Source: a virus
Direction: 5' to 3' (one strand)
IMG/VR virus record: IMGVR_UViG_3300047462_000635
Location: 1 to 35,482 of that record
DNA length: 35,482 nucleotides
The notes beneath the pieces are model-generated. The model was not told where the DNA came from, did not search any database, and was given only the letters and a program-made list of their open reading frames with translations. Positions 1-35,482 of this stretch are shown here, one piece after another. A program made the translations under genes and the position numbers. Positions within the stretch are counted from its first letter, which is position 1; every line of letters begins with the position of its first letter.

Positions 1-1585
1 GGTCGATGATCGCCATAGCGTCTTCGCCCCATCCGAGGGAGCCCTTGTCGCCTTCGCCGTCGTAAATCCCTGAGTTCTGAATTTGATCGCCGTCCCAACG
101 ACTTCGCACGCAGGCTAACGTCGCGGCATCCCACATCGCATCGCCTGGGGCGCCGCAAACCCTATGGCGCAGGGCGAAGCGAGCGAAGTCATACAGGCTT
201 GAGGCGACCTGGGCGCGCTCCGATGTGAAGATGTTACGGTCGCTGACCGACAGGTCGGTGCGGGCCAGGATCGCGTCCAGGCGCCGTCGACTGGCCTCAG
301 GGGGTGCGCTGATGAGGGTCAGCCGGAGTATGTCGTATTGAAGGCTGAGCCAGCCCGGCGCAGACGGCTGGACGGCGCCCGCGGCGGCCAACAGCCCCGG
401 CGTCTCGGACTCTTGCGCATCGGCCAAGCTTAGGGCCGCGACCAGCCAGGCGTTGTCGTGGCCCGCCCGCCAGCGCTGGTCGGCGTGGGCGAGGGCGCTC
501 CTACGGGAGGCCTCATAGCGCGCCACAGCGTCAGTCGCGTTGTCCGGCCCGCTCATCGGCGGCACGGCGCGCAGGGTGTCGATCCAGTCCAAGATGTCCG
601 GTTTCGCCGCCGTCGCGTCGCTGAGTTCGGTAAAGTCGCGGAAGACCGACGCCAAATGCGGCGATGGCGAGGCGTCATCGAGCTGGCGGGTCAGCCTGGC
701 CAGAAATTCTTTCGGGTCTTCGCGAAAGGCGAGGACGTCGCTGAGACCTGAGACGCTATTTCGCCCGAGAGCGCTCGCCGGTCCTGCGGCGAGGGCGGCC
801 AGGCCGGTGTGGGCCTTGGCGTAGGCGCCCGGCGTCCGCTCGGTCAGCGCCTGACGGACCAAGGCGCGGGCGGCCAGATAAAGACCGCTGTCGCGCCAGG
901 GGGAGTGGGCGTCCTTGGCGATGGCCGCGAAGCGAGCGGCCGCCTCGTCGTTGCGCCCGGCGTAGAGCGCCAGAGCGGCGGCCTGATAATCGTGATCCAT
1001 CGAAAGCCAGGGCGGCATGTTCGCCATCGGCGGCGGCAAGGCGGCTGAGGGATCGTGGCAGGCTTGGAACACGGCGGACTGCGCCGCGATCCAGGCCAGC
1101 ACGGCGGCGGACTTTGGCCCATAGCGCGTCGCCCGGTCATGCAGCGTAACGGCCGCGCTGTGGAAGGCGTCGGGGAAGCAGTTGGGGATCGATGTGTGGT
1201 CGGGGCCGGGACGCTCCGTCTCAATATAGGCGGTGTCATCCAGCCCGGTGACGGCGTTGCGCGCCTTGATCCAGATGTCGGCGCCGCCCGAATAGTCCCG
1301 CTTTAAGGTCATATCATCGCAGCAGGGGGTCGATAAAGCGTCGCCCGTCGCCTCGCCGACCGCCTGCGCGTGCAGCAGGCGCCAATCGATATAGCGCATG
1401 GGCCGAGGCGCGGTGCGCTTCACGATCCCGAGCCGGCCGCCGAACCAGGCGAGCAGGTCGGCGCGGTCGCCGCCATACTGGTCCACATACCAGGGCGCCG
1501 GCGAGCCTGGGCCGCTGGCGTAGGCGCTTGAGGTCAAGCCGGACAGAAAGGACATGGCCGCGACAGCGGCGATCGTTTTACGCAT
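1..1585 (-). CDS. Exported protein of unknown function (3' end outside window)
   Basis: An uninterrupted minus-strand frame runs from the ATG at 1585 to the window edge, giving about 528 residues with no stop. The N-terminus (MRKTIAAVAAMSFLSG, then a small-residue stretch ending SAYAS) is a typical Sec signal peptide, so the product is probably periplasmic or outer-membrane. The body is rich in Ala, Leu and Trp helices (for example around ALALYAGRNDEAAARFAAIA), which suggests TPR-like or alpha-solenoid repeats. I recognise no named family. It starts 8 nt after the DUF3142 gene ends, so the two are probably co-transcribed. The reading frame is well supported; function is unknown. Confidence 0.75.
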   Translation of the reverse strand, partial: MRKTIAAVAAMSFLSGLTSSAYASGPGSPAPWYVDQYGGDRADLLAWFGGRLGIVKRTAPRPMRYIDWRLLHAQAVGEATGDALSTPCCDDMTLKRDYSGGADIWIKARNAVTGLDDTAYIETERPGPDHTSIPNCFPDAFHSAAVTLHDRATRYGPKSAAVLAWIAAQSAVFQACHDPSAALPPPMANMPPWLSMDHDYQAAALALYAGRNDEAAARFAAIAKDAHSPWRDSGLYLAARALVRQALTERTPGAYAKAHTGLAALAAGPASALGRNSVSGLSDVLAFREDPKEFLARLTRQLDDASPSPHLASVFRDFTELSDATAAKPDILDWIDTLRAVPPMSGPDNATDAVARYEASRRSALAHADQRWRAGHDNAWLVAALSLADAQESETPGLLAAAGAVQPSAPGWLSLQYDILRLTLISAPPEASRRRLDAILARTDLSVSDRNIFTSERAQVASSLYDFARFALRHRVCGAPGDAMWDAATLACVRSRWDGDQIQNSGIYDGEGDKGSLGWGEDAMAIID

Positions 1586-1593
1586 GAGCCGCC

Positions 1594-2340
1594 TCACCAT
1601 CGCGCGATGCCCTCGCGCAGCGCCGTATAGTCTAGCTGTGTCCAGCTGTGGGGGTCGAAGAGATAGATCCGTCGGCCATCCGCCGGAGCGTGGGCCAGGG
1701 GGGCGTCGGTTGAGACGGCGAACGCGGTTCGGCAACGAGGATTGGAGAAATCGCCCCCGGCCTCCAGCTTGGCTTTCAAGGGCAGGCCGCCCGGCCCCAT
1801 GCGGAACAGCATGGGCACGATCTCGTCCACCGGCGCTTGATCGAGCCAGGTCTCGGTCTCGCACCAGGACGCTAACGCCGTCATGGACAGTCGCTTGTCC
1901 TTGGCCAGACCGTGCCGAACGTCGGATAAGAGGTCGAGCAGAACGCCGCGCTCCGACCGCCTGACCTCAAAATCCACTTGTAGACCATCGACCCCCGGCG
2001 GTTCGCCGAAAGCCAGCACCGCCTGGGCCGCCTGCCGCCGCTGATCGGGCGTCCAGGCCAGAGGCCGGCCATGGTCGATCTGGATATGGACCAAGGCCGT
2101 GGAGGGGCGCCCCGACATCCGAAGCGGAAAGCGCCGGCCGCGGGCCTCAACGCCATCGCCGCTTAGGACGATGAAGCCGCTTTGGAGCGCGACGTCGGCG
2201 GCGTCGCCCACAAACCGCAGATCCTCCGGCCGCTCCCACGCCCAAACGACCACGCGGCCGGGCGCACGCGCCGAGCCCAGCATCACCATCGCAAAGATGA
2301 GGAAAACGCCGCGAACCCACATGCCTGCCCGAACCCACAT
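1594..2340 (-). CDS. DUF3142 family exported protein
   Basis: The product is 248 residues. A hydrophobic leader (GVFLIFAMVMLGSARA) is followed by VVVWAWERPEDLRFV, a core with VHIQIDHGRP, and VDGLQVDFEVRRSER. This matches the DUF3142 pattern, whose members look like TIM-barrel glycosidase relatives of unproven activity. The ATG at 2340 was chosen. A second ATG at 2322 lies in a tandem 18-nt duplication that gives MWVRAGMWVRG and would leave a tighter signal peptide; the frame also extends to a TTG at 2358. No strong ribosome binding site separates these options. The gene lies just upstream of the exported unknown protein and is probably in the same operon. The family call is fairly firm; function is unknown. 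Confidence 0.7.
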   Translation of the reverse strand: MWVRAGMWVRGVFLIFAMVMLGSARAPGRVVVWAWERPEDLRFVGDAADVALQSGFIVLSGDGVEARGRRFPLRMSGRPSTALVHIQIDHGRPLAWTPDQRRQAAQAVLAFGEPPGVDGLQVDFEVRRSERGVLLDLLSDVRHGLAKDKRLSMTALASWCETETWLDQAPVDEIVPMLFRMGPGGLPLKAKLEAGGDFSNPRCRTAFAVSTDAPLAHAPADGRRIYLFDPHSWTQLDYTALREGIARW

Positions 2341-2487
2341 GCCAGAAGCGTCGCTCAATCTGTCTTCGCGGCCAAGAGTGGAGGGGGAGCCGGCGTCGAA
2401 ATTTTCGCCGGCATGGCGACATCATCGCCGTCCTCAAACGCGATCTCTGACGCTATATGCACGGTCTCAGGCCTAAGGGAGATGGCG

Positions 2488-3102
2488 ATGAGCGGTGCAG
2501 ACCTTGGACGGCGGAGCTTGGTGGCGGGCGCAGGCCTGTTGATGGCGGGCGGCGTCGGCGCGCGGGCTGCAGCCCTTAAGCCCAAGGTGGCGATCAAGAC
2601 CAACCATGGTGTGATCGTGGTCGAGCTGGAGGCCGAGCGGGCGCCGCTGACCAGCGCCAACTTTCTGCACTATGTCGATACTGGCCGGTTTGATGATGGG
2701 TCCTTTTATCGGGCGTCGCGCACGCCGGGCTCGCCGAAGGAGGGCACGATCGTCGGCGGCCCTTCGGACCACACCCACCGCTATCCGCCCATCGCTCATG
2801 AGAGCACGACGATGACGGGCTTGAAGCATACCACTGGAACCATCTCGCTGGGTCGCTACGCGCCGGGCTCCGCCACGGCCGACTTCTTCATCTGCGCCAG
2901 TCCCGAGCCCTATCTGGACGCCCATCCGGGCGCAAAAGGGGACAATCTGGGCTACGCGGCCTTTGGCCAGGTCGTGGCGGGCATGCACGTTGTGCGCACC
3001 ATCTTGGCCTTGCCGACGCCGGGAAAATCCCGCTTCCCGGATATGAAGGGGCAGTGGCTGGATCCGGTGGTGCCCATCTTCACCATGCGCCGGGCGGTAT
3101 AG
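2488..3102 (+). CDS. Tat-exported cyclophilin-type peptidylprolyl isomerase
   Basis: The product is 204 residues. The start is set by AAGGGAG at 2475-2481, six bases before the ATG at 2488; another ATG at 2482 is too close to it. Residues 8-9 are a twin arginine (LGRRSLVAGAG) followed by a hydrophobic stretch, a likely Tat signal. The mature part has cyclophilin blocks: HGVIVVELEAERAP, NFLHYVDTGRFDDGSFYR, HTTGTISLGR, ATADFFICAS and AAFGQVVAGMHVV. It should catalyse cis-trans isomerisation of Xaa-Pro bonds in the periplasm. It is a host gene, divergent from the DUF3142 gene, and the last gene before the phage block. Confidence 0.88.
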   Translation: MSGADLGRRSLVAGAGLLMAGGVGARAAALKPKVAIKTNHGVIVVELEAERAPLTSANFLHYVDTGRFDDGSFYRASRTPGSPKEGTIVGGPSDHTHRYPPIAHESTTMTGLKHTTGTISLGRYAPGSATADFFICASPEPYLDAHPGAKGDNLGYAAFGQVVAGMHVVRTILALPTPGKSRFPDMKGQWLDPVVPIFTMRRAV

Positions 3103-3328
3103 CGAGTTACAGACGCATTTCGCAGTTGTCAGCGCCCCGCGAATCACCGATAAAAACATATGGGTTGAATTTGCGGCCGGCGGCTACGTCGATAACGGCT
3201 AATGGCTGACGTCAAAGCCATCCAATCCTCACCTCCTTTATACAGTGATTGCCCATTCCGGCTTACCGTTCAAAAGCGGTCGCGCTTGGCAGCCGTTTAG
3301 TCTGACACCAGTCTTCTAACGAGGCGAT
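3103..3328. other. Left junction between host gene and phage late genes
   Basis: This 226-nt gap between the cyclophilin stop and the small terminase holds no convincing gene or tRNA. A TGACGTCA palindrome (3207-3214) sits inside a slightly longer imperfect inverted repeat (TGGCT...AGCCA, 3203-3220). A TATACA hexamer at 3239-3244 could be a -10 element, but no -35 is convincing. By eye it shares no direct repeat with the right-hand gap at 34530-34611, so no attachment site can be proposed. Confidence 0.35.
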
Positions 3329-3715
3329 ATGGCGGATCGCGCGCTCTCCCTTTGCTTGAGTCCCTATCGCGAAGCCTATGGCGAGCAGGTCGAGCAGGCG
3401 ATGGGGGAGGGCTATAGTCTCACCGCCTTCGCCGGCCTGATCGGGGTGTCGCGCCGCGTCGTCGACGGCTGGATCGCAGACCATCCGGCGTTCGCGGACG
3501 CCGTCGGGCGCGGCCAGGCGCGGCGGTTGATGCACTGGGAGCGGGCGGCGCTGGAGGTGGTCGAGCGGGGCGGCGCCGGCGCGGCGTCGGTGATCCTGTT
3601 CGGCTTGAAGACGCTCGGCGGACAAGACTGGGCGGACGCGGGCGAGACCGCCGCGGGCGCCGATACCGGGGCCTCGGTCGTCATCTTCGCCTTGCCGGAA
3701 AATGGGCGGGCCTAA
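3329..3715 (+). CDS. terS: Terminase small subunit
   Basis: The product is 128 residues, directly before the large terminase. Residues about 28-50 (GYSLTAFAGLIGVSRRVVDGWI) form a helix-turn-helix of the kind small terminases use to recognise packaging sites. The following part (ADAVGRGQARRLMHWERAALEVVERG) resembles the oligomerisation helices of alphaproteobacterial small terminases. The C-terminus is Ala/Gly-rich and probably flexible. The product would bind phage DNA and deliver it to TerL. A GAGG lies just upstream of the ATG. The call rests on the motif and on synteny. Confidence 0.82.
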   Translation: MADRALSLCLSPYREAYGEQVEQAMGEGYSLTAFAGLIGVSRRVVDGWIADHPAFADAVGRGQARRLMHWERAALEVVERGGAGAASVILFGLKTLGGQDWADAGETAAGADTGASVVIFALPENGRA

Positions 3716-3745
3716 TCGCAGACCCCGCCAGATCTGGAGGCGCCC

Positions 3746-5200
3746 ATGGCCCCAGCCGAGGTGCGCCAGATCAGGCCGCAACCGGGCCCCCAGCTGCAGT
3801 TCCTGTCGAGCGCGGCGGACATCGCCGTCTATGGTGGGGCGGCGGGCGGGGGCAAGACGTGGGCCCTGTTGATCGAGCCTCTGCGCCATATCGACAACCC
3901 AGGCTTCGGCGCCGTCTTCTTTCGCCGCACCACGGTTCAGGTGCGAAACGAGGGCGGCCTTTGGGACGAGAGCCATAAGCTCTATGCCGAGATCGGCGGC
4001 GTCCCGCGCAAGGCCGCCCTGGCCTGGCGGTTTCCATCGGGCGCCAGCGTCAGCTTTCGCCATCTGGAGCATGACAAGTCCGTCTATGGCTGGCAGGGGG
4101 CGCAGATCCCGCTGATCTGTTTCGATGAACTGACCCACTTCAGCGAACGCCAGTTCTGGTATCTGGTCAGCCGCAACCGCTCCACCTGCGGCGTGCGCCC
4201 CTATGTGCGCGCCACCTGCAACCCTGACGCCGATAGCTGGGTGGCGAGCTTCATCGCCTGGTGGATCGATCCCGAGACGGGCCTGCCGATCCCCGACCGC
4301 GCGGGCGTCTTGCGTTGGTTCGTGCGGATCGGCGATGCGCTGGTCTGGGCTGATCGGCCGCAAGATTTGGCGGACCATCTCGATCCGGTGGGCCGCCGTC
4401 CGATCCCGCCCAAGTCCCTGACCTTCGTGCCCGCCAAGCTGACCGACAACGCGGCGCTGATGGCCGCCGACCCCGGCTATCTCGCCAATCTGATGGCCCA
4501 GCCGACGGTGGAGCGGGAGCGGCTTCTGCTCGGCAATTGGAAGGTGCGTCCGGCGGCGGGGCTCTATTTCCAGCGCGGTTGGTGCAAGCTGGTCGATGCG
4601 GCGCCGGCGGAGCTGGATGTGGTGCGCGGGTGGGATTTGGCGGCGACGCCCAAGACCGAACGCAACGACCCGGACTGGACGTGTGGCGTGAAGATCGGCC
4701 GCGACCGGCGCACAGGCCGCTTCATCGTGCTGCACCATGTGCGTACCCGCGATACGCCGGCGCGAGTCCAGGCTCTGATCAAGAACACCGCCAGCCAGGA
4801 CGGCCCGTCCGTGGAGATCAGCCTGCCGCAAGACCCCGGCCAGGCCGGTAAGGCCCAGATCGCCGCCCTGACCCTGGCGCTCGAAGGCTTTGTGGCGCGG
4901 GGCACGCCGGAGACGGGAGATAAGCTGACCCGCTTTGGCCCCTTCTCGGCCCAGGCCCAGGCCGGCAATGTGGATGTGCTGCGCGGCCTTTGGAACGAGG
5001 ACTGGTTCACCGCCCTGGAGGGCTTTCCCGCCGCCGCCCATGACGACGACGCCGACGCGACCTCGCGGGCCTTCAACGCCTTCCTGCATCGCCTGAACAG
5101 CCAGGGCCTGCTCGATCTTGTCCGCCGTCAGACTGCTGGCGACGCCCCCACCTTGGCGCCTGGGTCGCTGGAGTGGCAGCAGACGCAGGGCGGGGGGTGA
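3746..5200 (+). CDS. terL: Terminase large subunit (packaging ATPase and nuclease)
   Basis: The product is 484 residues, started by GGAGG at 3736-3740 five bases before the ATG. Walker A is GGAAGGGKT at residues 30-38, and Walker B is LICFDE with Asp127 and Glu128. The C-terminal RNase H-like nuclease begins near VVRGWDLAATP, has DPDWTCGVKIGRD, and ends with an acidic cluster (AHDDDADATSRAFNAF) that likely holds a metal-binding Asp. It is the motor that cuts and translocates DNA into the prohead. Both domains look intact, so packaging could still be functional. Confidence 0.95.
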   Translation: MAPAEVRQIRPQPGPQLQFLSSAADIAVYGGAAGGGKTWALLIEPLRHIDNPGFGAVFFRRTTVQVRNEGGLWDESHKLYAEIGGVPRKAALAWRFPSGASVSFRHLEHDKSVYGWQGAQIPLICFDELTHFSERQFWYLVSRNRSTCGVRPYVRATCNPDADSWVASFIAWWIDPETGLPIPDRAGVLRWFVRIGDALVWADRPQDLADHLDPVGRRPIPPKSLTFVPAKLTDNAALMAADPGYLANLMAQPTVERERLLLGNWKVRPAAGLYFQRGWCKLVDAAPAELDVVRGWDLAATPKTERNDPDWTCGVKIGRDRRTGRFIVLHHVRTRDTPARVQALIKNTASQDGPSVEISLPQDPGQAGKAQIAALTLALEGFVARGTPETGDKLTRFGPFSAQAQAGNVDVLRGLWNEDWFTALEGFPAAAHDDDADATSRAFNAFLHRLNSQGLLDLVRRQTAGDAPTLAPGSLEWQQTQGGG

Positions 5201-5204
5201 GTAT

Positions 5205-5358
5205 CCCTTCCCCCTTGATGGGGAAGGGGCAGGGGATGGGGGTGCTTGCGCCGACGCCGACGCGCGTAGCCTCCGGCGGCGACGCCTCCTTCGCCCTTCT
5301 CCTCACGGGCTGTGGATAGACCCCCATCCCAACCCTTCCCCCATAAGAGGGGGAAGGG
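5205..5358. repeat. REP-doublet-like inverted repeat element 1
   Basis: The terL-portal gap holds a 154-bp element with two inverted arms. The left end is a perfect hairpin, CCCTTCCCC (5205-5213), a 6-nt loop, GGGGAAGGG (5220-5228). The right end is CCCTTCCCCC (5333-5342), loop, GGGGGAAGGG (5349-5358). The arms extend inward: GGGATGGGGGT at 5233-5243 is the reverse complement of ACCCCCATCCC at 5320-5330. Two palindromes in inverted orientation about 150 bp apart is the layout of REP doublets (BIME/REPIN). It appears to be non-coding. Confidence 0.7.
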
Positions 5359-5388
5359 CTCCGTCCTTTGCCTCAGGAGCCGTCTCCC

Positions 5389-6777
5389 ATGCCCCCACCC
5401 GGCGGTTTCCGCACGTCTTTGAGCTTCAATGTGCAAGGCCCGCTGGGCCAGGCGGCGTTTCAGCCGAGCGGGGGTGTGTTCTCGCCGGGCCTGCCGCTCC
5501 AGCCCATGGAGGGCCAGCAGCCGACGCGGGCGTTCGACTTCGATGTCGGGATCAATACGGTCGTCACCCCCCGCTCGGGGTTCGCCGATATCCACTCATT
5601 CGCAAGCCTCCGGGCGTCGGCCAATGTCGAGCCGGTGCGATTGGCGATTGAGACCTGCAAGGACCAGATCGAGCGGCTGGACTGGCGGATCAAGCCCATC
5701 GACAGCCAGGCGGCTAAGGCCGATCCAGGGCAAGTCGCCGCGCTAAACCGGTTCTTCCGCAAGCCTGACGGCGTCACTCCCTTCGCCACCTGGCTGCGTT
5801 CAGCTTTGGAAGATCTGCTGGTGATTGATGCGCCCGCCTTTGAGCGGCGGCGGGATAGGGCTGGGCGGTTGATCGGTCTGGACGTCGTGCCGGGCGACAC
5901 CTTCAAGCTCCTGGTCGACGAGACCGGCCGCCGGCCGCGGCCGCCCCTGCCAGCCTATCAACAGATCATCAAGGGCGTGGTCTGGAACGATCTCACGACC
6001 GACGATCTGATCTACGCCCCGCGCAATCCCCGTCCTAACCACCTCTATGGGTTCAGCCCGGTCGAGCAGATCCTGGTCACGCTCAACATGGTGATGCGCC
6101 GCCAAGGTGTGCAGCTCGCCTACTTCACGGAGAACAATACCCCCGCCGGTCTCCTGAATGTGCCGCCCGGCTGGGGCGCCGACGCGATCAAGACCATGCA
6201 GGACGCCTGGGACGCCCGCGCCGAGGGCGATCTGCCCTATCGCAACAAGGTGCAGTGGGTGCCCGACGGCACGCGCTATCAGCCGTTCAAGGAGGCGCCC
6301 CTGAAGGACGAGTTCGACGAATGGCTCTACCGCATCGTCTGTTTCGCCTTCTCCCTGCCGCCCAGCGCCTTCGTCAAACAGATGAACCGCTCCACCGCCG
6401 CCGAGGCCGCCGACACCGGCAAGGAGGAGGGGATCCAAAGCCGCAAGCTGTGGTGGAAACGCCTGGCCGACCAGATCATCCAGGACGATTTCGGCGCGAC
6501 CGACCTGGAATGGGGCTGGTGCGACGACGTCGAGATCGATCCCCTGAAACAGGCCCAGATCGATGAGATCAACCTTAAGAACGGGACCACCTTCATCAAC
6601 GAGGTCCGCGACGCGCGCGGCCTGGAGGGCGTGACCGGCGGCGAGCAGCCGCTGATCTATCTGCCCACAGGCGTTCAGGTGCTGAGCCGGGCGGTGCAGG
6701 CGTCGCTGGCCCCGCAACCTCTCTCTCCTTCCGCGTCAGCGGGGGGAGGGGACCGCGGAGCGGTGAGGGGGGCGTAG
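5389..6777 (+). CDS. Portal protein (HK97-like family)
   Basis: The product is 462 residues. The ATG at 5389 is preceded by AGGAG (5375-5379); an upstream in-frame TTG at 5368 is less likely. Family features are LRASANVEPVRLAIETCKDQI near the N-terminus, DDLIYAPRNPRPNHLYGFSPVEQIL in the middle, and FAFSLPPSAFVKQMNRSTAAEAADT towards the end. The portal is the dodecameric ring at one capsid vertex, through which DNA enters and to which the tail attaches. About the last 18 residues (PLSPSASAGGGDRG...) are encoded by an inverted-repeat element, so the C-terminus is probably not original. Confidence 0.92.
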   Translation: MPPPGGFRTSLSFNVQGPLGQAAFQPSGGVFSPGLPLQPMEGQQPTRAFDFDVGINTVVTPRSGFADIHSFASLRASANVEPVRLAIETCKDQIERLDWRIKPIDSQAAKADPGQVAALNRFFRKPDGVTPFATWLRSALEDLLVIDAPAFERRRDRAGRLIGLDVVPGDTFKLLVDETGRRPRPPLPAYQQIIKGVVWNDLTTDDLIYAPRNPRPNHLYGFSPVEQILVTLNMVMRRQGVQLAYFTENNTPAGLLNVPPGWGADAIKTMQDAWDARAEGDLPYRNKVQWVPDGTRYQPFKEAPLKDEFDEWLYRIVCFAFSLPPSAFVKQMNRSTAAEAADTGKEEGIQSRKLWWKRLADQIIQDDFGATDLEWGWCDDVEIDPLKQAQIDEINLKNGTTFINEVRDARGLEGVTGGEQPLIYLPTGVQVLSRAVQASLAPQPLSPSASAGGGDRGAVRGA

Positions 6778-6880
6778 CGCTGCCTTAGCCGAAAAACTGG
6801 ATCAAGCGCCACCGTCGGCGCCATGCCCCCTCCACCACGCTACGCGCGGTCCCCCTCCCCCGCTTCGCAAGGGAGGAGAG
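6721..6880. repeat. REP-doublet-like inverted repeat element 2, overlapping the portal 3' end
   Basis: This is an about 160-bp element with long imperfect inverted arms. The left arm (6721-6774: CTCTCTCCTTCCGCG, then GGGGGAGGGGACCGCG) matches the reverse complement of the right arm (6824-6880: CGCGCGGTCCCCCTCCCCC, then GCAAGGGAGGAGAG). Both arms contain CGTAGCG/CGCTACG near their inner ends. Similar GC-rich palindromes are, to my knowledge, common between genes in Caulobacterales. It reaches into the portal coding sequence and fills most of the portal-protease gap. Confidence 0.68.
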
Positions 6881-6916
6881 GCTCACCCATCCCCTCGTCA
6901 CAGGAGCGCCCGCCTG

Positions 6917-7978
6917 ATGCGGCTATTTGCAGATCTGTCCAAGGTCGAGGAGCAGGACGACGGCTCCTTGAAGGTATTCGGCGTCGCCTCCAGCGGCGCG
7001 CGGGATGAGGCCGGCGAGATCGTTTCGCCCGAGGCCATGAAGGCGGCGCTGCCGGGGTATCTGGCCTTTGGCGCCATCCGCGAGATGCACCAGCCGAGGG
7101 CTGCGGGCACGGCGCTGGAGGTCAATGTCGACGACGACGGCTTCACCCGCCTGACCGCCCACATCGTCGATCCCGTCGCCGTCGCCAAGGTGAAGGCCGG
7201 TGTCTACAAGGGCCTGTCGATTGGCGGCAAGGTGCTGCAGCGCGATCCCAAAGACCCCTCCACCATCACCGCCCTGAAGCTGATGGAGATCAGCCTGGTC
7301 GACCGCCCCTGCAACCCAGAGGCCTCGATCAACATGTGGAAGGCCGATGGCGGGTTCGAGTCTGACGATCATGAACTCGAGACGTCAGATGGGGTGCGGG
7401 CGGCGGAGATCGCAGAGGCCTCCAAGGCGCTCTTCACCACCTTGGCCACGGCGCGGGACGACATTCCAGTGCAAAAGATCGGCCGCCGCAACTCCGCCAA
7501 AGACCAGGCCGCTATCCAGGTCAGTCACGACCAGATGGTGGGCTTGGGAGCGCGGTGCGATCCGGAGAATTGCGATTTCGACGACGATGACGAGGAGGAG
7601 AGCGACGCGGCGTCTGACGCCGTTGACCCGCCAGAGAACCAGAAGAGCGCCGCAATCGCCGACTTAACCAAGGCGTGGACTGAGCTTTCTGCTGAAAAGG
7701 ATGCACTGAAGGCCACGCTCGATAGCGTCGGACCGCAGCTCCAAGCCTTACGCACCGAGATCGACCTCCTGAAGGCCCAACCCCTGCCACCCAAGACTGC
7801 GGGCTCGCTTCACGCCGTCGTCGACAAGGCGGCCGACGCGCGGGGCGTTCAATCCGAGGCGCTGGCCGACCTCAGCCTGGAGGCGGTGCAAAAGGTTCTG
7901 GACGCCATGCCGCCCCAGGCTCGCGCCGACCTCCTGATGAAGGCCGCCATGGCGCGGCCGATCCCGATTAGGGCTTAG
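6917..7978 (+). CDS. Prohead protease with scaffold-like tail (XkdF type)
   Basis: The product is 353 residues; CAGGAG at 6901-6906 precedes the ATG. The first ~140 residues match the XkdF-like phage protease: DEAGEIVSPEAMKAALPGYL, a likely catalytic His58 in IREMHQP, Ser101 in KGLSIGGK, and LMEISLVDRPCNPEA. The rest is acidic (EENCDFDDDDEEE-like) and then coiled-coil (LTKAWTELSAEKDALKATL), as expected for a scaffolding domain fused to the protease. It would organise capsid assembly and then process the shell proteins. It lies between portal and capsid genes, the usual place. Confidence 0.85.
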   Translation: MRLFADLSKVEEQDDGSLKVFGVASSGARDEAGEIVSPEAMKAALPGYLAFGAIREMHQPRAAGTALEVNVDDDGFTRLTAHIVDPVAVAKVKAGVYKGLSIGGKVLQRDPKDPSTITALKLMEISLVDRPCNPEASINMWKADGGFESDDHELETSDGVRAAEIAEASKALFTTLATARDDIPVQKIGRRNSAKDQAAIQVSHDQMVGLGARCDPENCDFDDDDEEESDAASDAVDPPENQKSAAIADLTKAWTELSAEKDALKATLDSVGPQLQALRTEIDLLKAQPLPPKTAGSLHAVVDKAADARGVQSEALADLSLEAVQKVLDAMPPQARADLLMKAAMARPIPIRA

Positions 7979-8212
7979 GACGCATGCCGTGACGCGTAAA
8001 ACTTCAGCTTCGAGACGCATCGCGTCGCGTCGCGCCTCAGCATGACGAAGTCATTGTAATTCAATATTACTCATCATTTCGCTGCGCCCCAGAAAAGCGG
8101 CGTCTCAAGCACGCACAGCGCGCCCCGCCACCCTATCCCCGTTCCCCCCACACCCGCCCGAGCCGCTTGCGACCGCGTGGGTTTCTCCATGCCTGAAAGG
8201 CGCACACCCACC
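7979..8212. other. Protease-capsid intergenic region with a palindromic element
   Basis: This 234-nt non-coding gap contains a GC-rich imperfect palindrome at 8008-8050 (CTTCGAGACGC ... GCATGACGAAG), which resembles another class of interspersed Caulobacterales repeat. An AT-rich stretch (GTAATTCAATATTACTC, near 8055-8073) follows it, unusual for this region, and could carry a promoter for the capsid gene. No consensus promoter can be assigned by eye. Confidence 0.35.
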
Positions 8213-9751
8213 ATGACTCAAACCACCTCCGCCGACATCCATAAGATGTTCGTGCAAGCCCACGCCAATCCCAGCGAAGACATCGCCCGATCGGTCCTGA
8301 TCAACGCCGGCGTCGATCCAGGGGCGCTGGAGAAGACGATTTCCACAGCCACCGGCCTCGTCGCCTATGATCTGCAGGCGCCGGCCAAGAACCTCTATCC
8401 AGTCAATACGCCGATCCGAAATACGCTACCGCGGATCGGCGGGGGCACGGGCACGGCGACCAACTGGCGCCAGGTCAACGCCATTATCGGCTCTGGCTAT
8501 GACGCCTCGGGCTGGGTGCCCGAAGGCCAGCGAGCGGGCGCGATGAGCTATAGCACCTCGACCAAGGCCGCCAGCTTCTGCACCCTCGGTGAAGAAGACG
8601 CGGCGACTTATGAAGCCATCAGCGCCGCGCAGGGCTTCGAAGACGTCAGCTCTTCGATGTCGACGCGCCTGTTGCAGAAGTTGATGCTGAAGGAGGAGCT
8701 GGCGCTTCTCGGCGGCAACACCTCGCTCCAGCTCGGCACGCCCGCGGCGCCGACGGTGATCGCGAGCGCTGTTTCGGGCGTCACCGGAACCCTGCCGGCG
8801 GCCACCTATTCGGTGATCGTCGTCGCCCTGACGCTGGAAGGAATGAAGAACGCCTCGCTCAGCTCCGGCGTCGCGACAGCCAAGACCATCACGGGCCAGG
8901 ACGGCAAGACCTTCACCCTCAATGGCGGCTCGTCCAACAAGTCGGTCAGCGGCTCGGTTCCTTTGAGCCTGGGCCAGGTGCTGCAGGCCAGCGTCCCTCC
9001 GATCAACGGCGCGCTCGGCTATGCCTGGTACGTCGGCGCGGTCGGCGCCGAGACGCTGCAGGCGATCACAACGATCAACTCCATCGCGCTGTCGGCGCCG
9101 CTGTCGACCGGCAACCAGGCGGCCACGGCCATCACCGCCGACTGTTCGACCAACGCCACCGCCTTTGACGGGCTTTTGACCTGGGCCTTCAAGTCCGGCG
9201 GCTATCAGAACACGCTGGCCACTGGCGCGCCGGGCGTCGGCACGACCCTGACCGCGTCGGGTAAGGGCACGGTGAACGAGATCGACGCCATGCTGGAAGG
9301 CATGTGGGACGCCTATCAGGTGTCGCCTGACGTTCTCTACGTCAACAGCCGGCAACTCCGCGACATCACCACCAAGGCGCTGTCCAGCGGCACGGCGCCC
9401 CTGTTGTCGATCCGCCAGGACGCCGACGCGCCCGGCTATCAGCTCACCGCCGGCGGCAATATCGGCTGGTATTTCAATCCCTTCACCATGGATGGAGGCC
9501 AGCGTATCCCGATCCGGCTGCACCCCAACGTGCCGGCCGGCACGATCCTGGGGTGGGCCTCCAACCTGCCGGCCCAGTACATGAGCAACAACGTGCCCTA
9601 TGTGGCGTCCGTCAAAACCCGTCAGGACTACTACGCCATCGACTGGCCGATCACGACGCGCCAGCGCCAGCGCGGCGTCTATGCGGAAGAAGTCCTGGCC
9701 GTCTACGCCCCCTTCGCCATGGGCATCATCAGCAACATCGCGCCGGGCTGA
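8213..9751 (+). CDS. Major capsid protein (HK97 fold) with a large inserted domain
   Basis: The product is 512 residues from the ATG at 8213 (AAAGG twelve bases upstream); an in-frame ATG at 8189 is possible. The N-terminal part has NTPIRNTLPRIGGGTGTATNWRQVNAI and the C-terminal part has PLLSIRQDADAPGYQLTAGG and QDYYAIDWPITTRQRQRGVYAEEVLAVYAPFAMGIISNI, a pattern of HK97-type capsid proteins. Residues about 182-305 are Thr/Ser/Val-rich and look like a beta-sandwich (PAATYSVIVVALTLEGMKN, YAWYVGAVGAETLQAI), probably an Ig-like surface insertion that makes the protein longer than the usual 300-400 residues. It forms the icosahedral shell. Confidence 0.88.
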   Translation: MTQTTSADIHKMFVQAHANPSEDIARSVLINAGVDPGALEKTISTATGLVAYDLQAPAKNLYPVNTPIRNTLPRIGGGTGTATNWRQVNAIIGSGYDASGWVPEGQRAGAMSYSTSTKAASFCTLGEEDAATYEAISAAQGFEDVSSSMSTRLLQKLMLKEELALLGGNTSLQLGTPAAPTVIASAVSGVTGTLPAATYSVIVVALTLEGMKNASLSSGVATAKTITGQDGKTFTLNGGSSNKSVSGSVPLSLGQVLQASVPPINGALGYAWYVGAVGAETLQAITTINSIALSAPLSTGNQAATAITADCSTNATAFDGLLTWAFKSGGYQNTLATGAPGVGTTLTASGKGTVNEIDAMLEGMWDAYQVSPDVLYVNSRQLRDITTKALSSGTAPLLSIRQDADAPGYQLTAGGNIGWYFNPFTMDGGQRIPIRLHPNVPAGTILGWASNLPAQYMSNNVPYVASVKTRQDYYAIDWPITTRQRQRGVYAEEVLAVYAPFAMGIISNIAPG

Positions 9752-9771
9752 GGCTCAGCGCCGCTAAGATC

Positions 9772-9797
9772 GAGGGGCGGTCGATGCGCCGCCCCTC
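9772..9797 (+). terminator. Terminator-like hairpin after the capsid gene
   Basis: A perfect 9-bp stem, GAGGGGCGG (9772-9780) and CCGCCCCTC (9789-9797), with an 8-nt loop, lies 20 bases after the capsid stop and is followed by ATTGTCTTCT. The T-tract is weak, so this is more likely a partial terminator or an mRNA stabiliser. Either would let capsid protein be made in excess over the downstream connector genes. Confidence 0.5.
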
Positions 9798-9820
9798 ATT
9801 GTCTTCTGATGAGGTGAGGC

Positions 9821-10180
9821 ATGACCAATATCAATCGCAAGATGGTGCGTCTGTATGCCAGCGAGGGCCAGGACGAGGCCAATTACGGAACCGAACGGTT
9901 CCGCGTCCATGAGGACCACACCATCGACGTGCCAAGCGAGGCGGTAGACAGCCTGGTCCGCGTGGGCGGGTTCGAGCGGATTGCTGAGGCCACTCCGGTT
10001 CCTCAGGGCCACATCGCCTTGGCCCATCCTCAAGGTATCGGGTGTTCCTGGGGTGGAACGGCTTATCCCGCGGATGCGGAAGGCCTCGTCATCGTTCCCG
10101 TCGCCGCGGCGGCGGACCTGTTGGCCCACGGCTTCAAGCCGGTCGAAGAGCTTGAGGAGAAAACCCATGGCTGCGGGTGA
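9821..10180 (+). CDS. Small head-region protein of unknown function
   Basis: The product is 119 residues, between capsid and connector genes. GAGG at 9811-9814 precedes the ATG by six bases. It has no signal peptide or membrane segment. It contains TIDVPSEAVDSLVRVGGFERI and IALAHPQGIGCSWGGTAYPADAEGLVIVP. Genes in this position often encode head decoration or head-completion proteins, but I recognise no specific family. Its last 14 bases overlap the next gene, so it is translated within the head operon. Confidence 0.7.
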   Translation: MTNINRKMVRLYASEGQDEANYGTERFRVHEDHTIDVPSEAVDSLVRVGGFERIAEATPVPQGHIALAHPQGIGCSWGGTAYPADAEGLVIVPVAAAADLLAHGFKPVEELEEKTHGCG

Positions 10181-10757
10181 TCTCTGTCAACTCGCCGACG
10201 TCCAGGCCTGGCTGCCCAGCGCCCCGACCGCCTCGCCCGGCGTCGATCTGATCGCGCAACTGATCACGGCGGCGTCGCGCGCCATCTGCGCCTACTGCGG
10301 CCGCGGCCAGTTCACGCTTCAGAGCTATACCGACACCTATGACGGCGCTGCTAAGACCTGGATGCTACTGCGCCAATGGCCGGTCCTGTCGGTGACCGCG
10401 ATCGCCCTGACCCAGGGCGGCGTCACAACGACCCTCACCGATCCGACCACGTTTCAGCTCGAAGCCCCGATCCCGGCCGGCGGCGCTCAGCGCCTGACGC
10501 TCGTCTCGTCGCACCTCTATTTTCCGCGAGGACGGGGTAACGTGCAGATCACCTACGAGGCGGGCTATTCCACCGTGCCGGCCGACGTCGCTCAGGCCTG
10601 TATCGAGGCGGTGGGCGAGGCCTATCAGCGGCGCAATAGGATCGGCCAAACCTCGGTCTCCAGCCAGGGCCAGACCACGGTCGCCTTTAGTCAGAGCGAC
10701 CTGAACGCGGCGGCCAAGGCCATGCTGGAGCCCTATATCCGCCGTCTCCCTCTGTAG
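10167..10757 (+). CDS. Head-tail connector (gp6-like adaptor)
   Basis: The product is 196 residues. The ATG at 10167 follows GAGGAG (10154-10159) by seven bases and lies inside the end of the preceding gene. The layout is that of HK97 gp6-like adaptors: an N-terminal helical part (LADVQAWL, DLIAQLITAASRAICAYCGR), a beta-rich middle (QWPVLSVTAIALTQGG; VQITYEAGYSTVPADVAQACIEAVGEAYQRRNRIG) and a C-terminal helix (AKAMLEPYIRRLPL). It would form a ring under the portal for tail docking, corresponding to g6 of Rhodobacter-type GTAs. Confidence 0.82.
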   Translation: MAAGDLCQLADVQAWLPSAPTASPGVDLIAQLITAASRAICAYCGRGQFTLQSYTDTYDGAAKTWMLLRQWPVLSVTAIALTQGGVTTTLTDPTTFQLEAPIPAGGAQRLTLVSSHLYFPRGRGNVQITYEAGYSTVPADVAQACIEAVGEAYQRRNRIGQTSVSSQGQTTVAFSQSDLNAAAKAMLEPYIRRLPL

Positions 10758-10763
10758 CCGCCG

Positions 10764-11258
10764 ATGGCTGCTTTCAAGCTCATCGGCGCTGACGAGGTTC
10801 TGGATCGTTTCAATAGCCTGGGCGCCGATGTTCAGGCCTGTCTCGTCGTCACCAGCCAGAGTCTGGCGGCAAGTCTTCAGGCGCATATCCAGCAAGATAA
10901 GCTCTCCGGCCAGGTGCTGAACCGGCTATCGGGCGACCTCGCCGCGTCCATCGCGGCGACGGTGGAGATCGGCGACGGGGTCGTGACCGCCCAGGTCTTC
11001 TCGGCCAATCCGCCGCCCTATGCCGCTACCTTGGAGTTTGGCGGCGTGATCCCGGCCCGCGACGTCAGGCCTGTCTCGGCTGAGGCTCTGTCGTTCATGA
11101 TCGACGGTCGGCGGGTGTTCGCCAAGGTCGCGCACATTCCTGACGTGACGCTGCCGGCCCATTCGTACCTGCGCGCTTCGCTGCAAGACATGGCGGCTGA
11201 GATCACGACGGAGTTGCAACAGGCCGTCGCCCGCGCCCTGAAAGGCGAAACCGCATGA
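10764..11258 (+). CDS. Neck or tail-completion protein (HK97 gp10-like)
   Basis: The product is 164 residues, starting six bases after the connector gene. Features typical of HK97 gp10-like proteins are an N-terminal helix (ADEVLDRFNSLGADVQACL), then VLNRLSGDLAASI, YAATLEFGG, a PAHSYLRASLQDM motif near the end, and a terminal helix (AAEITTELQQAVARAL). It probably joins head and tail. Its stop overlaps the next start (ATGA at 11255-11258), indicating translational coupling. Confidence 0.75.
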   Translation: MAAFKLIGADEVLDRFNSLGADVQACLVVTSQSLAASLQAHIQQDKLSGQVLNRLSGDLAASIAATVEIGDGVVTAQVFSANPPPYAATLEFGGVIPARDVRPVSAEALSFMIDGRRVFAKVAHIPDVTLPAHSYLRASLQDMAAEITTELQQAVARALKGETA

Positions 11259-11707
11259 CCCGTGAGCCGATCTTCGCCGCCCTGTTCGCGCTCGGCCAAA
11301 CCATCGCGTGGACGGACCCGGGAACTCAGGACCTCGCAGGCTTCGGCTATAGCAACCGGCGTATCCAGACGTCGGATCAGATCCCGGCGGAGCTGACGCC
11401 GGCTCTGCTTCAGGGCGTCGGGCCTGAGGAGTTCAGGGTTACGCCCGGACTGCCGCCCAAGCGCATCCTGACCGCCAACTGGCTGATCTATTATAAACCT
11501 CATCGAACACCCCAGACGACCGACCCTCTGACCAACGCAATCATGGATGGGGTCGAGGCGGCCTTCTTACCCGACAGCCTGAACGGAACCCTCACCCTGG
11601 GCGGCCTGGTCGCCCATGCCTGGATTGAAGGCGAGGTGTTCAAGGCGGCGGGCGATCTGAACGATCAGGCCATGATCGTGGTCCCGATCAAACTCCTTAT
11701 CCCCTAG
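11255..11707 (+). CDS. Tail terminator / tail completion protein
   Basis: The product is 150 residues and translationally coupled to the neck protein. Its size and its place just before the major tail protein fit the tail terminator that caps the tube (lambda gpU, or g8 of GTA clusters). Visible features are REPIFAALFALGQTIAW, ILTANWLIYYKPHR, DPLTNAIMDGVEAAFLP, and a strand-rich C-terminus (GGLVAHAWIEGEVFKAAGDLNDQAMIVVPIKLLIP). The function is inferred mostly from order and fold pattern. Confidence 0.72.
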   Translation: MTREPIFAALFALGQTIAWTDPGTQDLAGFGYSNRRIQTSDQIPAELTPALLQGVGPEEFRVTPGLPPKRILTANWLIYYKPHRTPQTTDPLTNAIMDGVEAAFLPDSLNGTLTLGGLVAHAWIEGEVFKAAGDLNDQAMIVVPIKLLIP

Positions 11708-11728
11708 CTCAAAGGAAGCGAAAGCCCC

Positions 11729-12469
11729 ATGGCTCATCAGTTCAATTTCGGCACGGGCAACATCTACGCCTTACCCATAGGGGGCGGCGCGCCCGTGCCG
11801 TTCGGCTCGGTCAACGGCGCCTCGATCGATTTCGATGGCGACATCAAGATGCTCTACGGCTCCAACCAGTATCCAGACGATGTTGCGGTCGGAAAGCGCA
11901 AGATCACCGGCAAGGTGACCTTTGGCCGGCTGGATCTCGCCGTGGCCAATCAGGTCTTTTTCGGCCAGACGGTGGCGATGGGCCAGATCGTCGGGGTGCT
12001 GGCGGAGGCTGGGACGATCGCTGCGGCCGCGCCCTACAGTTACGACGCCGCCAACGGCGCGACCTTTTCCACCGACCTTGGCGTTCGCTACGCCTCAAGC
12101 GGAGTCCAGCTTGGGCAGGTCCCGGCCACACCCGCGGTCGGCCAATATGCCGTGAGCGCGTCTGGCGTCTACACCTTCGCGCCGGGCGACGCCGGGAAGG
12201 CGGTTTATGTGGACTACACCTATACCTCCAATACGGCTGGCTACACGCTCAGCGGCGTCAACCAAACCATGGGACTTTTGCCCACCTTCCAGCTTGATCT
12301 GGTGAACCTGACCAAGGGCAAGTCTCTCACCATGACGCTCTATGCCTGCGTCGCCAACAAGTTCTCCCTGCCATTCAAGCAGGAGGACTATATGGAGCAG
12401 GAGGTGGATTTCTCCGCCTTCGCCAACGGCGGCGGCCAGGTCTTCACCTGGAGCGTCACCGGTGGCTAG
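11729..12469 (+). CDS. Major tail tube protein
   Basis: The product is 246 residues; AAAGGAAG (11711-11718) precedes the ATG. It begins FNFGTGNIYALP and contains a tube-protein-like core (GSVNGASIDFDGDIKMLYGSNQYPDDVAVGKRKITGKV), a Thr/Ala-rich middle with TYTSNTAGYTLSGVN, and the C-terminal KGKSLTMTLYACVANKFSLPFKQEDYMEQEVDFSAFANGG. It would polymerise into the tail tube. It precedes the G/GT chaperone, as in lambda-like phages and GTAs (g9). Confidence 0.85.
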   Translation: MAHQFNFGTGNIYALPIGGGAPVPFGSVNGASIDFDGDIKMLYGSNQYPDDVAVGKRKITGKVTFGRLDLAVANQVFFGQTVAMGQIVGVLAEAGTIAAAAPYSYDAANGATFSTDLGVRYASSGVQLGQVPATPAVGQYAVSASGVYTFAPGDAGKAVYVDYTYTSNTAGYTLSGVNQTMGLLPTFQLDLVNLTKGKSLTMTLYACVANKFSLPFKQEDYMEQEVDFSAFANGGGQVFTWSVTGG

Positions 12470-12881
12470 GCTCACCATCGGCGGCGCCGTCTACGATCTG
12501 CGCCCGTTCAAGTTTCGCGAGCTGCGCCAGGCGGCGCCAGCCATCGATCGCATCGCGGCCCGTGCGCGGGAGGGGGCTGGCGGGTTGGCGGCCATGACCG
12601 AAGGGGTGAGCGATCTTCTGGAGGTGCTGGCGATCGGGCTGGAGGACAGATCGGCCGAGGACCTCGCCGCCGACCTCGCCATGACCGAAGTCGCCGGAGT
12701 CCAGGCGGCGTTCGTAAGCCTTCTGGCCGAGTCAGGGCTCAAGCCTGTGGGGGAGCCCGCGCCGGCGCCGGCCACGTCTCCGGCGCCGGCCGATCCCAAT
12801 CCCGCCGCCCCCTCGCCGAGCAGATCGACGACATCCTCGCCGAACTCGTCGGCGCCGGCTGCGGCGACTGGGACCGGCTAG
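12462..12881 (+). CDS. Tail assembly chaperone, short form (gpG-like)
   Basis: The product is 139 residues from a GTG at 12462 that overlaps the major tail protein stop by 8 bases. It begins VARLTIGGAVYDLRPFKFRELRQAAPAIDRIAARA, like tail chaperones and GTA g10, and after AFVSLLAESGLKPVG becomes a Pro/Ala/Ser-rich low-complexity tail. That tail looks like the out-of-use frame downstream of a frameshift site: the conserved continuation is found in the -1 frame. It probably helps tape measure and tube assemble and is absent from virions. Confidence 0.78.
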   Translation: MARLTIGGAVYDLRPFKFRELRQAAPAIDRIAARAREGAGGLAAMTEGVSDLLEVLAIGLEDRSAEDLAADLAMTEVAGVQAAFVSLLAESGLKPVGEPAPAPATSPAPADPNPAAPSPSRSTTSSPNSSAPAAATGTG

Positions 12882-13063
12882 ACGAGACCTGGGACCTGAA
12901 CCGCTACGCCGCCATGCAACGCCACTGGCGCAGCGTCGCGCCGCCCCCGAACGTGACCCTGGCCGCCTTCGTCGGCTTCAAGCCCAGGAAGACCGTTCAG
13001 CAGACCGCCGACGCGTTCGACATCGACGCCTTCTTGCAAGTCGCGACGATGTTTCAGGGCTAG
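12752..13063 (+). CDS. Tail assembly chaperone T domain, made by -1 frameshift (gpGT)
   Basis: The -1 frame relative to the G gene is open through the low-complexity end of G and ends at 13061-13063. It encodes LAEQIDDILAELVGAGCGDWDRLDETWDLNRYAAMQRHWRSVAP and similar folded-looking sequence. It lacks a good own start: the first ATG (12914) lies inside the domain. The candidate slip site is the G-run in GTGGGGGAG at 12747-12755, just after the conserved part of G; the start given here is the first -1 codon after it. The product would be about 200 residues. The exact site is inferred. Confidence 0.65.
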   Translation, partial: GARAGAGHVSGAGRSQSRRPLAEQIDDILAELVGAGCGDWDRLDETWDLNRYAAMQRHWRSVAPPPNVTLAAFVGFKPRKTVQQTADAFDIDAFLQVATMFQG

Positions 13064-13095
13064 TTGGCCGCCGCGGTGACGGGCGCGGCTCTGAC

Positions 13096-13122
13096 TCCCT
13101 TCCCCATATGAGGGGGAAGGGA
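13096..13122. repeat. Perfect palindrome of the same family as element 1
   Basis: TCCCTTCCCC (13096-13105), a 7-nt loop and GGGGAAGGGA (13113-13122) form a perfect 10-bp stem between the chaperone T and tape measure genes. It matches the end palindromes of the 5205-5358 element but appears as a single copy. There is no T-tract, so it is unlikely to be an intrinsic terminator. Confidence 0.65.
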
Positions 13123-13183
13123 GGCTAGAAAGCTGACCGTGTCTAATCACGAAGTTCAGCTCCACGAAACTTGAGAGGCTCTT

Positions 13184-14170
13184 ATGGCTGACGATTCAGA
13201 ACTGAGTGTCAGCTTCACCGCCGACACATCTGGCCTGGAGGCCGGCGCCGAAGCGGCGGCTGGGTTGATCGATAGCTTCAGCGCCCACGTCGCCGATGTC
13301 GCCCCGCTGGCGGATCAGCTCGCCTCAATCGCTGCGATGACCGCAGCGTTTCACACCCAGGTGGCCGCGAGCTCCGCAGCGGCGAACCAGAAGGTCGCAG
13401 CCGGCGCTAAAAACGCGGCCGACCAATACGCCCAGGTGTGGAAAAAAACCGTCTCAAGCGTCGTCGATACCTTCGGCGACGGTCTGCTTGCCATGGCGCG
13501 GGGGACCGAGAGTTTTCACGCCGTCGGTCTGAAGGTGGCGGAGGCGGTGGAGGACGTCTTCGTCAAGGCGATTGAACACACCGTGGTCTCCCATGTTCTG
13601 GGCGAAACCACCAAAGCGGCGGCGACCACGGCGGGGCAGGCGACCCAGACGGCGGCCACCTCGGCCGGCGTCGCACAGCGCACAGCGGCGGAACAGGCGG
13701 GCCAGGCGGAGAGCCTGGCGGCGGACCTGAGCGCGACCTTGAAGAAGATCACCAACGCGGCGGCAGCCGCGGCGGCTTCGGCCTACCACGCCTTCGCCGA
13801 TGTGCCCCTGGTCGGCCCGGCCCTGGGCGCGGCGGCCGCGGCGGCGACCTTTGTGGCGGTCGAGAGCTTCGGCGCCCTCGCCAGCGCCTCAGGCGGCTAC
13901 GACATCGGGGATGAGAACCCGCTCGTTCAGGCGCACGCCAGGGAAATGATCCTGCCGGCGTCGATCGCCGAGCCCTTGCGCGGCATGATCGCGGCGGGCG
14001 GCGCGGTCGGGGCGGGGGGCTCTAGCGGCCTCGGCGCTGCGGGCTCGGGCGGCGCAACCCACCACTGGAACATCCAGGCGCTCGACAGCCGCAGCTTCGC
14101 GCGCACCCTCAATACCTCAGCAGGTCGAACCGCAGTGCGCCGCGCCGCTGCGGCGCATTTGAGAGGGTAG
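13184..14170 (+). CDS. Tape measure protein (short)
   Basis: The product is 328 residues with TTGAGAGG just before the ATG. It is Ala-rich and helical, with a central hydrophobic stretch (VPLVGPALGAAAAAATFVAVESFGAL) and the C-terminal GGYDIGDENPLVQAHAREMILPASIAEPLRG. That segment recurs in alphaproteobacterial phage tail proteins. The tape measure sets tail length; at the rough rule of 0.15 nm per residue the tail would be about 50 nm, similar to GTA tails. Its place right after the G/GT chaperone supports the call. Confidence 0.78.
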   Translation: MADDSELSVSFTADTSGLEAGAEAAAGLIDSFSAHVADVAPLADQLASIAAMTAAFHTQVAASSAAANQKVAAGAKNAADQYAQVWKKTVSSVVDTFGDGLLAMARGTESFHAVGLKVAEAVEDVFVKAIEHTVVSHVLGETTKAAATTAGQATQTAATSAGVAQRTAAEQAGQAESLAADLSATLKKITNAAAAAAASAYHAFADVPLVGPALGAAAAAATFVAVESFGALASASGGYDIGDENPLVQAHAREMILPASIAEPLRGMIAAGGAVGAGGSSGLGAAGSGGATHHWNIQALDSRSFARTLNTSAGRTAVRRAAAAHLRG

Positions 14171-14218
14171 CGAAAGGCATCCTTGATGCGCTCAAGCACT
14201 GCGGCCCGAGCGCACTCC

Positions 14219-15637
14219 TCAGTCCGACAGCGACGGAATCAAGCTCAAATAATAGGTAATCGCCGGCTGCAAATTCGCGATCGGCGCCCGTTCGTTCAGG
14301 CCGTGGCTGAAGTTATCGGACGACTTCATGAACATGGGGCCCGCGCCATAGCTCGGCACGCCGCGATAGCGGAACCACATGCTGTCGCTGGCGCCAGACG
14401 CCATATCGGGGAATATGGGCACGCCGGGATAGGCTTTCCCTAAGGCCTTATCGACCGCGGCGATGAAGTCGGGCCGCATCGGCGAGGCGGCGGTGGCGAC
14501 CGATCCCTCGGTCACGTCTTTAAAGCTGACGGCGGGTTCGGCGGCGACGCGCTGGAGCTCCGCCATGATGGCGGCGCGGGTGTGGCCGGGAAAGATGCGG
14601 CAGTTGATATTGGCCGAGGCGTGCTGGGGCAGGGCGTTCAGCGCGTGGCCGCCGTTGATCATGGTGACGACGCAGGTGGTGCCGATCTCGCCGACCACGG
14701 CCGGATCGGCTGTGATGGTCGCGATGGCTGCGGCGTCGGTTGGGTCGGCGACGAAGGCCTTTAGCGCCGCGCCGATCTTGGGGTCTTCATACTTGGCCGC
14801 CTGGGCGAGCGAGACGCGGGTCAGGTCGCTCAGCTCAGGCTTGAACTGATAGTTGTGGATGCGCAGCAGGGCCGCGGCCAGCTGGTCGATGGCGTTGATC
14901 TGGCGGGGTTCCGAGGAGTGGCCGCCGGGATTTGAGACGCTCAGCTCAAAGTCCGCATAGGTCTTTTCCGCGCCCTGCCAGGTGAAGAACAGCGGTTTGC
15001 CGGTGGTTTCGTCGAGCACGCCGCCGCCGCCGTCGATGTTGAGCACCAGATCCGCGTTGCTGAGCTTGTCGGCGATGATGGCGCTGCTTTTCATCGTCGT
15101 CTCTTCGTCGCCGGAGAACTCGATGATGATGTCGCGCCGCGGCCGATAGCCTTCTCGCTTCAGCTCGATCAGGGCGGCGATGGCGAGCGTGCCGTCGAAT
15201 TTCATGTCGCTGGCGCCGCGGCCGAACAGATAGCCGTTTTCGACCACCGCGGTGAACGGATCACGCACCCAGTCCGAGGGCTTGGCTTCGACCACATCCA
15301 TATGGCCGGAAATGACCAGGGGCTTCAGCGAGGCGTCAGACCCGCGCCAACGCGCGATCAAATAGGCGGTGTCGTCCATTGGCGTGATCGTGACGTCGCC
15401 GGGGGAAAAGCCGCCCGCCACCAGAGCATTCCTGTAAAGCTCCGCGACTTGGGGCGTCTGGTTGCCCGGCCCTTGAACCGATCTGAACGCGATCGCCTTT
15501 TTCGCGAGATCGAGCGCCTGGGCCTGAGCTTCGGTGTAGGTCGGCGCAGCGGCTTTAGCGCTGCGGACGGCTGCGCCCAATATTATACCGCTCAGCACCA
15601 GGCTGGCCGTGACCAAGCGTGTCGTCGCGATCTTCAT
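14219..15637 (-). CDS. Exported M20-family metallopeptidase
   Basis: The product is 472 residues from the ATG at 15637; another ATG at 15649 adds four residues. A Sec signal (TRLVTASLVLSGIILGAAVRSAKAAA) is followed by the M20 zinc hydrolase core: SGHMDVV with His112 and Asp114, GRGASDMKFDG with Asp144, GDEETT with general base Glu178 and ligand Glu179, a dimerisation-domain SNPGGHSSEP, and a late His in KSSDNFSHGLNERAP. It would hydrolyse peptides or N-acyl amino acids in the periplasm. All key residues are present. It is a typical bacterial, non-structural gene on the opposite strand inside the tail operon. Confidence 0.88.
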   Translation of the reverse strand: MKIATTRLVTASLVLSGIILGAAVRSAKAAAPTYTEAQAQALDLAKKAIAFRSVQGPGNQTPQVAELYRNALVAGGFSPGDVTITPMDDTAYLIARWRGSDASLKPLVISGHMDVVEAKPSDWVRDPFTAVVENGYLFGRGASDMKFDGTLAIAALIELKREGYRPRRDIIIEFSGDEETTMKSSAIIADKLSNADLVLNIDGGGGVLDETTGKPLFFTWQGAEKTYADFELSVSNPGGHSSEPRQINAIDQLAAALLRIHNYQFKPELSDLTRVSLAQAAKYEDPKIGAALKAFVADPTDAAAIATITADPAVVGEIGTTCVVTMINGGHALNALPQHASANINCRIFPGHTRAAIMAELQRVAAEPAVSFKDVTEGSVATAASPMRPDFIAAVDKALGKAYPGVPIFPDMASGASDSMWFRYRGVPSYGAGPMFMKSSDNFSHGLNERAPIANLQPAITYYLSLIPSLSD

Positions 15638-15769
15638 GCGCTTTCGCATCCCTAAAATATTTAACCCTGGGTATCGCCTTTCCTTAGGCCTGAAAAGCGA
15701 AACACGGCGGGGATGGAGGGCTGGCTGTGCGCATGTCGTGATCTTAGGCGAGACCACAAAAGTCTCGGT

Positions 15770-16105
15770 TCAATCCGCCTTTAAGGCGGCGAGTTCATTT
15801 CCGCTCGGATCACGGAAGTGGAAACGCCGGCCGCCGGGAAAGGCGAAGACGGGCTTGGTGATGACGCCGCCCGCCCTGCCGACGGCGTCGAGCGCAGCCT
15901 CGAGATCATCGACGGCGATGACCGCCAGCGGCGCCGTCGTCGCTTCGCTGGTGTCAGCCTGGAGGCCCAGATCGACATCGCCGGTCATGGTGCAGCTGTA
16001 GCTCGGCCCAAAATCGGTAAAGTTGAGATCGAAGGCGGCTGCGTAGAAGGACCGGGTCGACGCCAGATCGGAAACCGGCAATTCGACGAAGCAAATACGA
16101 GACAT
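15770..16105 (-). CDS. VOC-superfamily (glyoxalase-like) protein
   Basis: The product is 111 residues; AAGGA lies eight bases before the ATG at 16105. It shows the beta-alpha-beta-beta-beta pattern of VOC proteins: ICFVELPVSDLASTRSFYAAAF at the start and FAFPGGRRFHFRDPSGNELAAL at the end, with Glu8 and the late Glu as likely metal ligands. Relatives act in aldehyde detoxification or antibiotic binding, and the substrate cannot be told. It is on the minus strand, upstream of the M20 gene, and the two probably arrived together. Confidence 0.82.
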   Translation of the reverse strand: MSRICFVELPVSDLASTRSFYAAAFDLNFTDFGPSYSCTMTGDVDLGLQADTSEATTAPLAVIAVDDLEAALDAVGRAGGVITKPVFAFPGGRRFHFRDPSGNELAALKAD

Positions 16106-16303
16106 TACGATTTTCCTTTAGACGCCACTTTCGTGCTGAAGCCCGGCGGCGTCAATAGACTTGAGTCTGTCCCCCGAATCTCTTAGTCTTTGTCTTAGCG
16201 GTTGATTTTGCGTTCGAAGGTCTTTGCGCCTCGCGCCGCCGCCCAATCCTCGTCTTAAATATCCGCCCGGCCGCACGCCGGGTTTTGCGCGTGGAGAGAC
16301 GCC
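16106..16303. other. Gap between the inserted gene pair and the resumed tail operon
   Basis: No gene is visible in these 198 bases. The stretch 16195-16258 is less GC-rich than its surroundings. It must hold the promoter of the VOC gene on the minus strand, though none is identifiable. A terminator-like hairpin lies near its right end. Confidence 0.3.
16266..16286 (+). terminator. Terminator-like hairpin before the DUF2460 gene
   Basis: CCCGGC (16266-16271), a 5-nt loop and GCCGGG (16277-16282) form a perfect 6-bp stem followed by TTTT. It ends 17 bases before the DUF2460 ATG. It may be the remnant of a gene end brought in with the M20/VOC insertion, or an attenuator on the tail-tip genes. 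The T-run is short, so confidence is modest. Confidence 0.4.
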
Positions 16304-16903
16304 ATGATTATCTTTCCCACGCTGACCGGTATGTCCTTCACCGTGAACAAGGGGCCAAGCTTCAACACCTTGACGAAGCAGGCCGCCTCCGGCCGCCAGG
16401 TGCGGGTCAGCCTGCAATCCGCGCCGATCTGGAAGTTCAAGCTGGCGTTTGAGTATCTGCGCGATCGGGCGGCGGCGACGTCGGATGTGCAGAACCTCTG
16501 GGCCTTCTTCAACACGGTGGGCGGCCAGTTCAAGCCGTTCTACTTTCTCGACCCTTACGAAAACGCAGTGCTGGACCACGGGATCGGGGTCGGGAACGGC
16601 TCGACAACCTCGTTCCAGCTGACCCGCACCGTCGGAGCCGGCACAGATTATCCCTGGATCGAGCCGGTCTATGGCGTCTTTGGCGCGCCCACCGTCTACG
16701 TCAACGGCGTTCCCACCGCGGCGACCCTTGGCGCCTATGGCGTGATCTCGTTTTCCACGCCGCCGGCCGCAGGCGCGGCCATCTCCTGGTCGGGGACCTT
16801 CATGTTCCTCTGCCATTTCACCCAGGACGATGTGCAGCCAAGCCAGATGGTGAAGGGCCTATGGAGCCTGGACGGGCTTGAGTTCGAGAGTCTCCTCCCA
16901 TGA
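16304..16903 (+). CDS. DUF2460 distal tail protein (GTA g12-like)
   Basis: The product is 199 residues; GGAGAG just upstream sets the ATG at 16304. It has the DUF2460 pattern: an N-terminal FPTLTGMSFTVNKGPSFNT, then FKLAFEYLRD, LWAFFNTVGGQFKPFYFLDPYE, and a beta-rich C-terminus ending QMVKGLWSLDGLEFESLL. In Rhodobacter-type GTAs and many siphophages it is the distal tail ring under the tube. It overlaps the next gene by ATGA, so the tail-tip genes are translationally coupled. Confidence 0.88.
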   Translation: MIIFPTLTGMSFTVNKGPSFNTLTKQAASGRQVRVSLQSAPIWKFKLAFEYLRDRAAATSDVQNLWAFFNTVGGQFKPFYFLDPYENAVLDHGIGVGNGSTTSFQLTRTVGAGTDYPWIEPVYGVFGAPTVYVNGVPTAATLGAYGVISFSTPPAAGAAISWSGTFMFLCHFTQDDVQPSQMVKGLWSLDGLEFESLLP

Positions 16904-17829
16904 AGGCCGCCACCACAACCCTGATCAACTTCCTTGAGAACGCCACCACCTATGTGCGGGCCGACCTCTACACCTTCACCCTGAACAGCGGCGCGGTGCT
17001 GCGCTACACATCCGCCAACGCGCCGGTCACCACCACGATCACGGTCAACGGCGTCGCCCGCGGCCCCTACACCTGGAACGTCGGGCCGCCGATCAGCGAC
17101 GAGGGCGTGCAGTCGTCCCGCGGCGTGAACGCGGCGTCGGTCGATATCACCATCAACGGCGGCACGGGCGTCTGGACCGTCAATGGCGAGGACATCCTCG
17201 ACTTCATCGACGGTTTCGGTTTCGACGGCGCTTTGATACGTATCGATCGCGCCTGGGCCCCCGATTGGCCGACGATGTTCGGGAGCGGCCCAACTGGCGC
17301 GCACTGCCGCTTTTCCGGCCTCTTCACCGAAGCCAAGGAACTGGGCGAGACTCAGGCCGTGATCACGGTGCAAGATCCCCGGTCGGTTCTGCAAACCCAG
17401 TACCCGGCCGAGGTCTATTCCACCTCCTGCCTTAACGTGTTCGGCGACGCCAACTGCAGCGTGAACGTCGCCGCGCTCACCCAGAGCGGAACCGTGATCA
17501 ACGCCTCAAGTCAGCTCGCCTTCAACACCAACCTGACGGTGGCGGACAATTACTTCACCCTGGGCGTGGTCACCTTCACCTCTGGCGAGAACGCCGGAGT
17601 CAAACGGTCGGTCAAATACAGCGCGGCAGCCGGCAATGGCGTCATGCTGACCGCGCCCCTCCCGGCTGAACCCGCGATCGGCGACACATTCACAATCTCT
17701 CCGGGCTGCTCGCTGGCGCTGTCGAGCACCAGCCCTCAGGGCTGTCAGCAGTGGCAGCCTTCGACCTGGCAGAACCGGTTCCGTGGTCAGCCGTTTGTGC
17801 CGGCGCCGACTACGGGGCTGCCGACGTGA
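16900..17829 (+). CDS. DUF2163 tail hub protein (GTA g13-like)
   Basis: The product is 309 residues and coupled to DUF2460 by a 4-base overlap. Family marks are LYTFTLNSGAVLRYTSANAPV near the N-terminus, an iron-sulphur-type cysteine pattern near the C-terminus (STSCLNVFGDANCSVN, then SPGCSL and SPQGCQQWQ), and WQNRFRGQPFVPAP at the end. In the Rhodobacter GTA the homologue is a tail hub bearing a 4Fe-4S cluster; here the four candidate cysteines are present. Cluster binding is inferred from the family. Confidence 0.87.
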   Translation: MKAATTTLINFLENATTYVRADLYTFTLNSGAVLRYTSANAPVTTTITVNGVARGPYTWNVGPPISDEGVQSSRGVNAASVDITINGGTGVWTVNGEDILDFIDGFGFDGALIRIDRAWAPDWPTMFGSGPTGAHCRFSGLFTEAKELGETQAVITVQDPRSVLQTQYPAEVYSTSCLNVFGDANCSVNVAALTQSGTVINASSQLAFNTNLTVADNYFTLGVVTFTSGENAGVKRSVKYSAAAGNGVMLTAPLPAEPAIGDTFTISPGCSLALSSTSPQGCQQWQPSTWQNRFRGQPFVPAPTTGLPT

Positions 17830-18287
17830 TCCGCCACGAAGCGGCCGATCGCGCCGCCATCGCCGCCGAAGCCCGCACCTGGCTTGGCACGCCCTATGCC
17901 CATGGCCAACGCCTCAAGGGCGTCGGCGCGGACTGCGCCGGCGTGCCGCTGGAGGTCTACGCCGCGGTGGGCTTGATCCCGCCGACTGATGTCGGGCCCT
18001 ACAGCAACCAGTGGCACCTGCACCGGTCGCGGGAGCGGTATCTGGAGTGGGTGGAGCGGTTCGGCCGTGAGATCGCTAGGCCCCGGGCCGGGCAGGGCGA
18101 TTTCCTGGTCTGGCGGTTTGGGCGCACCTATTCCCATGGCGGCATTCTGGTCGATGACAGGCACGTCGTGCATGCCTATGCGCGCGTCGGACGCGTCATC
18201 CTTGATAATAGCCTGACCCAGGCGGAGCTGAAGAACAGCCCAGTCAAGGCCTTTACGTTCTGGGGGATCACTGATGGGTCCCGATAA
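17826..18287 (+). CDS. NlpC/P60 cell wall peptidase of the tail tip (GTA g14-like)
   Basis: The product is 153 residues if started at the GTG (17826) that overlaps the DUF2163 stop. The catalytic residues of NlpC/P60 are visible: Cys37 in GVGADCAGVPLEVY, His104 in TYSHGGILVDD, and a polar third residue probably His116. WLGTPYAHGQRLKG before the Cys is typical. It would cut peptidoglycan stem peptides during DNA delivery. Its end overlaps the tail-tip gene by 14 bases. Confidence 0.9.
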   Translation: MIRHEAADRAAIAAEARTWLGTPYAHGQRLKGVGADCAGVPLEVYAAVGLIPPTDVGPYSNQWHLHRSRERYLEWVERFGREIARPRAGQGDFLVWRFGRTYSHGGILVDDRHVVHAYARVGRVILDNSLTQAELKNSPVKAFTFWGITDGSR

Positions 18288-21200
18288 CACCACCTCCACC
18301 ACCAAATACGACGGCATCATTGTCCAGTCGTCCCTGCTCGGCATTTCCATCCCCAAGGGGTGGGGCACGAACAAGGTCGGCTGTAATCTCATGGATTATC
18401 TGGACTTCTCGGCGACCCAGACATCGAGCGGGAAGGGCGGGGCCAATCCGCAATACACCTATAAGGCCACCCTGGTGCTCGGCATCGTGCAGGGGCCCAT
18501 CTCAGGCGTCCGCACCATCTATAAGGACCAGGCGATCTTCACCGCGACCCCCTCGGGGTCGAAGGAGGTCAACGGGACCACCATCACCATCTCAAGCAAG
18601 TCGCCGGAGCAGGCGGCCGGCATCACGGAGATTTTCACCGGCGAGATCGGCCAAGCGCCCTGGACCTATCTGACGACGGACTCGCCCACGCACGCGATCG
18701 GCTATTCCGGCATCTGTTACGCCGCGGCCTATCACTATCCGCTGGATACGTCTGCGACGCCGCCGAACCATAATTTCGAGGTGCAGTTCAATGTGCGCGC
18801 CACGATTGGCGGCGTGGTGCAGGATGACGCCAATCCGGCCGACATCATCGAAGACCTGCTGCCCGACGTCCCGCGCTGGCCGGCGAACGCGATTGGCGAT
18901 CTCTCCACCTATTCCACCTACTGCCTCGCCCAGGGCCTGCTCTTAAGCCCCCTCGCCGATAACGGCCGGCAAGCGTCCGATCTCCTGACCGAGATCATGA
19001 CCTGCACCAACTCGGACTTGGTGTGGTCTGATGGCCAGCTTCATGCTGTCCCCTACGGCGACACGACGATCACCAATAACGGCGTCACCTATACGCCCGA
19101 CCTCACGCCGATCTATTCCCTGACCTGGGACGACATCATCCCGAGCAGCAAGGGCGAAGACCCGATCCAGTGGGATCAGACGCGGACGCTGGAGGCGTAC
19201 AACTACGTCCAGGTCAACTTCCTTGATCGGACGCTGCAATACGCCACGAACACGGCCACGGCCGTGGATCAGGCCAACATCAACGAGTTCGGCCCGCGCC
19301 GCGCCAGTCCTCAGGAGTTTGACAGCGTCTGCCTGATGGCGACCGCCTCCACCATCGCCCAGCTGATGGTGCAGCGCTCCGCCAACCTGCGCCGCACGGC
19401 CCAGTTCACTGTCAGCGAGCTGTTCGGCCTGCTCGACCCTATGGATCTGATCACCGTCCCGCTTCGTGACGGCGGCGAGCGCTTGGTGCGGATCGTCGAG
19501 GCCAACGAGCAACAGGACGGCTCGATCCAGCTCCAGGTCGAGGAGATGCTGGTCGGCGCGGCCCATGCGGCCGAATACACCCGCCAGGATGCGCTGGGGA
19601 TCGCGTCCAACTTCAACATCGATCCGGGCGATACCTATGCCCCGGCCATCATCAACCCGCCGGTCAGCCTTACCAGCGGGGCCAATGAAGTTTGGATCGC
19701 CGCGGCGGGCGGCCCGGACTGGGGCGGCTGTGTGGTCTGGGCGTCGTTCGACGGCGACACCTACGAGACGCAAGGCAAGATCACCCAGCCCGGCCGCTAC
19801 GGCGTCACGACCACGGACTTCGCCGCCAGCACGGGCGCGTCAAACGCGGTCACCTATGCAGCGGCTGATGTCGTCTACCAATCCGGCGACGTCACCTATG
19901 GCACCTCGACCCTCGCCACGATTGGGACGGTGGACACCACCCAATCCTTGGGCGTCAGCCTGGTGGAGAGCGGCGGGACGCTGACCGCGGGAACCCAGGC
20001 CGACGCCGATGGCGAGGCGACGCTCTGCGCGGTCGGAACTGAGATCATCGCCTATAGCTCAGCGGTTCTCACCGCCGCCAACACCTACACCCTTGGAACC
20101 TACATACGGCGGGGCCTGGAGGGGACCACCGTCGCCGATCAGCCCTCTGGCTCGCTGTTCATGCGGCTGGATAACTCCGTCGCGGCTGTGCCCTACACCC
20201 AGGGCCAGATCGGCAAGACGGTCTATATCAAGCTCCAGTCCTTCAATCTCTATGGTGGGGCCTATCAGGATCTCGATCTGTGTACGGCCTATGAGTTCAC
20301 CGCCGAACTCAATGGCGCTCAGGTCGGCGACATCACCTGGACCGCGATCAGCGGCATCCCGTCGCTCCTCACCTCTTACGTCGATAGCAACGGCACGGCG
20401 GTCAACACCGCCAATGTCGGCACGGCGACGGCGGCCACGATCGAGGCCATTCCCGCCCAGGTGCAGGCCGCTGTCACCGATATCGAGACCAACGCCACCA
20501 ATATCGCCACCGCCATCCTGCAAGGGACTGCGCTCCAGGCCTACACCAACGCCGTCACCTCCCTGAACGGCCAGCCGATCGGCGTGGTGCTGCAAACTGG
20601 CCAGGCGAGCCAAGCCACCGCCAACGCCAGCTATGAGTCCAACTTCACGCTTCTGGGCGCCAAGAACGCGGCGGGCACGGCCTGGGTGTTCGACGGCTCG
20701 ACCACCTATGTGGACGGGACCACCACGCTCGCCGACCACCTGACCTATGTGGAGTCGGTCCTTGGCGACGGCTCCATCTCCATCGCCTCGATCCAGGAGC
20801 AGACGACGGCGCTGGGCGGCAAGATCACCCTGTCGGTCAACGCCAATCACCAGATCGAAGGCCTTGAACTCGGGGTGGACGGGAGCACCTCCTACTTCAC
20901 CATCGTGTCCTCGACCTTTCAGTTGGTCGATGTCTCATCGGGCCAGACCCTTATCCCACTCAGCTACGCCGACGGCAGTTGGGTGTTCAATTCCAACGTC
21001 ACGATCAACGGCAGCCTGATCGTCTCGGGCAGCGTGGGAACCAGCCAGATCGCCTCGGGCTCGATCACCAACACCACCTATAGCGAAAACACCTCCGCCA
21101 CGGCCCTGGGCGCGGTGAACGGTACGCCGGTTCAGATCGGGTCTCTGACCCTGACCGACTTCTCCGGCACGCCGGTTACGGTCGATGTGATGTGCACCTT

Positions 21201-21477
21201 CGTCAACGCCGACAGCAACCACGACCAGAACCTGTCGATCGTGCTCTATCGCGATGGGACCCAGGTGGGAGAGCCCTTCTACTGCTTCGCCCGCCAGAAC
21301 TCCGCGGGCTTCAGCGGCGGCGCGCCGATCAGCCAACCCGCGTCGTTCTTTGATGCCGGCGCTTCGGCCGGCGCCCACACCTGGTCGGTGACCGCCCAAG
21401 TCACGGGCGGTACGTCGAACCAGACCAGCGCCACGCTCTGCCGGATCATCCTGCAAGACCTGAAGACGGAGGCCTGA
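18274..21477 (+). CDS. Tail tip / host specificity protein (lambda J or GTA g15 counterpart)
   Basis: The product is 1067 residues. The N-terminal ~450 residues contain hub-like sequence (QYTYKATLVLGIVQGPISGVR; LLTEIMTCTNSDLVWSDGQLHAVPYGD; FTVSELFGLLDPMDLITVPL). The middle is beta-rich, and the C-terminal part (SFTLLGAKNAAGTAW; DGSTSYFTIVSSTFQLVD; VFNSNVTINGSLIVSGSVGTSQI) resembles the region after DUF1983 in J proteins. I see no GTA-type TIM-barrel domain, so it is closer to a phage J protein than to GTA g15. It forms the central spike for receptor contact. Confidence 0.85.
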   Translation: MGPDNTTSTTKYDGIIVQSSLLGISIPKGWGTNKVGCNLMDYLDFSATQTSSGKGGANPQYTYKATLVLGIVQGPISGVRTIYKDQAIFTATPSGSKEVNGTTITISSKSPEQAAGITEIFTGEIGQAPWTYLTTDSPTHAIGYSGICYAAAYHYPLDTSATPPNHNFEVQFNVRATIGGVVQDDANPADIIEDLLPDVPRWPANAIGDLSTYSTYCLAQGLLLSPLADNGRQASDLLTEIMTCTNSDLVWSDGQLHAVPYGDTTITNNGVTYTPDLTPIYSLTWDDIIPSSKGEDPIQWDQTRTLEAYNYVQVNFLDRTLQYATNTATAVDQANINEFGPRRASPQEFDSVCLMATASTIAQLMVQRSANLRRTAQFTVSELFGLLDPMDLITVPLRDGGERLVRIVEANEQQDGSIQLQVEEMLVGAAHAAEYTRQDALGIASNFNIDPGDTYAPAIINPPVSLTSGANEVWIAAAGGPDWGGCVVWASFDGDTYETQGKITQPGRYGVTTTDFAASTGASNAVTYAAADVVYQSGDVTYGTSTLATIGTVDTTQSLGVSLVESGGTLTAGTQADADGEATLCAVGTEIIAYSSAVLTAANTYTLGTYIRRGLEGTTVADQPSGSLFMRLDNSVAAVPYTQGQIGKTVYIKLQSFNLYGGAYQDLDLCTAYEFTAELNGAQVGDITWTAISGIPSLLTSYVDSNGTAVNTANVGTATAATIEAIPAQVQAAVTDIETNATNIATAILQGTALQAYTNAVTSLNGQPIGVVLQTGQASQATANASYESNFTLLGAKNAAGTAWVFDGSTTYVDGTTTLADHLTYVESVLGDGSISIASIQEQTTALGGKITLSVNANHQIEGLELGVDGSTSYFTIVSSTFQLVDVSSGQTLIPLSYADGSWVFNSNVTINGSLIVSGSVGTSQIASGSITNTTYSENTSATALGAVNGTPVQIGSLTLTDFSGTPVTVDVMCTFVNADSNHDQNLSIVLYRDGTQVGEPFYCFARQNSAGFSGGAPISQPASFFDAGASAGAHTWSVTAQVTGGTSNQTSATLCRIILQDLKTEA

Positions 21478-21755
21478 TGAGCCCTCAAATAGCGCAAAGC
21501 GCGGTAGGGCAGGGAACGATATCCCGACGACTGCACGCTGCTATTTTCACGAGCACGGACCCGGCCGCGCGTACTACGCTGCTGGTCGCCGGGACGCTGG
21601 CCGATGTTCAGGCTAACACGCCGGCTGGCGGCTGCTGGCGGCAGGTCCCGGCGGGGGTGCATCGCGCGGCCGATGTGCCGGCGCTGGGGACGTTGCCGAC
21701 GCCCGTGATTGTGGCGGCGGTCGCTGCGCCGTCCAAATCGGAAGCTGCCACATGA
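21477..21755 (+). CDS. Small tail-region protein of unknown function
   Basis: The product is 92 residues, coupled to the tail-tip gene by the shared TGATG. It has no signal or membrane segment and contains LLVAGTLADVQANTPAGGCWRQVPAGV. Its place suggests a tail fibre adaptor or accessory protein, but I recognise no family. Confidence 0.6.
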   Translation: MSPQIAQSAVGQGTISRRLHAAIFTSTDPAARTTLLVAGTLADVQANTPAGGCWRQVPAGVHRAADVPALGTLPTPVIVAAVAAPSKSEAAT

Positions 21756-22042
21756 CGGAGATCAAGCTCTATGCCAAGCGCGGCGACTGCTATTTCCCGC
21801 TCGTGACGCTGGACCTTGCGAAGCTTCGGGACAAGGGCTTCGACGATCAATTCATGCTCGAATACTTCGGGCAGATAAGCAAATTATATGTCGCGCCGCC
21901 GGGAACGACAGACTCGACGCCGCACGTGGAAATTCCCTTACAGCCCTTGAATGAGACGACCGGCGGAAAGCCAGACCTGACGATACGCACAGAGGTCGAA
22001 AAAGTTACGGTCTTCTTCGCAACCGGGCACTCAAAAGTCTGA
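21752..22042 (+). CDS. Small tail-region protein of unknown function
   Basis: The product is 96 residues and overlaps the previous stop by ATGA. It begins TEIKLYAKRGDCYFPLVTLDLAKLRDKGF and ends KVTVFFATGHSKV; it looks like a small compact domain. It has no known family by eye. Codon use is less GC-biased than its neighbours in the second half, hinting at separate origin. Confidence 0.58.
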   Translation: MTEIKLYAKRGDCYFPLVTLDLAKLRDKGFDDQFMLEYFGQISKLYVAPPGTTDSTPHVEIPLQPLNETTGGKPDLTIRTEVEKVTVFFATGHSKV

Positions 22043-22079
22043 TCTATCATTTAGCTCGCTTCTCCTCTTATTCCGTTTT

Positions 22080-22244
22080 CCCCGGACTTGTTCCGGGGAC
22101 CCATGGCGCGACACCCGAAGCCGGCCACATGGCTCTCAAGCCTCGCGCCCTACACCCAGACGCATGCGCGCGGCGCGCGCAACATCCGATAGCTATTCGA
22201 TAGCTCAAACGTCGCGCCATGGACCCCCGGAACAAATCCGGGGG
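22080..22244. repeat. REP-doublet-like inverted repeat element 3
   Basis: The 22043-22301 gap holds a 165-bp element. The left palindrome is CCCCGGA (22080-22086), 5-nt loop, TCCGGGG (22092-22098). The right one is CCCCCGGA (22224-22231), 5-nt loop, TCCGGGGG (22237-22244). Next to each, on the inner side, the inverted copies CATGGCGCGAC (22102-22112) and GTCGCGCCATG (22211-22221) extend the arms to about 33 bp. GATAGCT occurs twice just before the right arm. No gene is seen here. Confidence 0.72.
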
Positions 22245-22301
22245 CAGCGGTGAGAGAGGGGCAGGCGCCCCGCTTATGACCTTTGCGCGGGGAAAAACTG
22301 C

Positions 22302-25283
22302 ATGACCATCGCCACCCCCGCCAGCCCTAACCTGCTCGACGATGGCGCATCCGCCTTCGCGCCCACGGGCGGCGGTGTGCAAACCGGCTATGGCGAGGTG
22401 GCCGGTTCGGCTGCCAAATACGACACCGGCTCGCCTGCCGCCGCCTGGAATGGCGTGGCCGTGCTGAACGTCACCGCGATCTCGACCGCGGGCGGGACTG
22501 AGGCCTATATCCTGGCGCTCGACCTCTCCAACGATCCGGCCTTTGGGACCTACGTCACCCCGGCCTCCGCAAACCCCCTGACGGTCGGCCAGGTCGTGCT
22601 GCCCGTCTTCAACGTCTACAACCAGGTCGCTTATCGCTACATCCGCCTGCGTAAAATCTTGAGCGGGACGGCCCCGTCGATCACCGTCCAGGCTTTCGTG
22701 CTGCCGCTTTCGGCGCTGGCGAGCCTGACCCAGGGCGAGCTGACGCAGCTTTTGGCGGTCTATGCGGGCGACTGGCAGGCGGCGGTCTCCAATTTCCAGG
22801 CCTGGATGAGCGGATCGGCCACCGGCGGCCCCAACGCCAATGGCCAGTATCCCTTGTCGGATGGCGCGGGCGGGACGGTGTTGGCGGATTGTCCGGCCGC
22901 CTTGGCGGTGATGGCGACGTCCCTCGTCAGCGTTGGGCTCTTTACGGCGCTGGGCGCGACCACCGTGCCCGCCAACGTCAACCTGATCTCCACCAGCGGG
23001 TATAACGCCACAGGCGTCGGCGCGGCCACCTATGTCGCCACCACCGCGACCGGTTTAACGGCGAGCCTTACAACCGCCCAGACCGCCAACGGCCGCTGGT
23101 TCACGCTCTGCGAAGACGAGATTAGCCCGGAGATGTTTGGCGCGATTGGCGACGGCGGCTCCCACCCCGCCAGCGGCCTTTACGCCTCCCTGGCGGCGCT
23201 CCAGGCCCTCTACCCCTTCGCTGTGAGCTTAACCCAGGAGATGGATTGGCTGGCTTGGCAGGCGGCCCTGAACCACGGCGGCTTCATCGTTGCGCCCACC
23301 CGCACCTACAAGATGTGCAACAGCAACCCGGCCTCAATGACGCCCCTGACCGTGGTGGCGGGGCGATCCTGGGCGCGCTGCGCCTCCGCCACCTTCGACT
23401 GGTCGGCCATGGTTGCTCAGGCGGCCACCACCCACGAGGTCGCCAACTATAACTTCGCTAGCGCCGCGGGCTGGACCAACGCCACCCAGTACGCCGCGGA
23501 CAAGATCATCAACGCCACCTTCACCGGCGGGGCGGCCACCTGCACTGATATAGGTAGCCCGACGCAGTCGACCTTCTACCAGTTTGGCTACCAGGTGACG
23601 CTCGCGCCTGGCCAGTATGTGGCGAGCATGACCAGCACATCCACGCTTGGATCATCCTACACCAACGGCAACACCCAGCCGGCCTTTGGCAATATCAACC
23701 TGTTTTCGGCCGCGCCTGGCACCGGGGAACTCTATGGCGGGGCGAACCTCAATAACCTCTATGAGCTGCCCTCCGGCGCGTCCGTCACCCAGACCATCTC
23801 GTTTGATTTTGAGCTGACGCAAACCATCACGGCCTGGCTCACCTTCACCGGCTATGGTTACCTGAACATCTCGATCACGAACTTCGACATCCAGCCCTAT
23901 TTCGCCAACGCCGCCATCGTCGCCACACGCGATGGGGCGGTGGAGCACTATCCGATCGTCCAGCCCCTGGTGGGAATGCAGATGATCGGCCCAGGTTCGT
24001 CGAGCGGTGTGACGGGCATCCTCTACAAGTCGTTCTCCAACTTGGACGGCAATCTGGTCAGCTTCGACAAGACCACGGTCTCAAGTTTTGGAATAGGGCT
24101 TCGGCTGGAGGATGGGGCCTATCTGACCGAGTTCTTCGACTTCAACACCATCGGCTGTGGCACGGGCGTCTACTACGTGGGCGGCCAAAACTCATTCGAG
24201 AACTTTCGCTTCTACGGCGGCGGTTTCACCAATGGCGGGATCGGCATCGCCAACCCGGCGGGGGGCGAGTTTACCCTCTATAGCTCGGCGATCGACTACA
24301 ATACCCAGGCCATCGTGCAGAACAGCGGCCGGATCGAGCTGCACGGCGTCCATGCCGAGATGAACATGCCGGTCGCGGCCGGCTCTCCTCTCTTCCAGTG
24401 CATCAACGGCGGCCGGATTAGCTGGTTCGGCGGCATGTTTCTCGGGGCCGGCACGGTGGGCCAAGCGCCCTCGCCACCGTTCGATATGGTCAGCGCCTAC
24501 TCGACCATGGCCTTCTTTGGCACCGAGCTCTACAACCTTTACTCCGCCAACTTTGGTCCTGCATGCAGCGGCGCGGGCGTGATTCACACCTATGGTGTTC
24601 GCTGGGCCGGCAATCCGAACATCGGACAGATCAGCACGGCGATCGCCATGGATCTCTTGGGCGGGGCTGGCAGCTTTGAGCCAGGCGGAAACCCCGCCGC
24701 GGGCGCCGATCAGACGGGCATCAACCTGATTGGCGGCATCTGGCCCCAGAGCGGGACCGTGACCGGCCCCTGGACCAATACCGACATGCCGGCCACGATC
24801 AGCACGGCCTACGCCCATTCGGGTACGCGGTCCCTGTCCTTCGCCAAGAGCCGCGGCAACAGCATCAATGACGAGTTCATGATCCTGTTCCCGGTGAAGG
24901 AGGGACAGTTCGTGCTCCCGAGCTTCTGGTATCTGGCACCCGAAGCCGTACCAACGGACCTGATCGGATCAGCCACGGGCGACCTCTATGTGCGGATGTA
25001 TTGGGTGCAGGTGATCGGGTCCGACGCCTATAGCCGCCCCATCCTGAACAGCGTCGCCGTTGAGATGCGCGGCGAGCACGACATCGCCCTGAACCTGGCC
25101 GGCTCGACCGTCTGGGCTCAGTGGTCCTACCCCACGCCCTACAACACCGACTCCACCAACGCCGCGGCCAGCGTATCCCCCGGCGCACCCGTCTGGGCGA
25201 CCCACTTCATGCTGCTGTTCGACACACAATCTTTGCCGGCGATGACGTTTTATCTCGACGACATCGTGGCGAATGCGTTTTGA
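22302..25283 (+). CDS. Tail spike or fibre with beta-helix-like domain
   Basis: The product is 993 residues. An N-terminal virion-binding part (to ~residue 155) is followed by SPEMFGAIGDGGSHPASGLYASLAAL, the PEMFGAxGDG signature that opens many phage pectate-lyase/rhamnogalacturonase-type beta-helix spikes. The body is rich in short Gly/Asn/Ser strands (FRFYGGGFTNGGIGIAN; HGVHAEMN) as in right-handed beta-helices, and a jelly-roll-like C-terminus follows. It probably binds and may degrade a surface polysaccharide. Catalytic residues cannot be identified by eye. Confidence 0.8.
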   Translation: MTIATPASPNLLDDGASAFAPTGGGVQTGYGEVAGSAAKYDTGSPAAAWNGVAVLNVTAISTAGGTEAYILALDLSNDPAFGTYVTPASANPLTVGQVVLPVFNVYNQVAYRYIRLRKILSGTAPSITVQAFVLPLSALASLTQGELTQLLAVYAGDWQAAVSNFQAWMSGSATGGPNANGQYPLSDGAGGTVLADCPAALAVMATSLVSVGLFTALGATTVPANVNLISTSGYNATGVGAATYVATTATGLTASLTTAQTANGRWFTLCEDEISPEMFGAIGDGGSHPASGLYASLAALQALYPFAVSLTQEMDWLAWQAALNHGGFIVAPTRTYKMCNSNPASMTPLTVVAGRSWARCASATFDWSAMVAQAATTHEVANYNFASAAGWTNATQYAADKIINATFTGGAATCTDIGSPTQSTFYQFGYQVTLAPGQYVASMTSTSTLGSSYTNGNTQPAFGNINLFSAAPGTGELYGGANLNNLYELPSGASVTQTISFDFELTQTITAWLTFTGYGYLNISITNFDIQPYFANAAIVATRDGAVEHYPIVQPLVGMQMIGPGSSSGVTGILYKSFSNLDGNLVSFDKTTVSSFGIGLRLEDGAYLTEFFDFNTIGCGTGVYYVGGQNSFENFRFYGGGFTNGGIGIANPAGGEFTLYSSAIDYNTQAIVQNSGRIELHGVHAEMNMPVAAGSPLFQCINGGRISWFGGMFLGAGTVGQAPSPPFDMVSAYSTMAFFGTELYNLYSANFGPACSGAGVIHTYGVRWAGNPNIGQISTAIAMDLLGGAGSFEPGGNPAAGADQTGINLIGGIWPQSGTVTGPWTNTDMPATISTAYAHSGTRSLSFAKSRGNSINDEFMILFPVKEGQFVLPSFWYLAPEAVPTDLIGSATGDLYVRMYWVQVIGSDAYSRPILNSVAVEMRGEHDIALNLAGSTVWAQWSYPTPYNTDSTNAAASVSPGAPVWATHFMLLFDTQSLPAMTFYLDDIVANAF

Positions 25284-25291
25284 GCGGGAAG

Positions 25292-25594
25292 CTAGCTCCC
25301 GCGCTCCATCGCCGCGCGAAGGGTCGCGTTGATCCGCGTTTGCCAGCCCGGCCCGGCCGCCTTGAAGTAGTCGAGGATGTCGGCGTCCAGGCGAATACCG
25401 GTCAGAGTCTTCGGTCGCAGCGAGCGTGGCCGTCCGCCTTTCGGTTTGGGGGCCGCAACTCCGTTGATCCTGTAAGTGGCGCGCTCAAAAAACTCATCCG
25501 TCAATTCGGGCGCGTCGATATATTCTTCAGGACTTATGACGTGGGCGTCGCTCTTAGCTAAGTCGCTCGCGATACCGATCTTGCTCTCGCTCAT
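25292..25594 (-). CDS. brnA: BrnA-family antitoxin
   Basis: The product is 100 residues. It has the BrnA C-terminal ribbon-helix-helix pattern GIRLDADILDYFKAAGPGWQTRINATLRAAM and the acidic N-terminal part (EEYIDAPELTDEFFERA) that binds the toxin. The start lies inside the 3' end of brnT, so the two are co-translated. BrnA neutralises BrnT and represses its own promoter together with it. The gene converges with the tail spike gene, eight bases away. Confidence 0.9.
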   Translation of the reverse strand: MSESKIGIASDLAKSDAHVISPEEYIDAPELTDEFFERATYRINGVAAPKPKGGRPRSLRPKTLTGIRLDADILDYFKAAGPGWQTRINATLRAAMERGS

Positions 25595-25826
25595 TGGCCT
25601 TCCTCATTGATATGACGTGCCGGGCGGGTCCCCGCGCGGTCCAGACAACGATCATCATACGTCCCGCCAAGAGACCGACGGTAAGGATGCGCTCCTCGCC
25701 ATAGTCGAAGCGATCATCAATCGCATCAAACGTCGGACCCGCAAAAACGATGGCCGCATCCGCGAAATCCAACCCCCGGTCAGCAAGGGTAGCTTCGCGC
25801 TTCGCGGGATCGAACGTGATCTCCAT
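25554..25826 (-). CDS. brnT: BrnT-family ribonuclease toxin
   Basis: The product is 90 residues from the ATG at 25826 (MEITFDPAKREATLADRG); an in-frame ATG at 25832 adds two residues. The fold marks are all present: ITFDPAKREATLADRGLDFADA, RFDYGEERILTVG, MIVVWTARGPARHVISMRKANEREQDRY. BrnT cleaves RNA and halts growth when free. No Shine-Dalgarno precedes either ATG, so leaderless translation is possible. Inside a prophage it may stabilise the element or act on competing phages. Confidence 0.9.
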   Translation of the reverse strand: MEITFDPAKREATLADRGLDFADAAIVFAGPTFDAIDDRFDYGEERILTVGLLAGRMMIVVWTARGPARHVISMRKANEREQDRYRERLS

Positions 25827-25830
25827 AAAC

Positions 25831-25882
25831 ATTTTGTAGCAACAAAAACCCCCCGCGCAAACGTTTTTGTAGCAACAAAAAC
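25831..25882. promoter_or_regulatory. Two tandem palindromic operators between brnT and the divergent gene
   Basis: The sequence TTTTGTAGCAACAAAAAC occurs twice, at 25832-25849 and 25865-25882, exactly 33 bp apart (about three helical turns). Each is a near-perfect palindrome with arms TTTTTGT / ACAAAAA around AGCA; the first copy has A in place of the outermost T. The left copy abuts the brnT start. BrnA is known to repress its own operon, so these are good candidates for its binding sites, and they also lie upstream of the plus-strand gene at 25920. Confidence 0.7.
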
Positions 25883-25919
25883 GCTCTCGATGCGCGCCTC
25901 AAGTGGGAAGGATGTCTCA

Positions 25920-26390
25920 ATGTCCATGAAACTCGCCGCCCTCGGGCTCGCGTGCGCCTTGGCGTGCACGCCGGCTATCGCCGTCGCTCAAGCCTATCCG
26001 CAGTTCCAAGGCCCCGACGGCGCGCACCTGCCGCCAGGTATGACCGCGGTGGTTGGGAGGGACGCCATCACAGGCGCGCCGTGCCTGGTCGGCCTGACGA
26101 CGACCTGCCGATGGCCGGTAGTGGGCGCGGCCAATTTCACACCGGCGCAAATTTCGCTAGGCGCCACGGCGGCGCAAATCGTGACGGCGCGCACCGGACG
26201 CCAGACCGTGACCCTCATTAACACCGGCTCGACCGCCTTCTACATCGGCCCGTTGGCGTCTGTGACGCCTACGTCCGGCGTGCTGATCCCGGCCGGCGTC
26301 GGCGTCTCCATCACACTGCCCTATTCCGGCGCGCTCTATGGCGTGACGGCGAGCGGAACCGCGACCTTGAACGCCTACGAGCTCTACTGA
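25920..26390 (+). CDS. Signal-peptide protein in the tail fibre region
   Basis: The product is 156 residues from the ATG at 25920, set by GGAAGGA eight bases upstream; a longer open frame before it is not supported. Residues 1-24 (MSMKLAALGLACALACTPAIAVAQA) are a clear Sec signal. The mature part ends in a beta-rich domain (TGRQTVTLINTGSTAFYIGP, GVLIPAGVGVSITL) of the type seen in phage fibres and decorations. A signal peptide on a virion part would be unusual, so it may act at the cell envelope. Its stop overlaps the next start by one base. Confidence 0.72.
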   Translation: MSMKLAALGLACALACTPAIAVAQAYPQFQGPDGAHLPPGMTAVVGRDAITGAPCLVGLTTTCRWPVVGAANFTPAQISLGATAAQIVTARTGRQTVTLINTGSTAFYIGPLASVTPTSGVLIPAGVGVSITLPYSGALYGVTASGTATLNAYELY

Positions 26391-26569
26391 TGGACGGCCT
26401 GACCGTTCCGGGAGAGCCCGGCGTCGGCGAACCCGGTCTGAGCGTCCCCGGCGTCGCGGCGATCGGCCAGGGCGGCTTGACCTCCCCGACAAACCCACCG
26501 TCGCCCCACACCGTCACCTACCAAGCCATGCCCGTGGCCTATCAAACGGCCCCTATCACCTACCCTTGA
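26390..26569 (+). CDS. 59-residue Pro/Gly-rich protein
   Basis: It starts in TGATG with the preceding stop and ends ten bases before the next gene's ATG. The product begins MDGLTVPGEPGVGEPGLSVP and ends with a Tyr/Pro-rich stretch (VTYQAMPVAYQTAPITYP). The coupling on both sides supports translation. The PGxGEPG repeats suggest an extended, perhaps collagen-like or linker, peptide tied to the fibres. No family is recognised. Confidence 0.55.
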   Translation: MDGLTVPGEPGVGEPGLSVPGVAAIGQGGLTSPTNPPSPHTVTYQAMPVAYQTAPITYP

Positions 26570-26578
26570 GGATCTTCC

Positions 26579-27610
26579 ATGCCCTCCATTTTCGCCCCTC
26601 AGACGCCTGTCACGAACGATACCGGCGCGGTCACCCTCGGCTTCCAGGGCGCGCCCAACGTGCTCTACGACCGGACCATGGTGGGCGCCACCGCCTACAC
26701 CATCTCCACCACCGGCACGACAGGCGGGGAGACGATGAGCGTTACGCTGCGCGGGCCATACGCCTATAGCTTCGCCAGTTCGGTGGGGATCAACTGGGCC
26801 GGAGGCCTGGCGCCGACCCCAGCGTCCACATCCACCGCCTTTGATCGGATTAAGTTCGAGGTTCTCCAAGACGGCTCGCTTTTGGGAACGCGGCCAGCGG
26901 CGGCAGCAAGCATGCCGATAATGGCTCCAGTCCACTATTTGAACGTCAGTGGCCAAAACCAGAATGCCTCTGCGGCTCCCACAGCCGCAAATGATGGCAG
27001 CGACAGCTTCTTGAGTATTATGGTTTGGCTAAATCTTACGAGCAGCTACTCGCCAAATAATTTTGCACCGCTTGTATCTAGGTGGGTTGCGAATTCCAAT
27101 TCTCAGTCAAATACAGAATATACATTTGGGATTTCAACAAGTGGAAATCTCTTATTTTTGTGCATAGATGCGAGTGGAAGTTATAAAGAGTTGATATCTA
27201 CTGCGCCAATAATCCCTTCATTGTCAAATGCAGCGGGTCTGTGGCTTCGGTTTGACTATAATGCGGGACCATCTACCGTAAATGGTGTAGCGCCCGGTGC
27301 GGGTGTCTTCTACACCTCTGTCGGAGGTGTGACACCTGCTTGGGTGCAGCTTGGATCGGTGCCAAGTGGAGGTGCACAGACAGGTCTGAATCACGTCGGT
27401 GCTAGTTCGGGCGCCATCTTATTCGGAGACAACCACGATAATAGCTGGTCCATAAACACATGCCATATGTACGAGGCAATCATAAAAAATAGCACAAATG
27501 TATTGGCAAATCCGAACTTCCAGTCTTTGATGACAACTGCGTCGGGCGCAACATTCCTCGATACGGCCACTACGCCGAACACGATCACGCTCAACACAAA
27601 CATCGTCTGA
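26579..27610 (+). CDS. LamG-like putative receptor-binding protein
   Basis: The product is 343 residues. Residues 1 to ~110 are GC-rich phage-type sequence with small beta repeats (FAPQTPVTNDTGAVTLGFQGAPN). From about residue 118 the DNA becomes AT-rich and encodes a concanavalin/LamG-like beta-sandwich: DSFLSIMVWLNLTSSYS, NTEYTFGISTSGNLLFLCID, AGLWLRFDYNAGPSTVNG, TCHMYEAIIKNSTNV. Such domains bind sugars. The composition break suggests the C-terminal domain was swapped in, as is common for host-range determinants. Confidence 0.68.
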   Translation: MPSIFAPQTPVTNDTGAVTLGFQGAPNVLYDRTMVGATAYTISTTGTTGGETMSVTLRGPYAYSFASSVGINWAGGLAPTPASTSTAFDRIKFEVLQDGSLLGTRPAAAASMPIMAPVHYLNVSGQNQNASAAPTAANDGSDSFLSIMVWLNLTSSYSPNNFAPLVSRWVANSNSQSNTEYTFGISTSGNLLFLCIDASGSYKELISTAPIIPSLSNAAGLWLRFDYNAGPSTVNGVAPGAGVFYTSVGGVTPAWVQLGSVPSGGAQTGLNHVGASSGAILFGDNHDNSWSINTCHMYEAIIKNSTNVLANPNFQSLMTTASGATFLDTATTPNTITLNTNIV

Positions 27611-27644
27611 TTTTAAAATGCTGTCCAGCAATCAAGGCCGATTT

Positions 27645-28790
27645 TTAAACGGCTGTTTTGAGCTGCTGTGATTCGGCATCATGCTGTGTCGTGACGAAGA
27701 TCTTGCTGCTATGCCAGGTAAGCGGTGGAAAGCGAAGCGCCCATCGTTCTAAGCCAAAAACCTGTTTCTTCAACTTGCTCGCCGGCTTTTCTATGATGTG
27801 CCAGGATGCAATGGCCAAAGCGAAGGCGAGCGGATAGGCGATCACGAAATTCATGACTGGTGTCCGAGCCAAAGGTATGAGCGCGACCGCGGCCTGCTGG
27901 ATCGGAAACCCATACAAATACACGCCATATGAATAATCGCCACTGAACAGCATCTTTTGCCTTGGTGGATTCAGAGTGCCCAGGAACGCGGCGCAATAGG
28001 CGATCGGCAAGGCCGCGAAATAGTCGCCGCCGCGGATGTTCATCAACAATTCTACCAAGACGGTGCTGGCGAGAAAAAGCGGAAAGCTCAAAGGAACCCG
28101 ATCTCGAAAGCGAAATAATAAAAGACCTGCCAGGAAATTTAAAACGAGAACCAAGCCTACAACTAGGGCATTCATAGGCGGGTGATCATGGAATACATGA
28201 TATATTATTGCGGCTTGTACAATTATTAGCAGCACCAAAAAAGCAAGCCGCCTCGCCGCTATACCTAGAAGCGCGATACTTGCGAGCAAAATATAACATT
28301 TCAGTTCCGAAGGTATCGTCCACAGCTGACCGTTAATGATGCTTGGGAACGGATTATGCTGAAAAACTCCCGGCAGCGTGTACTGTATATCGCCTATTAT
28401 ATTAAGGGCGTACGCAAAAAACTCGTGGCTGGAAAAATAGTCCCGCAGCTGGACCGTCGTTACCAATGGTCCTAGAACAAGAGCAGAAAGCAGCACTTCG
28501 ACAACGAGCGCGGGTACTAGCCTGATTACGCGTAGGCCCAGGAAGCTTATAACCGATTTGTTGCGCTCCAAGCTCCCAGCCACCAAAAATCCGCTCAGCG
28601 CGAAAAGCATCGGCAGGACGGTCCCGAAAATCCCACGGAAGGGGACCATAAAGACCATGTCTCCAACTGTCCGACCATAGCACAAGCTGACGGCGTGCTG
28701 AACGATGACCGCCGTCGCTAGCGCGATCCGCATGTAATCAAAACCGGCCGGCCTGTTTGACGCCGCCTCCATTTTCTCTGCAAGAGTCAT
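27645..28790 (-). CDS. Acyltransferase 3 family membrane protein
   Basis: The product is 381 residues with about ten hydrophobic segments. The family's R-x10-H motif is present near the N-terminus (Arg21 in DYMRIALA, His32 in IVQHAVS), followed by GIFGTVLPMLFALSGFLVAGSL and, later, DYSYGVYLYGFPIQQ and a WHIIEKPA motif. These enzymes transfer acetyl groups to polysaccharides such as O-antigen; phage-encoded ones change serotype and block superinfection. It overlaps the glycosyltransferase by ATGA. DNA is less GC-rich than the phage core. Confidence 0.9.
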   Translation of the reverse strand: MTLAEKMEAASNRPAGFDYMRIALATAVIVQHAVSLCYGRTVGDMVFMVPFRGIFGTVLPMLFALSGFLVAGSLERNKSVISFLGLRVIRLVPALVVEVLLSALVLGPLVTTVQLRDYFSSHEFFAYALNIIGDIQYTLPGVFQHNPFPSIINGQLWTIPSELKCYILLASIALLGIAARRLAFLVLLIIVQAAIIYHVFHDHPPMNALVVGLVLVLNFLAGLLLFRFRDRVPLSFPLFLASTVLVELLMNIRGGDYFAALPIAYCAAFLGTLNPPRQKMLFSGDYSYGVYLYGFPIQQAAVALIPLARTPVMNFVIAYPLAFALAIASWHIIEKPASKLKKQVFGLERWALRFPPLTWHSSKIFVTTQHDAESQQLKTAV

Positions 28791-29812
28791 AAATCGTCTC
28801 CGGGCGGCACCAACCCTCCCGCATCGTGGATTATGCTACAATCCCGATCGTCGACCCGGCGGGCCGAGCTTATAGTTTCAAGCGCGAATTTTCTGATTAA
28901 TGGTGGGCAGTCACCAAAATTTCCCCGCGCAAAATCATAAATTCCTATTGCATGTGCTTTCGTCGATGAAGTGATCGTGCCCTTCCTAATAAGGTCCTTC
29001 ACCGCACGTTTTACTAAACGGCCTATGGTTCTAAAAATTAGGTTTGCCCGCTGCTGGGCGTTCGCGTGACGTGATGAAAATAACAGTTCATTTCTATGTA
29101 AAAAATAATTTTGCATTGGTCCATCAAGCGGTCCAATTGAAGCCCCGACCTTATGAATTACGATCGATGTTGGAACAATATAACATTTATATCCAAATTT
29201 TCGTGCTCTATAACACCAGTCAGTTTCTTCGTAATTTAGAAAAAAATTCTCTTCAAAATACCCAATATCACGCCATATATTTGCTGGCGCAAATAGTGCG
29301 GCACCGAGTGCGAAATCGCTTTCAATTAACTCGCTTGTGAGTTTTTCAGTATCACTAAGGTCAAACCAGTCTGGGTGTCCCACGTCTAGATTGGTTCGGC
29401 TGCCAAAGAATTGGAATTTTTCCGTACCAAAAATCTTTATAGAACAACCAAGAATGGCATTATTATTAAGTGACATAGTCTGATAAATGAGGCTATTTAT
29501 TGTCGATGGCAGAACGGTGGCGTCGTTATTCAAAAGAAAAATATGTGTTGATCCATCTAATAAAGCGTTTTGAATGCCGATATTGCATCCGCCGGAAAAG
29601 CCAGAGTTTATATTATTATAAATTATGGTGGCATTACGTTTTATATTGCGATTTAATACAATGGCTGAATCCTCAGTGGAGGCGTTATCGACAACGTATA
29701 TCCAAAAGTTTTCAAATGTTGACAATTGTAGAGAGTTATATGCTGCGACGGTATCGTGGGGGCGGTTCCAATTAACGATAATTATCCCAACACGAAATTT
29801 GTTCGCTTCCAT
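28787..29812 (-). CDS. Family 2 glycosyltransferase
   Basis: The product is 341 residues. The ATG at 29812 is chosen because GGGGAGA lies eight bases upstream; the frame opens earlier at a TTG (29842). GT-A fold marks: VGIIIVNWNRPHDTVAAY, YVVDNASTEDS, NSGFSGGCNIGIQNAL, FLLNNDAT (the nucleotide-sugar and metal site), and EENFFLNYEETDWCYRARKFGY. It resembles rhamnosyltransferases of the WbbL type. It is coupled to the acyltransferase, so the pair likely adds and acylates a sugar on LPS. The gene is clearly AT-richer than its surroundings. Confidence 0.9.
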   Translation of the reverse strand: MEANKFRVGIIIVNWNRPHDTVAAYNSLQLSTFENFWIYVVDNASTEDSAIVLNRNIKRNATIIYNNINSGFSGGCNIGIQNALLDGSTHIFLLNNDATVLPSTINSLIYQTMSLNNNAILGCSIKIFGTEKFQFFGSRTNLDVGHPDWFDLSDTEKLTSELIESDFALGAALFAPANIWRDIGYFEENFFLNYEETDWCYRARKFGYKCYIVPTSIVIHKVGASIGPLDGPMQNYFLHRNELLFSSRHANAQQRANLIFRTIGRLVKRAVKDLIRKGTITSSTKAHAIGIYDFARGNFGDCPPLIRKFALETISSARRVDDRDCSIIHDAGGLVPPGDDL

Positions 29813-29941
29813 TTCGGCGGTCTCCCCAACCGCGACCCGCAACCGTGATAAAATGCCCTTACGTTCCTGATCTATTAGCTCTCAGCCGTGTCCTAGATGA
29901 CTTCTACCCGGCGGGACATCGTCATCGCTCGGCCTCCCCAC

Positions 29942-30303
29942 TCAAAAACCCTCCGCCAACACTCGGTGCGCCCGGTCTGGGGCGTCGGCCTCCAGGGCGA
30001 GGAAGGATATGAGCACGCGATCAGGCGTTTTGCGGCCCTGCTCAATATCCGCAATCGGGAAAGGTTGACAGCGAACGCGCCAGCGAAGGGGGCCGGTGTC
30101 AGGCCTGTGCGCATCCGGGCTGTTCGGGCGATGCGAATGGCGGGAATGCGGGTGATCTCCTGATCGGTAAGGGGCGGGGTGTCCGGGGCGCTCTCAGCGG
30201 CCGCGGTAATCTCCTCGTCGGTCATAGCCTCCAGGCGGGCTGTTGTTGCGGCGGACATGATCGGCGGGTTCGCCGGGTCTGGGGTATATCTAACGATCGC
30301 CAT
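29942..30303 (-). pseudogene. HTH regulator gene broken by a one-base frameshift
   Basis: The ATG at 30303 follows GAGGGG by eight bases. The first ~80 residues read AIVRYTPDPANPP, then PPLTDQEITRIPAIRIARTARMRTGLTPAPFAGAFAVNLS, the opening of an XRE-like helix-turn-helix. From about 30056 the expected continuation, IADIEQGRKTPDRVLISFLALEAD to RAHRVLAEGF and a stop at 29942, is in another frame. Adding one C to the CCC run restores it. As written, the frame runs on as meaningless sequence to 29893. It may be a true mutation or an assembly error. It would regulate, or pair with, the BrnA-like gene upstream. Confidence 0.68.
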
Positions 30304-30315
30304 CGACTTCACCCC

Positions 30316-30621
30316 TCACGCCCGTTTCTCGCCGATCATTTCCCGCAAGGCCGCGTTAATTCGGGATCGCCAGCCCATCCCGGTGGCGCGGAAGGGGTCC
30401 AAGATATCGCGATCGAGGCGCTGCGTCACCTGAGCCTTTGTCGGCGCCTTCTGCTGGCCGCGAAGTTTGGTGCGGGGAACTGCGGCCAGGATCGCGGCCT
30501 GAAGCTGCGGCGGCAGGTCATCAACGGGCGCGGCCCGGGCGAACGTCTCTTCCGTCCATTCGGGATTGTCGTCATCGAACGGCAAATCGTCCGGTGGAAG
30601 CGGGGGATGCTCAAGGGACAT
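30316..30621 (-). CDS. BrnA-like antitoxin without a BrnT partner
   Basis: The product is 101 residues from the ATG at 30621; the frame opens at a TTG at 30651. The C-terminal part, QVTQRLDRDILDPFRATGMGWRSRINAALREMI, is the BrnA ribbon-helix-helix pattern also seen in the brnA at 25292. The N-terminus is acidic and Pro-rich. No BrnT-like sequence is adjacent; the next gene, 12 bases downstream, is the broken HTH gene. It could be an orphan that acts as a repressor or cross-neutralises toxins. Confidence 0.72.
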   Translation of the reverse strand: MSLEHPPLPPDDLPFDDDNPEWTEETFARAAPVDDLPPQLQAAILAAVPRTKLRGQQKAPTKAQVTQRLDRDILDPFRATGMGWRSRINAALREMIGEKRA

Positions 30622-30732
30622 GGCGGCGGCGTAACCACATTCTGATGCCAAGGCAAACCCTTAAGGGCGCGCCTATCCACCGCCGGAACGGCGGCCAATC
30701 TCTTCAAACCCCCTATGAATCGGAGACCTTAG

Positions 30733-30912
30733 ATGTCCGATCCGCCGCCGCCTGCGCGGGCTCCTCTGCTCGCAGCCCTGCTGCAAAGCCGCAATGTCAA
30801 CGCCTACGCCCTGATCGTGCTCGGCGGCCTGGCCTTCGCCCTGAAGATGCCCGAGTCCATCTACAGCGGCTTGATCCTGGGCGGTCTGGCGATTTTGAAA
30901 GCGGGGGCCTGA
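30733..30912 (+). CDS. 59-residue membrane protein, holin candidate
   Basis: GGAG (30722-30725) lies seven bases before the ATG. The product has a Pro-rich start (MSDPPPPARAPLLAALLQSR), a hydrophobic span (NVNAYALIVLGGLAFALKM) and a second hydrophobic stretch (YSGLILGGLAILKAGA). It is the first gene of the plus-strand lysis block, three bases before the next gene. Size, membrane segments and place fit a holin or antiholin, but no family is recognised. Confidence 0.6.
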   Translation: MSDPPPPARAPLLAALLQSRNVNAYALIVLGGLAFALKMPESIYSGLILGGLAILKAGA

Positions 30913-30915
30913 CCG

Positions 30916-31338
30916 ATGACGGCTGTGCGCCCTCTGCCCGACGTCGGCTGCACGATCGACGATCTGGCGCGCGAGATCAACGCCATGCACGCCTGCCTGC
31001 ACGCCGTTCAGCACGAGGCGCGGACGGACCGTAAGCTGGCCGCCGACCGTGAGGCGTTGCGCCGCGAACGCCATGAGTCGATCAAGGAAGACCTCTGCGA
31101 CATCGGCCGGCGCGTCGGCGTGGTGGAGCGCTGGCAGGAGACTTTCGCCAAGAGCTTCGGCATGAGGCCTTTGGGGGAGGGGCGGGCGCCCAGGCGGATC
31201 TTGGGGCTGCCCTACGTCGTCGTGCTGGGCTGGTTCGTGGCGCTTCTGATCGGAATGACCACCGGCCCGGTCGGCTATTTCGTCCTGCTGAAGATGCTGC
31301 CCGCCGCCGTCCACGCCGCTCTGAGCGTCGAGCCCTAG
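30916..31338 (+). CDS. Membrane protein with coiled coil, lysis-block (holin candidate)
   Basis: The product is 140 residues. Residues ~10-85 are helical and charged (IDDLAREINAMHACLHAVQHEARTDRK..., then DIGRRVGVVERWQETF), likely a coiled coil. Residues ~97-135 (LPYVVVLGWFVALLIGMTTGPVGYFVLLKMLPA) are hydrophobic enough for one or two membrane spans. The lysozyme gene follows 26 bases later. It is a holin or an accessory membrane protein of lysis; which of the two small membrane genes is the holin cannot be told. Confidence 0.68.
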   Translation: MTAVRPLPDVGCTIDDLAREINAMHACLHAVQHEARTDRKLAADREALRRERHESIKEDLCDIGRRVGVVERWQETFAKSFGMRPLGEGRAPRRILGLPYVVVLGWFVALLIGMTTGPVGYFVLLKMLPAAVHAALSVEP

Positions 31339-31364
31339 CTCGCCCCTTCCAAGGAAGACCCCAC

Positions 31365-31826
31365 ATGACGACGCCTTACCTGGCGGCCGATATCGGCCGC
31401 GATGAGGGCCTGCGCCTGCACGCCTACCCAGACCCCGATACTGGGGCTGAGCCCTGGACCATCGGCTATGGCTGCACCGGCGCAGACATCCGCGCCGGCC
31501 TGGTGTGGACGAAGGCGCAAGCCGATCAGGCGCTGACCCAGCGGATCGATCAGGTGCAGCGCCAGCTCGATCAACTGCTCCCCTGGTGGCGCGAGGTGAA
31601 CGACGCCCGCCAGGATGTGCTGATCAACATGGCCTACAATCTGGGTGTGCGGGGCCTATTGGGCTTTCACGCCTTTTTGGCGGCGGCCCAGGCCGGCCGC
31701 AACGACGCCGCCTCCAGCGATCTTTTGATCACCGACGGCCGTCCCACCCGCTGGGCGCGCCAGGTGCACGGCCGCGCCGCCCGCCTGGCCCAGCAATGGC
31801 GCGACGGCGTGCGCATCGCCCCCTGA
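31365..31826 (+). CDS. Endolysin, T4-type lysozyme (GH24)
   Basis: The product is 153 residues; AAGGAAGA precedes the ATG. The muramidase active site is visible: Glu14 in GRDEGLRLHAYPD, Asp23 eight residues on, and Thr32 in PWTIGYG, as in T4 lysozyme Glu11, Asp20, Thr26, with a three-residue longer loop. QDVLINMAYNLGVRGLLGFHAFLAA and GRPTRWARQVHGRAARLAQQW match the family's C-terminal part. With no signal or signal-anchor helix it needs a holin to reach the cell wall. Confidence 0.93.
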   Translation: MTTPYLAADIGRDEGLRLHAYPDPDTGAEPWTIGYGCTGADIRAGLVWTKAQADQALTQRIDQVQRQLDQLLPWWREVNDARQDVLINMAYNLGVRGLLGFHAFLAAAQAGRNDAASSDLLITDGRPTRWARQVHGRAARLAQQWRDGVRIAP

Positions 31827-31862
31827 TCCACCCCTCGTTCAATAAACAAACGGAGATGTTTC

Positions 31863-32492
31863 ATGCCCGTTCTGGCCGCGGCCTGGACGGCGCTTTGCGC
31901 CGCCCTGAAGTCCGTCAAGATCAGCGCCGCCGTGCTGATTTACGCCGCGCTCGTCCTCTCCGGCGTCGTCGGCGCTGAAGTGTTCGAGCGCACTTTTCGG
32001 TTCAGCCTTCTGTTCATCCACATCGAAGGCCTCGGCGCCCAACTCGCCGATCTGAAAGTCAAGGACGTCGCGGCGCTCAAGGCGGCGCAAGCCCATGTGG
32101 CCGCGGTCGCCGCCGCCCAGACCCGGGCCACGACGGACGTCATGGCGACCTATAGGCCGGCCGTCGCCGCCATCGCCAACAACCTGCAAACCCTGACCAA
32201 AGAGGTCCCCGTCTATGTCACGCCTAAGGATGATTCCGCCTGCGCTATCAATCTTGGCGCTGTGCGCCTGCTCGACGCCGCCGCCAGCGGTCTGCCCGGC
32301 CTTCCCAACGCCCCCACCAGCGCTGATGACGCCCCCTCGGGCGTTGCACTCTCCGCCCTCGTCACCGCCGACGTCGGCAACGACGAAGCCGCCCTCGAAA
32401 ACGCCCAGCAACTAGCTGCGCTCCAAGCCTGGGTCCGCGCCCAGCAAGCGGCCTGGGCGACGCCCGGCGCCGGCGCGCCCGCCGGACGCTGA
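31863..32492 (+). CDS. Inner-membrane spanin (Rz-like)
   Basis: The product is 209 residues; GGAG shortly before the ATG. One N-terminal membrane helix (KISAAVLIYAALVLSGVVGAEVF) is followed by a long periplasmic coiled coil (LADLKVKDVAALKAAQAHVAAVAAAQ...) and EVPVYVTPKDDSACAINLGAVRLLDAAASG, a pattern frequent in Rz-like proteins. Rz links inner and outer membranes with Rz1 and fuses them at lysis. A lipoprotein gene is nested in its +1 frame, which settles the identity. Confidence 0.85.
   Translation: MPVLAAAWTALCAALKSVKISAAVLIYAALVLSGVVGAEVFERTFRFSLLFIHIEGLGAQLADLKVKDVAALKAAQAHVAAVAAAQTRATTDVMATYRPAVAAIANNLQTLTKEVPVYVTPKDDSACAINLGAVRLLDAAASGLPGLPNAPTSADDAPSGVALSALVTADVGNDEAALENAQQLAALQAWVRAQQAAWATPGAGAPAGR
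32215..32415 (+). CDS. Outer-membrane lipoprotein spanin (Rz1-like), nested in the Rz gene
   Basis: The product is 66 residues in the +1 frame, wholly inside the Rz-like gene. GAGG (32202-32205) lies nine bases before the ATG. The N-terminus, SRLRMIPPALSILALCACS, carries a lipoprotein signal with the lipobox LCAC (Cys19 would be lipidated). The rest is very rich in proline (TPPPAVCPAFPTPPPALMTPP). Nesting, lipobox and proline content are the marks of Rz1, the outer-membrane half of the spanin. Confidence 0.82.
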   Translation: MSRLRMIPPALSILALCACSTPPPAVCPAFPTPPPALMTPPRALHSPPSSPPTSATTKPPSKTPSN

Positions 32493-32495
32493 GCC

Positions 32496-34190
32496 ATGAA
32501 TTTTCCCGTGGACTATATGTACCGCCTCGCGCCCCGAGGCGGCGCCGGTTTGGCGTGCGACGAGACCGGCGTGGCGCTTGGCGCGACGGCCCTCGCCCGC
32601 GTGCATCAGGAGGCCGGCGGCCGACGCCGTTGCGAAGTGCGACCGCCCGCCGACGTCGCTCGGGTGCTGAAGGCCGCCTACGGCCCCCAGCCAGACGTCG
32701 TCGTTCAACGTCTCCACCGTGGCCTGAACCGAACCGCACGCTGGCTCGAAGCCGGCGACCTCTGCCACGCCGGCGTCGAAGCCGTGATGCTGGGCTTCCC
32801 CGACCTCACGCCTGCCGCCATGGCCAAGCTTAGCGAGATCGCCGATCTCGAAAAGCGCGGCGCCCCTTGGGAGAATGAGCCACGCCTGCCGGCGGGGCAG
32901 GCTGGGGGCGGGCGGTGGACCACGGGCGGGGGTGGGGGCGGAGCGCCCGCCAAGCCGATCCAAACGGCTGAGTCCCCGCCATCATCTACGCCAATGCCCC
33001 GAGCCGAGCCGCGCGCCCAGACGCTGGACGACCGCGTCTACGGCCCTGCCGCCGCGCCGCCCTTATCGGCGCCCTACAGCCAACGACCCAAGGTCAGGCT
33101 CGACGACGGGATCTTGCACTTCACCGAAGGCCAGGGGCCAGACGGACCAGCGATCTGGGACGACGGGGTCTATCGCCCCGCTTCGAACCAGCCACGCCTG
33201 GTCTCGGTCTCAGGGCCGCTAGAATGGGAGTTGGAGCGGCTAGAGGCGGCGGCGGCTGCAAGAGCGGAGGCCGAAGCAGCGGAGGCAAGGGCGGCAGCGG
33301 CGGCAGCCGAAGCGGCAGAGGCAAGGGCTGCAGCGGAGGCGGCGGAACAACGTTGGCCCAGGTTGCCGGGAGAGGTCAAAACTGTTGAGGAGTTATTTCC
33401 GAACCCCAAAAAATATCCGAATCGTATCGTGCCCCTAGAGTTTCGTGGCCGCTTCGGCCCCGCTGCCACAGCAAAGAACCTGACTGCATCTCAATCGTGG
33501 GAAATCTACAAACAATTGCTTGATGAGACCAAGGCGATTAATCCGGAATATAACGATGCCCCGGCGCATCCGAAAAGCGCGTTCATTCACCTGCCCCTAG
33601 GCGAACGCCAAGACATGATCGACGACGCGCTTTTGGACCGTGCGGCGGCCGATTATGATATCCGCGGCAATCCAAAACTTCTCCAAGTTGAGACCGTGAG
33701 CTTCTTGCGCAAGACGGTGGATCATTATTATGCCGAGGCGGTGAAGAAGTTCGACGCCAAGCGATTTGATTCTCCACTGGCGCGCGGGCAAGCGATTGGC
33801 AATGATGTGGACCGGCAGACGCGGCGGGATCTTCAACGCCTATACAATCAAAAGCACATTCCTTACGGTCGAGGCCAAGGGATAGCCATCAACAACCGCG
33901 ACTATGACACAAGTCAGCCGGTAAAGTCGCCGTCTGGAAGGCCGCCCTACCGGGTGCCCGATTTACGGATTGGTGAAGCGCAGAAGGACGACGATCCGAT
34001 TGGGGAAGTCAGGATTAACAACCTAACTATTGATTGGACGATTCGTATGAAACAGCCGAACGACTCTCAAATTCAGGACTTCATCCACGCAGAGTCTAAA
34101 CCCAAGGCCGTGGTTATCGTTATTCCTTCGCAAATCTATCCCCCGGGCGCCTATTACATTCCCAGCGCGGCGGCTTTAAAAGGGAATTGA
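32496..34190 (+). CDS. Putative polymorphic toxin (nuclease-like C-terminus)
   Basis: The product is 564 residues, starting three bases after the spanin stop. Residues 1-128 form a helical domain (DVVVQRLHRGLNRTARWLEAGDL; DLTPAAMAKLSEIADLE) ending with EPRLPAGQAGGGRWTTG at 128-144, a motif I associate with alphaproteobacterial phage-borne toxins. A Pro-rich linker, an Ala/Glu/Arg coiled coil (about 245-287) and a lower-GC C-terminal module follow. That module has VPDLRIG (Asp489) and IDWTIRMK (Asp513, Lys519), then KAVVIVIPSQIYPPGAYYIP, suggesting a restriction-endonuclease-like fold. It has no signal peptide; the next gene looks like its immunity. Confidence 0.62.
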   Translation: MNFPVDYMYRLAPRGGAGLACDETGVALGATALARVHQEAGGRRRCEVRPPADVARVLKAAYGPQPDVVVQRLHRGLNRTARWLEAGDLCHAGVEAVMLGFPDLTPAAMAKLSEIADLEKRGAPWENEPRLPAGQAGGGRWTTGGGGGGAPAKPIQTAESPPSSTPMPRAEPRAQTLDDRVYGPAAAPPLSAPYSQRPKVRLDDGILHFTEGQGPDGPAIWDDGVYRPASNQPRLVSVSGPLEWELERLEAAAAARAEAEAAEARAAAAAAEAAEARAAAEAAEQRWPRLPGEVKTVEELFPNPKKYPNRIVPLEFRGRFGPAATAKNLTASQSWEIYKQLLDETKAINPEYNDAPAHPKSAFIHLPLGERQDMIDDALLDRAAADYDIRGNPKLLQVETVSFLRKTVDHYYAEAVKKFDAKRFDSPLARGQAIGNDVDRQTRRDLQRLYNQKHIPYGRGQGIAINNRDYDTSQPVKSPSGRPPYRVPDLRIGEAQKDDDPIGEVRINNLTIDWTIRMKQPNDSQIQDFIHAESKPKAVVIVIPSQIYPPGAYYIPSAAALKGN

Positions 34191-34193
34191 CTG

Positions 34194-34529
34194 ATGCGTG
34201 GCCCATATCCAATTTTAATTCCCCAAAATCTGAGCGAGCTTATTGATACGTTGAGTGGGATTAGGCTCCTTTCGCCGACATTTCGGGATATAACGGGCTA
34301 TTTTCCCGGCAGGAATATCGATAATACATTTTACGAGTTGAATGAAGGGCTGCAGTTGTTGCGGCCAAAGCTTGGTGAAGACCTTTACCTCAAGCTCCGC
34401 TGTATGTCGGATCAGATGCGGGCGCACTTTGAGGCCGATCCCGAGGACCAGACCGGCGACTCACTCAAGGGGCGCGACATCAGCCTCGAGATGACGGACC
34501 TACTGAAGCAGAGCCGCCGCAAACGCTGA
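34194..34529 (+). CDS. Putative immunity protein for the upstream toxin
   Basis: The product is 111 residues, three bases after the toxin stop. It is small, mainly helical and without signal peptide (LSELIDTLSGIRLL; FYELNEGLQLLRPKLGEDLYLKLRCMSDQMRAHFEAD; ISLEMTDLLKQ). Its DNA is as AT-rich as the toxin's C-terminal module, so the two probably moved together. Size and position match immunity genes of polymorphic toxins. No family is recognised, so the role is inference. Confidence 0.58.
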   Translation: MRGPYPILIPQNLSELIDTLSGIRLLSPTFRDITGYFPGRNIDNTFYELNEGLQLLRPKLGEDLYLKLRCMSDQMRAHFEADPEDQTGDSLKGRDISLEMTDLLKQSRRKR

Positions 34530-34611
34530 AACAATCGACCGACTTCAACGTGCGGCTCCCAGGCCATCAGTCCGCAAGCCCCACGCCCAAACTTCCGCCG
34601 CCCGCCACCCT

Positions 34612-35367
34612 CTAAACCTGTGCTCCAATCTTATCTTGAGTTCGGCTGTCGAAATCGCTCGCGGCGTGGCGCTCGTGCAGCTGTTCGGACGGGTCGCCGT
34701 AGGTGCGGTTGACCATGCGTCCCCGCTTCACCGCCGGTCGCGCCAGGACGGCGTCGGCCCAACGCTGGAGATTCTTGTAGTCCTGCACGCTGAGAAATTC
34801 GCCAGCGCCGTAGGCCCAGCCCTTGGCGAGCCCGCCATACCAGGGAAAAACCGCGATGTCGGCGATCGTATAGTCGTCGCCGGCGAGGTATTCGCTCTCG
34901 CCAAGGCGTCGGTCGAGCACATCCAGCTGTCGCTTCACCTCCATGGTGAAGCGGTCGATCGCATATTCGATCTTGGTCGGCGCATAGGCGTAGAAGTGGC
35001 CGAAGCCGCCGCCCAGATAGGGCGCGCTTCCCATCTGCCAGAACAGCCAGTTCAGCGTCTCGGTCCGGGCCGCAACCTCCGTCGGCAGGTAAGCGCTAAA
35101 CTTCTCGGCCAGATAGAGGAGGATGGAGCCCGACTCGAAAACGCGGACGGGCTTGGGGCCGCTCCGGTCTAGCAGGGCCGGAATCTTCGAGTTGGGATTG
35201 ATCTCCACAAAACCCGACCCGAACTGATCGCCGTCTCCGATCTTGATCAGCCAGGCGTCATATTCAGCGCCCGCGTGGCCCAGCGCCAGCAACTCCTCCA
35301 ATAGGATCGTGACCTTCACCCCATTAGGGGTGCCCATGGAATAGAGCTGAAGCGGGTGCTCGCCCAC
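34612..35367 (-). CDS. yghU: YghU-like glutathione S-transferase, 5' end missing
   Basis: From the GTG at 35367 the product has 251 residues. It follows E. coli YghU closely: EHPLQLYSMGTPNGVKVTILLEELLALG, INPNSKIPALLD, FESGSILLYLAEKFSAYLP, GGGFGHFYAYAPTKIEYAIDRF and a conserved LHERHAASDFD. YghU binds glutathione or its disulphide and reduces disulphides and hydroperoxides. About 40 N-terminal residues found in YghU are absent: homology fades upstream of LYNEKALPVG, and a stop lies in frame at 35413-35415. Repeats resembling an insertion-sequence end begin there, so the gene was probably cut by an insertion. It is a host gene. Confidence 0.82.
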   Translation of the reverse strand: MGEHPLQLYSMGTPNGVKVTILLEELLALGHAGAEYDAWLIKIGDGDQFGSGFVEINPNSKIPALLDRSGPKPVRVFESGSILLYLAEKFSAYLPTEVAARTETLNWLFWQMGSAPYLGGGFGHFYAYAPTKIEYAIDRFTMEVKRQLDVLDRRLGESEYLAGDDYTIADIAVFPWYGGLAKGWAYGAGEFLSVQDYKNLQRWADAVLARPAVKRGRMVNRTYGDPSEQLHERHAASDFDSRTQDKIGAQV

Positions 35368-35392
35368 AGGCAGGGCCTTTTCGTTGTAGAGC

Positions 35393-35446
35393 GGCGTGCA
35401 AAAGGGACCCCCTTAGTGGGGTGATCGGCGCCTAAAAGGGACCCCT
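35393..35446. mobile_element. Possible insertion-sequence end (two 20-bp direct repeats)
   Basis: The 20-mers at 35393-35412 (GGCGTGCAAAAGGGACCCCC) and 35427-35446 (GGCGCCTAAAAGGGACCCCT) are direct repeats 34 bp apart, sharing AAAAGGGACCCC. Multiple terminal repeats of this kind are typical of IS21-family ends. They begin exactly where the yghU homology stops. The rest of the element and any transposase would lie beyond the window. Confidence 0.5.
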
Positions 35447-35482
35447 CATTCCGATGGTTTAAGCACGGCCGTTTGGTTCAGC

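Follow-up and report, generated by a model that had tools for sequence, protein, structure and literature searches.

A host-like M20 peptidase and VOC gene pair in a recurrently occupied, mostly antisense cargo slot between phage tape-measure and DUF2460 genes

An M20 peptidase gene and a VOC gene lie side by side on the minus strand between two plus-strand tail genes of a 35,482-base IMG/VR phage record (IMGVR_UViG_3300047462_000635), which was analysed over its whole length and is called the window here. What is a host-like pair doing inside a tail operon, and is it the debris of a failing prophage or cargo that the phage keeps? The explanation we favor, with a probability of roughly 0.8, is that the two genes form a moron cassette of host origin, that the slot they occupy is a recurrent site for cargo, and that they would be expressed in the lysogen, antisense to the tail genes, whose expression would restart at a leader behind them.

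The window also encodes a terminase, a portal, a protease, a tail module, and a lysozyme. The tail module runs in the order tube, g12342, tape-measure protein (TMP), DUF2460, gp84-type hub, NlpC/P60, and Rcc01698-type protein. The left border of the slot is the TMP gene (13184..14170, plus strand), which matches PHROG 2854, tail length tape measure, at 3.6e-12. The right border is the gene for a DUF2460/Rcc01695-like distal tail protein (16304..16903, plus strand; Pfam PF09343 at 4.7e-33, and TIGR02217 at 1.7e-08, under its cutoff). From the TMP stop at 14170 to the DUF2460 start at 16304 there are 2133 bp, with both genes of the pair on the minus strand. None of the window proteins searched was identified as an integrase or a repressor, so the temperance of this phage rests on its relatives inside bacterial genomes.

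The M20 gene (14219..15637, minus strand) encodes a metallopeptidase of the PRK09133 subfamily with an N-terminal signal peptide. The protein matches Pfam Peptidase_M20 (2.7e-27) and M20_dimer (3e-16) and the full length of NCBIfam NF006596 (PRK09133), covering residues 8–471 of 472 at 573 bits against a curated cutoff of 349. Its motifs HMDVV, GRGASDMK, SGDEETT, NIDGGGG, and NFSHGLNER presumably mark metal and catalytic positions. Translation probably begins at the ATG at 15637 (472 aa, MKIATTRLVTASLVLSG...). An earlier GTG at 15757 (512 aa) is disfavored because the frame of the closest relative, G001, opens only at the equivalent ATG, again giving 472 aa. In a tree of 82 M20 proteins whose bootstrap is not fully settled, the M20 copies of the two phages group together (100/100). 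Their branch adjoins two Sphingomonadaceae MAG proteins (100/97) and is nested among chromosomal proteins of Sphingomonadaceae and Caulobacteraceae, indicating a host origin. These chromosomal proteins are the best 80 of 400 relatives, and at all 80 of their loci no other window gene was found near the M20 gene. Viral searches with M20 and with a TMP alignment returned G001 alone, and an M20 query of a phage collection gave 11 records, each below 60% identity and each spanning less than 80% of M20.

The VOC gene (15770..16105, minus strand) encodes a 111-aa protein of the VOC/glyoxalase fold (Pfam Glyoxalase PF00903 at 5.1e-10, 40.2 bits against a cutoff of 20.6). It has no signal peptide by our crude score. 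No NCBIfam family matches at 1e-3 and Ble-like_N falls below its cutoff, so that neither glyoxalase I nor bleomycin resistance is indicated as a specific function. A Sphingomonas-group genome supplies the best chromosomal relative, at 86% identity, which marks the gene as foreign to the phage; the second reaches 82%, and the remaining relatives listed are at 68% or less. Of 295 genomes in the genus of Sphingomonas sp. QA11, 179 contain a relative. Around the two best relatives, no other window gene was found in the 14.0 and 11.4 kb fetched. Since M20 and VOC have separate chromosomal relatives, neither accompanied by other window genes, the two genes were apparently acquired separately, from hosts of sphingomonad type. 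Under a codon score whose training set was tail genes, M20 reaches 163.0 and VOC 30.5, both on the minus strand, and no plus-strand ORF is kept in the M20–VOC region. Pfam matches, codon scores, and coordinates thus agree with the sequence-only reading that both genes are intact and opposite in strand to TMP and DUF2460, and the signal peptide that it assigned to M20 passes the crude score.

Most head and tail proteins of the window recur in its closest relative, G001 (IMGVR_UViG_3300049216_000601, 35,971 bases), at ~78–97% identity (TMP at 87%), and G001 carries M20 in the same place and orientation. The convergent spacer between the TMP and M20 stops, 48 bp in the window (14171..14218), is 388 bp in G001, an interval ~0.34 kb longer. 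VOC is not present in G001. In its stead are ~330 bp with the 69-codon truncated start of a secreted protein, which has no Pfam match and which we take to resemble a type I phosphodiesterase. Between the two records M20 has a dS of 0.56 and a dN/dS of 0.107 (Nei–Gojobori with Jukes–Cantor, custom script). Because these values fall inside the ranges of 14 other genes (dS 0.35–0.83, dN/dS 0.045–0.407), the pattern of substitution indicates that M20 entered before the two phages split, has since been passed on as part of the phage, and is subject to selection.

This comparison bears on two other accounts of the pair. Host DNA could have inserted by chance into a decaying or domesticated prophage, where it would be neutral and on its way out, as the missing VOC, the truncated secreted-protein start, and the differing spacer lengths of G001 might suggest. 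Against this, the tail and head genes of the window are open and under purifying selection relative to G001, as is M20, and the same junction is recurrently occupied in other phages, mostly on the minus strand, which leaves chance insertion distinctly unlikely. The chromosomal insertion into a decaying prophage that had been offered as one option thus gave way to the finding that M20 and the tail genes co-diverged under purifying selection in a separate record. A metagenome assembly chimera joining host and phage DNA would also place host-like genes beside tail genes, and both records are virus-collection contigs. The same M20 junction order nevertheless appears in G001 at 15% DNA divergence, and other cargo occupies the same junction in bacterial genomes, making a chimera extremely improbable.

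The two records differ at other places as well. G001 (L089, 11367–13202) has, between g10185 and hk97gp10, a minus-strand ORF of 611 aa whose N-terminus is signal-like and which has no match in Pfam, NCBIfam, or PADLOC; in the window g10185 and hk97gp10 adjoin each other. One stop is reported in its g8177 copy (L089 ~8799–10373), for which the coordinates may be at fault. Window positions 27645–29842 hold minus-strand genes for an acyltransferase (Acyl_transf_3) and a rhamnosyltransferase-like glycosyltransferase, possibly a second, surface-modifying cargo region; G001 has other content there, including a distant acyltransferase.

The junction was followed through 97 related sequences from viral contigs and bacterial genomes, two of which are the halves of G001 and some of which are isolate prophages counted twice. 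Tail genes were located by iterated HMMs; both TMP and DUF2460 were found in 79 sequences, and the other 18 lack one border and are unscored. The TMP–DUF2460 gap is bimodal, at 4–268 bp in 31 loci and 560–3824 bp in 48. Gaps of at least 500 bp occur at 0 of 90 DUF2460–gp84, 6 of 86 gp84–nlpC, and 1 of 82 nlpC–rcc98 junctions, and at 1 of 46, 0 of 47, 1 of 52, and 0 of 38 in four further tail junctions. The g12342–TMP junction has 2 of 38, as a lower bound, and g8177–g10185 has 7 of 38 with a median already at 304 bp. The expectation that TMP and DUF2460 adjoin each other elsewhere is borne out by the 31 short gaps, by the 71 bp between them in Dinoroseobacter phage R5C, and by the 9 bp between a long ORF (annotated hypothetical) and a DUF2460 match in Acinetobacter phage 5W. 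In a separate observation, the DUF2460 frame of one relative (L113) opens ~300 codons earlier (507 aa), which suggests a fused N-terminal domain, and L133 has a similar upstream frame.

Dereplication at 90% DUF2460 identity by single linkage leaves 42 lineages, of which 16 are occupied (at least 500 bp), 24 have at most 100 bp, and 2 lie between. On a tree of DUF2460, gp84, and NlpC, occupancy changes at least 8 times, with 7 changes forced by strong branches, against a shuffled mean of 13; because related sequences are counted as separate, the shuffle counts for occupancy, and those for the TMP–cargo pairing below, are not probabilities. Occupancy is therefore clustered, yet it has been gained or lost repeatedly. 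The empty site that the sequence-only reading had asked for is present in L125, the nearest other lineage and the sister of the window in the tree (SH-aLRT 100), where the end of the TMP frame overlaps the beginning of the DUF2460 frame, which carries an extra N-terminal stretch. L091 is nearer to the window in DUF2460 (61%) and lies outside both the tree and the scored 79. Hand inspection of the 1.69 kb ahead of its DUF2460 gene found no TMP and, on the minus strand, a secreted protein of a different kind.

The pair itself is rare among the 97 sequences scanned, with M20 in two records and VOC in one, which speaks against its being fixed at this site in distant phages. The same count bears on whether M20 is a fixed late gene, such as a wall- or peptide-cleaving enzyme of the particle. 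Its retention at the same place in the window and G001 would suit such a role, but the gene is opposite in strand to the whole tail operon, encodes a signal peptide, is not in the other sequences scanned, and belongs to an exopeptidase/deacylase-like family, so a particle enzyme is highly improbable.

What fills the slot in other phages was read by codon-score gene finding, which correctly picked up 176 of 182 known tail genes. Among 49 loci with a gap of at least 250 bp, close relatives included, cargo is on the minus strand only in 36, on both strands in 6, and on the plus strand only in 5, with no call in 2. Counted by lineage, among 13 with an ORF of at least 90 aa, 10 have it on the minus strand and 3 have plus-strand cargo. 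Long gaps without a convincing ORF occur in L191/L192, L163, and L174. The largest cargo families have 21 and 11 members and no Pfam match. Further cargo includes PDZ proteins, a YbjQ/zinc-ribbon protein, a Pmp3-like membrane protein, and a P22-type antirepressor domain. L106, a prophage in the isolate genome of S. asaccharolytica NBRC 15499, and L142 share 93.8% identity along 1460 bp of DUF2460–gp84 and yet carry cargo of unrelated families, A in one and B in the other. These different cargoes beside flanks of 94% identity, together with the empty site and the selection on M20, identify the pair as a moron cassette in a recurrent slot, not prophage debris. The term moron, proposed for the pair from the window alone, fits host-like genes set between genes that are adjacent in relatives, at a site that is empty in L125 and variable in content. 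Not all cargo is of this host-like kind. Family A occurs in only 1 of 295 genomes of the genus of Sphingomonas sp. QA11 (G005), in the prophage itself, and some cargo therefore appears to be phage-borne, unlike M20 and VOC.

Much of the cargo looks exported. By a signal-peptide score that is strict but still crude, 29 of 48 cargo ORFs qualify, compared with 21 of 626 tail proteins; a looser rule flagged 52 of 90 gp84 proteins and was dropped. Such proteins adjoining the TMP gene might form a phage-defense or superinfection-exclusion set, M20–VOC included, in place of metabolic genes. Precedents are HK97 gp15 and Tai, as presented in the part of PMC11364771 drawn on here. A defense set is nonetheless unlikely, as PADLOC matches neither M20 nor VOC nor the two commonest families, A and B, and M20 and VOC have ordinary chromosomal relatives. 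Nine of ten proteins submitted to PADLOC gave no match, the exception being the HTH protein of L003, with weak RmrA matches.

A related and tentative idea, itself rather doubtful, is that the junction is an antisense switch for lysogeny-only expression, with the commonest cargoes being periplasmic exclusion proteins matched to TMP type. Exported cargo would be shut off by head-on late transcription, tail expression would restart at a portable leader cassette, and TMP-matched periplasmic cargo would block DNA injection by related phages. This idea draws support from the association of families A and B with different TMP types, since TMP C-terminal identity is 0.64 within a cargo family and 0.40 between the two. 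DUF2460, which is equally near, shows 0.86 within and 0.81 between them. Inside family A, cargo follows DUF2460 no less closely than TMP (r 0.59 and 0.50), so functional matching is not upheld there and plain linkage can explain the pairing. The TMP of the window is just 328 aa, against frames of ~900–1100 aa in most family A and B relatives, which suggests a short tail.

If cargo interrupts the operon, the genes behind it may need their own signals. Upstream of DUF2460, a noncoding block (16160..16242, plus strand) is 84% identical to G001 by blastn and is a candidate DUF2460 promoter/leader region. It is followed at 16266..16303 (plus strand; alignment and fold) by a hairpin, then TTTTGCGCGTGG, then a purine-rich RBS-like stretch right before the DUF2460 ATG. 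This leader, with TTTTGCG(C/T)GTGG or a near variant between hairpin and purine-rich stretch, precedes DUF2460 in the window, G001, L003, and L091. In L003 it also precedes nlpC, behind a 1.8-kb insert that splits gp84 from nlpC; at 1600–3300 (plus strand) L003 encodes a DUF4258 protein and an HTH/MqsA-like protein, a toxin–antitoxin-like pair. Across the 97 sequences a strict pattern matched only G001, L091, and L003 (twice), and it may miss other variants because the window's own copy was missed by one base. The leader motif has one match in the window against a shuffled mean of 0.11. Repetition elsewhere in the window was considered and failed, with single matches only, and no second copy was found there at gp84 and nlpC, which overlap. 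The five places, in one small clade, suggest that the leader resets tail-gene expression after an interruption. A consensus promoter and terminator scan was uninformative, giving one sigma-70-like site, on the plus strand inside the insert, against 0.6 in shuffles, and no promoter-like site upstream of DUF2460 or VOC.

Returning to the moron cassette, we propose that the slot belongs to a phage group that includes sphingomonad prophages and that its content has been gained, lost, and replaced, most simply through recombination within the conserved tail genes that flank it. In the lysogen, cargo would be expressed, most likely from a promoter of its own and in the antisense direction relative to the late tail genes. 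After induction, late transcription would oppose the cargo, and downstream tail expression would begin anew or be reset at the leader conserved ahead of DUF2460. We predict that M20, once exported, serves in the periplasm as a peptidase or amidohydrolase. VOC would be a small enzyme of the cytosol that binds a metal or ligand, and both may act for the good of the host, perhaps in metabolism or detoxification.

The moron idea is ordinary in itself. What was not found in the literature, judged by titles and abstract openings, is a description of this reusable place between TMP and DUF2460; the slot is of more interest than M20 or VOC themselves. An oddity of one phage becomes a locatable rule, in that cargo can be sought between the TMP and DUF2460 genes throughout a phage group. 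The natural series of empty, swapped, and inverted slots offers a test of whether antisense placement in a late operon silences lysogen genes during lysis, and the apparently exported families without a Pfam match are candidates for lysogen phenotypes in sphingomonads.

In module order, the window resembles GTA-like modules such as that of phage R5C, in which TMP, DUF2460, the gp84-type hub, NlpC/P60, and the Rcc01698-type protein follow one another, as they presumably do in RcGTA. TMP and DUF2460 are directly adjacent in those modules, whereas M20–VOC separates them in the window. Phage morons, as described in the portion of PMC4378225 used here, share with the pair an insertion between genes adjacent in related phages and a horizontal acquisition. 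They are usually single genes flanked by a promoter and a terminator, whereas here many unrelated cargoes, most of them antisense, have used one and the same slot. Another likeness is with the noncontiguous operon that Tha and Ith form in S. aureus prophages (PMC11087260, in the excerpt consulted), where an antisense gene with its own promoter is nested in a phage operon. The window has this nested arrangement, with minus-strand M20 and VOC between plus-strand tail genes, but the antisense gene of Tha/Ith is an inhibitor within the cI operon, while here host-like enzymes lie in a tail operon. A parallel in orientation is the Tai/Ati system of phi80, for which the section of PMC11364771 used here describes taiEcA as interrupting the Q-driven late operon and pointing against it, its level falling when Q is supplied, and calls it constitutive after mitomycin C. 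Tai homologues lie mostly upstream of the packaging module and are paired with a counter-defense gene (PMC11364771, same section), and the cargo families of the slot differ from Tai. The shared feature is a lysogen gene set against the late operon that encloses it, and by analogy with both Tai and Tha/Ith, slot cargo that is on in the lysogen and opposed during lysis would fit.
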